Of a stretch of 64,000 nucleotides of DNA, positions 1 to 64,000 are shown one piece after another (positions within the stretch are counted from its first letter, which is position 1; every line of letters begins with the position of its first letter). A program made the translations under genes and the position numbers. This DNA comes from Thioalkalivibrio sulfidiphilus HL-EbGr7 (GTDB taxonomy: Bacteria > Pseudomonadota > Gammaproteobacteria > Ectothiorhodospirales > Ectothiorhodospiraceae). The notes under the pieces were generated by a model. That model did no database searches. It saw only the letters and a program-made list of their open reading frames with translations, and was not told the origin of the DNA. The DNA lies in contig NC_011901.1 in NCBI RefSeq assembly GCF_000021985.1, positions 2,800,501-2,864,500 on the forward strand, read 5' to 3'.

Positions 1-1017
1 AACTGGCGCATGACCACCACCTGGCCCGCCGGTCTGCCCTTCTTCCAGGCCGGCCCCGGCAGCGCCACCGACTTCGCCCGCCGGGTGGAGGAGATGTCCA
101 ACGGCCGCATCCGCATCCGCGTGTACTCCGCCGGTGAGCTGGTACCCGCCTTCGAGGGCTTCGATGCCGCCTCCGCCGGCCGCCAGGTGCAGCTCAACCA
201 CGGCTGCGCCTACTACTGGGCCAACAAGTCCTTCGCCGCCCAGTACTTCACCACCGTGCCCTTCGGCATGACCTTCCAGGGCCACAACGCCTGGCTCAAC
301 GAGGGCGGCGGCTACGAGCTGTATGAAGAGGTGTACCGTCCCTTCAACCTGGTGCCCCTGGTGGTGGGCTGCACCGGCGTGCAGCCGGTGGGCTGGTTCC
401 GCCGCCCGGTGGAGAGCCTGGCCGACTTCCGCGGCCTGAACATCCGCATGCCCGGCCTGGCCGGTGACATCTACCGGGCCATCGGCGCCAACCCCCGCCT
501 GCTGCCCGGTGGTGAGCTGTTCGCCGCCCTGGAGCGTGGTGCCATCGACGCCGTGGAATGGGTGGGCCCCTACTCCGACCGTGAGCTGGGTCTGCACAAC
601 GCCGCCAAGAACTACTACTCCTCCGGCTGGCACGAGCCCGCCACCAGCACCGAGGTGGTGGTCAACCGGGCCGCCTGGGACTCCCTGCCCAACGACCTCA
701 AGGCCATCATGCGCAACTGCGCCGCGGCCTGTAACATCACCTCCCACACCACCCTGGAGGCCCGCAACGCGGACGCCCTGGACGACCTCATCAACAACCA
801 TGGCGTGAACTTCCGCCCGCTGCCCGATGACGTCATCAAGGCCCTGCTGGAGGCCACCAAGGACATCCTCACCACCCAGGCCAACCGGGATCCGCTGGTG
901 AAGAAGGTCCACGAGAGCTACTTCAAGTTCAAGGCCAAGCACGACCGCTGGCAGGCCAACTCGGAGACCATGTTCCAGACCCAGATCCGCGACCTGGGCC
1001 GGGAAATCCTGAGCTGA
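1..1017 (+). CDS. dctP: TRAP transporter solute-binding protein, 5' partial
   Basis: Periplasmic solute-binding subunit of a tripartite ATP-independent (TRAP) transporter, most like the TakP group that binds keto- or hydroxy-carboxylates. The reading frame is open from base 1 (N-W-R-M-T-T-T-W-P), and KWxMxTxWP is normally the start of the mature protein. The signal peptide and true start therefore lie upstream of the window, and the ATG at 10 is internal. The family signature 'LADFRGLNIRMPG', with the carboxylate-binding Arg, and 'AIDAVEWVGPYSD' are clear. The small and large permeases follow directly, so the order is the canonical P-Q-M. The ligand cannot be told from sequence. Confidence 0.93.
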   Translation, partial: NWRMTTTWPAGLPFFQAGPGSATDFARRVEEMSNGRIRIRVYSAGELVPAFEGFDAASAGRQVQLNHGCAYYWANKSFAAQYFTTVPFGMTFQGHNAWLNEGGGYELYEEVYRPFNLVPLVVGCTGVQPVGWFRRPVESLADFRGLNIRMPGLAGDIYRAIGANPRLLPGGELFAALERGAIDAVEWVGPYSDRELGLHNAAKNYYSSGWHEPATSTEVVVNRAAWDSLPNDLKAIMRNCAAACNITSHTTLEARNADALDDLINNHGVNFRPLPDDVIKALLEATKDILTTQANRDPLVKKVHESYFKFKAKHDRWQANSETMFQTQIRDLGREILS

Positions 1018-1039
1018 GCCATTCCCTAAACCCTTGGCA

Positions 1040-1069
1040 ACCGGGGCGGGCGTCACCGCCCGCCCCGGT
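1040..1069 (+). promoter_or_regulatory. Stem-loop between dctP and dctQ
   Basis: A perfect 13-bp GC stem (arms 1040-1052 and 1057-1069) with a 4-nt loop lies between the dctP stop and the dctQ start. No T-tract follows, so it is more likely an mRNA-stabilising or attenuating hairpin than a full terminator. Such hairpins are common after binding-protein genes, whose product is needed in excess over the permease. The role here is inferred. Confidence 0.6.
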
Positions 1070-1080
1070 CGGGGAATTCC

Positions 1081-1638
1081 ATGTTACGACTGACACTGGG
1101 CCTTGAACGGGGCCTGAACTGGATCACGAGTTTCTCCGGCTGGATCTCGGGCATTGCCATGGTGCTGATGATCCTGCTCATCTTCTCCAACATGTTCGCC
1201 CGCTATGCCCTGGGCATGGGCGCCATGTGGTTGCAGGAACTGGAGTGGTACCTGCTGTCCCTGTCGGTGATGACCGGCATCTCCTACGCCATGCGCTACG
1301 ACGAACACGTGCGGGTGGACATCTTCTCTCACAACTTCAGCCGCGTCGGGAAACTGTGGCTCGACCTGCTCACCATGGTGCTGGTCGCCCTGCCCGTCTC
1401 CGCGCTGATGATCTTCTACGGCTGGGACTACATGATGGTCTCCTACACCCGCAACGAGGGCTCGCCCAACCCCGGCGGCATGCCCTGGCTGTTCCTGCCC
1501 AAGATGATGATCCTCATCGGCTTCGTGCTGATCATCGCCGAGGCCCTGCGCCAGGCCCTGCGCGCTGCGCGCAAGCTGGTGTTCCATTACCGCACGCCGT
1601 CCCGCAACGACAAGGAGAATCCGCGCCATGCCGCTTGA
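1081..1638 (+). CDS. dctQ: TRAP transporter small permease DctQ
   Basis: Small membrane subunit of the TRAP transporter, 185 aa, with about four hydrophobic segments. The conserved region 'MWLQELEWYLLSLSVMTG' followed by 'DEHVRVDIFSH' is the family hallmark (LQEhEWYLf, HVRVDif). It links the binding protein to the large permease DctM. The 3' end overlaps dctM by 11 nt, which implies translational coupling. The start at 1081 follows the intergenic stem-loop by 11 nt. Confidence 0.93.
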   Translation: MLRLTLGLERGLNWITSFSGWISGIAMVLMILLIFSNMFARYALGMGAMWLQELEWYLLSLSVMTGISYAMRYDEHVRVDIFSHNFSRVGKLWLDLLTMVLVALPVSALMIFYGWDYMMVSYTRNEGSPNPGGMPWLFLPKMMILIGFVLIIAEALRQALRAARKLVFHYRTPSRNDKENPRHAA

Positions 1639-2953
1639 GTACATCGCCCTGATGATGGTGGTGGCCTTCTTCGTGCTGGTACTGACCGGCATGCCGGTGG
1701 CCTTCGCCATCGCCGCGGTAGGCTTCGTGTTCGGCTTCATCGGTTTCGACGGCTGGCTGTTCGAGCTGCTGCCCTCACGCATCTTCGGCACCATCACCAA
1801 CTACACCCTGCTGGCCATCCCGCTGTTCGTGTTCATGGGGGTGATGCTGGACAAGACCCGGGTAGCGGAACGCATGCTGGATGTGATCGGTCATGCCGCC
1901 GGCGGCCTGCCCGGCGGCATGGCCCTGGCGGTGATCCTGGTGGGCGTGCTGATGGGCGCGGCCACGGGCATCGTGGGCGCGGCCATCGTCACCCTCACCC
2001 TCATGGCCCTGCCCACCCTGCTGCGACGCGGCTACAAGAAGTCCGTGGCCTGCGGCACCATCTGCGCCTCGGGAACGCTCGGCCAGATCATTCCGCCCAG
2101 CCTGGTGCTGCTGGTACTGGCGGACACCATGAACCTGTCCGTCGGCAGCCTGTTCGCCGCCGCCCTGATCCCCGGCCTGATGCTCGCCGGCCTGTACGTG
2201 GTCTACCTGCTGGCCCTGGCCTGGTGGAATTCCGCCGACGTGCCCGCCATCGACGCCGAGGAGCGGGCCCAGGTGAGCACGGTGCAGTTGCTGAAGGACC
2301 TGGTCACCTCGGTGCTGCCGCCGCTCGCCCTGGTGCTGGCGGTGCTCGGCTCCATCATCGGCGGCATCGCCGCCCCCACCGAGGCCGCCGCCGTGGGTGC
2401 CGTGGGCGCCGTGGTGGTGGCCGCCCTGATGGGCCGCCTGGAACGCAAGACCTTCATCGAGGCGGTGATGGTCTCGGTGCGCATCACCGCCATGGTGTTC
2501 TTCGTGCTGATCGCCTCCCAGGTATTCGCCCTGGCCTTCCGGGGCCTGGACGGCGAGTTCCTGATCGAGGCCATGGTGGACTTCGTGCCCGGCGGCCCCA
2601 TGGGCACCCTGCTGTTCATGATGCTGCTGATCTTCCTGCTGGGTTTCTTCCTGGAGTGGATCCAGATCACCTTCATCGTGGTGCCCCTGTTCCTGCCCTT
2701 CCTGGCCGGGGTACCGGAGTTCTCCATGGTGTGGATCGCGATCCTGATCGCCATGAACCTGCAGACCTCCTTCCTCACGCCCCCCTTCGGCTGGTCACTG
2801 ATCTTCATGAAGGGGGTGGCGCCGAAAGGCATCACCACCGCGCACATCTACAAGGGCGCCGTGCCCTTCGTGATCATCCAGATCGTCGCCCTGGGCCTGA
2901 TCATCCTGTTCCCGGCCATCACCCTGTGGCTGCCGCAGGCCATTGGCTGGTGA
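1628..2953 (+). CDS. dctM: TRAP transporter large permease DctM
   Basis: Large membrane subunit, 441 aa, about 12 transmembrane helices, belonging to the ion-transporter superfamily. It carries out the sodium- or proton-driven step of uptake of the solute delivered by DctP. Visible family motifs are 'LLAIPLFVFMGVMLDKTRVAERML', 'CGTICASGTLGQIIPPSLVL' and 'LTPPFGWSLIFMKGVAP'. Length and order are normal. It is the last gene of the transporter operon. A word-repeat dyad (2962-3034) separates it from the convergent TauE gene. Confidence 0.95.
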   Translation: MPLEYIALMMVVAFFVLVLTGMPVAFAIAAVGFVFGFIGFDGWLFELLPSRIFGTITNYTLLAIPLFVFMGVMLDKTRVAERMLDVIGHAAGGLPGGMALAVILVGVLMGAATGIVGAAIVTLTLMALPTLLRRGYKKSVACGTICASGTLGQIIPPSLVLLVLADTMNLSVGSLFAAALIPGLMLAGLYVVYLLALAWWNSADVPAIDAEERAQVSTVQLLKDLVTSVLPPLALVLAVLGSIIGGIAAPTEAAAVGAVGAVVVAALMGRLERKTFIEAVMVSVRITAMVFFVLIASQVFALAFRGLDGEFLIEAMVDFVPGGPMGTLLFMMLLIFLLGFFLEWIQITFIVVPLFLPFLAGVPEFSMVWIAILIAMNLQTSFLTPPFGWSLIFMKGVAPKGITTAHIYKGAVPFVIIQIVALGLIILFPAITLWLPQAIGW

Positions 2954-2961
2954 GTTGAAGG

Positions 2962-3034
2962 CAATTCAACATTCAAAGTTCAAAATTCAACGGGGGAGGC
3001 CGCGATTACCCTTTGAATTTTGAATTTTGAATTC
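2962..3034. repeat. TTCAAAA heptamer dyad between convergent genes
   Basis: The left arm (2962-2990) is a run of ATTCAAA-type words at 7-nt spacing. The right arm (3011-3034) is its imperfect inverse (TTTTGAA words). The pair can fold across about 20 nt of GC-rich sequence and sits between dctM and the convergent TauE gene. The same words recur at 46397-46505. On one strand each word holds TGA, and the 7-nt period brings it into all three frames. Confidence 0.8.
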
Positions 3035-3039
3035 GCCCC

Positions 3040-3804
3040 TCAAATATCCAGGAAGAACAGCACCGTGGTGATGGCGCCCACCACCACGATGCCGTTGCGC
3101 AGCAGTTGCGGCGGGATGGCCCGGCCGATCCAGGCGCCGACGATGCCGCCCACGGTGGCGGCGATGGCCATGGGCACGGTCTCGGGCCAGGAGATCACCC
3201 CGCCGGCGGCGTAGATCAGCACCGCGATCAGGGTCAGCACCGCCGAGAGCAGGTTCTTCAGGCCGTTGGCCACGTTCAGATCCTTCACCCCCAGCAGGCG
3301 GAACATGGCCAGCATGACGATGCCCATGCCGCCGTTGAAATAACCGCCGTAGCCGCATACACCCACGATCCCCAGCTTCCCCCAGAAACCACCCCTGCCC
3401 GCCGAGGCGCGGCGGGACAGCAGGGCGTGGATGCGTGAGCCGAAGGCGAACAGCAGGGTGGCGAACAACAGCAGCCACGGCACGATCACCCGGAAGGCCT
3501 CGTTGGAGGTGAACAGGAGCAGGGTCGCGCCCAGCGCCCCGCCCAGGGTGCCCAGCACCACCACAGCCGTTACCGACAGGCCGATGCCCGGCGCACGGAT
3601 CAGGTCCCGGTAGCTCCAGGCACTGGCCAGATACCCGGGCAACAGCGCCGCCGTGCCCGTGGCATTGGCCGCCACCGGCGGCACGCCCGTGAACACCAGG
3701 GCAGGCAGGGTCAGAAAACTGCCGCCGCCCGCCAGCGCGTTGATGGCGCCGGCCACCAGGGCGGCGAGAGAGATGACGAGGATATTGAGCGGATCTAACG
3801 GCAT
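3040..3804 (-). CDS. TauE/SafE family membrane permease
   Basis: Integral membrane protein of 254 aa with about eight hydrophobic helices, of the TauE/SafE family of anion exporters (sulfite, sulfoacetate and related organosulfur anions). The N-terminal Gly/Ala-rich helix with 'GAINALAGGGSFLTLPALV' is the first family repeat. The second half holds the matching 'GGYFNGGMGIVMLAMFRLLG' and 'NGLKNLLSAVLTLIAV'. It is a single-gene unit convergent with the TRAP operon. Substrate is unknown; sulfite export would suit a sulfur-oxidising host but is only inference. Confidence 0.88.
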   Translation of the reverse strand: MPLDPLNILVISLAALVAGAINALAGGGSFLTLPALVFTGVPPVAANATGTAALLPGYLASAWSYRDLIRAPGIGLSVTAVVVLGTLGGALGATLLLFTSNEAFRVIVPWLLLFATLLFAFGSRIHALLSRRASAGRGGFWGKLGIVGVCGYGGYFNGGMGIVMLAMFRLLGVKDLNVANGLKNLLSAVLTLIAVLIYAAGGVISWPETVPMAIAATVGGIVGAWIGRAIPPQLLRNGIVVVGAITTVLFFLDI

Positions 3805-3870
3805 GTGGACAGGGGCACGTGGGAAATCGCTAAGGATACCCTGTCATGGCTGCTTGCGGGGGCTGTGATG

Positions 3871-4053
3871 TTTTAGCCACAGAGGGCACAGAGGACACAG
3901 AGAAAAAACTCATTTCTCTCGCGAAGACGCAAAGTCGCGAAGTAAACAAAAGATCATTTAAAAAGTTCTCTTTGCGGCTTCGCGTCTTTGCGAGAGACCC
4001 ATGTTTTGCCGTTTGGTTTTTTCTCTGTGACCTCTGTGTCCTCTGTGGCTAAA
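3871..4053. repeat. Nested inverted repeat, CACAGAGG outer and GCGAAG inner arms
   Basis: Two nested dyads fill most of the 264-nt gap. Outer arms (3871-3909 and 4014-4053) are CACAGAGG words at about 9-nt spacing. Inner arms (3914-3947 and 3965-3997) are built on CGCGAAGACGCAAAG and its inverse. The outer word recurs at 62069-62166, and the nested design recurs at 59659-59855. No gene was seen inside. Confidence 0.8.
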
Positions 4054-4068
4054 CGCCTTCAAGCACCC

Positions 4069-5739
4069 TCAAACCCACAGACTCACGAACACCCCCACCA
4101 GCAGCGCCATGAAGACGATGCCCACGGTCTCCCAGCGACCCAGGCCCGCCTCCAGACGCGCCGCGCCTTGACGGGTGCGGCGCCAGGCCAGGCGCAGGCG
4201 GGCACGGGCGGGGCCGTCACCGGCGGTCTGCCAGAGGCGGGGCGCGGACCGGACGGTGCGTGCCAGCCAGCGTGCCAGGCCTTCCACCGGCAACAGCACA
4301 TCCCCCTCCGGCACCTGCGGCACCCGCCGGCCACGCCAGGCCAGCAGACCCGCCAGGGACAGCACAACGCCCAGGGACAAGGGCCAGATCAGGGACCAGG
4401 CCGGACCCGCCTGCCCCACCCAGACCCAGGGCAGGACCAGGGCCGCGAATGACAACACCAGCCAGGGCATCCACATCTGCCAGGGCAGGTGGCCCGGCCT
4501 GGCTGCGCCCTTGATCCACAGACACCACAGGAAACGGGCCATGAGCAGGGTGGTGCCCACGGCGGCCAGGGTCAGCAGCGACTCCACCGTGCCTGCCCAG
4601 GCCGGGAGCGCCTCATACAGGGGGGACTTGAGCGACTGCTTGGCCAGGGCCCCGCTGGTCCAGGGCAGTCCGGCCAGGGCCAGGGCGGGCAAGGCCAGCA
4701 CCGCCAGGACCCAGGGCGCACGATTGCGCTCCACGATGCCGACGCCGAGGAACAGCGCGCCCTTGGCAAGCCCGTGGTGCAGGGCATAGAGCACCACCGC
4801 CGCCAGCAGCAGGTCGCCGAGATCGGGCAGCAGGAAGATCAGTCCCACGCCGCAGATCATCAAACCCATCTGGCTGATGCTGGAGTAGGCCAGGATGGTC
4901 TTGGGGCGGCTTTGGAGCACACCCACCAGCGCGGCGAGGAAGGCGCCCGCAAGCCCCAGTGTCACCAGCAACCAGCCCATGGCCTCCCAACCGGGCCCCT
5001 CCAGCTGCAACAGGCGCAGCCAGCCCAGCAGGCCCGCCTTGATCATGGCCCCGGAGAGCACCGCGCTGGCCGGCGTGGGCGCCGCCGGGTGGGCCAGGGG
5101 CAGCCACACGTGCAGGGGGATCAGACCCGCCTTGATCCCGAAGCCGATGAGCAGCAGGGCGGCCGTGACGGGTTGCAGGGGCGTGGCCGCCATCAGGCTG
5201 AAGTGGTAGCCGCCTGCCGCGGAGACATGCAGCACCAGGCCCGCGAACAGCAGCAGCTCGCCGACCACCGCCATGATCAGGTAGATGCGTCCGGCGCGAT
5301 AGACCGCGTCGCCCCCGGCATGCACCACCAGCCCGTAGGAGGACAGGCTCATCAGCGCGAAGAACAGGTAAAAACCCATGGCATCGGCGGCCAGCACCAG
5401 GCCCAGGTTGCCGGACATGGCCAGCAGGAAGAACAGGTGGTACCTGGACGTGTGGTCCTGGCCACGCAGGTAACCCAGACCATAGAGACCAGCCGCCCCC
5501 CACAGCAGGGTGGTCAACAGCAGGAATACCCGCCCGGTGGCATCCAGCTGCAGGTCCATGCCCATGATCAGCCAGGAGTAGCTGGCGTGGCTGCCATCCG
5601 GCAGGAACAGGACCACGGCGAGCCCGGGCAGCACCGCCAGCGGCGTCAGCCATTGCAGCCGGGTCATGCCCCGCCACGGCACCAGCGCCGCCAGCAGCAG
5701 GGGCAGCAAGGGCACGGCGAGCAGCAGCGCGGCGGTCAC
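4069..5739 (-). CDS. ND5/HyfB-like antiporter subunit, third copy, atypical TM5
   Basis: Polytopic membrane protein of 556 aa, last gene of the antiporter operon, of the ND2/4/5 (MrpA/MrpD, NuoL/M/N, HyfB) proton-conducting family. The TM7 lysine region 'GFGIKAGLIPLHVWLP' is intact. At the position of the conserved TM5 glutamate, where the sister protein upstream reads 'FLIFYEILTLATW', this one reads 'FYLFFALMSLSSYG', so Glu is replaced by Ala. A charged segment precedes a last transmembrane helix near the C-terminus, as in HyfB/HycC-type subunits. It overlaps the upstream gene by 4 nt. It may translocate by a modified path or act as a structural subunit. Confidence 0.85.
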   Translation of the reverse strand: MTAALLLAVPLLPLLLAALVPWRGMTRLQWLTPLAVLPGLAVVLFLPDGSHASYSWLIMGMDLQLDATGRVFLLLTTLLWGAAGLYGLGYLRGQDHTSRYHLFFLLAMSGNLGLVLAADAMGFYLFFALMSLSSYGLVVHAGGDAVYRAGRIYLIMAVVGELLLFAGLVLHVSAAGGYHFSLMAATPLQPVTAALLLIGFGIKAGLIPLHVWLPLAHPAAPTPASAVLSGAMIKAGLLGWLRLLQLEGPGWEAMGWLLVTLGLAGAFLAALVGVLQSRPKTILAYSSISQMGLMICGVGLIFLLPDLGDLLLAAVVLYALHHGLAKGALFLGVGIVERNRAPWVLAVLALPALALAGLPWTSGALAKQSLKSPLYEALPAWAGTVESLLTLAAVGTTLLMARFLWCLWIKGAARPGHLPWQMWMPWLVLSFAALVLPWVWVGQAGPAWSLIWPLSLGVVLSLAGLLAWRGRRVPQVPEGDVLLPVEGLARWLARTVRSAPRLWQTAGDGPARARLRLAWRRTRQGAARLEAGLGRWETVGIVFMALLVGVFVSLWV

Positions 5740-7247
5740 AGGCCACCCCCCGTGGGCGCGTACTCACGCTCCACGATCAGGCTCACCCAGTCCAGGGGAC
5801 TGTAGGGCATGCCCGCCAGCACCCCGGCCGCCACGGCGACGGCCGCGACGAACAGGGTCGGACCCAGCAGCATCCAGTGGGTCTCGAAGCGATGATGTTT
5901 CATGTGCTCGTCGTGCCAGGGTTCCTCGCGCCGGCCGAACCAGCCGCGGATCACCGGCGGCAGGAAGTAGGCGGCGTTGAGCAGGCTGCTCACCACCAGG
6001 GCCGCGAGCACCCAGTGCTGCTCCATCTGCAGGGCACCGAGCCCCAGGTACCACTTGCTGATGAACCCGGCCAGCGGCGGCGCACCGATCATGCCCAGGG
6101 CGCCGAGGGTGAAGGCCAGCATGGTCAGCGGCATGCGCCGCCCCACCCCCTTGAGCTCACTGACCTTGTGGATGTGCAGGGTCTCGGCGAAGTTGCCGGC
6201 GCAGAAGAACAGGGTGATCTTCATCAGCCCCTGGTGCACCAGGTGCACCAGGCCGCCCACCGCCCCGAGAGGACCGGCGAGCGCCACCCCCAGCACGATG
6301 TAGGAGACCTGGCTGACGGTGGAAAACGCCAGCCGGCGCTTGATGTCATCGGCGAACAGGGCGCGCACGGAACCGTAGACGATGGTGATCACCGCGAGCG
6401 CCATGAGCGGCAGATCGAGCCCCAGCTCCAGCACCAGGGTGAGACCGTAGACGTCATCCACCACGCGCACGATGCCGAAGGCGCCGGCCTTGACCACCGC
6501 CACCGCGTGCAGCAAGGCGCTCACCGGCGCCGGCGCCACCATGGCCCGGGGCAGCCAGCTGTGCAGCGGCACCAGCGCCGCCTTCACCCCGAAACCCGCC
6601 ACCAGCATGGCGAAGATGAGCTTCAGCTGGGTCGGGAATTCCTGCTCAAGACCCATGAGATAGCCGCCGGGTTTGAAGTCCCCGGAGCCGGCCAGCAGCG
6701 CCAGCCAGACCATGGCAGCCAGCAGCAGCGCGCCGCCGGCCAGGGTGTAGGCGAGATAGATTCGCCCGGCGCGCAGGGACTGGGCGGTGCCCCGGTGCAC
6801 CACCAGGGGCCAGGTGGCCAGTGTCAGGATCTCGTAAAAGATCAGGAAGGTGATGAGGTTGCCGGAGAAGGCAATGCCCACCGTGGCGCTCACGCACAGG
6901 CTGAAAAAACCGAAGAAGCGGCTGCGGTTGGGAGAGCCCTCCAGGTAACCCACCGCGTAGATGGTGGTCACGAACCAGAGCAGCGAGGACAGGGTGGCGA
7001 ACAGCAGCGACAGGGAATCTGCCGCCAGCACCAGTTCCACGCCGGGCAGCAACACCGCCCGCAGTTCGTAAACATCACCCCGCTGCACCCCCAGCAGCAG
7101 GTATCCGACCAGGATCAGTTTCAGACCCGCGCCACCCAGGTTGAGCGCCGTGCGCAGGCCATGGCTCTCCTCGCGCAGGAAGAAGATCAGCAGCCCCGGC
7201 ACCAGGGAGCTCATCAGGATGAAGATCAGCAACCAGGACGAGTTCAT
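5736..7247 (-). CDS. MrpD-like proton-conducting antiporter subunit, second copy
   Basis: Membrane protein of 503 aa, about 14 helices, of the ND4/MrpD family. Key charged residues are present: the TM5 Glu in 'FYEILTLATWPLVVH', and the TM7 Lys in 'AGFGVKAALVPLHSWLP' followed by 'APVSALLHAVAVVKAG'. It probably carries a proton channel of the Mrp-like cation/proton antiporter. Its stop overlaps the downstream third copy by 4 nt, and its start overlaps the stop of the first copy by 4 nt, indicating a tightly coupled operon. Whether it corresponds to MrpA or MrpD cannot be decided by eye. Confidence 0.88.
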   Translation of the reverse strand: MNSSWLLIFILMSSLVPGLLIFFLREESHGLRTALNLGGAGLKLILVGYLLLGVQRGDVYELRAVLLPGVELVLAADSLSLLFATLSSLLWFVTTIYAVGYLEGSPNRSRFFGFFSLCVSATVGIAFSGNLITFLIFYEILTLATWPLVVHRGTAQSLRAGRIYLAYTLAGGALLLAAMVWLALLAGSGDFKPGGYLMGLEQEFPTQLKLIFAMLVAGFGVKAALVPLHSWLPRAMVAPAPVSALLHAVAVVKAGAFGIVRVVDDVYGLTLVLELGLDLPLMALAVITIVYGSVRALFADDIKRRLAFSTVSQVSYIVLGVALAGPLGAVGGLVHLVHQGLMKITLFFCAGNFAETLHIHKVSELKGVGRRMPLTMLAFTLGALGMIGAPPLAGFISKWYLGLGALQMEQHWVLAALVVSSLLNAAYFLPPVIRGWFGRREEPWHDEHMKHHRFETHWMLLGPTLFVAAVAVAAGVLAGMPYSPLDWVSLIVEREYAPTGGGL

Positions 7248-8686
7248 GTCTGGCCTCCATGCAACGCCAGGAGCTCAAGGCTGGCAGCACCGGCAAACCC
7301 CAGGGCCACGGAGACCAGGGCCAGCACCAGGGTCGACCAGACCATCACGGCCGGCACCGGGCGGTGATCCGGGTCTACCGGACCGCGCCCGAAGGCATGG
7401 CCCAGCACACGGAAGACGTAGCCCCCGGCCAGCAAGCCGCCGGCCAGCACCAGCGATGCCCAGCCCCAGGCATGCCCCTGCAGCGCCGCATCCACGAGCA
7501 GCCACTTGGCAATGAAGCCGCCGGTGAGCGGCAGTCCCACCAGGCTCGCACCGGCGATGCCGAAGGCAAACACGGTCACCGGTTCCTTGCGCATCACGGC
7601 GCCCAGTTGCGCCAGCCGGTCGTGTCCGGCGGCCTGCTGCAGGCTGCCGGCGGCCAGGAACACCGTGGCCTTGGCGCAGGCATGGGCCAGGGCGAAGAAC
7701 ACCACCGCCTGCCAGGCCCCGGGCGTTACCGCCATGAGCGGAAACACCAGGAACAGGTAACCCAGCTGCGCCACGGTGGAATAGGCCACCACCTGCTTGA
7801 GCCGCGCCGCGCGCAGGGCCAGTACCGAACCCCACAACAGGGCACCGGCCCCCAGCGCCCCCATGAACAGCTCAAAGCCCGGCACGGTGAGCGCGGGAAA
7901 CACGTCCAGCCACAGGCGCAGAATGAGATAGAAGGAGGCCTTCACCACCAGCGCCGAGAGCACCGCGCTGACCGGTGCCGGCGCGCTGCCGTGGGCCGGC
8001 GGCAGCCAGACGTGCAGGGGAAACAGGGCCGTCTTCATCAACAGCCCCACGGTCATGAGCACGGCCGCCAGGCGCGAGACCTTGTCCGGTTCCATGGCCG
8101 CGCCCAGGGCCGCCAGGTCCAGCACCCCGTAGCCGCCATAGAGCAGCGCCACGCCCATGAGATAGGCCAGCGAGCCTAGCAGGCTCACCAGCAGGTAGCG
8201 CATGGCCGCACCCAGGGCCGCCGCGCCCCCCGAGAGCGCGGTGAGCGCCACCGCCGCGAGCCCCACCAGCTCCAGGGTCACGTAGATGTTGAACACGTCC
8301 CCGGAGAGAAACAGGGCATTCATGGACGCCCAGAGCCACAGCCACAGGGTCCAGAACTTGCCGCGCGTCTGCGAGCTGTGCAGGTACCCCAGGGCATAGA
8401 TGCTGACAGCGAGCCCGACCACGGCGGTCATGGCGAGCATCAGCGCGGCGAGCCCGTCCAGGGACAGGGCGATGCCGAGGGGCACATCCCAGCCGCCGAG
8501 ACCCGCGCGCACCGGCCCCTCGTGCCAGACAGCCATCACCGCGCCGGCCACGGCCAGCGCGGTGAGCAGGGAAAACACCAGACCCAGCACAGGTCCCAGC
8601 CGGGGCAGCAGCCCGGCCAGGAGCGCGCCCACCAGCGGCACGGCCACCGCCCAGGCGGCCCAGTCGAGTCCCGTGGCGAACATCAC
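7244..8686 (-). CDS. mrpD: MrpD-like proton-conducting antiporter subunit, first copy
   Basis: Membrane protein of 480 aa of the ND2/4/5 family, directly downstream of the mrpC-like gene, which is the canonical place of mrpD. The TM5 Glu ('VFNIYVTLELVGLAA'), the TM7 Lys ('GLLMKTALFPLHVWLPPAH') and 'APVSAVLSALVVKAS' are all conserved. It forms one of the ion-translocating channels of the complex. It overlaps the mrpC-like gene by 4 nt and the next copy by 4 nt. The symbol is assigned from position plus family resemblance. Confidence 0.88.
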   Translation of the reverse strand: MMFATGLDWAAWAVAVPLVGALLAGLLPRLGPVLGLVFSLLTALAVAGAVMAVWHEGPVRAGLGGWDVPLGIALSLDGLAALMLAMTAVVGLAVSIYALGYLHSSQTRGKFWTLWLWLWASMNALFLSGDVFNIYVTLELVGLAAVALTALSGGAAALGAAMRYLLVSLLGSLAYLMGVALLYGGYGVLDLAALGAAMEPDKVSRLAAVLMTVGLLMKTALFPLHVWLPPAHGSAPAPVSAVLSALVVKASFYLILRLWLDVFPALTVPGFELFMGALGAGALLWGSVLALRAARLKQVVAYSTVAQLGYLFLVFPLMAVTPGAWQAVVFFALAHACAKATVFLAAGSLQQAAGHDRLAQLGAVMRKEPVTVFAFGIAGASLVGLPLTGGFIAKWLLVDAALQGHAWGWASLVLAGGLLAGGYVFRVLGHAFGRGPVDPDHRPVPAVMVWSTLVLALVSVALGFAGAASLELLALHGGQT

Positions 8687-9030
8687 GCTGGATCGTCCCC
8701 GTTGCGCTCAGGCAGATAGGCCCGCCCGGTGACCGCCTTCACCCGCAGGATCAGGGCCAGGGCGAAGGCCGTGGCGCTCACCGCGACGACAATACCGGTG
8801 AGCACCAGGGCATGGGGCACGGCGTCCGGCTGTGCCCCACCCCGGGCCGCCAGTGCCAGCAGCACCATGAACACCCCGGAACCCATGACGTTCAGGGCCA
8901 GCACCTTGAGGACCAGGTGACGGCGCACCACCAGGGCGTAGAGGCCCAGGGCGAACAGCGCGGCGCCGCCGATGAGGTAGAGAGGGATCAATTGCGAAGT
9001 AAGAATTTGGAAGTGGGAAGAAAGGTCCAC
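8683..9030 (-). CDS. mrpC: MrpC/NuoK-like antiporter subunit
   Basis: Small three-helix membrane protein (115 aa) of the NuoK/MrpC family. The helices and 'GIVVAVSATAFALALILRV' match the usual ITAIVIsaA-type end. The ATG at 9030 lies inside a word repeat (8992-9024), so the first dozen residues are translated from repeat DNA and look unlike the family. A TTG start about 14 codons downstream, just before 'IPLYLIGGAALFALG', is a reasonable alternative. It sits between mrpB and mrpD, with repeat DNA rather than the usual overlap upstream. Confidence 0.8.
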   Translation of the reverse strand: MDLSSHFQILTSQLIPLYLIGGAALFALGLYALVVRRHLVLKVLALNVMGSGVFMVLLALAARGGAQPDAVPHALVLTGIVVAVSATAFALALILRVKAVTGRAYLPERNGDDPA

Positions 9031-9166
9031 AACCCCGAAACCGCAGGGTCATGAATTTGCTTTCGTGAAGTCATCTCAGTTCGCAAACCGTTATTCACTT
9101 CGCACCTCCAAATTCACATTTCGCCCTTCATTTCCCACATCCCAATTCCCACTTCTCACTTTTCAG
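8992..9166. repeat. GTGGGAA/TTGGGAA heptamer dyad inside the antiporter operon
   Basis: One arm (8992-9024) and a longer inverse arm (about 9091-9166) are made of 7-nt words such as GTGGGAA, TTGGGAA and GTGAGAA. They fill the gap between mrpB and mrpC in an otherwise overlapping operon. The right arm provides the stop codon of mrpB and the left arm covers the annotated start of mrpC. The same words occur at 28974-29060. Confidence 0.75.
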
Positions 9167-9809
9167 GCGCCCCGCCCAGAAACAAGGCCACCAGGGTCAG
9201 CGCAATGGACACCGTGGCCGCCGTCTCGATGAGCAGAATGAACACGTAGGCCTGCCCCGGCGCATAGCCCATGAACCCGAATCCGAGCAGCAGGCCCGCA
9301 ACTCCCACGGCGAGAAACAGCACGGCGCCGACCGCCAGACCTAGACGCAGCAGGGGCGGTGGCGGGGCGGGCAGGTCCCGGGGCCGGGACAACACCCACA
9401 GCACCCCGGCCGCGCCCAGCACCGCCCCCGCCTGGAAGGCGCCGCCCGGGGCGTGACTGCCGGCCCACAGCAGGTACACGCCGATCACCACCGCCACGGG
9501 GACCAGCAGGCGAATGGTGCCGGGCATCACCGGGCCGGGCACCGGACGGGCCGGCAGGGGCGTGTGCCGCCCCAGGGACCAGGCACCCAGTACCGCCAGC
9601 AGCAGCACACCCAGTTCCAGGAAGGTGTCGTAGGCGCGGAAGTTGAGCAGTACGGCGGTCACCGGGTGGTCCACGCCAGAGACGTGCATGTGTTCACTGA
9701 CCGGCGCGCGCAGACCGGCGTTATCCGGCAGGGGCAGGAGCACGGCGGCGAGCAGCCCGCCGATGAGCAGCGCGAACACGCCGCAAGCCAGGGACGCGGC
9801 TCGGGTCAC
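9156..9809 (-). CDS. mrpB: MrpB-like subunit with MbhE-type N-terminus
   Basis: Membrane protein of 217 aa. The N-terminal third ('DHPVTAVLLNFRAYDTFLELGVLL') matches MbhE/C-terminal MrpA-type segments. The C-terminal part ('LWAGSHAPGGAFQAGAVLGAAG' and the last two helices) is the MnhB domain, which contains the family motif GHxxPGGGFqaG in the variant form SHAPGGAFQAG. It is a structural subunit of the cation/proton antiporter. It overlaps the upstream mbhD-like gene by 4 nt. Its stop codon lies inside word-repeat DNA. Confidence 0.85.
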   Translation of the reverse strand: MTRAASLACGVFALLIGGLLAAVLLPLPDNAGLRAPVSEHMHVSGVDHPVTAVLLNFRAYDTFLELGVLLLAVLGAWSLGRHTPLPARPVPGPVMPGTIRLLVPVAVVIGVYLLWAGSHAPGGAFQAGAVLGAAGVLWVLSRPRDLPAPPPPLLRLGLAVGAVLFLAVGVAGLLLGFGFMGYAPGQAYVFILLIETAATVSIALTLVALFLGGAPEK

Positions 9810-10090
9810 GAGCCCTTCTCCCGCCCGGTTTCAGGGTCTGCAGGCCGCTTCAGCCGACCGAGCGTCACCAGCAGCAGCGCCCCGGTCACCCCCGCGCCGA
9901 TGGCCGCCTCCGCAAGGGCGATGTCGGGTGCCTTCAGGCGCACCCAGGCCACGGCCAGCAGCAGCCCGAAGGCGATGAACAGCACCACCGCCCGGAACAG
10001 TTCCCCTTCCCGGTGCGCCAGCACGCGCCAGGCCACCCACACCAGGGTGAGCAGCAGCACGGCGTCGAAGGCCCACAGCCAGGCGCTCAC
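9806..10090 (-). CDS. MbhD-like (DUF4040) antiporter subunit
   Basis: Small hydrophobic protein of 94 aa with three helices. 'GLLLAVAWVRLKAPDIALAEAAIGAGVTGALLL' is the hallmark of the MbhD/DUF4040 domain (APDvAlTEAaiGaG), which in classical Mrp systems forms part of the MrpA C-terminal extension. Here it is a separate gene, as in Mbh-type modules. It overlaps mrpG by 4 nt and mrpB by 4 nt. Confidence 0.87.
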   Translation of the reverse strand: MSAWLWAFDAVLLLTLVWVAWRVLAHREGELFRAVVLFIAFGLLLAVAWVRLKAPDIALAEAAIGAGVTGALLLVTLGRLKRPADPETGREKGS

Positions 10091-10380
10091 GACCGGTCTT
10101 CCCCATCCAGCCGGGTCCAGGCCCGCTGGGCCACCAGGTGACAGGCCGCCGCCCCGGCCACCAACACCAGGGCCCAGACCAGCACCAGTTTGAACATGGG
10201 CGCCAGGGCATCGGCACGGATCAGCAGGCCCAGCACCACCAGACCCAGACCCAGGTTGTCCGCCTTGGTGAGCGCGTGCAGCCGGGTGTAGACATCGGGG
10301 AAGCGCAACAGGCCCGCCGTGCCGGCGGCGAAGAACACCAGGCCCGCGGCGATGAGCAGGATGCTGAGCACATCAATCAT
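10087..10380 (-). CDS. mrpG: MrpG-like antiporter subunit
   Basis: 97-aa membrane protein of the MnhG/PhaG family. The family signature is visible as 'GTAGLLRFPDVYTRLHALTKADNLGLGLVVLG' (LRlPDvytRlHAatkaDTLG). The start at 10380 is chosen because it gives the normal family length and an 8-nt overlap with mrpF. A longer open frame upstream is not family-like. It is part of the E-F-G head of the operon. Confidence 0.88.
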   Translation of the reverse strand: MIDVLSILLIAAGLVFFAAGTAGLLRFPDVYTRLHALTKADNLGLGLVVLGLLIRADALAPMFKLVLVWALVLVAGAAACHLVAQRAWTRLDGEDRS

Positions 10381-10642
10381 TTCCGGTCTCCCGCCCGCCC
10401 CGCTGGCGCACGAAGGCCACCGTGGCCACCGCCGCGAGCAGCGCGAACACCAGGGCCACATCCACCAGCGCCGGCATGGCCAGGGCCTCGCCAAGCAGCA
10501 GCAGGATGGCCACGCCGGTGGTGCCGAACAGCTGTGCCGCGAGCATGCGATCGCTGTCGGTGGGCCCGCGCAGCACACGCACCATGCCCGCGGCGATGGT
10601 GATCAGCAGGAACAGGGCCGAGGCCAGCAGGAATCCGCTCAT
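10373..10642 (-). CDS. mrpF: MrpF-like antiporter subunit
   Basis: 89-aa membrane protein of the MrpF/PhaF family, three helices, with the conserved 'VRVLRGPTDSDRMLAAQLFGT' (RvlrGPt..DRvlAld). The start at 10642 overlaps the mrpE stop by 4 nt (ATGA) and gives the normal length. The frame stays open further upstream, but that part is a shadow of mrpE. MrpF and MrpG are small structural subunits required for assembly in known Mrp complexes. Confidence 0.88.
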   Translation of the reverse strand: MSGFLLASALFLLITIAAGMVRVLRGPTDSDRMLAAQLFGTTGVAILLLLGEALAMPALVDVALVFALLAAVATVAFVRQRGGRETGND

Positions 10643-11169
10643 GCGGCCCCTCCCGGCCTTGGTGCCATGATGAACACCCGGGTGATGTGACCTTCCAGGT
10701 CCGACAGGGAAGTCTCGATCGGCAGCCGGGTATCCAGTACGTGCACCGTGAGCAGACGCCCCTCCAGGCGCACGCTCAGGGTGCCGGGCAACAGGCTGAT
10801 GACCGCCATGAAGAAGGTGAGCGCCGCACCGTGGGGCAGCTCGGTGGTGTAGGAGACGAAGCCGGGCTTGAGCGGCATGGCGGGCGACAGGGCCCGGCGC
10901 GCCACGTCCACGCCGCCGGCCACCGAGGCGCTCAGGAAATACACGGCGAAACCCGGCAGCGCCGAGAGACTCAGGCGGAAGGGTCGGCCCAGGGGCAGGA
11001 ACAGGGTGGAGACGGCCGCGCCCAGGATCGCGAGCCAGGCCAGGGGCGAGAGCAGCGAGGCATGGCCTGCCAGCACCCACCACAGCAGCGCCGCCAGCAC
11101 CAGGGTGATGGCAAAGCGCCTCGCCCGTGCCGCGCGCCGACTCAAACGTCCTGTGGAGAGGGTATCCAT
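10639..11169 (-). CDS. mrpE: MrpE-like antiporter subunit
   Basis: First gene of the antiporter operon, 176 aa from the chosen start. It has two or three N-terminal helices and a cytoplasmic C-terminal domain with 'ISLLPGTLSVRLEGRLLTVHVLD', the MnhE signature (sltPGTvvvdi..d.l.VHvld). The start at 11169 (M-D-T-L-S) is preferred; an in-frame ATG at 11226 would add 19 residues of low similarity. Order E-F-G-(MbhD)-B-C-D resembles group-2/Mbh-like antiporter modules rather than the A-to-G order of Bacillus mrp. Confidence 0.87.
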   Translation of the reverse strand: MDTLSTGRLSRRAARARRFAITLVLAALLWWVLAGHASLLSPLAWLAILGAAVSTLFLPLGRPFRLSLSALPGFAVYFLSASVAGGVDVARRALSPAMPLKPGFVSYTTELPHGAALTFFMAVISLLPGTLSVRLEGRLLTVHVLDTRLPIETSLSDLEGHITRVFIMAPRPGGAA

Positions 11170-11238
11170 AGATTGATTAAGCGTAACAGAGCCCGTCAGG
11201 GGTGCGTCAGCCGCCAGGACCGGCAACCCCGAAAGGCG

Positions 11239-11381
11239 ATCCTCTCACGGGGACACGGAGACACGGTGGAAAGGCATATGAATGACAACCCTGCCCCCTG
11301 ATGTCTGTGCGAGGGCATCAGGCTATTTGTGTGATCACCTGAGAAAAAGTTCTCTCGCTCAGGCGCAGGGACGCGGGGAGG
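11239..11381. repeat. Degenerate ACGGRGACAC / CAGGCGCAGGGACGCGG dyad
   Basis: Upstream of mrpE, the stretch 11239-11273 (CTCTCACGGGGACACGGAG type) and 11343-11381 (TTCTCTCGCTCAGGCGCAG type) resemble the arms of the nested repeat at 59659-59855, but are diverged. They sit in the 239-nt gap that should also hold the antiporter promoter. No gene was seen there. Confidence 0.5.
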
Positions 11382-11408
11382 GCTCACCTTCGAGCTCATT
11401 GGCGGGCA

Positions 11409-11804
11409 TCAATTCCCGTAAACATAAAATGCCCATGCGTACTTCAGGGTCAGGAACAGCACCAGGCCGTCAAGCCAGAACGACAGTGTGAGCACAATTG
11501 CCTCATCGACCCCGAGGCTGAGAGTTGCTGTTGAAATGAGCGAGACAGCGTAGATCAGGGCATTGAATGCCAACAACGTGCCAAGAAGGAATCGCCTTTC
11601 CTGATTCGAGAAATCCCTGCCATTGAATTTGAAGAAAACGTTTGCAGCTAGCACGGCTGCGATACACCACAGGAATGGTGTCGCGTACCCGACCCCACCT
11701 GCAGAACCCGGATCCAGTACCTGGAAGATCGCACCGAAAAGAATGATAAGAAAGAGATAGCTCAGGGAGGCAAGAACGAATACGCGGCCGATCGTTTTGC
11801 CCAT
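11409..11804 (-). CDS. Small four-helix membrane protein, function unknown
   Basis: 131-aa protein (start at 11804, M-G-K-T-I-G) with four predicted helices and a short basic loop 'FFKFNGRDFSNQERRFLLG' between the second and third. This loop resembles the small ABZJ_00895-type membrane proteins, which have no known function; the match is tentative. Codon use is visibly less GC-rich than the antiporter genes. It lies downstream of the HepT/MntA pair and in the same direction. A longer start at 11861 would overlap hepT and is less likely. Confidence 0.6.
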   Translation of the reverse strand: MGKTIGRVFVLASLSYLFLIILFGAIFQVLDPGSAGGVGYATPFLWCIAAVLAANVFFKFNGRDFSNQERRFLLGTLLAFNALIYAVSLISTATLSLGVDEAIVLTLSFWLDGLVLFLTLKYAWAFYVYGN

Positions 11805-11826
11805 ATGCTTTTCTCCACTCCCTGAA

Positions 11827-12186
11827 TCAAGAACACTCACCAGAAGGTGAGTCTGGCTCATTCTCCAGCATGGCTCGTACGGCTGCTTCCAGTGATGCCA
11901 GGTGTCGACTGACGACCGTCATGACGGTCAGTGGGTCAATTTCACCCAGATAGTTGTGCACCAGGATATTGCGGAACCCAATGATTTCCCGCCAGGGAAT
12001 ATCCGGATAAGCTGCCTTCTTATCCTCCGGCAACAACTGAGTCGCCTCGGACAAGGTTTGCAGATTGCGCAACGCGGCATCATAGAGGACCTCGTCCTGA
12101 GTCAGATCACCACGCGCCTCGATGCGATGAATCTTCGCAATGGCATCGAGAATATGACGCGCATAGGGCTGCCAGGGTTTGGTCAC
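11827..12186 (-). CDS. hepT: HepT-like (DUF86) toxin, HEPN RNase fold
   Basis: 119-aa HEPN-domain protein of the HepT/DUF86 family, the toxin of HepT/MntA systems. The RX4HXY catalytic motif is visible as R72-NILV-H77-N-Y79. In studied members the HEPN protein is an RNase, or its RX4HXY Tyr is AMPylated by the partner. It overlaps the antitoxin gene by 4 nt (ATGA), the usual arrangement. The pair is less GC-rich than the flanking housekeeping genes, which fits a mobile addiction module. Confidence 0.9.
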   Translation of the reverse strand: MTKPWQPYARHILDAIAKIHRIEARGDLTQDEVLYDAALRNLQTLSEATQLLPEDKKAAYPDIPWREIIGFRNILVHNYLGEIDPLTVMTVVSRHLASLEAAVRAMLENEPDSPSGECS

Positions 12187-12488
12187 AAATCCACGGCCTC
12201 TTTAAGTACCTGTTCGCGGATGTGGCGATTGAGCTCGTGCTCCGGCACCACTTCCACGCGGCGACCCAGCAAATGAGACAAGCGGTCCGTCAATGGCAGT
12301 CTTTGTTCGAACAGGTCATAGCCTCGGGGGAATTCCACCAGGAAATCCACATCGCTGTCCGGGCGCTCTTCACCCCGGGCCACGGAGCCAAAGACACGTA
12401 TGTGCCGCGCGCCGAATTGCTCACCCAGCGCAACGATGGAGGATTTGTTTGAACGGATCTCGTCAAGCAACATTTTGCACTCCAGCAT
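12183..12488 (-). CDS. mntA: MntA-like nucleotidyltransferase antitoxin
   Basis: 101-aa minimal nucleotidyltransferase. The GSX10DXD motif is intact: G34-S35, ten residues, D46-V-D48. Family knowledge: MntA AMPylates HepT on a Tyr in RX4HXY and so blocks its RNase activity. It is the first gene of the pair and is translationally coupled to hepT. In-frame codons for shorter starts exist (M6), but the ATG at 12488 gives the usual length. Confidence 0.9.
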   Translation of the reverse strand: MLECKMLLDEIRSNKSSIVALGEQFGARHIRVFGSVARGEERPDSDVDFLVEFPRGYDLFEQRLPLTDRLSHLLGRRVEVVPEHELNRHIREQVLKEAVDL

Positions 12489-12641
12489 GATTCAAGCCCA
12501 TGCAACAGCCAACTCCGCAGATCAGGCGTACCCAAAGGACACCATGGATCTGGCGTAAAATTCATTCTACGTGCCCTCCGCCCGGGGCGTACATAGCAAA
12601 ACGCCACCACAACCGTGCGACACAACCCACGCCTTCACTTT

Positions 12642-12675
12642 TCTCTTGTATCTCGCCCCTTGTCTCTGCGCCTTC
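12642..12675. repeat. GAGACAA/GATACAA heptamer run at the nrdJ 3' end
   Basis: Read on the minus strand, words GAGACAA, GGGGCGA, GATACAA and GAGAAAA follow each other at 7-nt steps just after the ribonucleotide reductase stop. The same word set is found at 47624-47657 beside dacA. The rest of the 185-nt gap to mntA shows nothing recognisable. Confidence 0.55.
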
Positions 12676-15600
12676 ATTCACACACCGGACACACCGGCGA
12701 CACCCCGTGGGGCGTCTCGCAGGCCACCTCCACCACCAGTACGTTGATCTCCAGTGGATCCCCGGGCGGATCGATGCACTCGGGCGAAAGCGCCGGCAAT
12801 TCCCCGCCTGTTTCGCGGATGCCCCGTTCGCGCAGTTGTCCGTAGAGGTTCGCGGCCAGCTCGCGGTGCTCGCCGTAACGCACCCAGCGGTCGCCGGCAA
12901 GACTCAGGCAGCGGCCGTCACGCAGGATGAAACGGTAGCGGCTGTGGGCCAGGTCCTCCGGGCGCAGCAGCACGCCCTGGAAGGCGGCGGGGTTCAGACG
13001 ATAGGTGGTGCAGCCCTTGAGACCCAGGGCATGGGCCTCCCGGTACAGGTCGCGGAAGTCCTCGAAGGGGCAGTCGGTGGGCACGTTGATGGTCTTGGAG
13101 ATGGCCGCGTCGATCCAGGGCTGGGCGGCGGCCTGGATGGCGAGATGGGCGCGGGGGGCGATGTCGCCGGCGGTGACGAAGGCCTCGGGCAGGCGGTGGG
13201 GACCCTGCTTCGCCTCCGGGTCGGCGTCCGGGTCCACCAGGGCGCGCCAGGCCAGCAGCTCGTAGGCGGTCACGGGCACCGTGTCCCGGGTGGCGCCGTC
13301 CCGGCCCAGGATGTTGCGCAGGTAGGTGTGGGCGAAGCTCGGTTCAATGCCGTTGCTGACGTTGTTGCCGAAGGACAGGGCGATGGTGCCGGTGGGGGCG
13401 ATGGCGCTGTGGTGGGTGAAGCGGGCGCCCTCCTCGGCCAGCGCGGCCACCAGGGCCGGATCGAGGCCCGCGATGCGGCGCATGTAGGGGCTGTAGCGGG
13501 CATGCAGCACCCGGCCGGGCAGCACGTCGCCCACCCGGATGCCGTCCTCGGCAAGGGCGGGATAGCGGGCCAGCAGGTGCTCGGTGACGGTGAAGCGCTC
13601 GTACATGAGCGGCGCCGGCCCCTTTTCCCTCGCCAGTTCAAGGCCCGTGCGCCAGCCGGTGAGCGCCAGTTCCCGGGCGGCCCGCTCGGTGAAGGCCGCC
13701 GCCTCGGGGCTGTCGTAGCGGATACCCATCATGGCAAGCGCCGACCCCAGACCGAGGAAACCCATGCCGTGGCGCCGGGTGCGCTCCAGGGCCTCGGCCT
13801 GCTGCGCCAGGGGCAGGCCGTGGATCTCCACCACGTTGTCCAGCATGCGGGTGAACACCGCCACCACCTCCCGGTAGGTGTCCCAGTCGAAGCGCAGCTT
13901 GCCGGTGAAGGGATGCTGCACGAAACGGGTCAGGTCCACGGAACCCAGCAGGCAGGCGCCGTAGGGCGGGAGCATCTGCTCGCCACAGTTATGCGTATGG
14001 AATCCGTTGGCATCAAAGGCGTTGATGCCCGGTATTCGAACATCGTAAACGGGTTCTTCCCCATCAACCGTAACCGACGCCACACGAGCGACAAAACGCT
14101 CACGGTTGGGTCTACGCCGGTAGGCCTGTATCAACCTCTCCAGGCTAGCCTGCTTGTCGGTGTCTCCAAAACCGACAAACTCTGCAAAACGTAGAATATT
14201 CTCGCCACTGATGATCAGTTCATGCTGGGCTCGCGTTGTATAGGCTTTCTCACCCCCCTTTCCATCGGGCAAATAGCACTCCCTCTCGATTCGGCGATTC
14301 CTGTAAAGCTTGGAGGCAATACCGAGCCTTAGCAGCATGCGCTGAACGGCCTCAAGACGAGCGATATCCGACTGCGCCAAACGAACACTGACACCCTTGA
14401 TCTGAGAACCCTGCACCGATCCGTCCGCGTCATAAAAACCTCTCAGGAAGGATCGGCAAAATTCGCTGGAACCACACTCTATGGCCGGCGTGATTGGCTT
14501 GTTGCCCGGGCGCATACCAACCTCGAACGCCAAATCGCGCAAAGCGACGCACTTCAGACGGTACTCACCACGTCCGGCTACCTTACTCCAGCCGGCGAAA
14601 TCGCTACGATGCTTTTGGCCACGGACAGCCTGTTCAGCCTTGCGCATGATTGCCTTAACGCCGGACGATATTGTCCCATCACCGGCATCGTCAGCCTTGG
14701 ACGACCCTGCCCATACCGATAGAACCGCCGCATCTGACTTCAGCGTCCCATCACCCACTAAGAGGCCAAGCAGATAGCCCTGTGATGCTGTGAAATTCCC
14801 ATGCCATTGCGCATTGGCCCGATGATCATTGAGTTGAATCAAATCGCCTGGATGTAATTCCCCTGCAGAACACCAATCAGTCTCTTGTGTATGACGCGTG
14901 AACCGGATGACGCGACGCACACGATGGTCCTCGGTCAAACGCAATGCGTGACCCTCACCAGTCCTCACTATGACGACAGGCCTGACGCCGGTGAAAAAAA
15001 ATCCCTCACTCCCACTTGGATGATCGTTACCATCCAATCGAGCATTAAATGCCCTATCAACCAGCGTTCTTACCTGGCGCGGCCCCTGGTCCGTTTGTAC
15101 CCAAGTGTCCGCTGTTACGCAGGGATTAGCCGCGCGGATCGATTCGCAGAAACCGTTGTTGTTCTCGGCATTCACCCGGTCGATGAAGATCACGCCGGGC
15201 TCGGCATGGTCGTAGGTGGCGCGCATCACCTGCTCCCACAGCGCCGCCGCCGGTATCCACTGCTGCACCCGGCAGGCGACGCGGCCGTGGCCGTCGGTGA
15301 TGTAACCCTCGGTCTCGGGCCAGTGGCGCCAGACCACCTGCTTCGGATCCTGCAGGTCCGCGCCGGTGCGCGCCTGCTCGGCGGGGCTCAGGGGGAAGGC
15401 CAGGGGCCAGTCGGCGCCCGCATCCAGGGCCGCCATGAAGGCGTCGGGCACCAGCAGGGAGAGGTTGAACTGGCGCAGCCGCCCGGGCTCGCGCTTGGCC
15501 TCGATGAATTCCAGCACGTCCGGGTGGCCGATGTGGAAGGTGGCCATCTGGGCACCGCGCCGGTCGCCGGCCGAGGCGATGGTGCGGCACATCTGGTCGT

Positions 15601-16087
15601 AGACGTCCATGAAGGACAGCGGGCCGGAACTGCGCGCCCCGGCGCCCGCCACCCAGGCGCCCTTGGGCCTCAGGGTGGAGAACTCGTAGCCGATGCCCGC
15701 GCCGCTCTGCAGGGTCAGGCCCGCCTCGCGCAGCTTGCCGAGGATCTCGTCCAGAGTGTCGTGGATCGTGCCGGAGACGGTGCAGTTGATGGTGGAGGTG
15801 CCGCGCTTGTGATCCCGGGCCCCGGCGTTGGCCAGGATGCGCCCGGCGGGCAGTGCGCCGTGGTTGAGGGCCCAGAGGAAGCGTTCGCGCCAGTGTTCGC
15901 GCAGCGCCGGGGTGGCCTCCACGTCGGCCAGGGCCCGGGCGACCCGGGCCAGGGTCTCGGCAGGCGTGTCCTCCAGGGGACGGCCGGTGGCATCCCGCAG
16001 CCGGTATTTGCGGTCCCAGACGTCCCGGGCCGCCGGCTGCAGGGGCAGCGACGGCGGCCCGTTGCCTGGATCACCGGTCTGGCTCAT
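12674..16087 (-). CDS. nrdJ: Adenosylcobalamin-dependent (class II) ribonucleotide reductase with intein
   Basis: Reduces ribonucleotides to deoxyribonucleotides with a B12-generated thiyl radical, independently of oxygen. The precursor is 1137 aa and becomes about 759 aa after removal of a 378-aa intein (residues 323-700). The extein shows 'STINCTVSG' (redox Cys102), 'LQSGAGIGYEFSTLRPKGA', 'NNNGFCESIRAANP', and after the intein 'CGEQMLPPYGACLLGSVDL'. The spliced N-P-C-G-E is the active site, so the catalytic radical Cys is the intein +1 residue (C701). A Cys pair (CPVC) at the very C-terminus matches the reducing tail. It starts 6 nt after the ydbL-like gene. Confidence 0.96.
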   Translation of the reverse strand: MSQTGDPGNGPPSLPLQPAARDVWDRKYRLRDATGRPLEDTPAETLARVARALADVEATPALREHWRERFLWALNHGALPAGRILANAGARDHKRGTSTINCTVSGTIHDTLDEILGKLREAGLTLQSGAGIGYEFSTLRPKGAWVAGAGARSSGPLSFMDVYDQMCRTIASAGDRRGAQMATFHIGHPDVLEFIEAKREPGRLRQFNLSLLVPDAFMAALDAGADWPLAFPLSPAEQARTGADLQDPKQVVWRHWPETEGYITDGHGRVACRVQQWIPAAALWEQVMRATYDHAEPGVIFIDRVNAENNNGFCESIRAANPCVTADTWVQTDQGPRQVRTLVDRAFNARLDGNDHPSGSEGFFFTGVRPVVIVRTGEGHALRLTEDHRVRRVIRFTRHTQETDWCSAGELHPGDLIQLNDHRANAQWHGNFTASQGYLLGLLVGDGTLKSDAAVLSVWAGSSKADDAGDGTISSGVKAIMRKAEQAVRGQKHRSDFAGWSKVAGRGEYRLKCVALRDLAFEVGMRPGNKPITPAIECGSSEFCRSFLRGFYDADGSVQGSQIKGVSVRLAQSDIARLEAVQRMLLRLGIASKLYRNRRIERECYLPDGKGGEKAYTTRAQHELIISGENILRFAEFVGFGDTDKQASLERLIQAYRRRPNRERFVARVASVTVDGEEPVYDVRIPGINAFDANGFHTHNCGEQMLPPYGACLLGSVDLTRFVQHPFTGKLRFDWDTYREVVAVFTRMLDNVVEIHGLPLAQQAEALERTRRHGMGFLGLGSALAMMGIRYDSPEAAAFTERAARELALTGWRTGLELAREKGPAPLMYERFTVTEHLLARYPALAEDGIRVGDVLPGRVLHARYSPYMRRIAGLDPALVAALAEEGARFTHHSAIAPTGTIALSFGNNVSNGIEPSFAHTYLRNILGRDGATRDTVPVTAYELLAWRALVDPDADPEAKQGPHRLPEAFVTAGDIAPRAHLAIQAAAQPWIDAAISKTINVPTDCPFEDFRDLYREAHALGLKGCTTYRLNPAAFQGVLLRPEDLAHSRYRFILRDGRCLSLAGDRWVRYGEHRELAANLYGQLRERGIRETGGELPALSPECIDPPGDPLEINVLVVEVACETPHGVSPVCPVCE
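13988..15121 (-). mobile_element. Intein with LAGLIDADG homing endonuclease in NrdJ
   Basis: In-frame 378-residue insertion beginning Cys323 (CVTADTWVQT, block A) and ending His-Asn700, followed by extein Cys701. Block B is seen as 'LTEDHRV'. Two LAGLIDADG motifs are present: 'LLGLLVGDG' near residue 442 and 'FLRGFYDADG' near 547. The block F region is 'VYDVRIPGINAFDANGFHTHN'. Base composition falls sharply inside these limits relative to the extein, a sign of separate origin. All splicing residues are present, so it should be active in splicing. Both endonuclease motifs keep their acidic residue. Confidence 0.95.
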
Positions 16088-16093
16088 GGCAGC

Positions 16094-16699
16094 CTACTTC
16101 TGCCGCCAGTTGCCCCCGGCGTCCTGGTACCAGTAACCGGCCGGGGCCTCTTCCACCCACACCCGGGCAAAGGTGTCGCGGATGTTGGCCTCCCACTCGG
16201 GATGGCCGTTGGCCCGGGCGATCTCGCGATACAGGGCGGTACGGTCGTTGTTCTCGTCGGCCACCAGGCGCTGCACCGTGGCCCGGTCACGCAGGGGCAC
16301 GGCATTCAGATCCCGGATACCCAGCAGGCCGTCGCGGCCGAAGCCCACGGCGCCGGCGCGGTAGTGGGGTGCCAGCTGCGGGGAGCGGGCGCGCATGGAG
16401 GCGCGCAGGGCGTCGATGGCCGGGGAACGGATGTCGATGTTCGGCTGCTGGGCCTGGGCCGGGGGGATGACCAGGTTCAACAGGCTGCCCGCCAGCTGCA
16501 CGGCCGCGCCGCGATTGCGGGCGCCGGGTTCCGGTGTGGGCGCAGGGGCAGGCGCGGCCTCGGGCGCGCCCAGTACGTCGCGCACGATGGTGCGTGCCGC
16601 ATCCTCGGCGGCGGCCGCCGGGAAGTAGATGTTCACGGTCACGCAGGCGGACAGGGCCATGGCCACCAGCATCCAGAGTGCGACTCGCAGGGTTTTCAT
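16094..16699 (-). CDS. YdbL-like (DUF1318) lipoprotein
   Basis: 201-aa predicted lipoprotein. The signal ends in a lipobox (L-S-A-C19) and is followed at once by 'VTVNIYFPAAAAEDAA', the DUF1318/YdbL signature. The C-terminal part ('GFGRDGLLGIRDLNAVPLRDRATVQRLVADEN') also matches YdbL, with a proline/alanine-rich linker between. In E. coli ydbL lies in the ydbH-ynbE-ydbL envelope operon, whereas here it precedes nrdJ by 6 nt. Function is linked to outer-membrane lipid homeostasis by family only. Confidence 0.85.
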   Translation of the reverse strand: MKTLRVALWMLVAMALSACVTVNIYFPAAAAEDAARTIVRDVLGAPEAAPAPAPTPEPGARNRGAAVQLAGSLLNLVIPPAQAQQPNIDIRSPAIDALRASMRARSPQLAPHYRAGAVGFGRDGLLGIRDLNAVPLRDRATVQRLVADENNDRTALYREIARANGHPEWEANIRDTFARVWVEEAPAGYWYQDAGGNWRQK

Positions 16700-16820
16700 C
16701 CAGGACTCCTCATGGGAAGGAAAAGTGTCGTGTATGACTGATTCTAGTCTGAGCGTACGGGCAGTTGAATGAACGATGACTTAACGACGTATCCGACATG
16801 TTCCAGCCTCAGCAGATCCG

Positions 16821-16911
16821 ATGACGCAAAGCACGCGGAGGCGCAGAGGACGCGAAGGATTCCTGATCAAAACACTTTGCGTCCTCTGCGTCTCCGCGTT
16901 CTTTGCGTGAT
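16821..16911. repeat. GCGGAGGCGCAGAGG inverted repeat
   Basis: The arms 16821-16858 (ACGCAAAGCACGCGGAGGCG type) and 16874-16911 (its near-perfect inverse) enclose a 15-nt AT-rich loop. Words are 8-9 nt long. The dyad lies between dksA-like and ydbL-like genes, both leftward. The same arm recurs singly at 38413-38450 and in the nested dyad at 59659-59855. Confidence 0.8.
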
Positions 16912-16962
16912 CCTCATTACCAACACAGACCGCCGGATCCGCCCTGCGGCACTCATGCTTAC

Positions 16963-17361
16963 TTAAAGGGAAGGATGCCCCGGCGAGATGAACGTCTTTT
17001 CATGCTGCGCCTGGCAGCGGGCGCAGCGCTTGGCGGTGGGATAGGCGTCCAGGCGCTCATAGGCAATCGCGTCGCCGCAGTCGGTGCAGATGCCGTAGCT
17101 CTGGCCGGCGATGCGCAGCAGCGCGGCCTCCACATCACGGACCTCCTCCACGTGGCGGTCCACGTCCGCCAGATCCAGGTCCACCAGCAGGTCCGCCACG
17201 GACTGCTCGCCGATGTCGTGCACCTCGCCCGCGAGTCGGATGTAGGGTTCCTTGTCGGAGGCCAGCAGGATCTGGCGGGTCTCTTCCACCAGCGTCGTGA
17301 GGCGGTCCTTCAGGCGTGCCTCCAGTTCCCTGATCTGGGTATCAGACAATGAAGCGGGCAT
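16963..17361 (-). CDS. TraR/DksA-family zinc-finger protein
   Basis: 132-aa protein with an acidic helical N-terminus and a C4 zinc finger (C92-TD-C95 and C113-AR-C116) with 'YGICTDCGDAIAYERLDAYPTAKRC', the DksA/TraR signature. It lacks the long coiled coil of true DksA and so is of the short TraR/YbiI/DksA2 type. Such proteins bind the secondary channel of RNA polymerase or act as zinc-responsive homologues. It is a single gene, and the MITE-like element lies upstream. Confidence 0.88.
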   Translation of the reverse strand: MPASLSDTQIRELEARLKDRLTTLVEETRQILLASDKEPYIRLAGEVHDIGEQSVADLLVDLDLADVDRHVEEVRDVEAALLRIAGQSYGICTDCGDAIAYERLDAYPTAKRCARCQAQHEKTFISPGHPSL

Positions 17362-17480
17362 GGTTTCGAATCCTCGAAGAGATGGGGGGCTGGCTGATCG
17401 TCACCCTGATCCTGGGTGAGCTTGCGCCGGTGGACGGGATGCCATGCAAGGCATCGCAAAGATCGGCCTCTCCTGTGAAG

Positions 17481-17633
17481 CTAGTGTCCTGTCTGACAAT
17501 TATCTTGCCATTCAGCGTGGCTGTGCGGCGTTGCGCACCTTGCCAAGGGCTTGCCATTGGCTGCGGTGCGCGCCTTGCCTTGGCGCTTTTGCGAGGCTCT
17601 GAATGGCAAGATAATTGTCAGACAGGACACTAG
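17481..17633. mobile_element. MITE-like element with 35-bp perfect terminal inverted repeats
   Basis: A 153-bp segment is bounded by perfect 35-bp inverted repeats (17481-17515 and 17599-17633), each starting CTAGTGTCCTGTCTGACAAT. The interior is GC-rich, itself partly palindromic, and has no credible gene. The outer CTAG could be a target duplication or part of the ends. The right end reaches into the neighbouring PEP-enzyme gene and supplies its stop codon. Size and structure fit a non-autonomous transposon mobilised in trans; no transposase is in the window. Confidence 0.75.
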
Positions 17634-18907
17634 TCTTCGGCAATCAACGGGTCAAGACGGCTCTGTTCCATGAAAGACGTCAACATGGCACGCACGGCAT
17701 CGGAATCCGTCGCGCAACAGACCTGCTGTGCCAGGGCCCGGGCCTCGGCCATGGGCACCCGTGCCGCGCGCCGATGCAGATAGGGCAGCACGTGGGCGGT
17801 GACGGAAAAGGTGCGAAAGCCGAGACCCAGCAACACCGGCAGAATGCCCGGCAGCTGGGGCAGCAGGCCGCACAACTGGATCTCCCCCACCTGCGCACCG
17901 GCGGCCTCGGCCACCCCGTCGAGAAAACGGTACAGGGCCGGCGCGTGGGGATCCAGCCAGGGCCCCAGCGCCGGCTGGTCCCGGTCCGCAGCGAACAGGC
18001 ACTGCATCAGATCATTGAGGCCGAGGGCAACGAAGTCGGCCTCGTCCATCAGCCGGTCCAGCATCATGGCCAAGGCTGGCGTCTCCACCATGGCGCCGAT
18101 GGGCAGCCGGTCCGGCAGGTCGGCCAGCACTACCTCGCGCCAGCGCAGGAACTCCTCCACCGAGGTGAGGTAGGGGATCAGCAGGCGCAGTTGATGCTGG
18201 CGAGCGACACGGCCCGCCGCCCGCACCTGGGCCTGGACGATGCGTTGCACTTCGATCTCGTTGAACAGCCGCGCTCCCTGCATGCCCAACGCGCCGCCGG
18301 GCAGCGCCGCGCCACTCAGCCAGGACGGCCGCTTGTCGGCGGCGATATCCAGCAAGCGCAAAGTCACCGGCAGGGGGTTGGCCGCCTGGCAGATGTCCGC
18401 GAACGCCTGCTGATAGTAGGCCTCGTCGGGCACGGCGTCGTCCGCCGGCAGCAGGTATTCGGTACGCACCAGGCCGATGGCCGTGGCCCCCGCCGCCCGC
18501 GCCCGACCGGCTGCGGAGGCATCGCCCACGGTGCAGCGCAGCTCGATGCGCTCGCCGTCCCCGGTCCGGGCAGGGACCGCTGTCCACGCGGGTGGTGATG
18601 CGAGGGCCATGTCCCCTGCCGGATGGACCAGCAGGCCCCGCTCGCCGTCCAGCCAGACCTGCTCACCCAAGGGCAAGCGATCGGCCTGGGCACGGTCCGC
18701 CATGACCACCGGCACGCCCAGATCCAGCAGCCGGATCATGGCATGGGAAAACGGCGCGGCGCTCACCATCACGAGGCCCGTGAACGGCCCGGACAGCCCG
18801 TCCAGTTCGCCATGCTCCAGGACCAGGATCCCGGGGCCGGACCGGGGACGCCGGAGCGTGCCCCGGGCCTGGCCCGGTGCGTAGGGTGTGAGTTGCATGG
18901 CGCTCAT
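17630..18907 (-). CDS. PEP-utilising enzyme, enzyme I-like without HPr-binding domain
   Basis: About 425 aa from the ATG at 18907 (another is at 18898). It comprises a swivelling phosphohistidine domain ('SAAPFSHAMIRLLDLGVPVVM', where His replaces the TSHxAI motif) followed by a PEP-binding TIM barrel. Barrel motifs of PtsI are present: 'GLVRTEYLL', 'TLRLLDIAADKRP', 'GAMVETPALAMML' and 'DFVALGLNDLMQCLFAADRD'. The catalytic Cys region reads 'LCGLLPQLP' rather than CGExAgdp, keeping Cys but losing Glu. The N-terminal HPr-binding helical domain of PtsI is absent, so it cannot be a standard sugar PTS enzyme I. The stop codon comes from the MITE-like element. Confidence 0.75.
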   Translation of the reverse strand: MSAMQLTPYAPGQARGTLRRPRSGPGILVLEHGELDGLSGPFTGLVMVSAAPFSHAMIRLLDLGVPVVMADRAQADRLPLGEQVWLDGERGLLVHPAGDMALASPPAWTAVPARTGDGERIELRCTVGDASAAGRARAAGATAIGLVRTEYLLPADDAVPDEAYYQQAFADICQAANPLPVTLRLLDIAADKRPSWLSGAALPGGALGMQGARLFNEIEVQRIVQAQVRAAGRVARQHQLRLLIPYLTSVEEFLRWREVVLADLPDRLPIGAMVETPALAMMLDRLMDEADFVALGLNDLMQCLFAADRDQPALGPWLDPHAPALYRFLDGVAEAAGAQVGEIQLCGLLPQLPGILPVLLGLGFRTFSVTAHVLPYLHRRAARVPMAEARALAQQVCCATDSDAVRAMLTSFMEQSRLDPLIAED

Positions 18908-18999
18908 GGGATCATGGCCGGTCAGGTCAGCGGTCAACTCCAACTATGTAGTCCAGATCCCGACCTGCGCGCGCCGACGCAGGCCACAGGAGCCGGTCC

Positions 19000-19566
19000 A
19001 TGAGCAAACAGCTGTCCCACGTGGTGGGTTTCGATGACGCGCCCTTCGCGCGCAGCCATCGCGGTGACGTGCTGGTGGCGGGTGCCGTATTCGCCGGCGC
19101 ACGCCTGGACGGCGTGCTCTCCACCCGGGTGCGCCGTGACGGCGCCAATGCCACCGGGCGCCTGGCTGCCTGCATCATCGCCTCGAAGTTTCACGCCCAG
19201 CTGCACGCCGTGCTGCTGCAGGGCATCGCCTTCGCCGGCTTCAACGTGGTGGACCTGGAGGGATTGCACCGGGAGACCGGGCTTCCGGTGCTGGTGGTGG
19301 CGCGCCGAAAGCCGTCCCTTTCCACCATTCGCCGGGCGCTGCTGGATCACGTGCCGGGTGGCAAACGCAAGTGGCGGCTCATCGAGGCGGCCGGCCCGAT
19401 GGAGCCATTGGCGGGAGTGTTCGTGCAACGCCAGGGCATCGGTGAGACCCAGGCGCGACGCCTGATCGAGAACCTGCAGATCAACGGACTGATGCCCGAA
19501 CCCCTGCGCGTGGCGCACATGATCGCGGGCGGGGTGACGACGGGGGAGAGTCGGCATAGGGCTTGA
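19000..19566 (+). CDS. DUF99 family protein
   Basis: 188-aa protein of the DUF99 family: 'VVGFDDAPF', 'RGDVLVAGAVFAGARLDGVLSTRVRRDGANAT' and 'KFHAQLHAVLLQGIAFAGFNVVDLEGLHRETGLPVLVV' follow the family pattern. The family is known from archaea and some proteobacteria; an endonuclease V-like fold has been suggested, but no activity is established. It is divergent from the PEP enzyme gene and followed by a tandem heptamer repeat. Confidence 0.85.
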   Translation: MSKQLSHVVGFDDAPFARSHRGDVLVAGAVFAGARLDGVLSTRVRRDGANATGRLAACIIASKFHAQLHAVLLQGIAFAGFNVVDLEGLHRETGLPVLVVARRKPSLSTIRRALLDHVPGGKRKWRLIEAAGPMEPLAGVFVQRQGIGETQARRLIENLQINGLMPEPLRVAHMIAGGVTTGESRHRA

Positions 19567-19570
19567 GGGC

Positions 19571-19636
<66 letters not shown>

Positions 19637-19691
19637 TAAGGAGGATGCGTGCCGCAGGTGTTGCACGCTAGGGATGCTGAGCATTGATCTG

Positions 19692-19724
19692 CAAAAAACG
19701 AAGGCCCGGACATGCCGGGCCTTC
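19692..19724 (-). terminator. Rho-independent terminator of the DUF4397 gene
   Basis: A 10-bp perfect stem (19700-19709 with 19715-19724) and 5-nt loop are followed, on the minus strand, by a T-rich run (A-tract 19693-19698 on the plus strand). It lies 44 nt beyond the stop codon. Confidence 0.88.
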
Positions 19725-19767
19725 GAGTCTCTTCTTGACTGAACTGTCAGAGCAGCCCAGATCTGAC

Positions 19768-21135
19768 TTAGATGGGCTCCGCCAGGTCGTCCAGCAGGAT
19801 AAGTCCCAAGTCAGTTTCGGGCGGGAGCGGATCACGGGCGATGGCGCCGTAGAGGCCGCCTGCCTCGAGTTCCAGCTCCACGGGACCGATGGCAGCTGTT
19901 TCCGGCTCGCCAACAGGCGTCACGGTCACAAAGTAGGTGCCGGCTGCCAGCGACACATAACCGGTCTCAGCCTTGAAGGGCACATCGCTGAACACCGGAT
20001 CGACAGTGGTCAGATCGGTATCGGCCGCATCGGTCACGAAGATATCCACATTCCCGGCCAGCGTCGAAGCATGCACGATGCGCACGCGGGCCTCGGTGGC
20101 GATCCGACGCCGGTTGTCCACCAGGACCAGGGGCTCGATCTCGGCCAGCGTACCTACAGCAATCACGGTGTAGCTCTGCCCGGCCTCCAGGGTCAGATCC
20201 GCCTCGATGACCGGGTTGCCCACGGCGTTGCCCGTGGGGCCAACCTTGATGTTGTAGGTATCAGGGGCAGGCGCCAGGTATGCAGTGAACTCCGGGAAGG
20301 CAAGATCATTGACCAGCGTGACAACATCATTGGCCACCACGTCCACATTGGGCGCATCAGCCGAGGCATGCACCACCCGTACATTGGCCGGACTGTTCTT
20401 GTCCAGGATCTCAGTGGAACCTTCGCCATCCATCACCACCAGGCTGATGGGAGCGTCACCGGCAGCTGTATTCTGCACCGCGACCACCAGCAGATCGGCG
20501 CCACCGGGCAAATCAACCGTGCCGGAGTCAAACACGATGGTGTCGGCATCATCCGCGAGGGTCACGATGATCTGGTAGCTGCCCGCCTGGACGTTGACGG
20601 GACCGAGCACGCCTTCAGCCTCGAAGGTGCCGACGGGTGCGACACCTTCGGGAACGGTGTTGGTGTCGGGAGGCAGCAGATAGACATCCACCTCAGGGGC
20701 GTTGGGTGCCGCGTGCAATACCTGGATGCGGGTTTCGCCGGCACCCACGGTCACGCGGTCGACAGTGATCAGCAGAGGCTTGATTTCCGTCACCTCCCCG
20801 AACGCCACCACCGTGTACTGGGTCCCGGCCTCCAGATCAATGTCCAGAGGACCGATGACGGTCAACGTTGCTCCACCAGGCAGAAGGCCGTCGACGGCCA
20901 CCTCAAGACTGCCGGCCGGGACGGTCAGGTAACCGGAACCATCCTTGTAATCCACGCCTTCCAGCACGGGCGAACCACCCGCCAGGATGTTGACCGCGGG
21001 CGCGTCGGGAGAAGCGTGCAGGACGCGCACCTGGGTCGTCGGGTCGGAGGATGAGGATGAAGAGGAACTGCTGTTGCACCCCGCCAGCGACAGCGCCGCC
21101 AGCAGGAAAACCATCAATACGAGGATTCGTTTCAT
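19768..21135 (-). CDS. DUF4397-repeat lipoprotein
   Basis: 455-aa predicted lipoprotein. The signal peptide ends L-A-G-C, followed by a run of nine serines. The mature part has two DUF4397 units, each with paired beta-rich modules beginning 'VRVLHASPDAPAVNIL', 'IQVLHAAPNAPEVDVYL', 'VRVVHASADAPNVDVV' and 'VRIVHASTLAGNVDIFV'. The start at 21135 (M-K-R-I-L-V) is chosen because it begins the signal peptide. Probably surface- or periplasm-exposed; no enzymatic motif seen. It has its own promoter and terminator. Confidence 0.9.
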   Translation of the reverse strand: MKRILVLMVFLLAALSLAGCNSSSSSSSSSDPTTQVRVLHASPDAPAVNILAGGSPVLEGVDYKDGSGYLTVPAGSLEVAVDGLLPGGATLTVIGPLDIDLEAGTQYTVVAFGEVTEIKPLLITVDRVTVGAGETRIQVLHAAPNAPEVDVYLLPPDTNTVPEGVAPVGTFEAEGVLGPVNVQAGSYQIIVTLADDADTIVFDSGTVDLPGGADLLVVAVQNTAAGDAPISLVVMDGEGSTEILDKNSPANVRVVHASADAPNVDVVANDVVTLVNDLAFPEFTAYLAPAPDTYNIKVGPTGNAVGNPVIEADLTLEAGQSYTVIAVGTLAEIEPLVLVDNRRRIATEARVRIVHASTLAGNVDIFVTDAADTDLTTVDPVFSDVPFKAETGYVSLAAGTYFVTVTPVGEPETAAIGPVELELEAGGLYGAIARDPLPPETDLGLILLDDLAEPI

Positions 21136-21173
21136 GACGCCGCACTCCTGTACACTATGTGTAAGAGTGCATA

Positions 21174-21201
21174 ACTTTAGTACATGTTTCGCACAGGTCA
21201 A
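21174..21201 (-). promoter_or_regulatory. Possible sigma70 promoter of the DUF4397 gene
   Basis: On the minus strand TTGACC (21196-21201), a 16-nt spacer and TAAAGT (21174-21179) stand about 40 nt before the chosen start codon. The surrounding 295-nt gap is AT-rich compared with the rest of the window, and otherwise holds only a short word-repeat remnant near 21405-21432. Confidence 0.4.
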
Positions 21202-21430
21202 GGTGTTCTTTTGCACAAGCCTCAGGAATAGTGCACTAATTTTTGTTTTTCAGTAAGTTAAGTAACTATTTCTGAGATACAATGATTGGAGAATGCTTCG
21301 AATACCTGCCCATGACGTCATAATTAGCATAATAATTGTACAGTATTTAAGGGATGGAGCCCCTTCCTCCAAGGCATTCCGCATCGGAATATCAGGCCCT
21401 CCTTGCCACCAGCCACTTGAGACTTGCCCC

Positions 21431-23485
21431 TTACCTCACCACCGGCCCGCCACCCTCCAGCGCCACCGTGGCCAGCCGGTTGACCAGGTCCCTCCAGGCC
21501 ACCTCGCGGGTGAAGCCGATGACGTCGATGCGCGGCAGGCCCGAGCCCTGGACGATGTAGTAACCCTGGGGCGCGGGGGCGACGCCGTCCATGGTGCAGA
21601 CCTCGCCCACCAGGCGGCAGCTCAGGCCCAGCTGGCGGTAGGAGAAGTCCTCGAAGAAACGCAGGAATCCGCCCGAGAGCGCACCCCCCACACCGCTGCC
21701 CACCCGGGTCAGGTTGTCCACGGCCCGCTGGCTGATGCGTCGCGGCGTGGGGTCGCCGGGAGGCGTGCGGAATACCGCGTCGAAGTACACCGGCGACCAG
21801 CGCACCAGCACCAGGTCCCGGATGTCACCGTCCAGGCGGCCGGTGATCCGGCCCACGTCGAAGGTGCGGGTCAGTTCCGCCAGGTCCAGCCCGCGCACCT
21901 GGATCTGGGCGGAAAGCTCCGGCGCCACGCCCAGGGGATCGCGCAGGCGCAGGTCACCGAGGGTGACCGTGCCGTCGAAGGCGCGCACCAGCAGACGCCC
22001 TCCCACGGTGAGCAGGCCCTGTTCGTAACGCACGTCGGGGATGATGCCCGCCAGGGTACCCGAGAGCAGCGGCCAGCCCAGGGCCTGGGTGAGCCGTTCC
22101 ATGCTGATGGGCGTGAGCCCGCCATCGAAGGCCCAACGGGTCGCCCCACTGCCCAGACCGGCCACCTCGAACCCGCGGATCTCCAGGGCGCCGTCCAGAA
22201 TCGGCACGTGCACGGGCTCTGGCAGGCGTACCCCGTCCCGACCGATCTGCGGCTGGAACCGGATCGCGCCCAGGGCGATGCCGTAGACATGCCCGCCGTC
22301 CATGGCGACCCGGGAGGCGGGCGCGGTGCCGTCGGCCCGCCAGTTCAGCGCGGCGTCCACCCCATCCAGGGCGAAGCGCCCCATGCGGTCGTGCGCGAAC
22401 AGGCGCACGACCTGCACGGCCGCCTCCACGGGCTGCCCCTGTCCCAGACGCACCCGCCCGGCCAGCAGGCCCTCGCTGTCCAGGGCATCCAGGGCCGTGC
22501 CCGGCAGGAACGGCAGGGCATAGGTATCGAAGGCCGCCGGCAGGCGCAGGCGCTCCAGGTCCAGGGTGGCATCCAGGCCCGCCAGACCCAGCGCCGTGGC
22601 CCAACTGCCCCGGGCGGACAGGATCGCCACGCCGGGCTGCTCGAAACGCAGGCTGTCCACGGTGAGATGGCGGTCGGCCGGCCTGATCCGGCCACGCAGG
22701 TCGAGACTCAGGGGTGCATCCGCCTCCACGAACACCGGGTGCACGTAGACCCCACCGGCGTGCCAGCGCGCGGCCAGCTCGACCCGGTAGTCGGCGCGCT
22801 CCCGGCGCAGGGCGAGATTGACACCGAGCGCCAGTGCCTCGCCCGCCTTGAGCCCGTCCTCGCTGGCGAAATCCGCACCCGCCAGATCCAGTTGCAGGGT
22901 CGCGCTGTCCGGCAGCGCCCCTCGTCCCCGGGCATCGAGCCGGAATGCAGCAAAGCCGGTGGCGGCCACCGGCCAGGGATGGCCTGCAAGCCCGGAAACC
23001 CGGGACAGCCCCGCCAGGTCCAGCCCCTCGCCCCTGCCGCGCAGCTGCCAGCGATCCCCGTCGAGGCGGACGCTCAACTGCGCCCGCCCGCCGGCCAGAC
23101 GCAGGCCCTGCAGCTCCAGGGAGAGCACGCCCGGATGGGCATAGGTGAAGGCCGCGGTGAGCGACTGGGATCCCAGCCAGGGATGGTCGAACCGGACGCT
23201 GCCCCGCTCGCAGGTGCCGCCCAGGCCCTGCAAGGCCAGGGCGGGGCATTCCAGACGCACCCGCTCCAGCAGCATCTCATCGCCCAGCCGCAGCTGGCCG
23301 ATCTCGAGGCTCAGCCCGTGGCGCCCCTCGCCGGGGCGCAGTTCGGCCCGCAGGTCCGCGAGGGAGAAACCCTCCCCTTCCACGGATTCCACCGCCAGCA
23401 CCAGGGTCTCGACGGCCCGGGCAGGCGCCGCCAGCAGCACCAGACACAGGGCAAGGACGACAGGGCGCGGGAGGCGTTGGAGCAT
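21431..23485 (-). CDS. Large secreted envelope protein, AsmA/YdbH-like
   Basis: About 684 aa from the ATG at 23485, which begins a clear signal peptide (MLQRLPRPVVLALCLVLLAA, cleavage after A-R-A). The rest is regular, amphipathic and beta-rich ('LSLELQGLRLAGGRAQLSVRLDGDRWQL', 'VEAAVQVVRLFAHDRMGRFALDGVDAAL'), the look of AsmA/TamB/YdbH bridge-type proteins. The C-terminus ends 'GLPRIDVIGFTREVAWRDLVNRL'. YdbH is the partner of YdbL in E. coli, and a YdbL-like gene lies 5 kb away, so YdbH is the best guess. The assignment rests on pattern, not on a firm motif. Confidence 0.5.
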   Translation of the reverse strand: MLQRLPRPVVLALCLVLLAAPARAVETLVLAVESVEGEGFSLADLRAELRPGEGRHGLSLEIGQLRLGDEMLLERVRLECPALALQGLGGTCERGSVRFDHPWLGSQSLTAAFTYAHPGVLSLELQGLRLAGGRAQLSVRLDGDRWQLRGRGEGLDLAGLSRVSGLAGHPWPVAATGFAAFRLDARGRGALPDSATLQLDLAGADFASEDGLKAGEALALGVNLALRRERADYRVELAARWHAGGVYVHPVFVEADAPLSLDLRGRIRPADRHLTVDSLRFEQPGVAILSARGSWATALGLAGLDATLDLERLRLPAAFDTYALPFLPGTALDALDSEGLLAGRVRLGQGQPVEAAVQVVRLFAHDRMGRFALDGVDAALNWRADGTAPASRVAMDGGHVYGIALGAIRFQPQIGRDGVRLPEPVHVPILDGALEIRGFEVAGLGSGATRWAFDGGLTPISMERLTQALGWPLLSGTLAGIIPDVRYEQGLLTVGGRLLVRAFDGTVTLGDLRLRDPLGVAPELSAQIQVRGLDLAELTRTFDVGRITGRLDGDIRDLVLVRWSPVYFDAVFRTPPGDPTPRRISQRAVDNLTRVGSGVGGALSGGFLRFFEDFSYRQLGLSCRLVGEVCTMDGVAPAPQGYYIVQGSGLPRIDVIGFTREVAWRDLVNRLATVALEGGGPVVR

Positions 23486-23645
23486 GGCCTGAAGATGGAC
23501 CCGATAGGCGATCAAGGGAATACCGGTCGTGTTGATGACATCTGTCAATGATCCGCACCATCCCGTCGGCCAGCGACTATTCACTGGCCCATAAAAACAT
23601 AGATAATGTGATCTGCATCACATATTCCCCGCCCCGGACCTTTCC

Positions 23646-26234
23646 ATGACCGATCAGTCCCAGCCCCTGGACCTGATGTCCCGCTACGACACCCTGAACG
23701 AAGGTGTCCTGCGGGCCGTCCTGGAGGAGATGGTGGACGGCGTGGTGCTCATCAACCGCCTGGGCATCATCCGCGAGGTGAACCCGGCGGTGACGCGCAT
23801 CTTCGGCTATGAACGCAAGGAGATGCTGGGTGCCAACGTCAGTCTGCTCGTGCCCTCGCCGGACCGGGAGCGCCACGACCAGTATCTGCGCAACTACCTG
23901 CAGACCGGCGAGGGCCGCATCATCGGCGTGGGCCGCACGGTCCACGGTCAGCGCAAGGACGGCAGCCTGTTCCCCATGGAGCTGGCCGTGAGCGAGGTCA
24001 AGGCCGGTGGCGAGCACCTGTTTGCCGGGATCGTGCGGGACATCAGCGAGCGCCACCAGTTTCACCAGACCCTGGCCCTGTTCCGCAGGGCCATGGACAG
24101 TGCCTACAACGGCATCGCCATCGCAGACGTGGACGCCGAGGGCGAGCGCATCAGCTACGCCAATGCCGCCTTCGCCCAGATCACCGGCATCCCGGCGGTG
24201 GACCTGCTCGGACGGAGCCTGACCCTGCTGGCCTGCGAGGGCGAGGACGGGCAGACCTGCACGGCGATGGTCTCACAGATGCGCACCGGTGGTTCGATGC
24301 GCAGGACCCTGCGCTGCCAGCGCCCGGACGGCAGCCTGTTCTGGAACGATGTCACCCTCTCGCCCATCTTCAACGAGCGCGGCGAGATCAGCCAGTGCAT
24401 CGCCGTGCTTGCCGATGCCACGGCGCTCAAGGAGAGCGAACAGGCCCTGCGCCGCAGCCGGGACGCCCTGGAACGGCAGGTGGAGGCGCGCACCGAAAAC
24501 CTCACCGAGGTGGTCAGGCAGTTGCGCCGGGAGATCGAGGAACGCACCCGGGTGGAGTCCGCCCTGCGCCTGAGCGAGCAGCGCCTGGCCAACGCCCAGC
24601 GCATCGCGCGCCTCGGCCACTGGGAATGGGAGATCGCCACCGGCCGGCTGTACTGGTCCGCCGAGGTCTACAACCTCCTGGGCCTGGGCCCGGAATTCAC
24701 CACGCCGGACTACGAGCGTTTCCTGGAGATGATCCCCGGGGACGACCGGCAGCGGCTGCAGGAGGCCATCGCCCGCTGCCTCGAGCACGGCCTGCCCTAC
24801 GAGATCGACCATCGCATCACCTGCCCGGACGGCAGCGAGCGCATCCTCCACGAGGACGGCGAGCTGGTCTACGACGACGAGGGCAAACCCCTGCTGTTGC
24901 GCGGTACCGCCCAGGACATCACCGAACGCCACGACTACCAGAACCGGCTCAGGCACCTGGCCAACTTCGACCCGGTCACCGGGCTGCCCAACCGCACCCT
25001 GTTCAAGGACCGCCTGCAGCACGCCCTGGCCAACGCGACGCGCAACCAGCGCCTGGTGGCCCTGCTGTTCCTGGACATGGACCAGTTCAAGAACGTCAAC
25101 GACAGCCTGGGCCACATGATGGGCGACGAGTTGTTGCGCCAGACCGCGGAGAGGCTGCTGGGCTGCGTGCGCGAGGGCGACACCGTGGCCCGATTCGGCG
25201 GCGACGAGTTCATCATCCTCCTGGAGAACATCGAGCACAGCGAACAGGCGAGCCTGTCCGCCGAGCGCGTGGTGCAGGCCATGCGCCGCCCCTTCCGCCT
25301 GGGCGAGCACGAGCATTTCTGCAACGTGAGCATCGGCATCAGCCTGTACCCGGAAGACGACGAGCACCCGGAGGACCTGGTGCGCCACGCCGACAGCGCC
25401 ATGTACCTGGCCAAGGCCCAGGGTGGCGCCGGCTACCGCTTCTACACCCCGGACATGAACACCCGGGCCATGGAGCGCCTGCTGTTGCAGAACCAGCTGC
25501 ACCAGGCCCTGGAACTGGGCCAGTTCCAGGTCCACTACCAGCCCCAGATGGACCTGCGCAGCGGACGCATCTGCGGTGTCGAGGCCCTGGTGCGCTGGCA
25601 GCACCCGGAGCGGGGCCTGGTCCCGCCCGCGGAATTCATTCCGATGGCCGAGGACACGGGCCTCATCGAGCCCCTGGGGGAATGGGTGCTGCGCACCGCG
25701 GCGCGGGAGGTGCGCGGCTGGCAGGACCGGGGGCTGCCGGCCCTCAACCTGAGCGTGAACCTCTCTCCCCGCCAGTTCCGTCACCCGGACCTGCCGGGCA
25801 TGGTGGAGCGCGTGCTGGCGGAATCGGGGCTGGAGGCGGAGCGTCTGGAGCTGGAGATCACCGAGCGGCTGATCATCGTGGACCTGGAACACACCGTGGA
25901 CACCCTCAGCCGCATCGCCCGACTGGGCGTGCGGGTGTCCATCGACGACTTCGGTACCGGGCATTCCTCCCTCGCCTACCTCAAGCGCCTGCCCGTGCAC
26001 GCGCTCAAGATCGACCGGGAATTCGTCGACGGTATCGGCCAGGACAGTGACGATGCCGCCATCGCCGAGGCGGTGATCGCCCTGGGCCGCACCCTGCGAC
26101 TTCAGGTGATCGCCGAGGGGGTGGAGACCCGGGAACAGGCCAGCTTCCTGCGCGAACACGGCTGCGATGCGGTCCAGGGATTCTTCATCGCCCGGCCCAT
26201 GCCTGCTGGGGAACTGACGGGCTGGCTCAGCTGA
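23646..26234 (+). CDS. PAS-PAS-PAS-GGDEF-EAL c-di-GMP signalling protein
   Basis: 862-aa cytoplasmic protein with no membrane segment. Three PAS domains lie at roughly 20-140, 145-265 and 315-430, with a coiled-coil linker between the second and third. A diguanylate cyclase domain has intact GGDEF at 518-522 and an RxxD inhibitory site (REGD) five residues upstream. A phosphodiesterase domain has EAL at 646-648 and 'DDFGTGHSSLAYLKRLP'. Both catalytic domains look competent, so the net output depends on the sensed signal. PAS ligand (redox, oxygen or small molecule) is unknown. It is a single gene, and its 3' end overlaps the convergent AMMECR1 gene by 8 nt. Confidence 0.95.
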   Translation: MTDQSQPLDLMSRYDTLNEGVLRAVLEEMVDGVVLINRLGIIREVNPAVTRIFGYERKEMLGANVSLLVPSPDRERHDQYLRNYLQTGEGRIIGVGRTVHGQRKDGSLFPMELAVSEVKAGGEHLFAGIVRDISERHQFHQTLALFRRAMDSAYNGIAIADVDAEGERISYANAAFAQITGIPAVDLLGRSLTLLACEGEDGQTCTAMVSQMRTGGSMRRTLRCQRPDGSLFWNDVTLSPIFNERGEISQCIAVLADATALKESEQALRRSRDALERQVEARTENLTEVVRQLRREIEERTRVESALRLSEQRLANAQRIARLGHWEWEIATGRLYWSAEVYNLLGLGPEFTTPDYERFLEMIPGDDRQRLQEAIARCLEHGLPYEIDHRITCPDGSERILHEDGELVYDDEGKPLLLRGTAQDITERHDYQNRLRHLANFDPVTGLPNRTLFKDRLQHALANATRNQRLVALLFLDMDQFKNVNDSLGHMMGDELLRQTAERLLGCVREGDTVARFGGDEFIILLENIEHSEQASLSAERVVQAMRRPFRLGEHEHFCNVSIGISLYPEDDEHPEDLVRHADSAMYLAKAQGGAGYRFYTPDMNTRAMERLLLQNQLHQALELGQFQVHYQPQMDLRSGRICGVEALVRWQHPERGLVPPAEFIPMAEDTGLIEPLGEWVLRTAAREVRGWQDRGLPALNLSVNLSPRQFRHPDLPGMVERVLAESGLEAERLELEITERLIIVDLEHTVDTLSRIARLGVRVSIDDFGTGHSSLAYLKRLPVHALKIDREFVDGIGQDSDDAAIAEAVIALGRTLRLQVIAEGVETREQASFLREHGCDAVQGFFIARPMPAGELTGWLS

Positions 26235-26835
26235 AAGCCGAGGTCTGCGAGTGGATCTCGTGGACCGTGTACACCCAGGCGCTCAAGCCGGTGATGCGAC
26301 CCGAGGCATCGGCAAAGGCCTCGAGACCCGCCTTGCGGTACAGCGCCGCCACGAACTCCTGCGCCTCGGGAAGCTGTGCCCAGACCGCGGGCAGAAAGGT
26401 GGCCCGGCGCGATCCCAGCTGGATGATCAGGCCATGGTGGCCGGGCTGCAGGTAGGACGGCAGGTCCCGCCAGGCGTCCGCCGGCAGGGGCTCGGAAGGG
26501 CCGAGCACGGAGATGTGGATGTCCAGCTGGGTGAACTCCGCCTCGTTGACCGGTGAGAAGCGCGGATCCAGGAAGGCCGCGGAGAAGGCATTGCCGGCCA
26601 CGTCCAGCACCAGCGGCCGGTGGGCCTCCAGGTGCCCGATGCAGCCCCGCAGATCACCGCCGGCGGAGCGCAGGGTGACGAAGCTCGCCCCCGGCGCCTG
26701 CAGGGGATGGTCATAGTCGGCGGGATCGGGGCTTGATGGCACGCCCTGGCTCAGACCATGCAGGATGGACTCCCGGGCGACCGCCAGCAGCTCGCGCCCG
26801 GCGCCGGGCGCCAGGGCCTCAGTCACCGAAGGCAT
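26227..26835 (-). CDS. amrA: AmmeMemoRadiSam system protein A (AMMECR1 domain)
   Basis: 202-aa AMMECR1-family protein. The central 'GGDLRGCIGHLEAHRPL' is the invariant LRGCIG motif, followed by 'NAFSAAFLDPRFSPVNEAEFTQLDIHISVL' as expected. It overlaps the upstream Memo-like gene by 17 nt and belongs to the same transcript. The divergent radical SAM gene completes the three-part system. The biochemical role of bacterial AMMECR1 is not settled. Confidence 0.93.
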   Translation of the reverse strand: MPSVTEALAPGAGRELLAVARESILHGLSQGVPSSPDPADYDHPLQAPGASFVTLRSAGGDLRGCIGHLEAHRPLVLDVAGNAFSAAFLDPRFSPVNEAEFTQLDIHISVLGPSEPLPADAWRDLPSYLQPGHHGLIIQLGSRRATFLPAVWAQLPEAQEFVAALYRKAGLEAFADASGRITGLSAWVYTVHEIHSQTSAFS

Positions 26836-27643
26836 AGGCCCCGTAGCCGACCACCCGGTCGCGCGGGCCGGCGGTATCCCCGGAGCAGCGCAGGTCCAGG
26901 CGCTCGGCCGCCAGGCCCCGTTGGCGGGCCAGGCGCAGCAGGCCCTGGATGGGCACCCGGCCGCAGGCCATGCCCGCCTCGATGCCCTCCTCGTCCAGGG
27001 TCTCGATGGCCCGGCTGGTGCGTTCGTCCACGATGCGCGCGGCGTCGTAATCCAGGTGATGGCTGAGGTCGGAGCTGATCACCACCAGGGTCTCGGGTCC
27101 GCCCCACACGGCCTCCAGGGTCCGGGCCATGTCATTGGTGGTGGCACCGCCCACCACCAGGGGCACCAGGGTGAAGTCCTCGCTCAGGGTGCGCTGCAGA
27201 AAGGGCAGTTGCACCTCCAGGCAGTGCTCGGGTGCGTGGGCGGCATCATAGCGGAACACCGAGGACAGCTCGCAGGCCTGTTCCACCGCCGGCTGGTCTA
27301 CGGGCACACGGCCGAGCGGGGTTTCGAACCAGGCGGCCTCGGGGGCCGCGATGCCATAGAATCCCACCCGGTGGGCCGGCCCCACCAGTACCACCCGGCG
27401 AATGCCATTGGCGCCCCGCAGCCGGTTATAGGCCCGGGCAGCCACGGCGCCGGAATACACATAACCCGCATGGGGGACGATCAGGGCCTTGGGGGGACGC
27501 GCCGGGGGCTCGGCCTCGGCGAAGTCCGAGAGCAGGCCCTCGACGACGGTACGCAACAGACCGGCGTCCGCCGGATAGAAATGACCTGCCACCGCCGCCG
27601 GGCGGACGGCACCCTGCAAACTCCTCGCTTCCATTCTGATCAT
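26819..27643 (-). CDS. amrB: AmmeMemoRadiSam system protein B (Memo domain)
   Basis: 274-aa Memo-family protein, related to extradiol dioxygenases: 'ALIVPHAGYVYSGAVAARAY', 'VVLVGPAHRVGF', 'EHCLEVQLPFLQ' and 'VVISSDLSHHLDYD' carry the metal-ligand His residues of the family. The ATG at 27643 is chosen because an AGGAGG site lies 8-9 nt upstream; the open frame continues upstream without family similarity. Memo proteins bind copper or iron and are redox-linked. It is co-transcribed with the A gene. Confidence 0.93.
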   Translation of the reverse strand: MIRMEARSLQGAVRPAAVAGHFYPADAGLLRTVVEGLLSDFAEAEPPARPPKALIVPHAGYVYSGAVAARAYNRLRGANGIRRVVLVGPAHRVGFYGIAAPEAAWFETPLGRVPVDQPAVEQACELSSVFRYDAAHAPEHCLEVQLPFLQRTLSEDFTLVPLVVGGATTNDMARTLEAVWGGPETLVVISSDLSHHLDYDAARIVDERTSRAIETLDEEGIEAGMACGRVPIQGLLRLARQRGLAAERLDLRCSGDTAGPRDRVVGYGAYAFGD

Positions 27644-27888
27644 TCGATACTCCTCCTGCACGACACCTGGAGACACGGCCATCACCAACCCCATGAATTT
27701 TATAGGGTATGTATTTGACCAACGGCTGGGATTGTTGTTCTTGTTGGCGTGCCCGGGGAGCCGGCAATTCCGGCGTCCGTCACCCGAGTATAGTGTCTGC
27801 ACAGGAAATACCCGATTGAAATTCTCCATCCTGGGACCCATATCTCATTGGACTATCCTGCCCCGCCGGCCCGGCCGGCCCGCCTCCC

Positions 27889-28992
27889 ATGACCACCCCC
27901 CAGATTCAGACCACCGTCCCCACCCGCTACTGGCATGCCCTGCCGGACGGGCGCATCCAGTGCGACCTCTGCCCCCGTGAATGCAAGCTCCACGAGGGTC
28001 AGCAGGGACTGTGCTTCGTGCGCGCCCGGCAACACGACCGGGTGGTGCTGACCAGTTACGGACGCTCCAGCGGCTTTTGCGTGGACCCCATCGAGAAGAA
28101 GCCGCTCAACCACTTCCTGCCCGGCTCGCCGGTGCTCTCCTTCGGCACCGCCGGCTGCAACCTGGCCTGCAAGTTCTGCCAGAACTGGGACATGAGCAAA
28201 TCCCGGGAGATGGACACCCTCATGGACCAGGCCTCCCCCGAGGCCCTGGCCCGGACCGCGGAGCGGCTGGGCTGCCGCTCGGTGGCCTACACCTACAACG
28301 ACCCGGTGATCTTCCTGGAATACGCGGTGGACACGGCCATCGCCTGCCGCGAGCGGGGCATCCGATCCGTGGCGGTGACCGCGGGCTACATCTCACCCGG
28401 CGCCCGGGAGGACTTCTTCGCCCACATGGACGCCGCGAACGTGGATCTGAAGGCCTTCACCGAGGACTTCTACTGGAAGACCTGCGGCGCCCACCTGGAC
28501 AAGGTGCTGGAGACCCTGCGCTACATCCGCCACGAAACCGAGGTGTGGCTGGAGCTGACCACCCTGCTGATCCCCGGCCACAACGACTCCGATGCGGAAC
28601 TGGATCGCATGACCCGCTGGGTGGTGGAAAACCTGGGCCCGGACGTGCCCATGCACTTCACCGCCTTTCACCCGGACTGGAAGATGACCGACGTGCCGCG
28701 CACCCCGGCCAGCACCCTGACCCGCGCCCGGGAGATCGCCCGGCGCAACGGCGTGCACCACGCCTACACCGGCAACGTGCGCGACGAGCTGGGCGCCAGC
28801 ACCTACTGCCACGGCTGCGGCGAACGGCTCATAGGCCGCGACGGCTACCGCATCACCCACTGGCAGCTCACCGCCGAGGGTCATTGCCCGAGGTGCGACA
28901 CGAAGCTGCCCGGCGTGTTCGAAGCGCAGCCGGGCGATTGGGGGGAACGGCGGATGCCAGTGCGGATGGCACAGTTGAAGTGGGAAGTGTGA
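27889..28992 (+). CDS. amrS: AmmeMemoRadiSam system radical SAM enzyme
   Basis: 367-aa radical SAM protein, PflA-like. The CX3CX2C cluster is C90-NLA-C94-KF-C97, with Cys pairs before it (C25, C28, C32, C42) and zinc-ribbon-like pairs at the C-terminus ('CHGCG', 'CPRC'). Motifs 'YTYNDPVIFLEYAVD' and 'GYISPGAREDFF' are family-specific. It is divergent from amrB-amrA, across a 245-nt gap that probably carries both promoters. The last residues and stop (Q-L-K-W-E-V) are encoded by word-repeat DNA. Confidence 0.94.
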   Translation: MTTPQIQTTVPTRYWHALPDGRIQCDLCPRECKLHEGQQGLCFVRARQHDRVVLTSYGRSSGFCVDPIEKKPLNHFLPGSPVLSFGTAGCNLACKFCQNWDMSKSREMDTLMDQASPEALARTAERLGCRSVAYTYNDPVIFLEYAVDTAIACRERGIRSVAVTAGYISPGAREDFFAHMDAANVDLKAFTEDFYWKTCGAHLDKVLETLRYIRHETEVWLELTTLLIPGHNDSDAELDRMTRWVVENLGPDVPMHFTAFHPDWKMTDVPRTPASTLTRAREIARRNGVHHAYTGNVRDELGASTYCHGCGERLIGRDGYRITHWQLTAEGHCPRCDTKLPGVFEAQPGDWGERRMPVRMAQLKWEV

Positions 28993-29060
28993 ATTGGGAA
29001 GGGCGAAGAATGGCTTTCGATGTCTTTATTCCTACTTCCCAATTCTCACTTCCCACTTCA
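28974..29060. repeat. GTGGGAA/TTGGGAA heptamer dyad at the amrS-ydcF junction
   Basis: Left arm 28974-29010 reads GTGGGAA-GTGTGAA-TTGGGAA-GGGCGAA at exact 7-nt steps, and right arm 29030-29060 is the inverse of the same words. The two convergent genes both end inside the arms, each gaining a K-W-E-V type tail. It matches the repeat inside the antiporter operon (8992-9166). Confidence 0.9.
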
Positions 29061-29787
29061 CCCGGTACCACACCAGGCCCAGGTACTCATGCAGCGCCTG
29101 CCCCGTCAGCCACAGGGCGCGGGGCTGGGGTAGCACGACCGTGATGCCGCGATGGCGCGACAGGTCGCCCATCGGCAGGGTGGGGAACGGCGTGACCGCC
29201 AGTTCCGTGCGCTGGAAACACCACACGGCCCGGGGCATGTGCAGGGCGTGGGACACCAGCAGGGCATGTTCGATGCCCGCCTCTGCCAGCAGGTGCGCGC
29301 TGAACAGCGCGTTCTCGCAGGTATTGCGGCTTTCGGTCTCCCGCCAGCGCACCGCCACACCCAACTCCCCTTCCAGCACGTCTGCCAGCAGGTCCGCCTC
29401 GGCGGCGGGTTCATCCCCGCGCACCCGCCCGCCGCTCACCAGCAGCGGCAGGCCGGTGTCGCGATGCAGGCGCGCGCCATAGCGCAGGCGCTCCAGGGAA
29501 TGGGGGCTGACGGTCTCGCCGCCATATTCGGGCGCATCCGGGTGCCGGCCACCGGCCAACACCACGATGGCGCCGGCGGCCTCGGGCAGCGGCGGCGCGA
29601 CCGGGTAGCCGCGCTCCAGTCCCGCCAGCAGCCAGCCCGCGAACAGGGGCGTGGCCGCCACGTAGAGCCAGGCGATGCCGGCGAACACCAGCCCCTTGCC
29701 CAGACGGCGCCCCCAGAACAGCAGCCCGAGCACGATGGCGATCAAGCCGCTGGCGGGCGGCAGGATGAGCAGTTCGAGGACCTGCAC
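29032..29787 (-). CDS. YdcF/ElyC-type DUF218 membrane protein
   Basis: 251 aa with two N-terminal transmembrane helices and a DUF218 domain: 'AIVVLAGGRHPDAPEYGGETVSPHSLERLRYGARLHRDTGLPLLVSGG', then 'ESRNTCENALFSAHLL' and 'LLVSHALHMPRAVWCFQ', matching ElyC/SanA/YdcF. In E. coli ElyC affects peptidoglycan and lipid-carrier metabolism. The C-terminal 'KWEVRIGK' comes from word-repeat DNA. It is the only gene in its unit apart from the cNMP-binding gene upstream. Confidence 0.88.
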   Translation of the reverse strand: MQVLELLILPPASGLIAIVLGLLFWGRRLGKGLVFAGIAWLYVAATPLFAGWLLAGLERGYPVAPPLPEAAGAIVVLAGGRHPDAPEYGGETVSPHSLERLRYGARLHRDTGLPLLVSGGRVRGDEPAAEADLLADVLEGELGVAVRWRETESRNTCENALFSAHLLAEAGIEHALLVSHALHMPRAVWCFQRTELAVTPFPTLPMGDLSRHRGITVVLPQPRALWLTGQALHEYLGLVWYRVKWEVRIGK

Positions 29788-29814
29788 GGGACGCGCCGGC
29801 GATGGACGCGAAGG

Positions 29815-30300
29815 CTACTTCTTGCCCGGGGCGTAGAAATAGCGGTTGAAGGTGGCCACGTCCTCGCTCACCCGGCGGATCAGGTGGTCGAGACTGATGA
29901 TGGCGAACTCCAGCAGGTTCACGGCGATGTAGGGGCGCTCCACGCGCAGGCGGTCATACATGGAGCGGGTGAGCTTAAGCACCCGGGTGCCATTCTTCAG
30001 GGCGCGCATGCGCACCGCCCGGGGCACCCGGTCGAAGAAGGACATCTCGCCCATCAGTTCGCCCTCCTTCATGCGCCCCACCTCCACCTCGCGCCCGGCG
30101 TCGTCGTGGTACAGGGCGGCCTCGCCGTCCACCACGAAATACAGGGCCTCGCCCACCTCGCCGATCTCCGCGATCACCTGCTTGCTCTTGAAGCTGGCCT
30201 CGTCCAGGTATTCGAGCAGGATGCTCACTTCGCTGGGGGTGAGGGAGGCAGACATGGGGTGTTTGCTCAGGAATTCGTTGAGCTTGGCATCGAACGACAT
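29815..30300 (-). CDS. Cyclic-nucleotide-binding (CAP_ED) domain protein
   Basis: 161-aa single-domain protein of the cNMP-binding family: 'KQVIAEIGEVGEALYFVVDGEAAL', 'GELMGEMSFFDRVPRAVRMRA' (the phosphate-binding cassette, with Arg in the RxAxV position) and 'LKLTRSMYDRLRVERPYIAVNLLEF'. There is no DNA-binding HTH, so it is a stand-alone sensor or adaptor rather than a Crp-type regulator. The ligand is unknown. It starts 93 nt from the divergent DUF6231-like gene. Confidence 0.88.
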   Translation of the reverse strand: MSFDAKLNEFLSKHPMSASLTPSEVSILLEYLDEASFKSKQVIAEIGEVGEALYFVVDGEAALYHDDAGREVEVGRMKEGELMGEMSFFDRVPRAVRMRALKNGTRVLKLTRSMYDRLRVERPYIAVNLLEFAIISLDHLIRRVSEDVATFNRYFYAPGKK

Positions 30301-30392
30301 GGCGGGTCCTCGCGATATACTGGAACGGAAAATTTGCTGTCAGAAGTATACCGGCAGCCCGCCACATTCATCGACAACACCTGGGGGATTTC

Positions 30393-30881
30393 ATGGACCC
30401 GCGCATCCTCGCCGACCTGACCCACCTGCCCGAGGAACTGGGCCCCCGCTCCCTGCTGGTGATCAGCGGGCCCGACAACCCGTTGCCCGAGGCCATCCAC
30501 GCGCGCCTGCCCACACTGCCCATCACCTGGCTGTTCACCACCGAGGCCTACCCCGCCCTGGAGGACGTGGACCGCCACGAACTGGTGCTGGTGCTGGATG
30601 CCCTGACGGCACTGGACCGCGACCAGGCCACCCACATGATCGCCCGCCTGCGGGATCTGAACAGCGAGAGCCTGTACGTGCTCATGCCCGAGGGCGGCGA
30701 GAACGGATGGCATGAACAGGACCTGATCGCCCTGGGCCTGACCCGGGTGCGCAGCTACGCTCAGGCACAAGGCAACATCCACCTGTTCCGCTTCAACCTC
30801 AAGGACTACAAGAAGACCCCGGACTGGCTGAACCCGCGATACTGGGCGAATCCGGAGATGTGGGAAAAGGCCCGTTGGTGA
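30393..30881 (+). CDS. DUF6231-like conserved protein
   Basis: 162-aa soluble protein. The C-terminal 'KDYKKTPDWLNPRYWANPEMWEK' is the most conserved part of the DUF6231 family found in Gammaproteobacteria. The N-terminal part has a Rossmann-like alternation ('SLLVISGPDNPL', 'ELVLVLDAL', 'LYVLMPEGG'). Function is unknown. The stop codon lies inside the stem of a perfect 19-bp inverted repeat. Confidence 0.75.
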   Translation: MDPRILADLTHLPEELGPRSLLVISGPDNPLPEAIHARLPTLPITWLFTTEAYPALEDVDRHELVLVLDALTALDRDQATHMIARLRDLNSESLYVLMPEGGENGWHEQDLIALGLTRVRSYAQAQGNIHLFRFNLKDYKKTPDWLNPRYWANPEMWEKARW

Positions 30882-30910
30882 GCGCCTGAAAAGGCGCTCA
30901 CCAACGGGCC
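30869..30910. terminator. Perfect 19-bp stem-loop spanning a stop codon
   Basis: The arms 30869-30887 and 30892-30910 are perfectly complementary with a GAAA loop. The left arm contains the last codons and TGA of the DUF6231-like gene. No T-tract follows, but a word-repeat dyad does. It may act as a transcript end or mRNA 3' protector for the convergent pair. Confidence 0.7.
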
Positions 30911-31001
30911 AGTGGCAAGTCTCAAGTGGCTAGTGGCAAGGAAAGGAAAAAAACCGGTTTTCCTTGCCACTTGAGACTAGCCACTAGCCACTAGCCACTG
31001 C
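30911..31001. repeat. AGTGGCAA/AGTGGCTA heptamer dyad
   Basis: The left arm 30911-30946 and right arm 30959-31001 consist of AGTGGCA/AGTGGCT words and their inverse, around an A-rich centre with ACCGGT. It lies between convergent genes, immediately after the 19-bp stem-loop. The same composition occurs at 53879-53988 and in tandem form at 19571. Confidence 0.88.
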
Positions 31002-31003
31002 CC

Positions 31004-31756
31004 TCACCCCTGCCTACTCACCTCGCACAGCCGCTTCATCTCGTCCGGCACGTTGTCCGGGCACTCGCCGCAGCGCTCGTTGCCGGGCACCGAGAAATCG
31101 ATCTTGCGCGGATAGGGCAGGTCCATCTCGTCCATGATCTTCACGAATTCCTCGAGCGTCTTGCCCCGGCCCAGGCGCGGGTTGCGCATCTTCTCCTGGC
31201 CGATGGTGGTGATCTGGCGGGACTCGTAGTCGTGGGCGGGATAGACCAGGGTCTCGTCGGGCAGGGAGAAGAACTTGTCGTGGATGGACTGGTAGAGGGT
31301 GCGCGCATCGCCGGACTGGAAGTCGGTGCGCCCGCAGGCCTCGATGAGCAGGGCATCGCCGGAGAACAGCAGGTTCAGGCCACCGTGTTCCAGCAGGAAG
31401 GCATGGTGGGTGTCCGTGTGCCCCGGGGTGTAGAGGGGATTGAGGGTGATGCCGCCGACGCGAAACGGCTCGCCCTCGCGCACGCCGATGTCCCGGCAGG
31501 GCAGATCGTCCATGGCGGGGCCGGCGATCCTGCAGCCGCTCAAGGCCTTGAGCTTGCGCGCGCCGGTGATGTGATCGGCGTGGATGTGGGTCTCCAGGGC
31601 ACAGGTGAGCTTGAGCCCCATCTCGTTGATCACCGCCAGATCCCGCTCCACGGTCTCGATCACCGGGTCGATGAGCACACACTCGCTGGTCTCGGCGCAG
31701 GCCAGCAGGTAGGTGTAGGTGGAAGAGTCGGGTTCGAACAGCTGCTTGAAATGCAT
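31004..31756 (-). CDS. ETHE1-like persulfide dioxygenase (MBL fold)
   Basis: 250-aa metallo-beta-lactamase-fold protein. 'THIHADHITGA' (H57, H59, D61, H62), 'PGHTDTHH' (H113) and 'FSGDALLIEACGRTDFQ' (D134) match the ETHE1 family, which keeps a mononuclear iron bound by two His and one Asp and oxidises glutathione persulfide to sulfite. The start at 31756 gives the family N-terminus 'MHFKQLFEPDSSTYTYLL'. It fits sulfide metabolism in the host. It is a single gene with the unknown ATPase-like gene divergent from it. Confidence 0.9.
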   Translation of the reverse strand: MHFKQLFEPDSSTYTYLLACAETSECVLIDPVIETVERDLAVINEMGLKLTCALETHIHADHITGARKLKALSGCRIAGPAMDDLPCRDIGVREGEPFRVGGITLNPLYTPGHTDTHHAFLLEHGGLNLLFSGDALLIEACGRTDFQSGDARTLYQSIHDKFFSLPDETLVYPAHDYESRQITTIGQEKMRNPRLGRGKTLEEFVKIMDEMDLPYPRKIDFSVPGNERCGECPDNVPDEMKRLCEVSRQG

Positions 31757-31883
31757 GGGGACCTCCATCTTTGAATGACATCTTAACGGGCCCTGCGCGC
31801 CGTCCGTCGGCGCAGGCAGGCCCCGGCTTGATGAACCAGCGGGGCGCACCAATAATCATGGCAGCTTCCCGGGACATGACCAA

Positions 31884-32753
31884 ATGACGGCACTGAAACA
31901 AAGGCTTGCGGAACACGGCTTCGTCTCCGACCAGGATTACGACTATGCCGTGCAGTGCCTGCTGTCCGCGCCCGGGGATCACCTGCGCTGCCTGAACCTG
32001 GAGGGCGACAGCGGCCGGCGGCGCAGCGCCTTCGCCTATGCCCTGGGCCACGCCCTGGGCCACGGCCACGTGCTCTACCACGAATTCACCGACCCGCCGC
32101 CGCAGCCGCCGGTACGCATGGACCCTGCCGAACCCGCCCAGGAGGCCCCGGGCGAAGCGCCCATGGATGCCCTGGACCGGGTGATGGCCGAGGCCTGCGC
32201 GCTCAGCGAGGGCGACCCCGCCTTCCTGATCCTGGACCAGCTGCACAGGGCACCCTTCCAGACCCACCTGCGCCTGGCGGAGTTCGTGCGCGACGGCACC
32301 TGGCGCTATGGCGAGGTGGCGCTCAAGGCCCACCGGCGCAACCTGCTGGTGAGCTTCATCTCCGACGAACCCCTCTACCACAGCCTGCGCCAGGCGGCCT
32401 TCAGCCTGTGGCTGGGTCAGCGGGACGACCCGGACGAGGCGATCACACCGGCGAAGCTGGGCCTGGCGGAGAATGCCCGGCCCATGATCCAGAGCCTGGA
32501 GGCCCTGTTCCGCGCCCTGGACCTGCGCCCCACCCTGGCGGAATGGCAACGGGTGGTGCACGACCTGCACGTGAACGTGAACGGACCCGCGGACCTGCGC
32601 CAGTCCATCTACGGCTGGGTGGAGGGCGTCGACCGCGCCCACCTCCTGTCCGCCTACATGGACCAGGTGCTGGCGCGCCAGTGGCCGAGCCTGCGCGCCT
32701 ACCTGGGGATCGAGGCCCAGCACAGCGACGCCCGGGACGCGGACGCCGGCTGA
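31884..32753 (+). CDS. P-loop-like protein with degenerate Walker A, unknown
   Basis: 289-aa soluble protein. Residues 37-55 (LNLEGDSGRRRSAFAYALG) sit where an AAA/MoxR-like Walker A would be, but the GK(S/T) lysine is replaced by Arg (GDSGRRRS). 'PAFLILDQLHRAPFQTHLRLAEFVRDG' resembles a Walker B plus following helix, and 'NLLVSFISDEPLYHSL' a sensor-1-like strand. It may be an inactive or nucleotide-independent AAA relative. It lies upstream of ibaG, in the same direction with a 63-nt gap. Confidence 0.5.
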   Translation: MTALKQRLAEHGFVSDQDYDYAVQCLLSAPGDHLRCLNLEGDSGRRRSAFAYALGHALGHGHVLYHEFTDPPPQPPVRMDPAEPAQEAPGEAPMDALDRVMAEACALSEGDPAFLILDQLHRAPFQTHLRLAEFVRDGTWRYGEVALKAHRRNLLVSFISDEPLYHSLRQAAFSLWLGQRDDPDEAITPAKLGLAENARPMIQSLEALFRALDLRPTLAEWQRVVHDLHVNVNGPADLRQSIYGWVEGVDRAHLLSAYMDQVLARQWPSLRAYLGIEAQHSDARDADAG

Positions 32754-32816
32754 CGCAGAACCCCGGCAGGCGCTATCATTGGCCGCTCGATTCAAGCCAC
32801 CAGGAATACCCATCCC

Positions 32817-33059
32817 ATGACTCCCGAACAGGTCCAGCAACTGATCAGCAGCCGCATGCCCGACGCCCGGGTCTCCGTCACCGGCGGCGACGGCAAGTTC
32901 GAGGCCACGGTGATCAGCGCCGAGTTTGAAGGCCTGAACCCGGTCAAGCGCCACCAGCGGGTCTACGCCACCGTGGGCAACGAGATCGCCAGCGGCGCCA
33001 TCCATGCCCTGAGCATCAAGCCCTTCACCCCTGCCCAGTGGGAGGCCAGCAACGGCTGA
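32817..33059 (+). CDS. ibaG: BolA/IbaG family protein
   Basis: 80-aa BolA-fold protein, of the short IbaG (YrbA) type. 'VTGGDGKFEATVISAEFEGLNPVKRHQRVYA' contains the H-Q-x-V/L-Y motif that binds glutaredoxin-bound 2Fe-2S clusters, and 'GAIHALSIKPFTPAQW' is the family end. Related proteins join monothiol glutaredoxins in iron-sulfur handling. The stop overlaps the next start as TGATG, so the ATP-grasp gene is translationally coupled. Confidence 0.9.
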   Translation: MTPEQVQQLISSRMPDARVSVTGGDGKFEATVISAEFEGLNPVKRHQRVYATVGNEIASGAIHALSIKPFTPAQWEASNG

Positions 33060-33901
33060 TGACATCGGGCGCCCCGGCGCCCTCCCCTGTCCCGGTCCGT
33101 TCCACGCCCATGCGCCTGCTGTCCTTCGACGCCTACCGTTCCTTCGGCATCCCGGACACCCGCTATCTCAAGCCGGAACTCATGTACCGGCACGAGGCCG
33201 AGATCCTGGCCGCCGACTGGCTGCTGTTCCCCGCCTCCTGGCAGGTGGACGTGCTGGCCTGGGTGTACAACAAGCGACTGTTCCCCAGCATCCAGAGCTA
33301 CCACCTGGGCCACGACAAGGTGCGCATGACCCGCGCCCTGTGGGCCGCCGCCCCCGCCCACGTGCCCGAGACCCTGATCCTGCCCTCCACGCCGGCGGCG
33401 CTGGAGGAGATCCTCGACACCTTCAGCTTCCCCCTGGTACTCAAGGAACCGCGCAGCGCCGAGGGGCGCGGCGTGGCGCTGATCGAGGACCGCCAGGCCC
33501 TGCGCGACTGGGCGGCGACCCACGACGTGCTGTACGCCCAGGAACGCCTGCCCATCGAGCGGGACGTGCGCGTCACCGTGGTGGGCGACCAGGTGGTGGC
33601 CGCCTACTGGCGCAAGGCCCCCCAGGGCGGTTTCCACAACAACATCGCCCGGGGCGGAGAACTGATCTTCGAGGACGTGCCGCCCCAGGCGGTGAGCCTG
33701 GTGGCCGATCTCGCCCGCCGGCTGAAGATCGACCACGCCGGCTTCGACGTGGCCCTGGTGGACGGCCACCCCTTCATCCTGGAATTCAACGTGCTGTTCG
33801 GCAACGGCGGCCTGGAGCCCCTGGGCGTGAAGCTCGCCGACGTCATCCACCAATACCTCAGCCGCGAGACTCCGGGGCCGACTCTTCAAGTCGTGTCATG
33901 A
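33059..33901 (+). CDS. RimK-type ATP-grasp ligase, substrate unknown
   Basis: 280 aa from the ATG overlapping the ibaG stop; an ATG at 33110 giving 'MRLLSFDAYRSFGIP' would shorten it by 17 residues and may be the true start. ATP-grasp features: 'FPLVLKEPRSAEGRGVALIED' (ATP-binding Lys and Gly-rich loop), 'YAQERLPIERDVRVTVVGDQVVAAYWR', and 'HPFILEFNVLFGNGGLE' with the metal-binding E-x-N. RimK-like enzymes add amino acids or ligate peptides. It overlaps the next gene by 4 nt, so it is in an operon with two unknown genes. Confidence 0.85.
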   Translation: MTSGAPAPSPVPVRSTPMRLLSFDAYRSFGIPDTRYLKPELMYRHEAEILAADWLLFPASWQVDVLAWVYNKRLFPSIQSYHLGHDKVRMTRALWAAAPAHVPETLILPSTPAALEEILDTFSFPLVLKEPRSAEGRGVALIEDRQALRDWAATHDVLYAQERLPIERDVRVTVVGDQVVAAYWRKAPQGGFHNNIARGGELIFEDVPPQAVSLVADLARRLKIDHAGFDVALVDGHPFILEFNVLFGNGGLEPLGVKLADVIHQYLSRETPGPTLQVVS

Positions 33902-34305
33902 TCTCCGCCAAGGGCCGGGAGGAACTGCGCACCCTGCTCGGCTCCGGCCTGGTCCAGGACTGGGAAGGCGCCGACCGCACCCTGAAGCAGGTGGCACGCA
34001 TGCTGCTCAGCCAGCGCCCCGACCTGATGCGCCTGTACTTCGAACCCGCCGCCTGGGAAGCCATCACCGCCATGGAACAACGCCAGGCGGCCACCACCAT
34101 CCTGGCCCTGCTCAAGGCGGCCGTGATCGCCGAGAACGGCAGCCCGCCCATCCACGACGCCAGCCAGGCGCGCTTCTACGTCACCTCCGGCCTGCGCGCC
34201 TACGTGGACGCGGCCATGGACTGGTACCGGCGGCATCCGGAGCACTGCCCGCCCGGTCTGAAAGATCGCAAGCCACCCCTCCTGCAACTGACAACTGACA
34301 ACTGA
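33898..34305 (+). CDS. Unknown protein coupled to ATP-grasp ligase
   Basis: 135 aa, starting at the ATGA overlap with the ATP-grasp stop. Mostly helical ('GREELRTLLGSGLVQDWEGADRTLKQVARMLL', 'AMEQRQAATTILALLKAAVIAE'), with no known motif recognised. The last residues (L-Q-L-T-T-D-N) and the stop are encoded by a CAACTGA tandem word repeat, so the original C-terminus may have been different. Its position suggests a partner or substrate of the ligase. Confidence 0.65.
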   Translation: MISAKGREELRTLLGSGLVQDWEGADRTLKQVARMLLSQRPDLMRLYFEPAAWEAITAMEQRQAATTILALLKAAVIAENGSPPIHDASQARFYVTSGLRAYVDAAMDWYRRHPEHCPPGLKDRKPPLLQLTTDN

Positions 34306-34317
34306 CAACTGACAAAC
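34285..34317. repeat. Tandem CAACTGA repeat, 4 copies
   Basis: Four exact 7-mers (34285-34312) and a fragment lie over the stop codon of the 135-aa gene and just before the next start. TGA appears in each copy and is brought into all three frames by the 7-nt period; one of these is the actual stop. Confidence 0.93.
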
Positions 34318-34321
34318 AGTA

Positions 34322-34816
34322 ATGATGGACGTGCTGGTCTGTGAAGCAGGGCATTTGAGCAGCCTGCGGGATCTGTTCGAGCCGCTGGGGCTGGAGATCC
34401 GGGTGCATCCCGAGGGCGCCGAACTGCCGGGCTCCTACTGGGGCGCGCCGGAGGCCGGGCTGGTGGGCGACGTGCTGCACGTGCGCCCGGACACCCCGGT
34501 GCACTCGGCCCTGCACGAGGCCTGCCACTACCTGTGCATGGACCCGGCCCGGCGCAGCGGCCTGCACACCGACGCCGGCGGCGATGATCTCGAGGAAAGC
34601 GCGGTCTGCTACCTTCAAATCCTGCTGGCGGATCACCTGCCCGGCGTGGGCCGCGAACGGCTCATGGACGACATGGACGCCTGGGGCTACAGCTTCCGCC
34701 TGGGCGATACCCGGGCCTGGTTCCACGGCGACGCCGAGGACGCGCGGGCATGGCTCCAGGCGCACGGCCTCGTGGACGCCGACCAGGCCTTCACCGGCAG
34801 GCTTCGCCAGCGCTGA
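34322..34816 (+). CDS. HExxH metallopeptidase-like protein, unknown
   Basis: 164-aa soluble protein with H65-EAC-H69, a zincin HExxH motif, and acidic residues E91/E92 ('DDLEESAVCYLQILL') placed about 22-23 residues later, where a gluzincin third ligand would be. No signal peptide, so it is cytoplasmic. It ends the ibaG to ATP-grasp cluster, separated by the CAACTGA repeat. Activity is unproven; it could equally be a metal-binding structural protein. Confidence 0.65.
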   Translation: MMDVLVCEAGHLSSLRDLFEPLGLEIRVHPEGAELPGSYWGAPEAGLVGDVLHVRPDTPVHSALHEACHYLCMDPARRSGLHTDAGGDDLEESAVCYLQILLADHLPGVGRERLMDDMDAWGYSFRLGDTRAWFHGDAEDARAWLQAHGLVDADQAFTGRLRQR

Positions 34817-34958
34817 TGCGCGCACATCCACGCCTGTCCGGGCCCGGACCGCGCCCATCGCCCGGGCAGGACCGTGGAATTGGGATTGCCGCCACCCTGT
34901 GAGAGAATGCAGGGCATCATTTTTCAACCAACCACCAGCAGCACCGGGAACCTGCACC

Positions 34959-36179
34959 ATGACCCAATCACTTGAGCAGATCGCCAGTGAATTCGTGCCC
35001 CTCAAGGAACTCAGCGAGCAGGGCCGCGCGGCCCTCCTGCAGCAGGCCGGACAGGACACCCTGGCCGCCGGTGCCAAGATCAACGCCACCGACCACCGCG
35101 AGCACCTGGTCTATCTCCTGGAAGGCAGCCTGGGCCTGGTGAGCCAGGGCAAGGCCAACCGGGTGACTGCCGACTCCCCCCGCGCCCGCCTGCCCCTGTT
35201 CCCGGAGCGCATCAGCAACGAGTTCGCCGTGGCCGAGAGCGCGTGCCGGCTGCTGGTGATCGACAAGACCGCGTTCGCGGAACGACTCAACGACGAGCGC
35301 ACCGCCGGCTTCGAGGTCAACGACGTGGAGATCAACGCCGACGAGGGGCGCATCTTCCAGGAGATCTACGAGGCCACCCTGAACAACCGCCTGGAGCTGC
35401 CGCCCATGCCCGAGGTGGCCATCCGCATCCAGCGCATGGCCGACGACCCGGACGTGGGCATCCCGGAACTGACCAAGGTGGTGCAGATGGACGCCGCCGT
35501 GGCCGGTGCCCTGCTGCACGCCACCAACAGCCCCCTCTACCGCGGCGCCCAGCCCATCACCAACATCCGCGACGCCGTGGTGCGCCTGGGCCTGAAGACC
35601 ACCCGCATGCTGGCCACCAACATCGCCATGCGCCAGACCTTCAAGGCCGACTCGGCCCTGGTCAAGGAACGCATGCGCCAGCTCTGGGAACACAGCGTCA
35701 ACGTCTCCGCCATCGCCTACGTGCTGGCCCGCAAGAGCCGCAAGTTCGATCCCGAGCGCGCCCTGCTGGCCGGCCTGATGCACGACATCGGCGTGATCCC
35801 GATCCTCAAGTACATGGAGAACCAGGGCACCAAGCTCTCGCCCGAGGCCCTGGAATCCACCCTGTTCAAGCTGCACGGCATGACCGGCGTGCTGGTGATG
35901 AACTACTGGGGCATGGACCCGGAACTGGTGACCGTGGCCGAGGAAGCGGACAACTGGATGCGCGATACCGGCGAAAAGCCCGACTACTGCGACCTGGTGA
36001 TCGTCAGCCAGCTGCTCAGCTACCTCAACACCCCGCGCATGGCCAGCCTGCCCGACCCGAACCAGGTGCCCGCCTTCAAGAAGATGGACATCGGCAGCGT
36101 GGACGCGGACATGAACCTGGCGATCCTGGACGAGGTCCGGGACGAACTGGAAGCCATCAAGCATGTCCTCAACGCATGA
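34959..36179 (+). CDS. HDOD-domain signalling protein with cNMP-like N-terminus, copy 1
   Basis: 406 aa from the ATG at 34959, since the open frame upstream is a shadow of the previous gene. The N-terminal 130 residues resemble a degenerate cyclic-nucleotide-binding domain ('GAKINATDHREHLVYLLEGSLGLVS'). The rest is an HDOD domain: 'LELPPMPEVAIRIQRMADDPDVGIPELTKVVQMDAAVAGALLHATNSP' and 'LAGLMHDIGVIPIL'. HDOD proteins are non-enzymatic output or scaffold modules in signalling. It overlaps its paralogue downstream by 17 nt. Confidence 0.88.
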   Translation: MTQSLEQIASEFVPLKELSEQGRAALLQQAGQDTLAAGAKINATDHREHLVYLLEGSLGLVSQGKANRVTADSPRARLPLFPERISNEFAVAESACRLLVIDKTAFAERLNDERTAGFEVNDVEINADEGRIFQEIYEATLNNRLELPPMPEVAIRIQRMADDPDVGIPELTKVVQMDAAVAGALLHATNSPLYRGAQPITNIRDAVVRLGLKTTRMLATNIAMRQTFKADSALVKERMRQLWEHSVNVSAIAYVLARKSRKFDPERALLAGLMHDIGVIPILKYMENQGTKLSPEALESTLFKLHGMTGVLVMNYWGMDPELVTVAEEADNWMRDTGEKPDYCDLVIVSQLLSYLNTPRMASLPDPNQVPAFKKMDIGSVDADMNLAILDEVRDELEAIKHVLNA

Positions 36180-37392
36180 GCCTCTGGACCAGCTCCTGTC
36201 GCGGCTCTGGCCTCTGCAGGAACTGAAGGCCGAGAATCGTGTGCGGCTGGCCGAGAAGGCGAAGCTGGTGGACCTGAACCCCGGCCTGCGTCTCAACGCC
36301 CGGGACGAACACCGCTGGATCAATTACCTGCTGACCGGCAAGGTCAACCTGATGAGCAACGGCAAGCCCCACGTGCTGGAGGCGGATTCCAGCCGTGCCC
36401 TGCGCCCCCTGTTCGGCGACGAGCGCCTGCAGGACTACGCCGTGGCACTCACCCAGGGCCGGTTGCTGCGGGTGGACCGCCAGTTGTTCGAGACCTTCAA
36501 GGCGGACGAGACCAGCACCGGCATCGAACTGGAAGACGTGGAGTACGGCCCCACCGAGGGCGCCATCATCGCCCGGCTCTACCAGGACTGCATGAGCAAC
36601 CAGCTGGACCTGCCCAGCGTCCCCGACGTGGCCCTGAAGATCCAGCGCGCCACCGAGGACCCGGCCACGGACCTCAACGACCTGGCGCGCATCGTGCAGA
36701 TGGACATGGCGGTCACCGGCGGGCTGATCAAGGCCGCCAACAGCGCCATGTACGGCGGCACCGCGCCGGTCAACCACGTGCGTGACGCCATCCGGCGCCT
36801 GGGCACGAACGCCACTCGGCAGCTGGTCATCAGCATCGCCATGGGCCAGGTGTTCAAGACCGACGTGCCGTCCCTGAAACAACGCATGCACACCCTCTGG
36901 GACCACAGCGTGCACGTCTCCGCCCTGTGCTACGTGATCGCCCGCCACTGCGGCCGCCTGGATGCCGAGCACGCCCTGCTGGCCGGCCTGCTGCACGACG
37001 TGGGCGTGGTGCCCATCCTCGACTACGTGGGCAAACACCAGCCGGACATCGATCCCGAGGAACTCGAGCGCATCATCGCGCGCCTGCACGCCCTGACCGG
37101 CGAACTGGTCATCAACCACTGGGGTCTGGGGCCTGACATGAGCCTGGTGGTGCGCGAGGCGGATCACTGGGAACGCGCCGGCGGCGAGAAGGTCGATTAC
37201 TGCGACGTGATCCAGGTGGCCCAGCTTTACGCCTACGCCAAGGCGGGCCGCAACGACGTGCCACGCTTCGACGCCGTGCCCGCCTTCTCCCGCCTGTGCC
37301 TCTCGGAGGTCTGCGCCGGCGACCGCATCGATCCCGTGGAAGAGGCCGAGGCCGAGATCCGCGCCGTCATGGACATGCTGCGCGGCGACTGA
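36163..37392 (+). CDS. HDOD-domain signalling protein, copy 2
   Basis: 409-aa paralogue of the preceding protein, with the same architecture: N-terminal cNMP-like domain ('[32 protein letters not shown]') and HDOD domain ('[47 protein letters not shown]', '[18 protein letters not shown]'). The two copies align along their whole length and arose by tandem duplication. The start overlaps copy 1 by 17 nt. It precedes lipA by 41 nt. Confidence 0.88.
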
Positions 37393-37433
37393 TGCCCGCA
37401 GTTCATACCCTACAACACCGAGACACAACCGAC

Positions 37434-38396
37434 ATGACCGATACCCGCAAGTCACCGGAGCCCGGAGTCAAGCTGCGCGCCGCCGACAAGGTGGCCCGCA
37501 TCCCGGTCAAGATCGCGCCCACGGAAAAACCCCTGCGCAAGCCCGCCTGGATTCGCGCCCGCACCCACGGCAGCCCCGAGGTACAGCGCCTCAAGCGGGT
37601 GCTGCGCGAACAGCGCCTGCACACCGTGTGCGAGGAGGCCTCCTGCCCGAACCTGGGCGAATGCTTCGGCCACGGCACCGCCACCTTCATGATCATGGGC
37701 GACATCTGCACCCGGCGCTGCCCGTTCTGCGACGTGGCCCACGGCCGTCCCGAGCCGCTCGACGCCGAGGAGCCCGAGAACCTGGCCCGCACCATCGCCG
37801 CCATGGGTCTGCGCTACGTGGTGATCACCTCCGTGGACCGGGACGACCTGCGCGACGGCGGTGCCCGCCATTTCGTGGACTGCATCCGCACCACCCGCGC
37901 CCACAGCCCCGACATCCGCATCGAGATCCTGGTGCCGGACTTCCGCGGCCGCATGGACGTGGCGCTGGCCATCCTCAACGAGGCCCCGCCGGACGTCTTC
38001 AACCACAACCTGGAGACCGTGCCCCGCCTGTACCGTGAGGCCCGCCCCGGCTCCGACTACGACTGGTCCCTGGACCTGATCCAGCGCTTCAAGGAGACCC
38101 ATCCCCAGGTGCCCACCAAGTCGGGCCTGATGCTGGGACTGGGCGAAGAGATGCACGAGGTCGAAGCGGTGATGCGCGACCTGCGCGACCACGGCTGCGA
38201 CATGCTCACCCTGGGCCAGTACCTGCAGCCCAGCCTGCACCACCTGCCGGTGAAGCGTTACGTGACGCCGGAGGAATTCGACCGTCTCGCCGAGATCGGC
38301 TACGCAATGGGCTTCAGCCAGGTGGCCAGTGGGCCGATGGTGCGGTCCTCGTACCATGCGGACCAGCAGGCGCAGAAGGTGATTCCTGAGGGGTGA
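37434..38396 (+). CDS. lipA: Lipoyl synthase
   Basis: 320-aa radical SAM enzyme that inserts two sulfurs into octanoyl groups to make lipoyl cofactors. The auxiliary cluster CX4CX5C is C66, C71, C77, and the SAM cluster CX3CX2C is C92, C96, C99. The C-terminal '[13 protein letters not shown]' carries the conserved RSSY. The ATG at 37434 gives the normal length; 37392, overlapping the HDOD stop, is possible. lipA normally follows lipB on the same strand, but here lipB is 7.4 kb away on the opposite strand, beyond the integron island. Confidence 0.97.
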
Positions 38397-38412
38397 TTTG
38401 GGTTAGGGAGAT

Positions 38413-38450
38413 TTAACGCGGAGGGCGCGGAGGCGCAAAGGGCGCAGAGG
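38413..38450. repeat. Single GCGGAGGCGCAAAGGGCGCAGAGG arm
   Basis: One arm of the 8-9-nt word family seen at 16821-16911 and 59659-59855, without a visible inverse partner. It lies just after lipA and before the hairpin at 38464-38510. Confidence 0.7.
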
Positions 38451-38463
38451 TTGTTGAACGACG

Positions 38464-38510
38464 AAGGGGTCGGTGACAAATGAGAACCATTTGTCACCGA
38501 CCCCTTTTTG
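38464..38510. terminator. Strong hairpin terminator at the lipA/island junction
   Basis: A 17-bp perfect stem (38466-38482 with 38488-38504), extendable by A-T pairs, has a 5-nt loop and is followed by TTTTT on the plus strand. It would end lipA transcription. The arm starts with GGGGTCGGTGACAAATG, a sequence style typical of dispersed REP-type hairpins, so it may also be a mobile relic at the island edge. Confidence 0.8.
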
Positions 38511-38523
38511 CCTTTTTTGTTTC

Positions 38524-39444
38524 CTAGAGCACCTGGGCTCGCACGACGGGGTGGTCAAGAAGGGGCTCCAAGCCGATGAAATCACGCAGATGGCCAGCGC
38601 CCGTCTGTGTGCGGCCTTGGACAGCAAGCATAGCCGAGGCAGAGGCGATAGCTGCCGTCGCCCCGTAATCGGAGGCCAGACTTAACATTCGGCTCGCCAA
38701 CACATTGCCGTCCCGAGTTAGGGCCACGGCGCCTAATTCGATGGCTTCGACACCAGACTCCCCGGCTTGCGCCTTCCTCCGTGCAATGGTGTCGCGCAAG
38801 CGGCTGTAGATCTGCGGCGCAGTACCGCGGAGCAACGCGAGAATGCTGATGATCGTATTCATGTGCCGACTGTCGAATCCAGTCACGAGTCTCACACTCA
38901 CTGCTCCGTCCAGGAATTCGAGTTCCGGGCCATCCAGGTCGAACAGCTTTCGGATTGATGGCGGCTCTCCTGGACGCTGGGGATAAGGCCGCTGTTTGAA
39001 TTCGCATCCGGAGCGGGTGAGAAGGTCAATCATTTCACGGGTTCCCTGTTCACCTGCGGTTCCGGCACTGCTCTGTAAGAGGCTGACCTGGATACAAGCA
39101 GCCTTGGGGACCCGTGCCTGCATGTCGCGCGCGAGTAGGCCGGTCAACCCCGGGGAGAGTCCTGCCATCGCCATCATACAACGGCCCTGCTGCCTCGCCA
39201 GGTCATCTAGCGCGAGCAATTCGCGAATCAATCCGCGATCGACAGTCACATCGATCACATGGCAACCGCAATTCAGGGCTCGCCGATGCAACGCTGCGTC
39301 TCGCAACGGAGCGGCATTGATGATCGCATCGAGACCCTCAGGGGATGCATCGAACCCTGCGGCCCGCACACTGTTTTGGCCCGCCAGGATTCGCAGGATC
39401 ATCGCACCCAGTCGGCCCTGTGCACCGAAGACACCGATCTTCAT
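38524..39444 (-). CDS. Saccharopine dehydrogenase-like oxidoreductase
   Basis: 306 aa from the ATG at 39444. The N-terminal Rossmann fold 'MKIGVFGAQGRLGAMILRIL' has GxxGxxG. 'VIDVTVDRGLIRELLALDDLARQQGRCMMAMAGLSPGLTGLLARDM' follows the saccharopine reductase pattern. It is distal in a leftward run with a LysE exporter and a methyltransferase; codon use is less GC-rich than lipA. A role in modifying or deaminating an amino-acid-like compound that the neighbour exports is inference. Confidence 0.7.
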   Translation of the reverse strand: MKIGVFGAQGRLGAMILRILAGQNSVRAAGFDASPEGLDAIINAAPLRDAALHRRALNCGCHVIDVTVDRGLIRELLALDDLARQQGRCMMAMAGLSPGLTGLLARDMQARVPKAACIQVSLLQSSAGTAGEQGTREMIDLLTRSGCEFKQRPYPQRPGEPPSIRKLFDLDGPELEFLDGAVSVRLVTGFDSRHMNTIISILALLRGTAPQIYSRLRDTIARRKAQAGESGVEAIELGAVALTRDGNVLASRMLSLASDYGATAAIASASAMLAVQGRTQTGAGHLRDFIGLEPLLDHPVVRAQVL

Positions 39445-39476
39445 GGAGAACTCCAATACCAACCCCTATTTGTCTG

Positions 39477-40103
39477 TCATGCCTTCGCGACCAGGTACGC
39501 TCCGACACCGATCATCAGACCGCCCGCAGCAACCTTTGCGCCGCGCCCAGCCCCGCGCCCGCCTGCCAGGCTTGCCACTCTGACTCCGGCGTATGCATAA
39601 CCAACTTTCACACCGCCAACCGCAAGCAGGGTTATCACCACAATCGAGGCAAGGTCTGTTGCAGATATGGAGGACAGATCGACAAACGCGGGGAACAGGC
39701 TTGCGTAGAAGAATATTGCCTTGATATCCCCCAGGGTCAGGATGAGGCCAGAGAAAAAACTCACCGTCAAAGATGACGTGCTTCGATCACGCGTACCCGC
39801 CAGTGTTGGCCGCTTGGCTCTCAGCAGAGACAGACCGAACCAGATCAGGTAGGCCCCTGCCAGGTACTTGACGACCACAAAGAATCCCCCCATCGCCTCC
39901 GCCATCACCGCCAATCCAAGCACCGCCAGACAAACAAACACCAGGTCGCCCAACACAATCCCGGCGGCGACTGCTGCCCCATGCGGGAATCCTGCGGTTG
40001 ATGAACGAGTAACAACCAGAGCAACGCTGGCACTTGGAACCAGCGCCAAAAGGGACATGACTGAAAACAGAAGGATTACATCGAGGAGACTCATCGTCGT
40101 CAT
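39477..40103 (-). CDS. LysE-family amino acid exporter
   Basis: 208-aa membrane protein with about six helices of the LysE/RhtB family: 'FSVMSLLALVPSASVALVVTRSSTAGFPHGAAVAAGIVLGDLVFV' and 'KYLAGAYLIWFGLSLLRAKRP' are the typical first and middle parts. It would export an amino acid or derivative. It ends 32 nt before the oxidoreductase gene and probably shares its transcript. Confidence 0.85.
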   Translation of the reverse strand: MTTMSLLDVILLFSVMSLLALVPSASVALVVTRSSTAGFPHGAAVAAGIVLGDLVFVCLAVLGLAVMAEAMGGFFVVVKYLAGAYLIWFGLSLLRAKRPTLAGTRDRSTSSLTVSFFSGLILTLGDIKAIFFYASLFPAFVDLSSISATDLASIVVITLLAVGGVKVGYAYAGVRVASLAGGRGAGRGAKVAAGGLMIGVGAYLVAKA

Positions 40104-40136
40104 TCAAGGAAAAGGTGACATCTTTATCATTCAGAC

Positions 40137-40832
40137 TCACACCACAGCGACATTTGTCTTGCAGATGAGCAGCAGTGATAAGGGATTGCCGGTATCGGGG
40201 TGAAGCGGTTCCTGTATTTCTGTGACCTGCCACTCAGCCGTTTGCAACACGTCCACCCACGATGCCAGGGTGCGGAAGTACCACGGCATCGGTTCCGCGA
40301 AGCATTGCTCGAAGCCACTGAATGTTTCGATACGCCAGGCATTGCGGTAACCGGCCTCCCCACACGCACTCCAGGGATGGACTGTCTGAATGAACAGCAC
40401 ACCATCCGGCGCGACCACACGTCGCAGCGCTGAGAGCAGTGGCACCACGTCCTCTTCCAAGAGGGCGAAGTTACAAACCACGGCGGAATAGTCCTTGCCG
40501 AACTGTTCAGGCTCTGCCACCAGTTCGGCATAGGTGATCTCATGAAAAATACCCGACCCCTGCTGGCGTGCGGCTTCGACGAGGCGGGCTGAACCATCCA
40601 CGCCGACCACCTCTGCACCCGCCGCGGCCAGTACACGGGCGAGCCACCCTTCCCCGCACCCGACATCCAGCACCCGCTCGGGAGAGCGGGCGAGTACGGC
40701 CTGAACAATCGAGGCATCTGTCGCAATGCGCCGGCTCTCGATCCTGTGTTCGCGTACGGCCGTGCTCCATGCATCGGCATTGGCGTTCCAGCTGGCGCGA
40801 AGCTGCTCCGCAGCATCAGAATCTCGGCTCAT
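40137..40832 (-). CDS. Class I SAM-dependent methyltransferase
   Basis: 231-aa methyltransferase. Motif I is 'VLDVGCGEGWLARVLAAAGAEVVGVDGS', followed by 'YSAVVCNFALLEEDVVPLLSALRRVVAPDGVLFIQTVHP'. The substrate is unknown. It is the first gene of a leftward group with the LysE exporter and the oxidoreductase. Upstream lies a cluster of TTTGGGACA hairpin repeats and the broken last integron cassette. No attC site separates these three genes, so they are not recognisable cassettes. Confidence 0.85.
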   Translation of the reverse strand: MSRDSDAAEQLRASWNANADAWSTAVREHRIESRRIATDASIVQAVLARSPERVLDVGCGEGWLARVLAAAGAEVVGVDGSARLVEAARQQGSGIFHEITYAELVAEPEQFGKDYSAVVCNFALLEEDVVPLLSALRRVVAPDGVLFIQTVHPWSACGEAGYRNAWRIETFSGFEQCFAEPMPWYFRTLASWVDVLQTAEWQVTEIQEPLHPDTGNPLSLLLICKTNVAVV

Positions 40833-40868
40833 CGCACATGGCCCTGATCAAACAATGCTCATTAGGCC

Positions 40869-41015
40869 TGCTTTGGGACATCCACAGTCCAGGATTATGG
40901 GTGTCCCAAACCGCCCCCAGTCCAGGATTAGTGCTTTGGGACATCCACAGTCCGGGATTATGGGTGTCCCAAACCGCCCCCAGTCCAGGATTATGGGGAT
41001 TATGGGTGTCCCAAA
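40869..41015. repeat. TTTGGGACAYCC hairpin repeat cluster, 2.5 copies
   Basis: Two copies of a 63-nt unit begin at 40869 and 40932, and a partial third ends at 41015. Each can fold by pairing TTTGGGACATCC with GGGTGTCCCAAA across about 15 nt (one G-T pair). A single related word lies at 45702-45720, on the other side of the integron. Short open frames in this stretch reflect the repeat and are not taken as genes. Confidence 0.85.
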
Positions 41016-41674
41016 CCGGCCGGCATCCATGCCAACTTGAACTTATCGACATTTTGTCTTCGCCACAGAGCCAATAATTCCTCATACTTAAAGGAGTCAA
41101 TGGCCTGCTGCAACTGAACGGCGTACTCCATCTGGGCCCGTTCGTGTGCCTCCGGTGGTTCACTGTATCGTTTTGCATCTTTTATTGCCTCGCATGACCA
41201 CCAAGGCCGATTGGTGAACCCGATATGCAGGAGTGCAATGCTCAAATCCAGACTGTCCAGTTGGGTATCGGGTTTGGCTACGTATTCGACAACAAAGTCA
41301 CGGACTGTGCTCACAGATTCAAACCAGGGCAGGATGCTGTCTTCAACGACTTTGGTGACGCTCTGTATGGCGATTGTGGCAGTTGCCTCATCTGGTCCGG
41401 CCCAATTGATGTCTCTGTCGGGCGGTGCATCGACTCTTTTGCCTATGCGATAAGTATCAATATCCATGAGCGGGTCGGAAAGCAGGTTAATGTAGTAATG
41501 AACATAGAAATCGTGCCCACCCCACTTCGACATCTGAAAACCAACGGAGTCGACCATCTCTCTGCGGATTCTCAAGAAGTGCTTAGGCCGATACCGATAG
41601 AAGCCCGCTTTGGTGAGAACAGGAGCTAGATGTTCAGTGATGGCAGATTGGACGAAGTCTTTCTTTGAGGTCAT
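41000..41674 (-). CDS. Integron cassette 4: DUF4304-like protein, damaged 3' end
   Basis: 224 aa from the ATG at 41674, 10 nt inside the cassette boundary. 'HLAPVLTKAGFYRYRPKHFLRIRREMVDSVGFQMSKWGGHDFYVHYYINLL' resembles DUF4304, a family common in mobile elements with no known function. The last residues (G-L-G-H-P) and stop are written by the TTTGGGACA repeat. No attC with the matching R'' box (GCCCAAC) follows. The cassette has lost its end, so it should no longer be excisable. Confidence 0.7.
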   Translation of the reverse strand: MTSKKDFVQSAITEHLAPVLTKAGFYRYRPKHFLRIRREMVDSVGFQMSKWGGHDFYVHYYINLLSDPLMDIDTYRIGKRVDAPPDRDINWAGPDEATATIAIQSVTKVVEDSILPWFESVSTVRDFVVEYVAKPDTQLDSLDLSIALLHIGFTNRPWWSCEAIKDAKRYSEPPEAHERAQMEYAVQLQQAIDSFKYEELLALWRRQNVDKFKLAWMPAGLGHP

Positions 41675-41683
41675 GGTATTTGC

Positions 41684-41755
41684 GCCCAACGTTGTAGCTG
41701 TGCGGCGCAAACGAAGCGCCGCGTAGTTTGCGTCCGGACGAGCGACTTGTTAGTG
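41684..41755 (-). other. attC site of cassette 3
   Basis: A 72-bp imperfect palindrome read on the minus strand. The R'' box CACTAAC (41755-41749) overlaps the stop of cassette 3, and the outer R' box GTTGGGC (41690-41684) belongs to cassette 4. The inner arms (CTCGTCCGGACGCAAAC with GTTTGCGCCGCACAGC type) pair around a GCGGCGCTTCG centre. It is closely similar to the attC at 42827-42898. Confidence 0.9.
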
Positions 41756-42652
41756 GTCTTTGTGCTCGAGCTGGTGAACTTTCTTTTCAAGTCGACGAAC
41801 TTCCTTAAACATTACACGTAATGCATCACGTTCTTGCGCACTCTGATCAGGCTCTTCACCTTCTCCCCTTTCCTCTTCGTCAGGCATGACGAAATCAATT
41901 TCGCCTCCTTTTTCTACAAAATCTACTAATTTCTTTATTGCGCTACTTAATTCGTTAACCTTGTCACCTTCCGCCTTTCTATCCAAGCCAATTTCATCAA
42001 TATTCTTAGTAATTATTGTTTCAACACCATTTTGTTTTTCAGCCTCCGCTGCTTCCATTAGGCTTTTCTCGGCTTCGTCATTAGCAAGTTCTAATGCACG
42101 TACTTCTTGAGCTTTTTTCTTTATATCATAGACTTTTTCAATGACTTTCAACGCGTCCATGATTATTGCGCTTACAGTTTTGGCGATTGGATAGGCGCTT
42201 AATAAGCTAACAATCAATGACCCTTTGCTGGCGCCAACCACTTGAATATCTTCTGGCGCCTGACCATGCGCCATTCCTATTCCACGCCCTATATCCCACC
42301 ATGTTTTACCCCAATCTTTTAATTCGGTAAGATTTGAAAGGTGTGCCTCGCGGGTAAAGTGAACTCGCAATAAAACAGCATTGCCAATTTCGGTTACTTC
42401 CTCAGTGGTAATTATTTTATTAAGTAGCTCTCTAGTTTTCTGAGACCACTGAACGCCTTCGCTAATTTTTTGGATTGACTGTTGAACTCGTTCTGCTGCG
42501 TGAGCAATATCTAATGCATTTCTAAATAATGTATCTTCTAATAGATCAACGCCTTCCTGCCCCACGTTGTCTGCGATACCAATTTCTTTCAGAACTTCGA
42601 TTTGACCATTTGATAACTCAACTAAAGCAACACTCTGTAATGCTTTTATCAA
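41750..42652 (-). CDS. Integron cassette 3, gene b: helical protein of unknown function
   Basis: 300 aa, starting with TTG at 42652, 3 nt after the stop of the small gene a. The central 'GASKGSLIVSLLSAYPIAKTVSAIIMDALKVIEKVYDIKKKAQEVRALELAN' combines a short hydrophobic stretch with a long helix. The C-terminal 100 residues are acidic, ending in a coiled coil ('FKEVRRLEKKVHQLE'). No known domain recognised. It is AT-rich compared with the host. The TAA stop is inside the attC R'' box, as in typical cassettes. Confidence 0.75.
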   Translation of the reverse strand: MIKALQSVALVELSNGQIEVLKEIGIADNVGQEGVDLLEDTLFRNALDIAHAAERVQQSIQKISEGVQWSQKTRELLNKIITTEEVTEIGNAVLLRVHFTREAHLSNLTELKDWGKTWWDIGRGIGMAHGQAPEDIQVVGASKGSLIVSLLSAYPIAKTVSAIIMDALKVIEKVYDIKKKAQEVRALELANDEAEKSLMEAAEAEKQNGVETIITKNIDEIGLDRKAEGDKVNELSSAIKKLVDFVEKGGEIDFVMPDEEERGEGEEPDQSAQERDALRVMFKEVRRLEKKVHQLEHKDH

Positions 42653-42655
42653 TTG

Positions 42656-42808
42656 CTATTTTTGCTCTTCAAAAGGTTGTTTTTGCTGATTTGGCTGAGT
42701 GTTGACTTGGAGCACTTTATGCAATTGCTGATACTTTTGCACAATTTGTTTATCTACAATCTCGGCTTGTATCCAGCTTGTTAAATCATATAGTTCTTCT
42801 ACTTGCAT
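42656..42808 (-). CDS. Integron cassette 3, gene a: 50-aa protein
   Basis: A 50-codon gene beginning MQVEELYDLTSWIQAEIVDK and ending in a Gln/Lys-rich tail. The ATG at 42808 is preceded by AAGGGA at about 8 nt and stands 19 nt inside the cassette boundary. Its TAG is 3 nt from the TTG start of gene b, so the two are translationally linked. No known family recognised. It gives this cassette a two-gene layout. Confidence 0.65.
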   Translation of the reverse strand: MQVEELYDLTSWIQAEIVDKQIVQKYQQLHKVLQVNTQPNQQKQPFEEQK

Positions 42809-42826
42809 AAGAGTTTCCCTTTTGAC

Positions 42827-42898
42827 CACTAACGTTTAAGCTGTGCGGAACAAACGAAGCGCAGCGTAGTTTTTGTCCGCACGAGTGCCTTGTTAGGC
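42827..42898 (-). other. attC site of cassette 2
   Basis: A 72-bp imperfect palindrome. On the minus strand R'' is GCCTAAC (42898-42892) and the R' at the far end, GTTAGTG (42833-42827), belongs to cassette 3 and is complementary to cassette 3's own R'' (CACTAAC), exactly as expected if the cassette came from a circle. Inner arms CACTCGTGCGGACAAA and TTTGTTCCGCACAGC pair. Confidence 0.92.
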
Positions 42899-43705
42899 AT
42901 TTACCACCTTAGATTTCGGAATAAATCTAAGTTCTATATCAGCCGGACAATTATCTACCTTTCGGCGCCACATTCTCTCAACGCGATCTAACTGACTATC
43001 TTCGAAATAGTAAACAACCACAATAATTAATTTAAATTTAGACTCGAAGAACTTGTCGGCTATGACAGCGTGATATAAAACCCGGTCAAGAATCATACTG
43101 GACGGGAAAGATGACCTTAAGACTTTAATTTCGAGAAAGGTAAATGGCTCCACAGTGTGGAGCATCGCATCAAACTGCGCATCTGTTCCATCTATGCCTA
43201 TATTAGGAGAGGCGTTGACTTTAAACTCAGAAGAAATCATTTGAATTACCGCGCTTTCAATTGTACTCAATTCTTCTCTAAAGCGACGATGCTCCTCTAT
43301 TTTAGAATCTCTGCCTTTTACCGCTGAAGATTGGCTACTAGAGACAGATTCGCATTTTATTTCAACCTCTTTATCATCTTCTACTAATGACTCCTTTACC
43401 TCCTTGTCCAGTTTCTTTTCTTGCTCTTCAGGACTTAATGTTCGCAGGAATGATTTATCATCTTTAAAATCTCCCGGCGCATAAAGTTTTCCATGATGGC
43501 TTTTTACTAACCAATAGAAAGAAACTAAGACCATTATTGGAAAAATAACTATAAAAATAATCAAAGGCCATCGTTCTGCGGCCGTCAATTTTTCAGCAGC
43601 CGAGTTCAGTAACAAGCTAGCAAATCCGTATATGAGCGAAATAAAAAGCGCAATGATTCCTAATGGATTTCTTGCAAATTCTTTCGCACCCTTTAGAAAG
43701 TCCAT
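42893..43705 (-). CDS. Integron cassette 2: membrane-anchored PD-(D/E)xK nuclease-like protein
   Basis: 270 aa. Two transmembrane helices at about 16-34 and 47-67 are followed by a charged linker and a C-terminal domain with 'DAQFDAMLHTVEPFTFLEIKVL'. D179 and E192-I-K194 have the spacing and strand context of a PD-(D/E)xK nuclease core. The following 'ILDRVLYHAVIADKFF' and 'FKLIIVVVYYF' also suit that fold. This is the layout of some membrane-tethered effector or defence nucleases; no family name is recognised. The gene stop overlaps the attC R'' box. Confidence 0.7.
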   Translation of the reverse strand: MDFLKGAKEFARNPLGIIALFISLIYGFASLLLNSAAEKLTAAERWPLIIFIVIFPIMVLVSFYWLVKSHHGKLYAPGDFKDDKSFLRTLSPEEQEKKLDKEVKESLVEDDKEVEIKCESVSSSQSSAVKGRDSKIEEHRRFREELSTIESAVIQMISSEFKVNASPNIGIDGTDAQFDAMLHTVEPFTFLEIKVLRSSFPSSMILDRVLYHAVIADKFFESKFKLIIVVVYYFEDSQLDRVERMWRRKVDNCPADIELRFIPKSKVVNA

Positions 43706-43727
43706 AATCTCTCCACAGTGCTTGTAT

Positions 43728-43811
43728 GCCTAACGCCGCCAGCACGTGCATCTTTGTAGTGTAGGCGCAGCCGGAACGAAAAAGCCGTCGCTGTGCCTGG
43801 CATTGTTAGGT
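43728..43811 (-). other. attC site of cassette 1
   Basis: An 84-bp palindrome. On the minus strand R'' is ACCTAAC (43811-43805) and R' is GTTAGGC (43734-43728). The R' pairs with cassette 2's R'' (GCCTAAC). Inner arms CAGGCACAGC and GCACGTGCTG type sequences pair. It is longer and less similar than the other two attC sites, so cassette 1 probably came from a different array. Confidence 0.9.
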
Positions 43812-44435
43812 TTTATCATTCCGGCACTTCGCTTGTATCCGTTTTATTAGCGCATTGAAATTTATTCCCAACCCCATGAAGTTTGGTTTCAGATCGACGA
43901 TATCGTTTGCTCCAGGCAAAATTTCCGGGGTTTTAACCCGATCATTGCGCAGGTGAATAGCGAGCTCCGCGTGAACTGAAGCCAATGCGCGCCGCGTTGA
44001 ATTTTGTACCCCTGCCTCGTACAGCGATGACGCAATATCGGTTCTATATGCTCGACGGTCAAACTTTAGCCCGTAGCGTGCTGCCGCCCGTTCAACACCT
44101 CCAAGGAAACCTTCAAATCTATGAAGATACCGCTCCCCCTCAAAGTAGCCTGCAACATGCTTCTTGGCGCGCTCCAGCTCATCCGTGCTATGGAATCCAC
44201 CGGAGGTGCTTAGGATTCGCGATATCTCAGCATTAAACCGCTTTTCTTTGCATGAAATGACCGAAACCATAATATTCGCCACACTCTGAAAATCGGGTAC
44301 ACGAAGCCGCCCGCTTTCGTATTTGATATTCGAATACAGATCATTAACTTCTTTGCGAGTCTCGCTCTCGCAGTCTTGGTCAATGTAAGCAAGCTTCGTT
44401 TTAATGAGCTTGTTGATTTCTGAATCAGTTTGCAC
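43806..44435 (-). CDS. Integron cassette 1: unknown helical protein
   Basis: 209 aa with a GTG start at 44435, 15-21 nt inside the attI-proximal boundary and with AGGAGA upstream. It is soluble and mainly helical ('ELERAKKHVAGYFEGERYLHRFEGFLGGVERAAARYGLKFDRRAYRTDIASSLYEAG'), without a recognised motif. Being first in the array it is the most recently inserted cassette by the usual logic, and the one most exposed to the cassette promoter. The stop TAA lies in its attC R'' box. Confidence 0.7.
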   Translation of the reverse strand: MQTDSEINKLIKTKLAYIDQDCESETRKEVNDLYSNIKYESGRLRVPDFQSVANIMVSVISCKEKRFNAEISRILSTSGGFHSTDELERAKKHVAGYFEGERYLHRFEGFLGGVERAAARYGLKFDRRAYRTDIASSLYEAGVQNSTRRALASVHAELAIHLRNDRVKTPEILPGANDIVDLKPNFMGLGINFNALIKRIQAKCRNDKT

Positions 44436-44449
44436 CAGCTCTCCTGGAA

Positions 44450-44592
44450 ACCTAACTAGATTTCTGCCATAAAAGTGGCGTGTTGTAACACGACATTATC
44501 GTCGTATAATCTTCCTGCGGCTCCGTAACCCCTTGATTCAGCACGATACGAGCCGCAGGAACACTGCGATCATTCACGGAGGAAACACTGCC
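44450..44592. promoter_or_regulatory. attI region and intI promoter
   Basis: The first-cassette junction is GTTAGGT (minus strand, 44456-44450), complementary to cassette 1's R'' (ACCTAAC), so the attI crossover lies here. Rightward TTGTAA (44483-44488), a 16-nt spacer and TATAAT (44505-44510) form a good promoter for intI. A GGAGG site (44578-44582) precedes the intI ATG. A leftward cassette promoter is not obvious by eye. Confidence 0.75.
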
Positions 44593-45564
44593 ATGGAGGC
44601 ACCCCGTCAACCGCGGCTGCTCGATCAGGTGCGCGAGCGCTGTCGCGTCAGGCATTACAGTCTGCGCACCGAGCAGGCCTATACCCACTGGATCCGCCGT
44701 TACATTCTGTTTCACGGCAAACGCCATCCCCTCGACATGGGGGCGCCCCAGGTCGAGGCATTCCTGACGCACCTGGCGGTCCAGGAGGACGTGGCGCCCT
44801 CCACCCAGAACCAGGCGCTTGCGGGCATCCTGTTTCTCTACCGCGATGTACTGGGTATCGAGCTGCCCTGGCTTGACGGCGTGACCCGTGCGAAGAAACC
44901 ACCCAGACTCCCCGTGGTGCTGAACCGGGACGAGGTCCGTGCCCTGCTTGCGCAGCTTGATGGCATGTACTGGCTGCTTGCGAGCCTGATGTATGGTTCC
45001 GGCTTGCGGCTGATGGAGGCGCTTCGCCTGCGCGTGAAGGATGTGGATCTTGAACGCCGGGAGGTGACCGTCCGCGAGGGCAAGGGGGGCAAGGATCGGC
45101 GCACGATGCTGCCGGGCACGCTGGTGGAGCCGCTGACACGGCAGCGGGAGAAAGTGGCTGCGATCCATGCCCTTGACCGGGACAACAACCTGGCGGCGGT
45201 CTACCTGCCTCACGCCCTCTCGCGCAAGTACCCGAATGCGGGCAAGGAACTGGCCTGGCAGTTTCTGTTTCCTGCCAGCCAGCCGGGCATCGATCCACGG
45301 TCTGGTATCCGCCGCAGGCATCACCTCCATGAGTCGGCGGTGCAACGGGCCATCAAGGGGGCTGTGCGCGCCGCCGGTATCCTCAAACCGGCCAGCAGCC
45401 ACACGCTCCGCCACAGCTTTGCCACGCATCTGCTTGAGGACGGCTACGACATCCGTACCGTGCAGGAATTGCTGGGGCATAGCGACGTGCGCACGACACA
45501 GATCTACACCCACGTCCTGAACCGGGGCGGGCTGGCGGTGCGCAGCCCGCTGGATGGGGGCTGA
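44593..45564 (+). CDS. intI: Integron integrase
   Basis: 323-aa tyrosine recombinase of the IntI type. Catalytic residues: R139 ('[13 protein letters not shown]'), H270-TL-R273, H296 ('LLGHSDV') and nucleophile Y305 ('TTQIYTHV'). The IntI-specific extra helix region is present at about 207-229 ('[23 protein letters not shown]'), which separates it from XerC/D and phage integrases. The start at 44593 is chosen for its GGAGG site and normal length; 20 upstream residues are non-homologous. It is transcribed away from the cassettes, the standard integron layout. It looks intact and functional. Confidence 0.97.
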
Positions 45565-45701
45565 ATGAGCGGTGTGTGCAGGTGCCACCAGGACAAGACT
45601 CCCTTTGTACCTGCAGGGACTTTAGCCTCTGGTGACGCGGCATGGCAATCCCGGTGGAGATGCGACGCCCTGATACGCCGGGCGGGCGACCGAAGCGGGT
45701 A

Positions 45702-45720
45702 TGCTTTGGGACACCCATAG
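45702..45720. repeat. Solitary TTTGGGACACCC word right of intI
   Basis: GCTTTGGGACACCCATAG matches the arm of the 63-nt repeats at 40869-41015. It places related sequence on both sides of the integron. The rest of the 211-nt gap between intI and lipB shows no gene. Confidence 0.5.
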
Positions 45721-45751
45721 CTATCCCCCATGACGCTTCCGCGAGCACGGG

Positions 45752-45783
45752 CCATTCGCGGCGGGGTCGCCGCTCCTACGGGG
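45752..45783. repeat. REP-like GTAGGAGCGGC palindrome over the lipB stop
   Basis: On the minus strand CCGTAGGAGCGGCGACC and its imperfect inverse with CGCGAATGG have the structure of the REP elements common in Pseudomonas and relatives (GTAGGAGCGGC...GCCGCGAA). The TAG of lipB is part of this element. Confidence 0.65.
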
Positions 45784-46387
45784 TGAGGCTTTGCGTCAGT
45801 TTGTCTGCCACTGCCCTGCCCGCGGTTTCCACGTCCATCTCCACGCCGAGCGCCTTGAGTGAGGTGGTCTCGAGTCCTTCGTAACCGCAGGGGTTGATGC
45901 GCGCGAAGGCGGACAGGTCCGGGTCCACGTTGAGGGCGAGGCCGTGATAGCTGGCGCCGCGGCGCACCCGCAGGCCCAGGGCGGCGATCTTGGCGCCGTT
46001 TACATAGACACCCGGGGCGTCGGGCCGCGCCTCTGCCCGGATGCCGTGATCGGCGAGGAAGGCGATGACCGCCTGTTCCAGCAAGGTGACCAGGGCGCGT
46101 ACGCCCAGGCCGCGGCGGCGCAGGTCCACCAGCACGTAGAGCACCGCCTGGCCCGGGCCGTGGTAGGTCACCTGGCCGCCACGGTCCACGGGGATCACGG
46201 GGATCGGGCCGGGGTCGAGCACGTGCTCGGGCTTGCCGTTCAGACCCAGGGTAAAGACAGGGGGATGTTCCACCAGCCAGAGTTCGTCGGCGGTGGTCTC
46301 ATCGCGGGTATCGGTGAAGGCCTGCATGCGACGCCAGACGGGGTCGTAGTCGCAGAGGCCGAGTTGCTTGAGGATGATGTCGGGCAC
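45776..46387 (-). CDS. lipB: Octanoyl-[acyl carrier protein] transferase
   Basis: 203-aa LipB. It moves octanoate from ACP to lipoyl domains, the step before LipA. '[24 protein letters not shown]', the lysine of '[32 protein letters not shown]' and the catalytic Cys in 'INPCGYEGL' are all present. The stop codon is supplied by a REP-like palindrome. Next upstream is ybeD, across a word-repeat dyad. lipA is not downstream as usual, the integron island being there instead. Confidence 0.97.
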
Positions 46388-46396
46388 GGGAAGGGC

Positions 46397-46505
46397 GATT
46401 CAAAATTCAAGATTCAAAATTCAAAGGAGGACCTCAGTACCACCCACGCAGGCACCTGCGGCCTTCCCTTTGAATTTTGAATTATGAATTTTGAATTCTC
46501 CTTTC
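46397..46505. repeat. TTCAAAA heptamer dyad between lipB and ybeD
   Basis: The left arm 46397-46430 (ATTCAAA-ATTCAAG-ATTCAAA-ATTCAAA at 7-nt steps) and right arm 46466-46505 (inverse words) enclose a GC-rich loop with its own short palindrome. It separates two genes of one operon. Same words as 2962-3034. Confidence 0.9.
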
Positions 46506-46767
46506 AAAGCACCATGGTCACCAGCTCGCAGGCGGTCAGCTCCCGGTACAGGGCGTCCAGCTGCACCTGGCTGTGGGCTTCCACCACCACGGTGATGGCC
46601 AGGTAGCGGCCGCCGCTGGAGGCCCGCTGGGTGTAGGCCTCTTCGGGGGTGCCCGGCACGTGGCGTTCGACGATGCGGGCCACCTGGGCATGAAACTCCG
46701 GCACCGCGGCCCCCATGATCTTCAGGGGGAAGCGGCAGGGGAATTCCATCAGGGTTTCGTCAGCCAT
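46504..46767 (-). CDS. ybeD: YbeD/DUF493 family protein
   Basis: 87-aa DUF493 protein with an ACT-like ferredoxin fold: 'LMEFPCRFPLKIMGAAVPEF' and 'SSGGRYLAITVVVEAHSQVQLDALYRELTACELVTMVL'. It is nearly always linked to lipB and has been proposed, without firm proof, to have a regulatory role. The start overlaps the dat stop by 8 nt. Confidence 0.93.
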   Translation of the reverse strand: MADETLMEFPCRFPLKIMGAAVPEFHAQVARIVERHVPGTPEEAYTQRASSGGRYLAITVVVEAHSQVQLDALYRELTACELVTMVL

Positions 46768-47617
46768 GCTCGCCGGTCCGCAGCTTCCGCTTGTAGTCCT
46801 GGTAGAGGTCGAACATGCGCCGCCACACGGGGCCGGGCCGGCCCTCGCCCACCGCGCGCTCGTCCAGGCGGGTCACGGGCAGGATCTCCTTGGTGGAACT
46901 GGTCAGCCAGATCTCCTCGGCGTCGCGCAGGCTGGCCTCGGGGATGGCGCTTTCCATCACCGGCAGGCCGTGTTTATGGGCCAGCTCCACCACCAGGTCG
47001 CGGGTGATGCCGGGCAGCAGGCTGGTGTCCTTGGGCGGGGTGACGATCACCCCGTCGGCCACCACGAACAGGTTGCTGGCCGCGCCCTCGGTGGCAAAAC
47101 CGCCGCGCACCAGGATGGCCTCTGCGGCACCGGCCTCCACCGCCTGCTGGCGGGCGAGGATGTTGGCCAGCAGGGTGATGGCCTTGATGTCGCAGCGGTT
47201 CCAGCGGGTGTCGGGCACGGTGAGCGCCGACACGCCCTGCGCGAACAGGGCCGGGTCCGGGGCCTTGATGGGACTGACCATGGCGAACACGGTGGGCGGC
47301 ACGTCCGGCGGGAAGGCATGGTCCCGGCGCGCCACGCCCCGGGTCACCTGCAGGTAGACGGAACGGTCGTCGCCGGGATTGCGCGCCACCAGGTCTTCCA
47401 GCATGCGCGTCCAGCCGGCGCGGTCCAGGGGCGGGTCGATGCGTATTGCCGACAGGCTGCGATCCAGGCGGTCCAGGTGCTGCTCCAGGCGGAACAGGCG
47501 ACCGCCGAACACGGGCACCACCTCGTAGACCCCGTCGCCAAACAGGAAGCCGCGGTCCAGCACCGAGATCTTCGCCTCGGATTCAGGGAGAAATTCGCCG
47601 TTGAGATAGACAGTCAT
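46760..47617 (-). CDS. dat: D-amino acid aminotransferase
   Basis: 285-aa fold-type IV PLP aminotransferase. It starts at 47617 ('MTVYLNGEFLPESEAKISVLDRGFLFGDGVYEVVPVFGG') and carries the PLP lysine K145 in 'RWNRCDIKAITLLANILA', the position found in Bacillus D-amino acid transaminase. 'FATEGAASNLFVV' and 'LLPGITRDLVVELA' match cofactor-phosphate motifs. It would supply D-glutamate or D-alanine for peptidoglycan. It lies between dacA and ybeD, a normal gammaproteobacterial order. Confidence 0.93.
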   Translation of the reverse strand: MTVYLNGEFLPESEAKISVLDRGFLFGDGVYEVVPVFGGRLFRLEQHLDRLDRSLSAIRIDPPLDRAGWTRMLEDLVARNPGDDRSVYLQVTRGVARRDHAFPPDVPPTVFAMVSPIKAPDPALFAQGVSALTVPDTRWNRCDIKAITLLANILARQQAVEAGAAEAILVRGGFATEGAASNLFVVADGVIVTPPKDTSLLPGITRDLVVELAHKHGLPVMESAIPEASLRDAEEIWLTSSTKEILPVTRLDERAVGEGRPGPVWRRMFDLYQDYKRKLRTGEHG

Positions 47618-47623
47618 AAAGGC

Positions 47624-47675
47624 CCAGAGACAAGAGGCAAGTGACAAGATACAAGTGGGCGGGCCGTGCCCGCCC
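47624..47675. repeat. GAGACAA/GTGACAA heptamer run and GC hairpin after dacA
   Basis: GAGACAA-GAGGCAA-GTGACAA-GATACAA follow at exact 7-nt steps (47624-47657). Next to it is an 8-bp stem (47657-47664 with 47668-47675), which on the minus strand comes first after the dacA stop and could end or stabilise that transcript. Same word set as 12642-12675. Confidence 0.75.
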
Positions 47676-47692
47676 GGTACGTACTGTCATGC

Positions 47693-48868
47693 TTAGAACA
47701 TCTGCAGCACGGAATCCAGCAGGCGGCGGAAGATGCCGCCGGTCTCGACGGATTCCAGGGCCACCAGGGGGCGGCGGCTCAGGATCTCGCCGTCCAGGAT
47801 GAGCTGCACCTCGCCGTAGACCTCGCCGGCCTGCACCGGGGCCTCGAGGCTCGCGTCCAGCTCCATCTGCGCCTGCATGTCGCGGTAGCGGCCACGGGGC
47901 ACGGTGACGTACAGGTCCTCGCTCAGGCCCATGGGCACCCGGTCGGTGGCGCCCTTCCACACCCGCGCGTCGGTCAGCGCGGCGCCGGCCTCGTAGAGGC
48001 GGTGGGTCTCGAACTGGCGGAAGCCCCAGCTGTACAGGGCCTGGGACTCGTTGGCGCGCTTGATGCCGCCCTGCTGATGGCTGGGGGCATCGATGCCCAT
48101 CACCACCGCCACCAGGCGCATGCCCTCCTGCTCGCGGGAGGACACCAGGTTGTAGCCCGAGGTACGGGTCCAGCCGGTCTTCAGGCCGTCCACCTGGCTG
48201 TCCCGCCACAGCAGCAGGTTGCGGTTGGACTGGGTGATGCCGTTGAAGGTGAAGTTGCGCTCGGAGTAGTAGCCGTAGTGCTGGGGGAAATCCCGGATCA
48301 GGGCGCTGGCCAGCAGGGCCATGTCCCGGGCGGAGGTGTACTGGGCCTCTTCGGTGGGCAGGCCGTGGGAATTGGTGAAATGGGTATTGACCATGCCCAG
48401 GGCCCGGGCCTGGGCGTTCATCAGGTCCACGAAGGCCCCCTCGGTGCCGCCCACGTGCTCGGCCAGGGCGACGCTGGCGTCGTTGCCCGACTGGATGATC
48501 AGGCCGCGCAACAGGTCCTGCAGCCGCACCCGGTTGTTGACCTCGATGAACATGCGCGAGGCGCCCTGCATGCCGGTGCGCCAGGCGCGCTCGCTGATGC
48601 GCACCTCGTCGTCCAGGGAGATGGTGCCGCGTTCGATCTCCTGGAACACCAGGTAGGCGGTCATGAGCTTGGTCAGGCTGGCGGGTTCGACCCGCTCGTC
48701 GGCGGCGCGCTCGGCCAGCACCATGCCGCTCAGGTGATCCATGATCAGGTAGTTGCGCGACTCCAGGTCCGAGGGCGGCGGCACGCGTACGGTGGACTGG
48801 GCCAGGGCCTGGCCCAGGGGCGCGATCAGGAGGAGGCAGATGAGGCTGAGGAGAATGCGCTGAATCAT
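47693..48868 (-). CDS. dacA: D-alanyl-D-alanine carboxypeptidase (PBP5/6 family)
   Basis: 391 aa from the ATG at 48868, which begins a signal peptide ending A-L-A-Q. Penicillin-binding motifs: S64-L-T-K67 in 'PASLTKLMTAYLVFQE', S-G-N in 'IIQSGNDASVALAEH' and K-T-G in 'DGLKTGWTRTSGYN'. A C-terminal beta domain and a last amphipathic helix ('GGIFRRLLDSVLQMF') anchor it to the inner membrane. It trims pentapeptide stems of peptidoglycan. Confidence 0.96.
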   Translation of the reverse strand: MIQRILLSLICLLLIAPLGQALAQSTVRVPPPSDLESRNYLIMDHLSGMVLAERAADERVEPASLTKLMTAYLVFQEIERGTISLDDEVRISERAWRTGMQGASRMFIEVNNRVRLQDLLRGLIIQSGNDASVALAEHVGGTEGAFVDLMNAQARALGMVNTHFTNSHGLPTEEAQYTSARDMALLASALIRDFPQHYGYYSERNFTFNGITQSNRNLLLWRDSQVDGLKTGWTRTSGYNLVSSREQEGMRLVAVVMGIDAPSHQQGGIKRANESQALYSWGFRQFETHRLYEAGAALTDARVWKGATDRVPMGLSEDLYVTVPRGRYRDMQAQMELDASLEAPVQAGEVYGEVQLILDGEILSRRPLVALESVETGGIFRRLLDSVLQMF

Positions 48869-48990
48869 GGTATCGGGTCGGACTCTCGGGTTCGGACAGG
48901 GTTCACTTGGGGAGAAGAGGCTGCATCGACGGGGCCATGCACCGGCCCCGTACACTACCACAGCCGTTCCCGCCGGGAACGGGACGGCGG

Positions 48991-49848
48991 TCAATCCACG
49001 ACGATGCGGTAGTCGGGAAAGCCGATGCGTTCCAGGTCCCGGGCGGCGCTGTCGGCGAGATCCACGCTGGCCAGGGGGCCGATGCGCACCCGGTAGACGG
49101 ACAGATCGGGCGCCTCGTGGATCGCCACCCGGCCCAGGTTGTGGCCATTGAGCCGGGCGAGCAGCTGCTCGGCATTGTGGCGGCTGCTGAAGGCGCCCAC
49201 CTGCACGTAGACCGACGGCGCGCCGCCGGTGTTCCCGGCCAGGGGCGCGGGCTGGGTCTGGGCCATCTGGGTGCCCGGCGCGCGCGGATCGATGGCGCGC
49301 ACCTCCACCAGTGCCGTGCCCTGCTCCAGCATGCCCAGGCGATATGCCGCTGCATAGGAGAGGTCGATGATGCGGCCCCGGGCAAACGGGCCCCGGTCAT
49401 TGACCCGCACCACCACGGAACGGCGGTTCTCCAGGTTGGTGACCTGCACGTAGGTGGGCAGGGGCAGGCGGGTGTGGGCGGCGGTCATGGCGAACATGTC
49501 GTAGGGTTCGCCGCTGGAGGTGCGCCGGCCGTGGAACTTGGTGCCGTACCAGGAGGCCACGCCCCGCTCCACGTAGCCATCGGCGGAATCCATGACGCGG
49601 TAGGTCACGCCGAACACCTCGTAGGTGGCGGGGTTGCCGTAGCGGCTGCGCGGCTCCACACGGGGCACCGCGTCGGGGATGCTGGACAGATCCGCGGGAC
49701 GATGACGGGGGGCACCGTCCTGTACATGCGCCGGTGCCGGCCCGGCCGTGGACGAGGCCGGTTTCTTTGACCCGGGACTGCCGCAGGCGGCCAGCGTCAG
49801 GGCAGCGAGGGCCAGCAGCGCCGCCCTGAGCAGAACAGCCGCATTCAT
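48991..49848 (-). CDS. rlpA: RlpA septal lytic transglycosylase with SPOR domain
   Basis: 285-aa lipoprotein (lipobox L-A-A-C). The double-psi beta-barrel has 'GVASWYGTKFHGRRTSSGEPYDMFAMTAAH' and 'VVVRVNDRGPFARGRIIDLSYAAA', including the catalytic Asp-type region N-D-R-G-P-F. The C-terminal SPOR domain ('SVYVQVGAFSSRHNAEQLLARLN') binds denuded septal glycans. The start at 49848 begins the signal peptide. Immediately upstream is a GCGTGAA-word repeat. Confidence 0.95.
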   Translation of the reverse strand: MNAAVLLRAALLALAALTLAACGSPGSKKPASSTAGPAPAHVQDGAPRHRPADLSSIPDAVPRVEPRSRYGNPATYEVFGVTYRVMDSADGYVERGVASWYGTKFHGRRTSSGEPYDMFAMTAAHTRLPLPTYVQVTNLENRRSVVVRVNDRGPFARGRIIDLSYAAAYRLGMLEQGTALVEVRAIDPRAPGTQMAQTQPAPLAGNTGGAPSVYVQVGAFSSRHNAEQLLARLNGHNLGRVAIHEAPDLSVYRVRIGPLASVDLADSAARDLERIGFPDYRIVVD

Positions 49849-49851
49849 CTT

Positions 49852-49892
49852 TGCACGCCTCACGCCTGTCTCCTCACGCTTCACGCATCACC
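49852..49892. repeat. GCGTGAA/GCGTGAG heptamer run between mltB and rlpA
   Basis: On the minus strand GCGTGAA-GCGTGAG-GAGACAG-GCGTGAG-GCGTG run at 7-nt steps, filling the short gap between the mltB stop and the rlpA start. TGA occurs in nearly every word. It forms no dyad. Confidence 0.8.
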
Positions 49893-50891
49893 TCAATTGG
49901 TCATGGACCGGCTGATCTCCTGCGCCAGCAGGTGAACCGCCTTGGCGTACAGAGGGCTGCGGTTGTAGCGGGTGATCACGTAGAAGTTGGGATAGCCCAG
50001 CCAGACCTCGGTGCCGTTTTCCGTCTCCAGTTCGATGATGGAGAAACGCCCGTCCTCGGGCACGGGCTCCCGGGGCGTCACGCCGTGCCGGGCCAGGTCC
50101 TCCAGGCTGTGGCGGGCCTGGAAGCCGCCGCCCATGAGTGCCCGGTAGGCCTCGCCCTGCACCTCGGCGCGGGCCACCACCGGTTCGCCCTGGGCCCAGC
50201 CGTGACGGCGGAAATAGTTGGCCACGCTGCCGATGGCATCGGGCCAGGAACCGATCAGGTCCCGGCGGCCATCGCCGCTGAAATCCACCGCGTATTCCCG
50301 GTAGCTGGATGAGATGAACTGGCCGCGCCCCATGGCGCCGGCGTAGGAGCCGCGGGTGTCGCGCAGGTCCAGGCCCTCTTCACGGGCCAGGCGCAGGAAG
50401 TGTCCCAGCTCGGAGCGGAAGAAGCGCGACCGGGGCGGATAGTCGAAGCCCAGGGTGACCAGGGCATCCAGCACCCGGAAACCGCCCTGGTTGCGGCCGT
50501 AGAAGGTCTCCACGCCGATGATCGCCACCACCACCGCCGCTTCCACACCGAACTCCTGTTCGGCGCGCGCCAGCAGTTCGTCGTGCTCGCGCCAGAAACG
50601 TTCGCCCTCGCGGATGCGCTGCTCGGTGAGAAAGATGGGGTGATAGCGGTACCAGGGCCGCGCCTCGGCAGGTGCAGAGATCAGGTCCAGCACCCGCTGC
50701 TGGGGCTCCACGCCCCGGAACAGGGCCTCCAGTTCGCGGCGCTCAAAACCCTCGGCCACCATCTCGTCGATGAACTGCTGCACCGCCTCGCGTTCCAGGT
50801 AGGGCGGATCTCCGGCCACGAAGGCCGGCTGCGCCCAGGCCGCGCCGGACAGCGCGAGGGAAAGCAGCAGGACAGTCAGGAAACGGGACAT
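49893..50891 (-). CDS. mltB: Membrane-bound lytic murein transglycosylase B
   Basis: 332 aa from 50891, which starts a signal peptide (MSRFLTVLLLSLALSGAAWA). A start at 50927, overlapping the rodA stop by 4 nt, would add 12 residues. MltB motifs: 'VVAIIGVETFYGRNQGGFRVLDAL' with the catalytic Glu, 'FLRLAREEGLDLRDTRGSYAGAMGRGQFISSSY' and 'NYFRRHGWAQGEPV'. The lipobox of classical MltB is absent, so it is soluble periplasmic, like the Slt35 form. Confidence 0.94.
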   Translation of the reverse strand: MSRFLTVLLLSLALSGAAWAQPAFVAGDPPYLEREAVQQFIDEMVAEGFERRELEALFRGVEPQQRVLDLISAPAEARPWYRYHPIFLTEQRIREGERFWREHDELLARAEQEFGVEAAVVVAIIGVETFYGRNQGGFRVLDALVTLGFDYPPRSRFFRSELGHFLRLAREEGLDLRDTRGSYAGAMGRGQFISSSYREYAVDFSGDGRRDLIGSWPDAIGSVANYFRRHGWAQGEPVVARAEVQGEAYRALMGGGFQARHSLEDLARHGVTPREPVPEDGRFSIIELETENGTEVWLGYPNFYVITRYNRSPLYAKAVHLLAQEISRSMTN

Positions 50892-50923
50892 GGGGTGGTC
50901 TGCGAACGCAAGGGAAGTCAGGC

Positions 50924-52009
50924 TCATCGGGCCAGCAGCCTCCGATGGGAGTGAATGGACATGAGGATACCGAATGCCGCCAGCAGGGTCACCATGGAGG
51001 TGCCGCCGTAACTGACCAGCGGCAGGGGCACGCCCACCACCGGCAGCAGGCCGCTGACCATGCCCACGTTGACGAACAGGTAGACGAAGAAGGTCAGGCT
51101 GAGGGAACCGCCCAGCAGCCGCGCGTAGGCGTCCTGGGCCTTCACGGAGATGTACAGGCCGCGCAGGATGACCAGCAGGTACAGACTCAGCAGCAGCAGC
51201 CCGCCGAGCAGGCCGAACTCCTCCGCATAGACCGCGAAGATGAAGTCCGTGGAGCGTTCCGGCAGGAACTCCAGCTGGGACTGGGTGCCGTTGAGCCAGC
51301 CCTTGCCGTACAGCCCGCCGGAGCCGATGGCGATCTTGGACTGGATGATGTGATAGCCCGCACCCAGGGGGTCGCTTTCCGGGTTGAGCAGGGTCAGCAC
51401 CCGCTGGCGCTGGTAGGGGCGCATGAAATGCCACAGCACCGGCAGCGCCACCAGGGCGAGCGCGCCCAGGGCGAAGATGATGCGCCAGCGGATGCCGGCC
51501 AGGAACACCACCAGCAGCCCGGCGGCGCCCACCAGCAGCGCCGTGCCCAGGTCCGGCTGGCGCGCGATGAGCACCATGGGAATGAGTGCCAGCAGGCCCG
51601 CCGCCACCACCTCCAGGAAACGCGGCGGCAGGGGCCGGTCGGCCAGGTACCAGGCCACCATCATGGGCACGGCGATCTTCATCAGTTCCGAGGGCTGGAA
51701 GCGCACGAAGCCCAGGTCCAGCCAGCGCTGCGCGCCCTTGCCCATCTCGCCCATGACCAGCACCGTCGCCAGCAGGCCGATGCCCAGCACGTAGATCCAG
51801 GGGCTCCAGCGCTTGAGGTTGTCGGCGGGGATCTGGGCCATCACCAGCAGCGCGGTGAAGGCCACGGCCAGGCGCACTAGCTGGCGGTTGAGCATGTCCA
51901 TGCTCTCGCCGGTGGCACTGTACAGGGCCACCAGCCCGACACCGGCGAGCAACAGCAGGCCGGTGAACAGCACCATATCCAGGTGCAGGGCCCGAACCAG
52001 GGTACGCAT
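50924..52009 (-). CDS. rodA: Rod-shape SEDS glycosyltransferase RodA
   Basis: 361-aa polytopic SEDS protein. 'LYSATGESMDMLNRQLVRLAVAF', 'RWLDLGFVRFQPSELMKIAVPMMVAWYL', the aspartate of 'ARQPDLGTALLVGAAGLLVVFLAG' and 'GLLPVVGVPLPLVSYGGTSMVTLLAAFGIL' are diagnostic. It polymerises lipid II with PBP2 during elongation. It overlaps the mrdA stop by 1 nt, so the pair is coupled. Confidence 0.97.
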   Translation of the reverse strand: MRTLVRALHLDMVLFTGLLLLAGVGLVALYSATGESMDMLNRQLVRLAVAFTALLVMAQIPADNLKRWSPWIYVLGIGLLATVLVMGEMGKGAQRWLDLGFVRFQPSELMKIAVPMMVAWYLADRPLPPRFLEVVAAGLLALIPMVLIARQPDLGTALLVGAAGLLVVFLAGIRWRIIFALGALALVALPVLWHFMRPYQRQRVLTLLNPESDPLGAGYHIIQSKIAIGSGGLYGKGWLNGTQSQLEFLPERSTDFIFAVYAEEFGLLGGLLLLSLYLLVILRGLYISVKAQDAYARLLGGSLSLTFFVYLFVNVGMVSGLLPVVGVPLPLVSYGGTSMVTLLAAFGILMSIHSHRRLLAR

Positions 52010-53865
52010 CAGCGCTCCTCCCGCAACAGGTAGTAGTCGATCACCTCGCGGGCGATGGGCGCGGCCACACGCCCGCCGCTGCCGCCGTGTTCGGAGATCA
52101 CGGCCACCGCGATGCGCGGCGCCTCCGCCGGCGCGTAACCGATGAACAGGGCGTGGTCGCGCAGGTGCTTGGCCAGCCCCTCCTCGTCGTACTCTTCGTC
52201 CTCAGCCAGACCGAACACCTGTGCGGTGCCGGTCTTGCCGGCCAGGGTATAGCCGCGGATGAAGCGCCCGGTGGACCAGTAGGCGGTGCCGTTGCTGCGG
52301 TGCACGGAATTGATCATGGGCTGGATGACCTGGTCCCAGTGTTCCGGGCGGGAGACCTGCACCGGGGTCAGCCACTCGGTTTCATGCAGGCGCAGGTCGC
52401 CGCTCACCGGGTCGATGATGCCGCGCAGCAGGTGCGGACGCACCCGCTCGCCCCGGGTGGCGATGGTGCTGGTCATGGAGGCCATCTGCAGCGGCGTGGC
52501 CAGCATGTAGCCCTGGCCGATGGAGGTGATCACCGTCTCGCCCGGGAACCAGGGCATGTTCTGGGTGGCGCGCTTCCATTCCCGGCTGGGCAGCAGGCCC
52601 GGGCGCTCGCCGGTGGTGTCCAGCCCCGTCACCTGCCCCAGGCCGAACTGACCCAGGAAGGGTGACATGCGGTCGATGCCCATGCGCACCCCCAGGTCAT
52701 AGAAGTACACGTCCGAGGACTGGGCGATGGCCTTGTCCAGGTTCACCAGCCCGTGTCCCTCCCGGCGCCAGTCGCGGTAGCGGCGATCGTCATTGGGCAA
52801 CTGGAAGTAGCCCCGGGCGAACATGGTGCGTGCCGCCGTGGTCACGCCAGCCTCCAGGCCCGCCAGACCGACGATGGGCTTGATGGTGGAGCCGGGCGGG
52901 TACTGGCCCGAGAGGGCGCGGTTGAACAGGGGCTGGTAGCGGTCGTTGCGCAGTTCGTTGAACACGCTGGCGGGGATGCCGTGCACGAACAGGTTGGGGT
53001 CGAAGCTCGGCTTGCTCACCAGGGCCAGCACCTCGCCGGTGTTGGGGTCCATGGCCACCACGGCTCCGTTGCGCCCCTCCAGGGCCCGGCGCGCGGCGGC
53101 CTGCAGGCCCACGTCCAGGCTCAGCACCAGGTCCCGCCCCGGCACCGGGGCCTCGCGCTCCAGCACCCGCAGCACCCGGCCCTGGGCGTTGACCTCCACC
53201 TTCTGATAACCCACCCGGCCGTGCAGCACGTCCTCGTAGAAGCGCTCCACGCCGATCTTGCCGATGTGGGTGGTGCCGCTGTAGTTGCGCCGGTCGATGC
53301 GCGCCAGTTCGCGCTCGTCGATGCGCCCCACGTAACCCACCACGTGGGCCATCTCCTCGCCCAGGGGATAGTGCCGGGCCAGGCGCGCCTGGATGTCCAC
53401 GCCGGGGAACAGGTGCCGGTTGATGGCGAAGATCGCCACCTCCTCGTCGCTCATGTTGAGCTTCACCGGCACCGCCTGGAAGGGGCGCTTGCCGCGCAGC
53501 TCGCGGCGGAAGCGGGTGATTTCCGCCTCTTCCAGGGACAGCAGGTCCGTGAGGCGGGCCAGGGTGTCCTCCAGGTCACGGACCTGTTCCGGGGTGATCT
53601 CCAGCTGGTAGGAGGGACGGTTCTCAGCCAGCACCACGCCGTTGCGGTCGTAGATCAGGCCGCGGGGCGGGGGCACCGCCTCCAGCCGCACGCGGTTGTT
53701 CTGGGAAAGCGTGGTGAAGTGGGAATAGTTGACCACCTGCAGGAAGGTGAGCCGTGTGGCCAGGGTGCCGACCAGGATCAGCACCACCAGCACCATGATC
53801 ACGGCACGGGAAAAGAACAGGCGCTGTTCCTGCTGGTGGTTCTTGATCGCCTGTCGGACAGCCAT
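52009..53865 (-). CDS. mrdA: Penicillin-binding protein 2
   Basis: 618 aa from the ATG at 53865, with a basic N-terminus and one transmembrane helix (about 20-40). Transpeptidase motifs: S-T-I-K in 'GQYPPGSTIKPIVGLAGLE', S-S-D in 'IAQSSDVYFYDLG' and K-T-G in 'LAGKTGTAQVFG'. The N-terminal pedestal has 'PPPRGLIYDRNGVVLAENRPSYQLEI'. It cross-links peptidoglycan in the elongasome with RodA. It is the first gene of this run; rsfS and rlmH, often upstream, are missing here. Confidence 0.97.
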   Translation of the reverse strand: MAVRQAIKNHQQEQRLFFSRAVIMVLVVLILVGTLATRLTFLQVVNYSHFTTLSQNNRVRLEAVPPPRGLIYDRNGVVLAENRPSYQLEITPEQVRDLEDTLARLTDLLSLEEAEITRFRRELRGKRPFQAVPVKLNMSDEEVAIFAINRHLFPGVDIQARLARHYPLGEEMAHVVGYVGRIDERELARIDRRNYSGTTHIGKIGVERFYEDVLHGRVGYQKVEVNAQGRVLRVLEREAPVPGRDLVLSLDVGLQAAARRALEGRNGAVVAMDPNTGEVLALVSKPSFDPNLFVHGIPASVFNELRNDRYQPLFNRALSGQYPPGSTIKPIVGLAGLEAGVTTAARTMFARGYFQLPNDDRRYRDWRREGHGLVNLDKAIAQSSDVYFYDLGVRMGIDRMSPFLGQFGLGQVTGLDTTGERPGLLPSREWKRATQNMPWFPGETVITSIGQGYMLATPLQMASMTSTIATRGERVRPHLLRGIIDPVSGDLRLHETEWLTPVQVSRPEHWDQVIQPMINSVHRSNGTAYWSTGRFIRGYTLAGKTGTAQVFGLAEDEEYDEEGLAKHLRDHALFIGYAPAEAPRIAVAVISEHGGSGGRVAAPIAREVIDYYLLREER

Positions 53866-53878
53866 TGGGGCTATAAAA

Positions 53879-53988
53879 ACAAGTGGCAAGTGGCAAGTGG
53901 CAAGGGAAAACCATCACGATGTTCCTTCATGTCAGAGGGTGGTTTCCCTTGTTCCTTGCCACTTGAGACTAGCCACTTGCCACTGGCA
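53879..53988. repeat. AGTGGCA heptamer dyad between ppa and mrdA
   Basis: The left arm 53879-53905 (AAGTGGC x3 at 7-nt steps) and right arm 53946-53988 (CTTGCCACTTGAGACTAGCC type) enclose about 40 nt. It fills the gap upstream of mrdA and downstream of ppa, both leftward. Words and layout match 30911-31001. Confidence 0.88.
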
Positions 53989-54525
53989 TCAGACCTTGCT
54001 CTTCTGGAAGCGTTTCTGGCAAGCGACGAGTTCCGCCTTGGCCTCCTCGACACCGACCCACTCGTCGATCTTGACCCACTTATTGGGCTCCAGTTCCTTG
54101 TAGTGGCCGAAGAAGTGACTGATCTGAGCCAGGAGCGACTGAGGCAGGTCACTGGGGCTCTGGACATGATCGTAGGAGGAGTGCAGGTCATTGACGGGCA
54201 CCGCCATGATCTTGGAATCCGGACCTTTCTCGTCGGTCATCCTGAGCATGCCCACGGGGCGGCAGCGGATCACCGAGCCACTCATGACCGGCACCGGGGT
54301 CAGCACCAGGACATCCACGGGATCGCCGTCCTCGGAGAGGGTGTGGGGTACGAAGCCGTAGTTGCAGGGATAGAACATGGCCACGTTCAGGAAGCGGTCC
54401 ACGAGCAGCGCACCGCTGTCATAGTCCACTTCGTACTTCACCGGCGCGCCATGGGCCGGGATCTCGACGATCACGTTGATGTCGTTGGGCAGGTCATTGC
54501 CTGCCGAAATCTTATCCAGGTTCAT
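53989..54525 (-). CDS. ppa: Inorganic pyrophosphatase
   Basis: 178-aa family I pyrophosphatase: 'NVIVEIPAHGAPVKYEVDYDSGALLVDRFL', 'YPCNYGFVPHTLSEDGDPVDVLVLTP' (the D-x-D-P-x-D metal-binding signature) and 'FGHYKELEPNKWVKIDEWVG'. It hydrolyses PPi to drive biosynthesis. It is divergent from adk, across 185 nt that should hold both promoters. Confidence 0.97.
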   Translation of the reverse strand: MNLDKISAGNDLPNDINVIVEIPAHGAPVKYEVDYDSGALLVDRFLNVAMFYPCNYGFVPHTLSEDGDPVDVLVLTPVPVMSGSVIRCRPVGMLRMTDEKGPDSKIMAVPVNDLHSSYDHVQSPSDLPQSLLAQISHFFGHYKELEPNKWVKIDEWVGVEEAKAELVACQKRFQKSKV

Positions 54526-54710
54526 ATGCCTCGATTCCTGAGAATTCGGTGTGGAGCGCGCATTATACCGGCTCCGCGGCCCGCCGACAGCGGGCCGTCA
54601 CTCTCTTGCGCGGCACCGGCCGAGGAGGTATAAGTCAGGCCCAAACACTTCCAAAAAACCTCGCCTGCCGGGCTGTGGCGCCTGCGGGCGAACAGTGAGG
54701 GGGAGACGCC

Positions 54711-55982
54711 ATGCGCATCGTGCTTCTGGGAGCGCCGGGATCCGGCAAGGGAACGCAAGCCAAACACATGGTGGAGCGCTACAGGGTGCCCCAGATCTCC
54801 ACCGGAGACCTCCTGCGCAGTGCCGTCACCGCCGGCACCCCCCTGGGCCAGCAGGCCAAGGCCGCCATGGATGCCGGCCAGCTGGTGCCCGACGAGATTG
54901 TCCTGGGCATGATCCGCGAGCGCCTGGCCATGCCCGACGCCGACGCCGGTTTCATCCTCGACGGCTTCCCCCGCAATATCAGTCAGGCCGAAGCCCTGGA
55001 CCGCATGCTGGAAGAGATGGGCCGCCCCCTGGACGGCACCCTGCTGATCGACGTGGACTTCGACCTGCTCATGCAGCGTCTCAGCGGTCGACTGACCTGC
55101 GAATCCTGCGGCGCCGTGTTCAACCGCTACACAAAGCCCCCGCGCCACGACACCGTCTGTGACATGTGCGGCGGCAACCTGCATCACCGCGCCGACGATA
55201 ATGAAGAGACCATCAGCAACCGTCTGCGCGTCTACGAGGCGCAGACCAAGCCCCTGGTGAGCTACTACCAGAGCCGGGGCGTGCTGGAGACCATCGACGG
55301 GGAAGGCGAGATCGATGAGATCTTCCAGGCCGTCACCCGCGGCGCCGAAAAACTGGTCAAGGCCGCCAGCGAGCGGCCGGTGGAAGCGGCCCCCGCCAAG
55401 CCTGCCGCCAAACCCGCGCCCAAGCGCAAGGTCAGTGCCGTGAAGCAGGCCGCGGAGGCCGTGAAGGCCAAGAAGGCCGCTGCCGGGAAGAAGGCCGGCG
55501 AGGCTGCCGGCGAGAAGAAGACCGTCGCCAAGGCTGCTCCCAAGAAGGCCGCCACCAAGAAGACCGAGGAAAAGGCCGCGCCCAAGAAGGCCGCCACCAA
55601 GAAGGCGGTGAAAAAGGCTGCACCCAAGAAGGCCGTCACCAAGAAGGCGGTGAAAAAGGCCGCACCCAAGAAGGCGGTGAAAAAGGCCGCGCCCAAGAAG
55701 GCCGTCACCAAGAAGACCGTGAAAAAGGCCGCACCCAAGAAGGCCGCCACCAAGAAGGCGGTGAAAAAGGCCGCGCCCAAGAAGGCCGTCACCAAGAAGA
55801 CCGTGAAAAAGGCCGCACCCAAGAAGGCCGCCACCAAGAAGGCGGTGAAAAAGGCCGCGCCCAAGAAGGCCGTCACCAAGAAGACCGTGAAAAAGGCCGC
55901 GCCCAAGAAGGCCGCCACCAAGAAGACCGTGAAAAAGGCCGCACCCAAGAAGGCCGTCACCAAGAAGAAGTCCCGTCGCTGA
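54711..55982 (+). CDS. adk: Adenylate kinase with histone H1-like C-terminal repeat tail
   Basis: 423 aa, twice the usual 215. Residues 1-214 are a standard long-type adenylate kinase: P-loop 'GAPGSGKGTQ' (7-16), 'DGFPRNISQAE', and a four-Cys zinc LID (C130, C133, C150, C153). Residues 217-423 are a Lys/Ala/Pro tail with about ten units of V-K-K-A-A-P-K-K-A-(V/A)-T-K-K-(A/T). The DNA of these units is near-identical with a 42-nt period (about 55512-55970), and one unit is shortened. There is no stop between the parts and a terminator follows, so this is a true fusion. The tail should be disordered and bind nucleic acid or polyphosphate; that is inference. Confidence 0.96.
   Translation: MRIVLLGAPGSGKGTQAKHMVERYRVPQISTGDLLRSAVTAGTPLGQQAKAAMDAGQLVPDEIVLGMIRERLAMPDADAGFILDGFPRNISQAEALDRMLEEMGRPLDGTLLIDVDFDLLMQRLSGRLTCESCGAVFNRYTKPPRHDTVCDMCGGNLHHRADDNEETISNRLRVYEAQTKPLVSYYQSRGVLETIDGEGEIDEIFQAVTRGAEKLVKAASERPVEAAPAKPAAKPAPKRKVSAVKQAAEAVKAKKAAAGKKAGEAAGEKKTVAKAAPKKAATKKTEEKAAPKKAATKKAVKKAAPKKAVTKKAVKKAAPKKAVKKAAPKKAVTKKTVKKAAPKKAATKKAVKKAAPKKAVTKKTVKKAAPKKAATKKAVKKAAPKKAVTKKTVKKAAPKKAATKKTVKKAAPKKAVTKKKSRR
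55560..55972 (+). repeat. 42-nt tandem coding repeat in the adk tail
   Basis: About ten near-identical units encode VKKAAPKKAVTKK(T/A). Two unit types (VTKKT and ATKKA) alternate in several places, producing an 84-nt higher period. One unit is only 27 nt long (VKKAAPKKA). Such a tract should vary in copy number between strains by slippage or recombination. Confidence 0.92.
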
Positions 55983-56030
55983 GCCCCTGCCCGGCGCGGT
56001 CACCTGCCGAAGACGGCAGGATCATCCGGC

Positions 56031-56059
56031 ACGGCCCCTACCCGGGGCCGTTGTCTTTT
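56031..56059 (+). terminator. Rho-independent terminator of adk
   Basis: An 8-bp GC stem (56031-56038 with 56044-56051), 5-nt loop and a T-rich tail (56052-56059) lie 48 nt after the adk stop and just before the lptD region. Confidence 0.85.
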
Positions 56060-56111
56060 TGGCCGGATGGCTGTGCGGCACGGCCGCGGCCATCCCGGCC
56101 TGGAAGCACCA

Positions 56112-58328
56112 GTGAGCGTGGACCTGCTGAAACGGACATTGTTGACCCTGACGCTGGCGGCGGCTTCAACCCCCGTCCTGGCCGAGGAGTTTGATCCCTG
56201 GGCCCTGTGCCGCCCGGCGGAGCAGGCGCCGTTCAGCCCCCTGGTGCCTGCCGGCGACACCCGCATCCACCTCTACTCCGACGAGGCCCTGATTGACCGG
56301 CTGGGGATTTCCATCTTCCGGGGCAACGCGGAGCTGTCCCGGGATGGCCGCACCCTGAGCGCGGACGAGTTGCGTTTCAGCGAGGGGCAGGGGCTGGCCG
56401 AAGCGGAGGGCGGGGTGCGTTTCGAGGACAGCCAGTTCCGCCTGGAAAGCCCGCGCGGCTACCTGCTGCTGAACACGGACCAGGGCCGGTTCGAGGACGC
56501 CCGCTACTTCTACGCCCCCATGCACGCCCGGGGCGCGGCCAGCCGGGTGGAGCGCGTGGACGCCGAGCGGTTCCGCCTCAGCAACGCCAGCTACACCACC
56601 TGCGACGAGGGCAAGGATGACTGGATCCTGCGCGCCAGCCGGGTGGACCTGGACCGGGAGAGCGGCGAGGGACGGGCCCGCAACGTGCTGCTGCGCTTCA
56701 AGGGCGCACCGCTGTTCTACACCCCCTACATCAGCTTCCCCATCGACGACCGGCGCAAGTCCGGCTTCCTGTACCCGAGCATCGGCAATTCCGACGCCTC
56801 GGGCCTGGACCTGTCGGTGCCCTATTACTGGAACATCGCCCCACACCGGGATGCGACCCTGACCCCGCGCATCCTGGGCGAACGGGGCCTGATGCTGGGC
56901 GGCGAGTTCCGCTACCTGAACCCGCGCAGCCACGGCGAGCTGACCCTGGAATACCTGGACGACCGGGACTACGGTGAGGAGCGCGGCTCCGTGAGCCTGA
57001 ACCACCAGGCAGAGCCCACCCAGCGCACCCGCCTGGACGTGCAGGTCAACCAGGTCTCCGACGCCGACTATCTCAGCGACCTGGGCAACTCCCTGGCCAT
57101 CGCCAGCACCACTCACCTGGAGAGCCGCGCCGACCTGCACTATCGGGGTGATGGCTGGAACCTGCTGACCCGTTTCCAGGGCTTCCAGACCGTGGACCCG
57201 GCCATACCCTCCGCCGGTCGCCCCTACCAGCGCCTGCCCCAGGTACTGTTCACCACAGCCCCGCCCACCACCCCCCGCCTGCTGGAGGGCAGCCTGCGGG
57301 CGGAGTGGGTGGCCTTCGAGCGCCAGGATACCCTCACCGGCCAGCGCCTGGACCTGATGCCCGGAGTGAAGATGCCCCTGCGCCAGCCCTGGGGCTTCCT
57401 CACACCGGGCGTGAAGTACCGCTACACCAGCTATCAGCTGGAGGACACCGCGCCGGGCACGGACACCCGGCCCGACCGCAGCGTGCCCATCGTCAGCGTG
57501 GACAGCGGCCTGTTCTTCGACCGCCCCCTGGCAGACGGCGGCCTGCAGACCCTGGAGCCGCGCGCCTACTATCTCTACGTGCCCTACCGGGACCAGGACG
57601 AGCTGCCCCTGTTCGACACCGGGCGCATGGACTTCAGCTTCGACCAGCTGTTCCGTGATCACCGCTTTACTGGCGCAGACCGGGTGGGCGACGCCAACCA
57701 ACTCACCCTCGCCCTGACCTCCCGGCGCCTGGACGCCATGAGCGGCGAGGAACGCTACCGGGCTAGTATCGGCCAGATCCTGTATTTCGATGACCGGCGC
57801 GTCACCCTGGCGCCCGGCCAGGCCCCGGCCACCCAGAACAGCTCCAGCCTGGTGGCGGAGGCGGCCCTGCGCCTCGCCCGGGAATGGTCCACCCGCGGCG
57901 CCATCCAGTGGGACCCTCATCGGGAACAAACGGAACTGGCCACGGCCCAATTGCAGTACCGGGGCCCGGGTCGGCGCATCGCCAACCTGGGCTACCGCCT
58001 GCGCGAGGACCCGCTGCGCCCGGATCTGGAGATCGAGCAGGTGGACCTGTCCGCCGCCTGGCCGGTCTCGGCCCGCTGGGATCTGGTGGGCCGCTACAAC
58101 TACAGCCTGCGGGACGAGCGCGACCTGGAGGTCCTGGCGGGCCTCGAATACGAGAGCTGCTGCTGGCGGGCCCGCCTGGTTGCGCGGCGTTATCTGACGG
58201 CGGGTGAGGCGCGGGAGTACAATAACGCCATCTATTTCCAGCTGATCCTCAAGGGACTGGCCGGCCTGGGCACGGGCCTGGGCGACCTCCTGGGGGAAAG
58301 CATTCGGGGTTACGAGACCTATGATTGA
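56112..58328 (+). CDS. lptD: LPS-assembly protein LptD
   Basis: About 738 aa from a GTG at 56112 ('VSVDLLKRTLLTLTLAAASTPVLAEEF', signal peptide); the ATG at 56067 would add 15 residues. It has an N-terminal OstA/LptA-like domain ('IFRGNAELSRDGRTLSADELRFSEGQGLAEAEGGVRF') and a C-terminal beta-barrel. Cysteines for the LptD disulfides are visible: one in 'ALCRPAE', one in 'YTTCDEG' and the C-C pair in 'YESCCWRARL'. With LptE it inserts LPS in the outer membrane. It overlaps surA by 8 nt. Confidence 0.95.
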   Translation: MSVDLLKRTLLTLTLAAASTPVLAEEFDPWALCRPAEQAPFSPLVPAGDTRIHLYSDEALIDRLGISIFRGNAELSRDGRTLSADELRFSEGQGLAEAEGGVRFEDSQFRLESPRGYLLLNTDQGRFEDARYFYAPMHARGAASRVERVDAERFRLSNASYTTCDEGKDDWILRASRVDLDRESGEGRARNVLLRFKGAPLFYTPYISFPIDDRRKSGFLYPSIGNSDASGLDLSVPYYWNIAPHRDATLTPRILGERGLMLGGEFRYLNPRSHGELTLEYLDDRDYGEERGSVSLNHQAEPTQRTRLDVQVNQVSDADYLSDLGNSLAIASTTHLESRADLHYRGDGWNLLTRFQGFQTVDPAIPSAGRPYQRLPQVLFTTAPPTTPRLLEGSLRAEWVAFERQDTLTGQRLDLMPGVKMPLRQPWGFLTPGVKYRYTSYQLEDTAPGTDTRPDRSVPIVSVDSGLFFDRPLADGGLQTLEPRAYYLYVPYRDQDELPLFDTGRMDFSFDQLFRDHRFTGADRVGDANQLTLALTSRRLDAMSGEERYRASIGQILYFDDRRVTLAPGQAPATQNSSSLVAEAALRLAREWSTRGAIQWDPHREQTELATAQLQYRGPGRRIANLGYRLREDPLRPDLEIEQVDLSAAWPVSARWDLVGRYNYSLRDERDLEVLAGLEYESCCWRARLVARRYLTAGEAREYNNAIYFQLILKGLAGLGTGLGDLLGESIRGYETYD

Positions 58329-59652
58329 GATTCGCAACACGCTGTTCCTTCTGTCCGCCATGGCCCTGACACTGGCCCTGGCCTGGCCCTTACAGGGGCT
58401 GGCCCAACGGGCTGACGACGCCCCCCTGGACCACATCGTGGCCCTGGTGGAAGACGACGTGATCATGCACAGCGAGCTGCAGAACCGGCTCGACACGGTG
58501 CGCCAGCAGATCCTGAGCCGCGGCGGACGACTGCCGCCGGATGACGTGCTCATTCCGCAGGTGCTGGAGCGCCTGATCATCGAACGCCTGCAGCTGCAGC
58601 AGGCCACCCGCGCCGGCATCCGCATCGACGACATCACCCTCAACCAGACCATGGAGCGCATCGCCCGGGAAAACAGCATGAGCCTGCCGGAGTTCCGCGA
58701 CCGGCTGGTGGCGGACGGTATCGACTTCCAGGTGTTCCGGGAACAGATCCGCGACGAGATGACCATCGGCCAGCTGCGCCGCCGCCAGGTGGAAAACCGC
58801 ATCCAGGTGAGCGAGCAGGAGATCGACGACCTGATCGCCAGCGAGTCCGGCGCCATCGACCGGGACGTGGAATACCGGCTGAGCCACATCCTGGTGCCCC
58901 TGCCCGAGGGCGCCAATGCCGCCGACATCCAGGCCGCCCGGGAGCGCGCCGAGGCCATCCGCAAGCGTGCCGTCGCCGGGGAGAACTTCTCCGAGCTGGC
59001 CCTGAGCGAGTCCGCCGGTCAGCAGGCCCTGGAAGGCGGCGACCTGGGCTGGCGCGCTGCCGCCCAGGTACCCACCCTGTTCGCCCGCAACGTGGTGCTC
59101 ATGCGCGAGGGCGAGGTGAGCGAGCTGATCCGCTCCCCCTCCGGCTTCCACCTGATCAAGCTGCAGGAACGCCGCGGCGGCGAGCGGGCACAGATCACCC
59201 AGACCCACGCCCGGCACATCCTCATCCAGCCCACCGCCATCCTGAGCCAGGAGGACGCCCGGGAGCGGATCGCCGGCCTGCGCAACCGCATCCTCATGGG
59301 CAACGATTTCGCCGACCTGGCCCGCGCCCACTCCGACGACCGGGGCAGCGCCATGCGCGGCGGCGACCTGGGCTGGACCGATCCCGGCGACCTGGTGCCC
59401 CAGTTCGAGGAGGTCATGAACGCCCTGGCCCCCAACACCCTGAGCGAGCCCTTCCTGAGCCCCTTCGGCTGGCACATCGTGGAGGTGCTGGACCGCCGCA
59501 CCTACGACAGTTCCCGCCAGCTGATGCGCGCCCAGGCCCGGGAGATCATCCGCGAGCGCAAGCGCGAGGAAGAAACCGAGCTCTGGCTGCGCCGCCTGCG
59601 CGACGAGGCCTACGTGGAGTTGCGTCTGCAGACCCGCGTGAGCGGGCTGTAA
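58321..59652 (+). CDS. surA: Periplasmic chaperone/peptidyl-prolyl isomerase SurA
   Basis: 443 aa with a signal peptide, the SurA N-terminal chaperone domain ('LDHIVALVEDDVIMHSELQNRLDTV', 'VLERLIIERLQLQQATRAGIRI') and two parvulin domains ('YRLSHILVPLPEGA...GENFSELALSES' and 'THARHILIQPTAILSQEDA...DFADLARAHSDD'). It escorts outer-membrane proteins, including LptD, whose gene overlaps it. The order lptD-surA-pdxA-ksgA is conserved in Gammaproteobacteria. Confidence 0.96.
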   Translation: MIEIRNTLFLLSAMALTLALAWPLQGLAQRADDAPLDHIVALVEDDVIMHSELQNRLDTVRQQILSRGGRLPPDDVLIPQVLERLIIERLQLQQATRAGIRIDDITLNQTMERIARENSMSLPEFRDRLVADGIDFQVFREQIRDEMTIGQLRRRQVENRIQVSEQEIDDLIASESGAIDRDVEYRLSHILVPLPEGANAADIQAARERAEAIRKRAVAGENFSELALSESAGQQALEGGDLGWRAAAQVPTLFARNVVLMREGEVSELIRSPSGFHLIKLQERRGGERAQITQTHARHILIQPTAILSQEDARERIAGLRNRILMGNDFADLARAHSDDRGSAMRGGDLGWTDPGDLVPQFEEVMNALAPNTLSEPFLSPFGWHIVEVLDRRTYDSSRQLMRAQAREIIRERKREEETELWLRRLRDEAYVELRLQTRVSGL

Positions 59653-59658
59653 CGGCAT

Positions 59659-59855
59659 TTTCTCTCGCGGAGGCGCAGAGGCGCGGGGAAAAGACTTTAT
59701 TCAGAATTTTTTCTCCGTGTCCCCGTGGCTCCGTGAGAGGACAGGCTTTGTGTTCAGCAATCACACCCATCCTCTCACGGAGCCACAGAGTCACAGGGAA
59801 ATCAAAATCATTGTTAATTCACTTCTCCGCGTCCCTGCGCCTCCGCGAGAGAATA
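59659..59855. repeat. Nested inverted repeats between surA and pdxA
   Basis: Outer arms 59659-59695 and 59822-59855 (CTCTCGCGGAGGCGCAGAGG and inverse). Inner arms 59708-59740 and 59769-59802 (CTCCGTGTCCCCGTGGCTCC and inverse). The word length is 8-9 nt. The layout is the same as at 3871-4053, with different words. It fills nearly all of the 229-nt gap inside an otherwise compact operon. Confidence 0.88.
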
Positions 59856-59881
59856 ATGCCTTCTGACCCAACCCGCCCAGG

Positions 59882-60877
59882 ATGACCACCACCCCTCGCA
59901 TCGCCATCACCCCCGGTGAACCCGCCGGCATCGGTCCCGACCTGGTGGTCGCGGTCGCCCAGGTGCCGTGCGCGGCCCAGCGGGTGGTGCTGTCGGACCC
60001 GGCGCTGCTGCGCGAGCGCGCGCGCCTGCTCGGCCTGCCGCTGGAGATCCGCCCCTTCGATCCGCAGACCCCGGCCGCCCCCGACCCGGCGGGCTGCCTC
60101 ACGGTCATGGCCCATGCCCTGAACGCCCCGGTGCGGCCCGGGCACCTGGACACGGCCAACGCCCGCCACGTGCTGGCCACCCTGGAGAGCGCCGTGGCCG
60201 GCTGCCTGGACGGGCGCTTCGACGCCCTGGTCACGGGGCCGGTGCACAAGGGCATCATCAACGACGCCGGCATCCCGTTCACCGGCCACACCGAGTTCCT
60301 GGCCGAGCGCAGCGGCGCGCCCACCCCGGTGATGCTGCTCGCGGCCGGCGCGCTGCGCGTGGCCCTGGCCACCACCCACCTGCCCCTGCGGGCCGTGGCC
60401 GATGCCATCACCCCGGCGGGCCTGGAACATGTACTGCGGGTGCTCAATCAGGACCTGAAAACAAAATTCGCGATCTCCGAACCGAGAATCCTGGTCTGTG
60501 GTCTAAATCCCCATGCCGGTGAAGGGGGTCACCTGGGCCGGGAAGAGATCGAGGTCATCGGCCCGGTGCTGGAGCGCCTGCGCACGCAAGGCCTGCACCT
60601 GATCGGCCCCCTGCCCGCAGATACCCTGTTCACACCCCGGCACCTGGAACACGCAGATGCCATCCTGGCCATGTACCATGATCAGGGCCTGCCGGTGCTC
60701 AAGCACGCGGGCTTCGGTCGCGCCGTGAACATCACCCTGGGCCTGCCCCTGATCCGCACCTCCGTGGATCACGGCACCGCCCTGGAACTGGCGGGCAGCG
60801 GCCGGGCCGAGGCAGGCAGCTTCATGGAGGCTGAGCGCCTGGCCATTGAGATGGCCCGCTCGGCCCACGGTCTTTGA
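59882..60877 (+). CDS. pdxA: 4-hydroxythreonine-4-phosphate dehydrogenase
   Basis: 331-aa PdxA, a pyridoxal phosphate synthesis enzyme. '[16 protein letters not shown]', '[26 protein letters not shown]', '[16 protein letters not shown]', '[17 protein letters not shown]' and '[43 protein letters not shown]' are all family signatures, with the zinc-binding His residues. It follows surA across the nested repeat. Confidence 0.96.
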
Positions 60878-60908
60878 ACAACCATCCAACACACTCAAGG
60901 AGACGACC

Positions 60909-61244
60909 ATGATCCACACCCCGATCCGCACCGGCGCCATCCTCACCGGCGCCCTGGCCATCACCCTGGGCCTCGGCGCCTGCACCTTCGTGCCCGTGAC
61001 CACCGAGGGCCAGCACGTGCGCGTGGCCACCGCCTCGGATGTGCGCAACTGCCAGCGCCTGGGGTCCACCACCGTGACCATCACCGAGAAGGTAGGCTTC
61101 GTGCGTCGTCCCCCGGAGAAGCTCGCCCAGGAGGCCGAGGCCACCGCCCGCAATGCCGCCGCCAAGGACTGGAACGGCAACACCATCGTGCCCATGGGCC
61201 CGCTGCAGGACGGCCGCCAGGTATTCGACGTCTACCGCTGCTGA
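60909..61244 (+). CDS. DUF4156-like lipoprotein
   Basis: 111 aa. The signal peptide ends L-G-A-C ('AITLGLGACTFVPVTTEG'), a lipobox. The short mature part 'RNCQRLGSTTVTITEKVGFVRRPPEKLAQEAEATARNAAAKDWNGNTIVP' resembles DUF4156. It sits between pdxA and ksgA, where usually no gene or apaG/apaH is found. The function is unknown. The start at 60909 follows an AAGGAGA site. Confidence 0.8.
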   Translation: MIHTPIRTGAILTGALAITLGLGACTFVPVTTEGQHVRVATASDVRNCQRLGSTTVTITEKVGFVRRPPEKLAQEAEATARNAAAKDWNGNTIVPMGPLQDGRQVFDVYRC

Positions 61245-61250
61245 TCCCCC

Positions 61251-62054
61251 TTGAGCGAGTCGCACATCCCCCGCAAGCGCTTCGGGCAGCACTTTCTGCA
61301 CGAGACGGCCATCATCGAACGCATGGTGGCCGCCATCGCGCCCCGGCCGGGGGAGGCCCTGGTGGAGATCGGCCCCGGCCTCGGGGCCCTGACCGCACCC
61401 CTGCTGGAACGATGCCGGGTGCTGCACGTGGTGGAACTGGACCGGGACGTGATCCCGCCCCTGGTGGAACGCTGCCAGGGGCTGGGTGAACTGCGGGTGC
61501 ACCAGGCGGACGCCCTGCGCTTTGACTTCGCCACGCTGGCCCCCGAGGGCGGACAGCTGCGGGTGGTGGGCAACCTGCCCTACAACATCTCCACGCCGCT
61601 GATCTTTCACCTGCTGAAAAGCGCGCCGCGCATCCGGGACATGCATTTCCTGCTGCAGAAGGAGGTGGTGGACCGGCTTGCCGCCGCTCCCAACACCCGG
61701 GATTACGGCCGCCTGAGCGTCATGACCCAGTACCACTGCCGGGCCGAGGCCCTGTTCCGGGTCGGTCCCGGTGCCTTCCGCCCGCCGCCGAAGGTGGACT
61801 CCGCCTACGTGCGCCTGACCCCCTGGGAAACCCTGCCCCACCCGGCCGCCGACGAGGCCCTGTTCGCCAGCCTGGTCAACCAGGCCTTCACCCAGCGGCG
61901 CAAGACCCTGAGAAACGCCGTGCGCGGCATGGCGGACGCCGACACCATCGAGGCCGCCGGCCTGGACCCCGCCGCCCGCCCCGAGACCCTGAGCGTCGCC
62001 CAGTTCGTCGCCCTGGCGAACCGCATCCACGCGCTCAGGTCTGAATTGGCATAA
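61251..62054 (+). CDS. ksgA: 16S rRNA dimethyladenosine transferase
   Basis: 267-aa KsgA/RsmA with a TTG start at 61251. 'RKRFGQHFLHETAIIERMVAAI', motif I 'LVEIGPGLGALTAPLL', motif IV 'VVGNLPYNISTPLIFHLL' and the C-terminal 'NQAFTQRRKTLRNAVRG' are diagnostic. It dimethylates two adjacent adenines in the 3' hairpin of 16S rRNA. It starts 6 nt after the DUF4156 gene. A CACAGAGG dyad follows it. Confidence 0.96.
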   Translation: MSESHIPRKRFGQHFLHETAIIERMVAAIAPRPGEALVEIGPGLGALTAPLLERCRVLHVVELDRDVIPPLVERCQGLGELRVHQADALRFDFATLAPEGGQLRVVGNLPYNISTPLIFHLLKSAPRIRDMHFLLQKEVVDRLAAAPNTRDYGRLSVMTQYHCRAEALFRVGPGAFRPPPKVDSAYVRLTPWETLPHPAADEALFASLVNQAFTQRRKTLRNAVRGMADADTIEAAGLDPAARPETLSVAQFVALANRIHALRSELA

Positions 62055-62068
62055 AAGCTCGTAAGGCC

Positions 62069-62166
62069 TTTTGCCACAGAGGTCACAGAGGACACAGAGG
62101 TAAAATCCAAAAGCGAGCCCGACTCGGTTTTGTTTCTCTGTGACCTCTGTGTCCTCTGTGGCAAAA
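62069..62166. repeat. CACAGAGG inverted repeat between ksgA and tal
   Basis: The left arm 62069-62101 (GCCACAGAGGTCACAGAGG, 9-nt words) and right arm 62131-62166, its near-exact inverse, enclose 29 nt. The words are almost the same as the outer arms at 3871-4053, 58 kb away. It lies between two rightward genes. Confidence 0.92.
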
Positions 62167-62202
62167 ATAGACTTTCCATCTCCACACGGGACGGGATACG
62201 CC

Positions 62203-63324
62203 ATGAGCGCCGAAAACCGGATCAGGGCCCTGCGCGCGCTGGGTCAGAGCATCTGGTATGACTACATCCGCCGGGACCTGCTGGATTCCGGCGAACTGGC
62301 GCGCCTGATCCGCGAGGACGGCCTGGGCGGGCTCACCTCCAACCCCGCCATCTTCGACAAGGCCATCGCCGGCACCGACCTGTACCGCACGGCCATCCGC
62401 GACGCCCTGCGGGCGGACCCCGGACTCAACGACGAGGCCCTGTTCTTCCGGCTGGCCATCGAGGACCTGCAGCGGGCCGCCGACGTATTCCTGCCCCTGT
62501 ACCGGGAGACCGGCGGTGCCGACGGCTTCGTCAGCCTGGAGGTCTCCCCGGACCTGGCCCACGACGCCGAGGCCACGGTGCGCGAGGCCCGCGCCCTGTT
62601 CGCGCGCATGGACCGGCCCAACGCCATGATCAAGGTGCCCGGCACCCGCGCCGGGGTCGAGGCCCTGGAGACGCTGATCGCAGACGGCGTGAACGTGAAC
62701 GTCACCCTGCTGTTCTCCGTGGCCCGCTACGCGCAGGTGCTGGAGGCCTGGATGCGCGGCATGGAGGCGCGGCTGGAGCGGGGCGAAGCCCTTGAGACTG
62801 TGACCTCGGTGGCGAGCTTCTTCGTCAGCCGGGTGGACAGCGTCCTGGACCCGCTGCTCGAGGAACGCATCCAGGAAGGGCGGCCGGCGGAACACCTGCG
62901 CGGCCGACTGGCCATCGCCAACGCCCGCCTGGCCTATGCCCATTTCCGCGACCAGCGCGGCGGCGCGCGCCACACCCGCCTGACTGCCGCCGGGGCCCAT
63001 CCCCAGCGCCTGCTGTGGGCCAGCACCGGCACCAAGAACCCCGACTACAGCGACGTGCTGTACGTGGACAGCCTGATCGGTGAGCACACCGTCAACACCC
63101 TGCCCCCAGCCACCTACCGGGCCTTCCTGGACCATGGCTCGGTGGCCGAGACCCTGGCCGAAGGCGTGGAGACGGCACGGGCCCAGGTGGCTGCGCTGGC
63201 GGACCTGGGCATCGACCTGGAAAGCATCACCGACCGCCTGGAGAGCGAGGGCATCGAGGCCTTCCAGAAGGCCTTCCGGCACCTGCTCGGCGTGCTGGCC
63301 GAGGCCCGGCAGGGGAAGCGATGA
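62203..63324 (+). CDS. tal: Transaldolase
   Basis: 373-aa transaldolase of the long bacterial/cyanobacterial type. '[43 protein letters not shown]', the Schiff-base lysine in '[40 protein letters not shown]' and '[24 protein letters not shown]' are present. The start at 62203 follows the repeat; an upstream in-frame ATG lies inside it and is rejected. It overlaps pgl by 4 nt, forming a pentose-phosphate unit. Confidence 0.95.
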
Positions 63325-64000
63325 ATCACCCCCGCGAGCCACAGCTCAGGATCCACCCGGACCCGGAGGAGCTGGCCGCGACCGTGGCCAGCGAGGTCCT
63401 GGACCTGGCCGCGCGCTGCATCCGGGCGCACGGCGTGTTCCGCATCGCCCTGGCCGGCGGTCGCACACCCCGCGCCCTGTACGAACACCTGGCACAGATC
63501 GGTCCCGGGCACGGGGACTGGTCCCACTGGGAGATCTTCTACGGTGACGAACGCTGTGTCCCCCAGGACGATCTCGACAGCAACCACCGCATGGCCCGGG
63601 AGGCCTGGCTCGACCGGGTGCCGATCGCCCCTGAACACATCCACCCCATGGTCACGGACCCGAACGACCCCGCGGGCGACGCGCGCCGCTACGGCGCACA
63701 CCTGTCCGAACTGCCCCGGCGCGAGGGCATGCCCGTGTTCGACCTGGTGCTGCTGGGCCTGGGCCCGGACGGGCACACCGCCTCCCTGTTCCCCGGCACG
63801 GACATCCTGGCGGTGACGGATCGGCCGGTGGCGGCCGTCTATGTGCCCGAGAAGGACAACTGGCGCATCAGCCTGACCCGGCCGGCGCTGGAGCAGGCCG
63901 ATGCCCTGTGGTTCCTGGTCACAGGCAGCGACAAGGCCGACACCGTCGCCCGGGTGCTGCATCCGGCCGGCGCCGAGGACGCCGCCCTGCCCGCCGCCCT
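63321..64000 (+). CDS. pgl: 6-phosphogluconolactonase, 3' partial
   Basis: The frame is open from the ATG overlapping the tal stop (ATGA) to the window end, 226 codons. '[19 protein letters not shown]', '[26 protein letters not shown]' and '[21 protein letters not shown]' are the SOL/NagB-like signatures of 6-phosphogluconolactonase. It hydrolyses the lactone in the oxidative pentose phosphate pathway, in line with tal next to it. Only the last few codons should be missing. Confidence 0.93.

Follow-up and report, generated by a model that had tools for sequence, protein, structure and literature searches.

A small chromosomal integron with a truncated far end beside lipB in Thioalkalivibrio sulfidiphilus HL-EbGr7

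Integrase, attC sites, and cassettes beside lipB

The genome of the soda-loving sulfur bacterium Thioalkalivibrio sulfidiphilus HL-EbGr7 consists of a single contig of 3,464,554 bp, of which we analyzed bases 2800501-2864500 (hereafter the window, the whole 64-kb stretch of DNA). A small chromosomal integron adjoins lipB in this window and comprises a complete integrase gene, three cassettes, and a truncated fourth cassette (Table 1). The layout is divergent, with intI on the plus strand and the cassettes and attC sites on the minus strand. The setting is chromosomal and among housekeeping genes, as the flanking genes lipB, LysE, and lipA are common to members of the genus. The earlier note had described intI, the attI-side junction, and the three attC sites as a divergent integron, and all of its coordinates hold. 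The fourth cassette-type gene, the in-frame stop in cassette 3, and the repeats on both sides were absent from it.

Table 1. Features of the integron locus in window coordinates. R2 is the attC covariance model of this study, the E-values of which are rough.
Feature	Position	Strand	Basis
Repeat cluster (TTTGGGACAYCC...) at the truncated array end	40869-41021		repeat search
Cassette 4 gene, DUF4304	41000-41674	-	PF14137, E 6e-16
attC3	41684-41755	-	R2 25.6 bits, E 1.2e-4
Cassette 3 gene, 353 codons including the terminal stop, with a further in-frame stop at codon 51	41750-42808	-	translation; relatives
attC2	42827-42898	-	R2 34.2 bits, E 6.8e-7
Cassette 2 gene, 270 aa	42893-43705	-	alignment with relatives
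attC1	43728-43811	-	R2 17.8 bits, E 0.014; R boxes
Cassette 1 gene, 209 aa	43806-44435	-	ORF
attI-side R box GTTAGGT, cassette 1 junction	44450-44456	-	sequence; R-box comparison
Promoter-like pair TTGTAA-16-TATAAT before intI, within the attI region	44483-44510	+	consensus scan
intI, integron integrase, 323 aa	44593-45564	+	TIGR02249, IntI4 alignment, catalytic residues
Single copy of the same repeat, lipB side	45702-45720		repeat search

The reading frame of intI is complete. IntI scored 477 bits against TIGR02249, the integron integrase family (cut-off 265), and remained below the cut-offs for XerC (142 bits; cut-off 335), XerD (139 bits; cut-off 330), and the narrower model NF011946 (368 bits; cut-off 435). 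Residues 10-321 align nearly end to end with the Vibrio IntI4 (structure 2a3v), including the stretch around residues 206-227, which we take to be integron-specific. All six catalytic residues (R139, K164, H270, R273, H296, and Y305) are present. We first inferred a quick tree from the best 80 of 556 loci, the window IntI, three integrases of the genus, IntI1, and two Xer proteins as the outgroup (87 proteins in all), in which the window IntI fell inside the IntI part with the integrases of two MAGs, L037 (labelled Thioalkalivibrio) and L038 (labelled Burkholderiales). In a more careful tree of 29 proteins, including 24 of the best-80 loci, the same trio received a support of 100/99 and adjoins an integrase group of Rhodanobacteraceae and Lysobacteraceae. 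The window IntI lies outside the IntI1 branch in both trees. As L037 and L038 lack the flanking genes of the window in the stretch compared, the nearest integrases lie elsewhere. The TIGR02249 score and the placement among the IntI proteins bear out the assignment in the earlier note of the recombinase to the integron integrases and not to the Xer or phage recombinases.

We searched the window for attC sites with R2, a covariance model derived from 18 sites of other genomes, which were hand-picked from a candidate list; one of them belongs to L038, the locus with the second-nearest integrase. One of the 17 pairs in the model was misplaced by one column (7-135 in place of 7-136), and the model was used so. 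With the filters off and E ≤ 10, the three sites listed in Table 1 were the top three of 12 matches in the window. All three were thus scored by an attC structure model, namely our own and not the published IntegronFinder model, and the failure that the earlier note had set as its own refutation did not occur. The score of attC1 is weak, since the next match (17491-17623) reached 15.8 bits, just 2 bits below; the end boxes of that match, GTCTGAC and GTCAGAC, are without AAC/GTT cores. Rfam models matched nothing in the window at their gathering scores. A pattern search that required textbook R boxes failed to find attC2 and attC3.

The unconstrained folds of attC1, attC2, and attC3 gave z-scores of -1.59, -1.39, and -2.40 for the bottom strand and -0.35, -1.78, and +0.18 for the top strand, so that the top strand of attC2 folded better than the bottom one. 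When the folds were constrained to the attC register, the bottom strand was better for all three sites, by 3.9, 0.2, and 5.6 kcal/mol, respectively. Single-strand folding provides modest support for the attC sites.

The predicted attI site adjoining intI contains a GTTRRRY core, GTTAGGT at 44456-44450. Our consensus scan of 44380-45800 revealed two promoter-like sites, compared with 0.4 in shuffles. The TTGTAA-16-TATAAT pair is also present in L037 and L038. On the minus strand, the scan detected one promoter-like site at 45648-45619, past the end of intI, and none between attI and intI that could serve as a cassette promoter. SOS control of intI, which we also considered, was unsupported, as no exact LexA box (CTG-N10-CAG) was present in 44401-44650, where we found four one-mismatch matches.

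The GC contents of cassettes 1, 2, 3, and 4 are 47.5, 38.4, 39.8, and 50.6%, against 65.5% for the window, in line with their earlier description as AT-rich. We looked for relatives of the first three cassette proteins in 274 genomes of the class (the own genome included), drawn from a larger group, and for those of the fourth among the loci compared here. The cassette 1 protein matched no Pfam family and had no relatives in the 273 other class genomes sampled or in the plasmid set. Whole or partial relatives of the cassette 2 protein occur in 3 of the 273 other genomes, three records of the plasmid set, one viral contig, and phage H66 (two records). The protein has a conserved, hydrophobic N-terminal part that resembles two membrane helices, and its C-terminal half bears a D...ExK pattern in common with a Vibrio campbellii plasmid protein; in the alignment, the phage H66 relative is without the K of ExK. 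These sequence features suggest that the cassette 2 protein may be membrane-anchored and PD-(D/E)XK-like. Its one match in PHROGs (8.4e-10) was a family of unknown function. The single-sequence AlphaFold predictions for the proteins of cassettes 2 and 3, with mean pLDDT values of 51.4 and 44.7, were too poor to use, and the best hits to solved structures (E 0.25 and 0.0093, respectively) were not used either.

In cassette 3, the first 50 codons match residues 1-50 of a 346-residue protein from another genome (58%), and the remainder matches the remainder of the same continuous protein (44%). Because both pieces match one uninterrupted relative, the gene in HL-EbGr7 is either interrupted or only partly read. 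Relatives of cassette 3 were found in 2 of the 273 other class genomes and in one plasmid record; a 353-residue relative is encoded on a Photobacterium plasmid, close to restriction-modification genes. Cassette 4 starts beside attC3 and ends in the repeat cluster. No attC match above 7.6 bits follows it in 38400-41300, and the expected R'' box is absent. Cassette 4 is a truncated cassette that has lost its far end. Scans with Pfam, NCBIfam, and PADLOC recognized no resistance families in cassettes 1-4, and PADLOC revealed nothing convincing among the four cassette proteins (best E 0.015).

Register of the R boxes and assembly of the array

The insertion of circular cassettes predicts exact complementarity between the R'' box of a cassette and the R' box at its own upstream junction (circular-cassette register). 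The earlier note had reported such exact pairing for cassettes 1, 2, and 3, and we found 0 mismatches in all three. When each R'' box was compared with its partner in the array (array register), there were 1, 2, and 3 mismatches and no exact pair. The other arrays showed exact pairs in 20 of 23 cases in the circular-cassette register and in 19 of 39 in the array register, counting only sites that had textbook R boxes at both ends and were separated by no more than 2500 bases, and leaving out L076, L084, L089, L091, L093, L096, L099, L100, L112, L118, L120, and L123 because they were doubtful or oppositely oriented. The pairing had been regarded as the fingerprint of insertion from circular cassettes. 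The register is confirmed, but its special status is not, because exact pairing is a general rule for integron cassettes, which confirms the biology and makes nothing special of this locus.

The integrase, the attC sites, the R-box register, the AT-rich cassettes, and the comparison with a near relative (below) together make it highly probable that the locus is an integron built by IntI-mediated insertion of circular cassettes at attI. In inserting these cassettes, IntI would cut R' within its GTT core. The attC sites would act as folded bottom single strands, as inferred from established integron biology, from which we also expect the newest cassette to lie nearest attI and the cassettes to be expressed from the platform side. 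Cassettes 1-3, all complete, and the fourth, since shorn of its far end, would have been acquired by such insertions.

Turnover at the lipA-lipB gap and at other loci

We found lipB in four of the five genomes of the genus, counting that of HL-EbGr7 (G000). In a near relative (G003), of which the neighboring proteins are 96-99% identical, nothing at lipB resembles 40107-45747 except repeats. There, lipB and the LysE-like gene are 485 bp apart, with no attC-like match above 3.4 bits in the gap. In another genome (G004), lipB also adjoins an integron, which has the same orientation and attC matches. Its integrase, 59% identical to the window IntI, groups with that of G003 in a different branch. 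A sister grouping of the lipB-site integrases was rejected, with a p-AU of 6.9e-6 for the window IntI with L118 and L120 and of 0.0019 with L037 and L038 added, the groups having been named after the first quick tree. DNA similarity past the end of intI had first suggested that the two lipB integrons are orthologous; we dropped this idea because similar tails follow other intI copies and because the tree rejects it. The lipA-lipB gap of a further genome (G001) contains two cassette-like genes, of the glyoxalase and AadA-type families, and one weak attC-like match (10.4 bits). The contents of the gap in G000, G004, and G001 indicate that cassettes have been held there more than once, and not by simple descent of one integrase.

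A scan of the own genome with R2, in which 150 of 1083 candidates were scored, so that further attC sites may be missed, revealed at least six sites at E ≤ 10. They include attC2 and attC3 and do not include attC1. The other four sites lie in four loci elsewhere in the genome, all of which are reduced, as judged by eye from the sequences and ORFs. L117 consists of a C-terminal intI fragment and one attC site, L163 carries an intI with a large internal deletion, L164 contains cassette-like genes and an attI-like end with no intI seen, and L162 contains a toxin-antitoxin-like pair with one attC site. L163 is the counterpart of the integron of G003, sharing a flank that is 95.9% identical over 3263 bp. 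The two retained parts of the platform are 88 and 90% identical, and a stretch of about 1.1 kb of intI in G003 corresponds to 24 bases in G000; the similarity does not continue into the cassettes. This pair documents directly that cassettes have turned over and an integrase has decayed between close relatives. Together with the absence of the lipB integron from G003, it makes the comparison among close relatives turn out as expected of an integron.

The array could conceivably have been built by its integrase long ago, the integrase now being inactive on a decaying array, and we give this possibility some weight while tending to doubt it. The interrupted gene of cassette 3, the missing attC site of cassette 4, and the reduced state of the four other integron-type loci all point in this direction, whereas the complete frame of intI, the presence of all its catalytic residues, and the conservation of the promoter-like pair in two relatives speak against it. 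This alternative concerns the present activity and is compatible with an integron origin. It seems unlikely that the block was moved or removed by recombination between the dispersed repeats flanking it, and not by integron action. A 15-base repeat occurs in six copies in the window, on both sides of the integron, and in 11 exact copies at three places genome-wide, and G003 has three copies at the place where the integron is missing. Such recombination could account for a lost block and for the truncation of the array, but not for the internal R-box register, and the repeat is also found away from any integron identified here (L165). The idea of a recombinase of the Xer or phage type next to inverted repeats that arose by chance, as might be argued from the score of attC1 close to that of a non-attC match and from folds not far from those of shuffles, is contradicted by the family scores, the ranking of the attC sites, the R-box register, and the tree, and can practically be dismissed.

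Under the preferred reading, an integron assembled by IntI, the main use of the locus is as a well-documented case of integron platforms swapped, emptied, and lost between close relatives. Because the same positions have the integron present, reduced, or gone among members of the genus, one can trace how integrases are exchanged, cassettes turn over, and platforms decay, and the locus offers a small and clean test case in non-pathogenic sulfur bacteria. Two cassette proteins, for which our searches yielded few or no relatives, are candidates for roles such as phage defense, and phage defense by integron cassettes has been reported in recent work, according to PMC12444791. As a speculation that we hold to be rather improbable as a whole, the lipA-lipB gap might be a standing integron site of the genus, where the integrase was exchanged between lineages and the place kept in use, and the cassettes might be unrecognized anti-phage genes. 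Cassette 2 would then encode a membrane-anchored PD-(D/E)XK-like nuclease with an N-terminal anchor that also occurs in the phage H66 protein, on the viral contig, and in proteins encoded by plasmids. Cassette 3 would encode a protein with an uninterrupted relative close to restriction-modification genes on the Photobacterium plasmid.

Relation to known integrons

The words "integron" and "integrase" are absent from the main text of the genome paper (PMC3072093), our literature search for Thioalkalivibrio and integron found no paper on that subject, and the genus goes unmentioned in the main text of the IntegronFinder 2.0 paper. The locus may well already have been counted in genome-wide integron surveys.

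The locus belongs to a known kind of system, being a small chromosomal integron with a truncated far end. It shares the intI-attI-cassette layout with the class 1 mobile integron, of which IntI1 is 54.4% identical to the window IntI. It differs from that type, which travels on plasmids or transposons with resistance cassettes, in being chromosomal, in having no resistance family recognized in cassettes 1-4, and in the position of its integrase outside the IntI1 branch. The chromosomal integron of Vibrio resembles it in the integrase, alignable with IntI4 as described above. Vibrio chromosomal integrons have large arrays, as is usual for sedentary chromosomal integrons, whereas the window contains three attC sites and three or four cassettes.

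Sedentary chromosomal integrons are also found at ilvD in Xanthomonas, where intI has been exchanged at a fixed site, as illustrated by two X. arboricola strains with 97.1% identity in ilvD and 68.2% in intI (PMC12444791). The locus described here differs from the ilvD integrons in its lipA-lipB location, its Thioalkalivibrio host, and its short array. As in Xanthomonas, the platform lies at a housekeeping gene with cassettes mostly of unknown function, and further close parallels are the lost integrase function of some Xanthomonas species and integrase-less cassette clusters elsewhere in the genome (PMC12444791).

Long integrases and the surroundings of intI

The integron integrases of the branch found in the genus members G003 and G004 are far longer than is usual for this family. 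In the G004 integrase (locus L118), the family search matched the SAM-like core-binding domain PF13495 twice within the 463-residue stretch, and from its sequence the core-binding domain looks as if it had been duplicated at the N-terminus. A literature search for N-terminal extensions in integron integrases yielded, in the titles and portions of text covered, no description of doubling of this type. The tail following intI is partly common to different integrase lineages. The inverted repeat in the intI leader of the window was absent by eye from the leaders at L037 and L038, the loci of the nearest integrases.

Features of the integron and related loci
Feature	Position	Basis or context
Similar tail 3' of intI	45565-45650; L117:9901-10016; L163:6311-6408; L118:8849-8957	Sequence similarity
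Inverted repeat CCTGCGGCTC ... GAGCCGCAGG	44514-44553	intI leader
Long integron integrase, G004	L118:8934-10325	463-residue stretch
Long integron integrase, G003	L120:9557-10876	
Repeat TTTGGGACAYCCAYA	40869-41021 and 45702-45720; L162:4601-4646; L165:2622-5056	
ABC-three-component system, three genes (CTD9, MC5, AAA ATPase)	L117:5332-9095	Family matches
Glyoxalase-like gene and AadA-type gene	L159:8083-9438 (G001)	lipA-lipB gap

A dispersed repeat flanking the integron

The repeat TTTGGGACAYCCAYA lies on both flanks of the window integron and is also present at the empty site of G003. Exact copies (n = 11) occur at three places in the genome, and L165, a locus where no integron was found, holds numerous further copies with one mismatch.

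attC-like sites and possible cassette genes

The long, near-perfect inverted repeat at 17491-17623 reached 15.8 bits in the search with the attC model and was ruled out as an attC site because the AAC and GTT cores are missing. At L096 and L100, from two distant relatives, attC-like sites appear by eye to lie 3' of intI in the same direction as the gene, the opposite of the usual layout.

The ABC-three-component genes of L117, a reduced integron-type locus elsewhere in the window's genome, are a defence-type set, perhaps a cassette, adjoining an intI fragment and an attC site at 3.085 Mb; the attC search of the locus found no further site past them. The AadA-type gene in the lipA-lipB gap of G001, another genus member, matched AadA_C with an E-value of 1.5e-27. 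This type is familiar from resistance cassettes; the G001 copy resides in an environmental genome.
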